DNA from: Acidobacteriota bacterium
GTDB taxonomy: Bacteria > Acidobacteriota > Terriglobia > UBA7540
Direction of reading: 5' to 3'
Assembly: GCA_021789565.1 (NCBI GenBank)
Contig: JAJYJL010000766.1
Location: 1-5,042, forward strand
DNA: 5,042 bases
Shown: positions 1 through 5,042 of the stretch, one piece after another
Position numbering within the stretch: the stretch's first letter is position 1
Layout of the letters: each line of letters starts with the position of its first letter
Position numbers and translations under genes: made by a program
Notes under the pieces: model-generated
Told to the model about the DNA's origin: nothing
Seen by the model: the letters and a program-made list of their open reading frames with translations, nothing else
Databases searched by the model: none

Positions 1-304
1 TTTCAAAATCATGCACCGAGATACGCGGACGCATCTTGACTTCTTTCAGTCCGGCTGCCTTCTGGTGCTTCCGGGCTTCATGCTGCCGCTTGCTCAACTG
101 GTACAGGTATTTCCCGTAGTTGATAATGCGGCAGACGGGCGGGTTTGCCTGAGGCGCCACTTCCACCAAGTCAAGACCCTGCTCCCGGGCAATCTTCAAT
201 GCCTCAATGGGGGGCATCACTCCAATCTGGTTTCCGCCCTCGTCGATCAGACGAATTTCCCGGGCGCGGATTTTTTCATTGACTCGTACGTAATTCCGAC
301 TGAT
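1..304 (-). CDS. infC: Translation initiation factor IF-3, 5' part (runs off the left edge), AUC start
   Basis: IF-3 binds the 30S subunit, blocks premature 50S joining and checks start codon-initiator tRNA pairing. The 101 visible codons show the typical N-terminal domain: [14 protein letters not shown] at about residues 8-21, then DLVEVAP and [12 protein letters not shown] near residues 45-66. A basic linker ([12 protein letters not shown]) follows, and then the beginning of the C-terminal domain ([15 protein letters not shown], about 87-101). The rest lies outside the window; the family is usually about 170-200 residues. No ATG, GTG or TTG exists between the upstream in-frame TAA (344-346) and the conserved domain. 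The start is therefore placed at ATC (302-304), giving (M)[11 protein letters not shown], which matches the usual IF-3 N-terminus. A perfect AGGAGG lies 7 nt upstream. The gene follows thrS on the same strand, as in many bacteria, where rpmI and rplT come next. Identification is near certain; the start codon is well supported by inference. Confidence 0.95.
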
Positions 305-311
305 AGATAGT

Positions 312-317
312 CCTCCT
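312..317 (-). promoter_or_regulatory. Ribosome binding site deciding the infC AUC start
   Basis: On the minus strand this reads AGGAGG, a perfect anti-Shine-Dalgarno match. It ends 7 nt before the ATC codon at 302-304, which is ideal spacing. No canonical start codon lies within the normal distance, so the site fixes the unusual start. A strong site would offset the weakness of an AUC codon. Confidence 0.85.
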
Positions 318-342
318 GGTCTATTCGACCGCTCTAACCTAA

Positions 343-351
343 ATTATGTCA
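343..351 (-). promoter_or_regulatory. Possible extended -10 promoter for infC
   Basis: The minus strand reads TGACATAAT, which resembles the extended -10 form TGnTATAAT with one mismatch in the hexamer. It lies about 39 nt upstream of the infC start, so a transcript would carry a leader of roughly 30 nt. No convincing -35 hexamer is visible at 16-19 bp. Separate promoters ahead of infC are known in other bacteria, but here it rests only on the motif, and readthrough from thrS is equally possible. Confidence 0.3.
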
Positions 352-403
352 GATACTTCTTGCATTCAGGTAAGCGTTGCTTTTCTTATCCACTATCGAA
401 AGC

Positions 404-2341
404 TTACCATTGATTAGCCCGCGTGTCGATAAGTTCGCGAAGGTAAGACTTAAACTCCGCAAGGGAGTGGAAACCGGCATCTCCGGTGTCGCGCCTGCGA
501 ACGGCCACTCCCCCGCCCTGCGCCTCGCGGTCTCCCACCACCAGCATAAAAGGAATCCGCTGGAGCTGGGCATCGCGAATGCGGGCGTTCAACTTTTCAT
601 TCCGGTCGTCCAATTCCACCCGGATGCCGGCCGCCCTCAACTCTCCGGCCGCCTTGCGCGCATAGTCTGTATGCTTCTCGCTGATCGGCAGCACCACTGA
701 CTGCACGGGCGAGAGCCACACCGGGAAGGCCCCGGCGTAGTGCTCAATCAGAACGCCGAAAAATCTCTCCACAGAACCCAGCAACGCCCGGTGCACCATC
801 ACGGGTGTATGCGGCTTTCCGTCCGCAGCCGTGTATTCCAGCCCGAAGCGGCGCGGCAGGTTAAAGTCAAACTGCACTGTGGTCAACTGCCAGGGCCGGC
901 CGATGGCGTCCACTAGCTTAACATCAATTTTCGGTCCATAAAACACCGCTTCGCCCGGCATGTATTTGTAGGGAATGTCCATCCGCTTGAGCGTATTCAT
1001 CAAAGCGGCTTCGGCGCGGTCCCATTCTTCCACCGTCCCGGCATAATGCTCGGCGTGCTGGGGGTCGCGCGCAGAGAGCTCTACTTCGAACCGGTCAAAG
1101 CCAAACGTCTTCAGGACCAGCTGGGCGAACTCCACACAATCCTGGACTTCACTCTCAAGTTGCTCCGGCATGCAGAAGATATGCGCGTCATCCTGCGTGA
1201 AGCCGCGAACGCGCAGCAATCCGTGCATCACGCCCGAGCGCTCATAGCGATAAACCGTTCCGAGTTCGGCCAGGCGCATGGGCAGTTCCCGGTAGCTGCG
1301 GCGGCGGTCTTTATAAATCAGAATGTGGCCCGGGCAATTCATCGGCTTCAATTGATAGCGCTCGTTTTCCACTTCCATCGGCCCGAACATGTTCTCGCGA
1401 TAGAAATTCGCGTGGCCGCTGGTCTCCCACAAATGGAGCCGCATGGCGTGCGGCGTGTAAACCATGTCGTAGCCGTGCGCGATGAGTTCGTCACGCAGCC
1501 AGTCCTCAATTTCCCGCCGGATGACGCCGCCCTTGGGATGCCAGAAGATCAGGCCCGGTCCGGCTTCATCCTGGATGCTGAACAGGTCCAGTTCCTTGCC
1601 CAGGCGCCGGTGGTCGCGCTTCCTGGCTTCTTCCATCTGGTGAATGTATTCGTCCAGCTCTTTTTGGGTGAAGAAGGCCGTGCCGTAAATCCGCTGCATC
1701 GGGTGCGACTTTTCATCGCCCTTCCAGTGCGCACCCGCCACGCTCAGTAGCTTGAACGCCTTGATGCGTCCCGTCGAGGGGATGTGCGGGCCTCGGCAGA
1801 AATCGAGAAACTTCCCCGTGCGGTACGCAGAAAAAACCGGCTCTGCCTTTTCCTCGATCAGCTCGCACTTCAAAAATTCGCCCATCTTGTCAAAAATCTT
1901 CAGACCTTCCGCCTTGGGAAAATAGACCCGTTCGTAAGGAATATCCGCATCAGCCAGTTCCTTCATCTTGGCTTCAATGCGGGCAAGGTCGGCCTCAGTA
2001 AAGGGCTTCTCGCGGTAAAAATCATAAAAGAATCCGGTGTCAGTGGGCGGTCCGATACCGGGATGGGCGTCGGGGAAAAGCTCCAGCACCGCAGCGGCCA
2101 GCAGGTGCGCCGATGAATGCCGGTAGATCATCAGGCCCTCGGGCGAATTGGGTGTGATCACCTGAAAGGCCCCATCGGCTTCGAGCGGCGCACTCAAGTC
2201 CACTAAAGTTCCATTTACCTTCGCCGCAAGCGCCACTTTGGCAAGCCCCGCCCCGATGGACTGCGCCACCTCGCGGGCGCTGGTCCCTTGCGGAATTTCC
2301 TTTTGAGTGCCGTCAGGCAGCGTAACTTTAACGTTCCCCAT
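404..2341 (-). CDS. thrS: Threonyl-tRNA synthetase
   Basis: Cytoplasmic class II aminoacyl-tRNA synthetase that joins threonine to tRNA-Thr using ATP and hydrolyses mischarged Ser-tRNA-Thr. The 645 residues match the usual length (E. coli about 642). Order of domains: an N-terminal TGS-like domain (about 1-63), the editing domain with HSSAH at 75-79 and CRGPH at 182-186, the class II catalytic core (about 245-540) and the anticodon-binding domain (about 545-645). The zinc ligands expected from the E. coli enzyme are present as C336 (in KPMNCPGH), H387 (in DDAHIF) and H517 (in VMVHRA). Motif 2 has R365 in YRYERSG. The ATG start fits the family N-terminus, and an in-frame TAA lies 6 bp upstream, so no longer form is possible. 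Its Shine-Dalgarno site is weak: GGGAG lies about 14 nt away. A promoter candidate lies just upstream, and infC follows after 97 bp. Confidence 0.98.
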   Translation of the reverse strand: MGNVKVTLPDGTQKEIPQGTSAREVAQSIGAGLAKVALAAKVNGTLVDLSAPLEADGAFQVITPNSPEGLMIYRHSSAHLLAAAVLELFPDAHPGIGPPTDTGFFYDFYREKPFTEADLARIEAKMKELADADIPYERVYFPKAEGLKIFDKMGEFLKCELIEEKAEPVFSAYRTGKFLDFCRGPHIPSTGRIKAFKLLSVAGAHWKGDEKSHPMQRIYGTAFFTQKELDEYIHQMEEARKRDHRRLGKELDLFSIQDEAGPGLIFWHPKGGVIRREIEDWLRDELIAHGYDMVYTPHAMRLHLWETSGHANFYRENMFGPMEVENERYQLKPMNCPGHILIYKDRRRSYRELPMRLAELGTVYRYERSGVMHGLLRVRGFTQDDAHIFCMPEQLESEVQDCVEFAQLVLKTFGFDRFEVELSARDPQHAEHYAGTVEEWDRAEAALMNTLKRMDIPYKYMPGEAVFYGPKIDVKLVDAIGRPWQLTTVQFDFNLPRRFGLEYTAADGKPHTPVMVHRALLGSVERFFGVLIEHYAGAFPVWLSPVQSVVLPISEKHTDYARKAAGELRAAGIRVELDDRNEKLNARIRDAQLQRIPFMLVVGDREAQGGGVAVRRRDTGDAGFHSLAEFKSYLRELIDTRANQW

Positions 2342-2378
2342 TACTTAGAGGTCTTCTCCCATGAAAGATTAAACCGTT

Positions 2379-2408
2379 ACGATAACAGAGAGATTTCCAC
2401 GTGGTCAA
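2379..2408 (-). promoter_or_regulatory. Probable sigma-70 type promoter for thrS
   Basis: On the minus strand TTGACC (2403-2408, 5 of 6 to TTGACA) is followed after 18 bp by TATCGT (2379-2384, 4 of 6 to TATAAT). Transcription would begin near 2372, giving a leader of about 30 nt before the thrS ATG. It lies in the non-coding gap between the kinase gene and thrS, which supports it. The palindrome CCACGTGG (2397-2404) overlaps the -35 element and could be an operator, but this is inference. Confidence 0.55.
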
Positions 2409-2482
2409 ACCTATTCGCGGCTGAAGCTCGTTTCATGGCCATTTCCACGCTTGAGTATACAAGAACAACAATCAGGCAGGAT

Positions 2483-3454
2483 TTACGACAGGGATCCACC
2501 CAGGAACGTTTCCGTCAACCTTGAGGCAGGGAAGGAAATGTGGGCCCTTACAGCATTCAGTTCCTGTGCGCCCACGTTGGTGGGCCGGAACAGTCCGTAC
2601 GTTGAGGCGACCCCGTTTTCAAGGAAGCATTGCCGCACGGCGCGGATGGCCGGGCCGGAATTCTCGCGGCTCAAAATGCCGACCCCCGGCCCGGACCCGC
2701 AAACAAAAATGCCGATCACTCCGTCCGCGCGCACTTGGAGGGCCTCTTCCAGCCCCGGCACAGCTTTCCGCAGAACGGGAGCTCCGCTGGATTCCAGTCC
2801 GGCGATGTTGCGCCTGCCCGACTGGGCAAACAGTTCACCGAGCGTCCGGACGCGCTCAAAATGCGATGCTGCGTCCTGCTCGGGGATTTCGTCCGGATTC
2901 GTGCCTGCAGTAACCGCAACGACTGACTCGAACTCAGGAGTAACCACGCTCAGCACAAAATCTCCCGGCACAAAAGTTCGCCGCAGGGTCAGCGCGGAGG
3001 CTTCACCCGTGCAAGCCACAAAACCGCCGTGCCAGGCGGCGCGCAGGTTGTCCGCGCGCGCTTCATAGATCTGTGCCAGCTCGAACAGGGTCTTCTCATT
3101 CAACTGCAGTGAGTAGAGCCTGTCTGCGGCAATCAATCCCGCCAGCACTGCGGCGGTGCTCGATCCCATACCCACGCCCACCGGGACTGAACTGAAAACC
3201 TCAAAATCAGCGCCGCTGAATTCCAGCCCTTTCAAATGGAGCGCCGCCTCCATCGCCCGCACCACCAGGTTGTGGCGGTCTCGCGGGACAAGATGGCCAT
3301 TCTCGCCAAAGTACCGGATGCCCACACAGCCATCCAGCCTGGGCGTAACTTTCACATTGAACATGGCGTCGAGCGTCACCGCAGCGCAATTCATCGCGCC
3401 GGCAAAGTTCCCGACGGTGGCGGGCACCCTGACAAGGATGGACCTCGGCCTCAT
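2483..3454 (-). CDS. thrB: GHMP-family kinase, homoserine kinase-like (ThrB-like), divergent substrate site
   Basis: A 323-residue GHMP kinase, closest by motif to homoserine kinase, which phosphorylates homoserine in threonine synthesis. Motif 1 is VRVPATVGN (8-16). The ATP-binding glycine-serine loop is PVGVGMGSSTAA (91-102). EARADN (131-136) stands where ThrB has EGHPDN, and CGSGPGVGIL (252-261) is the C-terminal motif. The start is well set: AAGGAG (3462-3467) lies 7 nt before the ATG. Length is slightly above the usual 300-310. The kinase fold is clear, but residues known to hold homoserine in ThrB look altered (N22 for Asp, R133 for His, L228 for Arg, no clear partner for the other Arg). 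Threonine synthesis is supported by position, next to thrS and downstream of dapD. A different small alcohol substrate cannot be excluded. I am sure of the kinase family and moderately sure of the ThrB role. Confidence 0.7.
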   Translation of the reverse strand: MRPRSILVRVPATVGNFAGAMNCAAVTLDAMFNVKVTPRLDGCVGIRYFGENGHLVPRDRHNLVVRAMEAALHLKGLEFSGADFEVFSSVPVGVGMGSSTAAVLAGLIAADRLYSLQLNEKTLFELAQIYEARADNLRAAWHGGFVACTGEASALTLRRTFVPGDFVLSVVTPEFESVVAVTAGTNPDEIPEQDAASHFERVRTLGELFAQSGRRNIAGLESSGAPVLRKAVPGLEEALQVRADGVIGIFVCGSGPGVGILSRENSGPAIRAVRQCFLENGVASTYGLFRPTNVGAQELNAVRAHISFPASRLTETFLGGSLS

Positions 3455-3515
3455 GGGACTACTCCTTATGTGCCAACGATAGGTCGCGGGTCACTCAAAA
3501 GTGAAATTCCAAATT

Positions 3516-3545
3516 TTTATACAGCCGATAGATTTTGGTTATCCA
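3516..3545 (-). promoter_or_regulatory. Possible promoter for the ThrB-like kinase gene
   Basis: The minus strand has TGGATA (3540-3545, 4 of 6 to TTGACA), 18 bp, then TATAAA (3516-3521, 5 of 6 to TATAAT). The stretch is locally AT-rich compared with the coding DNA around it and lies in the 181-bp gap after the OsmC-family gene. The leader would be roughly 55 nt. A small inverted repeat (3491-3504) lies between promoter and gene. Motif evidence only. Confidence 0.4.
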
Positions 3546-3635
3546 TGAGTAACGAGGAAATGAAGCCTTGCAGAAACTGTGCCACCACAGGCTCACCGCA
3601 ACCCTGTTCGAACATTCTTGCAGGATTCGCTGGAA

Positions 3636-4112
3636 CTAGACGATCAATTCAAAAGAAGTGGAAACATGAATTGCGTCCTTCAGCGAGCGGGCCACCGGGC
3701 AGCGATCCATGTGCATGGCGTGAACGCGCTTTATGGTTTCGCGCTGTGATTCAGGCGCCTGCAGCTTGTAATGCGCGTGGATCCGCCGGATGACCAGAAC
3801 TCTACAGTCCACTTCGACTTCGCCAATAACTTCAGAGATCAGCTTGCCGTTGCTGGCGTCAATCTGGCGCGCTTCCAGCGCACCGCCAAAAAGACCGGTC
3901 AGTCAGCCGCCGGTTGCGGCCACCACATAGTCCAGCGTGGTTGCACAAGGCGGATATTTTTCAGGCGGGACCTTGTAATGCTCGGCAACTTCCGAATGCA
4001 CGCCAAATTGCACGGGCTTTTCGCTGCCGGGCAGATAGGCCAGCCTCATGGGGCCAACCTGGCGCTCAATCCGAACCCGGGGGGTGTAGGCGACCTCGGC
4101 ATTTTCCGGCAT
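3636..4112 (-). CDS. OsmC/Ohr-family protein, probable selenoprotein with Sec at codon 70 (in-frame UGA at 3903-3905)
   Basis: OsmC/Ohr proteins are cytoplasmic thiol peroxidases or related reductases that act with two cysteines. Read through one in-frame TGA, the frame gives 158 residues, a normal family length. The N-terminal half has VQFGVHSEVAEHY (34-46) and YPPCATTLDYVVAATGG (53-69). The TGA is codon 70, followed by LTGLFGGALEARQID (71-85) and then DRCPVARSLKDAI (136-148), which holds the second cysteine, C138. Homologues have Cys where the TGA stands, so the predicted active pair is Sec70/Cys138. The spacing of 68 is close to the 64-66 of Ohr and OsmC as I recall them. A SECIS-like hairpin follows the TGA. 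There is no frameshift and no second stop before TAG. The Shine-Dalgarno site GAGGTG (4118-4123) overlaps the dapD stop, implying coupled translation. The Ohr-type Glu ten residues before the first active site is absent (Leu60), so the substrate is unknown. A recent nonsense mutation is the main alternative. Confidence 0.85.
3863..3890 (-). promoter_or_regulatory. Bacterial SECIS-like hairpin downstream of the Sec UGA
   Basis: In the minus-strand RNA, GGUGCGCU (nt 19-26 after the UGA) pairs with AGCGCGCC (nt 30-37) around a GGA loop, giving 8 bp with one U-G pair. An alternative fold has a lower stem UGGCG/CGCCA (nt 15-19 with 34-38, extendable by two weaker pairs). It then has a left-side GUG bulge and a 4-bp upper stem CGCU/AGCG with the same GGA loop. 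That form resembles the fdhF element, which has a bulged U below a G-rich loop. The loop begins 27 nt after the UGA. This is inside the range known for bacterial SECIS elements, which need a G among the first two loop bases. Such elements bind SelB carrying Sec-tRNA. The hairpin lies within the coding sequence, as expected in bacteria. Confidence 0.75.
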
Positions 4113-4121
4113 GGCAGCACC

Positions 4122-4958
4122 TCATCGAAGCAGGTCTTCGAGTCTCACGGCCTGGTCAGTTTTTTCATCCCGGTACTTGATGATGACCGGCGTGTAAAGC
4201 GAGAGATTCCATTCCTTGCCACGCCCTCGCGTCACCGCGCGCGCTCCGGGAACCACCACCGCGCCCGGAGGGATCATCAACGGACGGCCGTCCTCGCGGC
4301 GATAGACCGTTTCGCGAACCAGGTCATAAACCGGCGTTGAACCCGTTAGAATCGTTCCGGCGGCCAGCACCGCTTCCCGGCCGACAACCGTGCCCTCGTA
4401 AACGCCGCAATTGCCTCCCACCAGAACGTCATCCTCAATGATCACCGGCAGCGCGCCCACCGGCTCCAGCACTCCGCCGATCTGCGCTGCCGCGGACAGG
4501 TGGCACCGCTTGCCGATCTGCGCGCAGGAACCCACCAGCGCATGAGAATCAACCATGGTCCCGTCGTCCACGTAGGCGCCTGCGTTCACGTACATCGGCG
4601 GCATGCAGGTTACGTTTTTGCCGATGTAACAGCCGTCGCGGATGGAAGATCCGCCTGGAACTACGCGCACATTCTGCCCGCCGGGAATCTGCTTCAGCGG
4701 ATACGTCTGCTTGTCGCGAAACTGGAAGCCGGCAGGCGGCATCTCCTCGGCACGACCGATCCGGAAGCCCAGCAGAATTCCCTTCTTCACCCAGGCGTTT
4801 ACCTTCCAGCCCGTGGCCGATTGCGCGTCGGGCTCCGCGGCGCGAACCTGGCCTTCATTCAAAGCCTTCTTGAACTCCTCAAAGGCCGTGAAATATTCCT
4901 CGCCGTATTGGTCCGATTTCCGCTCGAAAAGTTCTTCGATCTTTTGCTGTAGTGACAT
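4122..4958 (-). CDS. dapD: 2,3,4,5-tetrahydropyridine-2,6-dicarboxylate N-succinyltransferase
   Basis: DapD transfers succinyl from succinyl-CoA to tetrahydrodipicolinate in the succinylase route to meso-diaminopimelate and lysine, in the cytoplasm as a trimer. The 278 residues match the usual length (E. coli 274). An alpha-helical N-terminal part (about 1-95, with the [13 protein letters not shown] signature at 56-68) leads into a left-handed beta-helix of hexapeptide repeats (about 98-240). Family blocks there are [19 protein letters not shown] (122-140), VGSCAQIGK (142-150), [18 protein letters not shown] (160-177) and VYEGTVV (186-192). D137 and E188 are the acidic residues I would match to the catalytic pair reported for the family. 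A short C-terminal tail follows. An in-frame TGA 9 bp upstream of the ATG excludes a longer form. The Shine-Dalgarno site is weak. The OsmC-family gene starts 9 bp after its stop, so the two are very likely co-transcribed. Confidence 0.97.
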
Positions 4959-5042
4959 AAGCCATCAAAATTCTTCAGCCGGTCCGTGACCCGGTGGGTT
5001 CCGGGCAAGAATTCTTCTCTGTGACCTCCGTAGCGCCAAAAA

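What the first reader, a model, noticed from the sequence alone, without database searches (positions are those of the whole stretch)
3636..4112. OsmC-family gene with in-frame UGA at the redox cysteine: probable selenoprotein
The frame from ATG 4112 meets a single TGA at 3903-3905 and then stays open for 88 sense codons to TAG at 3636. The translation after the TGA continues the same OsmC domain, including the second conserved cysteine in DRCPV. The TGA falls exactly where homologues have the first active-site Cys (AATGG-x-LTG). The next base is C, as at the fdhF Sec codon. OsmC-like selenoproteins have, to my memory, been reported in metagenomic selenoproteome surveys, so the family is plausible. 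A random nonsense mutation would hit this exact residue only rarely. Standard gene calling would give a false 69-residue protein and lose the remainder.
Basis: partly seen in the sequence, partly recalled or inferred. Interest (0 to 1): 0.95.

Follow-up and report, generated by a model that had tools for sequence, protein, structure and literature searches.

The report
Selenocysteine-containing OsmC redox enzyme gene
A bacterial gene of the OsmC family, likely for a peroxide-reducing enzyme, carries a stop codon exactly where the active-site cysteine should be; all 59 other copies collected here, from two bacterial phyla, have the same codon, which is predicted to be read as the rare amino acid selenocysteine, so that ordinary annotation would cut the gene short.

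Summary
The minus-strand frame 4112-3636 is open but for one TGA (3903-3905) at the first redox position of an OsmC domain. A chance nonsense mutation is excluded: all 59 other loci collected, in Acidobacteriota and Chloroflexota, have TGA at that column. Both halves are under similar purifying selection (dN/dS 0.13 and 0.15). A hairpin 20-36 nt after the UGA covaries across 58 sequences, with silent changes that restore pairing. Of 56 relatives' genomes, SelA is found in 54, tRNA-Sec in 50, SelB in 49. The closest syntenic relative with the gene keeps the UGA, and its public protein starts at the CTG just after it. OsmC-like selenoproteins have been known from marine metagenomes since 2005, so the kind is not new. 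What looks new is the extent: a Sec-dominated OsmC subfamily in two phyla, with Gly at U+3 where the published motif has Thr, and rare Cys forms nested inside. Peroxidase function is inferred; selenium incorporation is untested, and the window's own genome is not held.

The parts
3636..4112 (-). osmC-like selenoprotein gene, 158 residues when the UGA is read as Sec (stop TAG 3636-3638)
   Evidence: PF02566 43.6 bits; OsmC/Ohr fold
3903..3905 (-). in-frame TGA, predicted Sec codon (residue 70)
   Evidence: TGA at this column in 59 of 59 other loci
3867..3883 (-). SECIS-like hairpin: 6-bp stem, loop UGGAA at 3873-3877 (26-30 nt after the UGA)
   Evidence: covariation in 58 sequences; covariance model R1, 59.6 bits here (in its training set)
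3699..3701 (-). second conserved redox Cys codon (Cys138, CPV)
   Evidence: Cys in 148 of 151 aligned rows
4118..4123 (-). GAGGTG, Shine-Dalgarno-like, five bases before the ATG, overlapping the dapD stop
   Evidence: read from the sequence
4122..4958 (-). dapD, upstream neighbour; it ends in an ordinary TGA stop (4122-4124)
2483..3454 (-). GHMP kinase, homoserine-kinase-like, downstream neighbour

Best explanation
The gene encodes an OsmC-fold protein whose in-frame UGA is likely decoded as selenocysteine, giving what would be a selenol-based peroxidase or thiol oxidoreductase. Predicted steps: the hairpin just after the UGA recruits SelB carrying Sec-tRNA(Sec), so the ribosome inserts Sec at residue 70 instead of stopping; Sec70, in the central helix, reacts with an organic hydroperoxide, and Cys138 resolves the oxidised selenium. 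Shown here: the conservation of the UGA, of the frame after it and of the hairpin, and the Sec machinery in relatives' genomes. Inferred: Sec incorporation itself, the reaction and its substrate.
For: TGA at the same column in 59 of 59 other loci from Acidobacteriota and Chloroflexota, down to 32% identity. dN/dS 0.133 before and 0.148 after the UGA, window against L089. Hairpin: 96.2% of cells pair, 21 double-change cells against 4.0 in shuffles (0 of 500 reach it); pair 27-35 is GC 34, AU 11, CG 8, GU 3, GG 2 of 58; Leu at the loop is CTG in 57 of 58. A model of the element finds it in L089, not in its training set, at 71.6 bits, and nothing above 13.5 bits elsewhere in 105,050 bases. In 56 genomes with the gene SelA 54, tRNA-Sec 50, SelB 49. 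dapD next door ends in TGA, so UGA is also an ordinary stop here. Fold: confident model (pLDDT 95.4) with OsmC/Ohr proteins as the best matches.
Against: The window's own genome is not held; SelD was not searched, and SelB was not searched in the closest relative. tRNA-Sec is not significantly enriched in Chloroflexota carriers (24 of 28 against 207 of 273, p 0.35). Single-sequence folding is only modestly better than shuffles (z -1.6 and -2.1 in the window), and two of five covariation measures do not exceed shuffles. L041 and L044 break pair 27-35. No Rfam match. Two of the three closest syntenic genomes lack the gene or its middle. No activity or selenium data.
Confidence: 0.9

Rival explanations
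1. A nonsense mutation or sequencing error at a Cys codon: the gene is a pseudogene, or its pieces act alone.
For: Decay does occur nearby: G647 lacks the gene and G676 has an internal deletion; L066 is truncated.
Against: Same TGA in 59 of 59 other loci; purifying selection on both sides; covarying hairpin.
Confidence: 0.02
2. UGA is read as another amino acid (Trp by suppression or a changed code, or Cys by a selC*-like tRNA).
For: 102 of 120 listed homologues show Trp at the column. UGA-reading tRNAs of other kinds, some from Acidobacteria, are described in PMC7609411 (passages).
Against: dapD next door stops at TGA. SelA, which makes Sec on the tRNA, is in 54 of 56 genomes. ARAGORN calls tRNA-SeC with anticodon TCA in 7 of 7 of the best tRNA loci checked. 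A hairpin of SECIS type would not be needed for a changed code, and homologues with another residue read from known sense codons have Cys (P0032 and others), not a mix.
Confidence: 0.05
3. It is a selenoprotein, but not a peroxidase: the OsmC fold here serves another redox or binding task.
For: The best fold matches include OsmC-like proteins without an assigned function in their titles (2onf, 1ml8, 2d7v), and identity to the Ohr/OsmC peroxidase structures listed there is 7-17%. No NCBIfam family matches. Flanking genes differ between the window and L004.
Against: The OsmC/Ohr fold is known for hydroperoxide reduction (established knowledge, not tested here), and both redox positions are kept.
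Confidence: 0.35

Closest known systems
OsmC-like selenoprotein of the Sargasso Sea and GOS surveys (PMC1088965, PMC2398784; passages and tables; listed again in PMC9312934 and PMC13188914, passages)
   Same: OsmC domain (PF02566 / COG1765), UGA in place of the Cys, SECIS-like hairpin with G in the apical loop right after it.
   Different: Published motif is UxxT, 3 and 5 marine sequences. Here Gly stands at U+3 in 58 of 58 and Thr at U+4 in 57 of 58, in Acidobacteriota and Chloroflexota genomes. The published sequences could not be fetched, so whether the two are one clade is not tested.
Ohr / OsmC organic hydroperoxide reductases (for example 1nye, 1ukk, 6ebg)
   Different: Cys instead of Sec; 10-17% identity for these entries; activity untested here.
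OsmC-like proteins 2onf (Ta0195) and 1ml8
   Different: 13% and 17% identity.

Membership tests
OsmC/Ohr superfamily (PF02566) | OsmC domain above the curated score | tested here: met
   43.6 bits against 27.5
OsmC/Ohr superfamily (PF02566) | OsmC fold | tested here: met
OsmC/Ohr superfamily (PF02566) | two redox Cys positions, the first replaced by the UGA here | tested here: met
   10 Cys at column 70 among 120 homologues; Cys138 column 148 of 151
OsmC/Ohr superfamily (PF02566) | hydroperoxide reductase activity | not testable with these tools
   needs protein
Bacterial selenoproteins | in-frame UGA at a redox column, kept in homologues | tested here: met
   59 of 59 other loci
Bacterial selenoproteins | stem-loop right after the UGA, small apical loop with G (as described in PMC1088965, passages) | tested here: met
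Bacterial selenoproteins | selA, selB, tRNA-Sec in the same organism | tested here: inconclusive
   window genome not held; in 56 relatives 54, 49 and 50; closest relative has tRNA-Sec and selA
Bacterial selenoproteins | selD in the same organism | not tested
Bacterial selenoproteins | selenium in the protein | not testable with these tools
   needs 75Se or mass spectrometry
Published marine OsmC-like selenoprotein set | redox motif UxxT | tested here: not met
   U+3 is Gly in 58 of 58; Thr at U+4 in 57 of 58, Leu in the window; motif from tables

The most novel reading that the evidence does not exclude
This is a Sec-first OsmC subfamily: selenocysteine is the ancestral and near-universal form in Acidobacteriota and Chloroflexota (U-x-x-G-T motif), Cys versions are later reversions, and the in-gene SECIS constrains the coding sequence so tightly that silent codon changes restore the stem when the amino acid beside the loop changes. 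Databases miss the subfamily because they split or mistranslate it.
Probability: 0.55. Interest if true: 0.6.

Novelty: new member of a known kind. Interest (0 to 1): 0.5.

Why it matters
It turns a handful of marine OsmC selenoprotein sequences into a wide family in two major, mostly uncultured phyla, and suggests that the usual order (many Cys forms, few Sec forms) is reversed here. The genes are misread in public data: begun after the UGA, or shown with Trp at the Sec column. A small protein with a covarying in-gene SECIS is a ready test bed for Sec decoding outside the usual model bacteria and for what Sec adds to an OsmC enzyme.

Tried and rejected
Phage records held no similar DNA. Rfam gave no match in the window up to E 1. 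Sequence search of the PDB with the single protein found nothing; with a profile it found 2onf at E 0.004 and a TRAP transporter subunit at 0.035, taken as chance. tRNA-Sec is not significantly enriched in Chloroflexota carriers (p 0.35). Gene neighbourhood does not tell the function: dapD and thrB flank the gene in the window and in L089, other genes in L004. Literature searches: OsmC + selenoprotein + selenocysteine (6 papers), selenoprotein / Acidobacteria / tRNASec / metagenom, three of four (20 of 56 listed), OsmC + selenocysteine (10 papers), Sec-utilizing / Chloroflexi / Acidobacteria / selenoprotein, two of four (15 of 5,493 listed), organic hydroperoxide resistance + selenocysteine (7 papers). 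In these listings I saw no paper on Sec-OsmC in Acidobacteriota or Chloroflexota; I read passages only, of seven papers, and figures and supplements were not available. The 2006 genome survey PMC1794560 (passages) counts 3 selenoprotein families in each of the two phyla and does not hold the word OsmC in its main text. That the Trp homologues are truly Trp was set aside because every locus whose DNA I could read across this column has TGA; the DNA behind them was not seen.

Full report
OBSERVATION. On the minus strand the frame from ATG 4112 runs 69 codons to TGA 3903-3905, then 88 codons to TAG 3636-3638. Read through, the product is a 158-residue OsmC-domain protein (PF02566, 43.6 bits). The gene starts 9 nt after the stop of dapD, with GAGGTG five bases before its ATG. 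dapD ends in TGA, so UGA is also an ordinary stop next door.

CONSERVATION OF THE UGA. A scan of named genomes gave four relatives, three Chloroflexi and one Acidobacterium, all four with TGA at the column. A search of 297 Acidobacteriota genomes gave 27 loci in 26 genomes at E<=1e-12, each with one TGA inside; 301 Chloroflexota genomes gave 29 loci in 28 genomes, each with one TGA. Identity to the window protein runs from 73% down to 32%. With overlaps removed and the closest relative added (L089), 59 other loci were collected, and 59 have TGA at the same column. One, L066, is truncated shortly after the hairpin. Cys forms with E above 1e-12 in these genomes would not have been seen.

SELECTION. 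Window against L089: dN/dS is 0.133 over the 69 codons before the UGA and 0.148 over the 88 after it. Against L004 synonymous sites are near saturation (dS 3 and more), so the ratios there, 0.044 and 0.064, are rough.

HAIRPIN. An ungapped alignment of 58 loci from the UGA on (L066, duplicates and L089 are not in it) shows a 6-bp stem, columns 23-28 with 34-39, and a 5-nt loop beginning UG in 58 of 58. RNAalifold finds this helix with one more pair. Pair 27-35 has 19 double changes in 58. With identical rows merged (57), 96.2% of cells pair and 21 cells are double changes against 4.0 expected, reached by 0 of 500 shuffles; the covariation score is also reached by 0 of 500; the number of pairs with double changes (2 against 1.2, 106 of 500) and of further pair types (7 against 6.9, 405 of 500) do not stand out. 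The codons show why this matters: Ala at codon +8 is GCG where codon +11 is GCG, GCA in 11 of 14 rows where it is GTG (the other 3 are GCG, a G-U pair), and GCC in 8 of 8 rows where it is GGG. So a silent change follows an amino-acid change and the stem still pairs. Leu at the loop is CTG in 57 of 58, though Leu at codon +5 uses six codons. Misses: L041 and L044 have G-G at pair 27-35. A covariance model finds the element in L089 (71.6 bits) and L066 (67.2 bits), neither in its training set, and nothing above 13.5 bits elsewhere in 105,050 bases, and nothing in L090 or L091. As a control, the 44 nt after the dapD stop fold no better than shuffles (z -0.15) against -1.6 for 44 nt after this UGA; four relatives gave -1.1 to -2.4, and 48 nt of the window -2.1. 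Single-sequence folding is thus weak evidence; the case for the hairpin rests on covariation.

SEC MACHINERY. The window's genome is not held. In the 56 genomes with the gene (G635 not counted): SelA in 54, SelB in 49, tRNA-Sec in 50. Each of the 56 has at least one of the three and 45 have all three; they are unnamed assemblies in many contigs as a rule, and completeness was not shown, so a miss is not an absence. tRNA-Sec is enriched among Acidobacteriota carriers (24 of 26 against 154 of 271, p 0.0002) but not significantly among Chloroflexota carriers (24 of 28 against 207 of 273, p 0.35). Kinship was not corrected for. SelD was not searched.

CLOSEST RELATIVES. A DNA search of 299 genomes of the class gave three with 83% identity over thrS. 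G635 keeps dapD-osmC-thrB-thrS with the UGA (81% protein identity); G647 has no osmC between dapD and thrB; G676 has a gene with an internal deletion that takes out the UGA and hairpin. All three have tRNA-Sec and SelA. The public protein P0108, from a contig of the same length as G635's (184,679), equals the part of L089 after the UGA from residue 2 on, with M written for the CTG codon: the annotation starts the gene right after the predicted Sec codon.

EVOLUTION. In a quick tree of 91 rows (59 Sec, 10 Cys, 22 of the 102 Trp rows) the labels Sec and Cys need 4 changes, of which starred branches force at least 3; shuffled labels need about 9.6. Under a midpoint root the Cys rows lie inside the Sec part, which suggests Sec to Cys reversions; the root is not tested and several long branches meet.

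FUNCTION. The predicted structure is confident (pLDDT 95.4), made from 41 chosen rows, and OsmC/Ohr proteins lead the fold searches. Residue 70 is in the helix 59-81 and Cys138 just before the helix 139-143, much as the two redox cysteines of Ohr lie (recalled). A selenol peroxidase for organic hydroperoxides is the best guess; nothing here tests it.

KNOWN OR NEW. OsmC-like selenoproteins were reported in 2005 from three Sargasso Sea sequences and in 2008 from five, motif UxxT, and are listed in reviews of 2022 and 2026. The present family has Gly at U+3 in 58 of 58 rows, so it does not fit that motif as printed. Whether it is a separate clade could not be tested. I file it as a new member of a known kind, with the wide, Sec-dominated subfamily as the novel reading.

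Noticed in passing
L090 and L091 (G647:C52, G676:C116): Two close relatives with the same dapD-thrB-thrS order have lost the gene (G647) or its middle with the UGA and hairpin (G676), though both keep tRNA-Sec and SelA.
   Followed up: partly
297 Acidobacteriota and 301 Chloroflexota genomes: tRNA-Sec above the family's cut-off in 178 of 297 and 231 of 301 genomes, so Sec use looks common in both phyla.
   Followed up: no
L023 and L047 (G084); L073 and L076 (G579): Two genomes carry two Sec-OsmC loci each; in G084 they fall in distant branches, in G579 they are near copies.
   Followed up: no
proteins (P0002 and others): 102 of 120 listed homologues show Trp at the Sec column, which looks like a mass translation artefact of metagenome gene calling.
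   Followed up: partly
L041 and L044: These two loci keep the UGA but break the common hairpin at pair 27-35; they may use another fold of the same stretch.
   Followed up: no
window 2483-3454: The GHMP kinase matches homoserine kinase best, but under the curated cut-off (96.7 against 168.25 bits), so its function is not sure.
   Followed up: no
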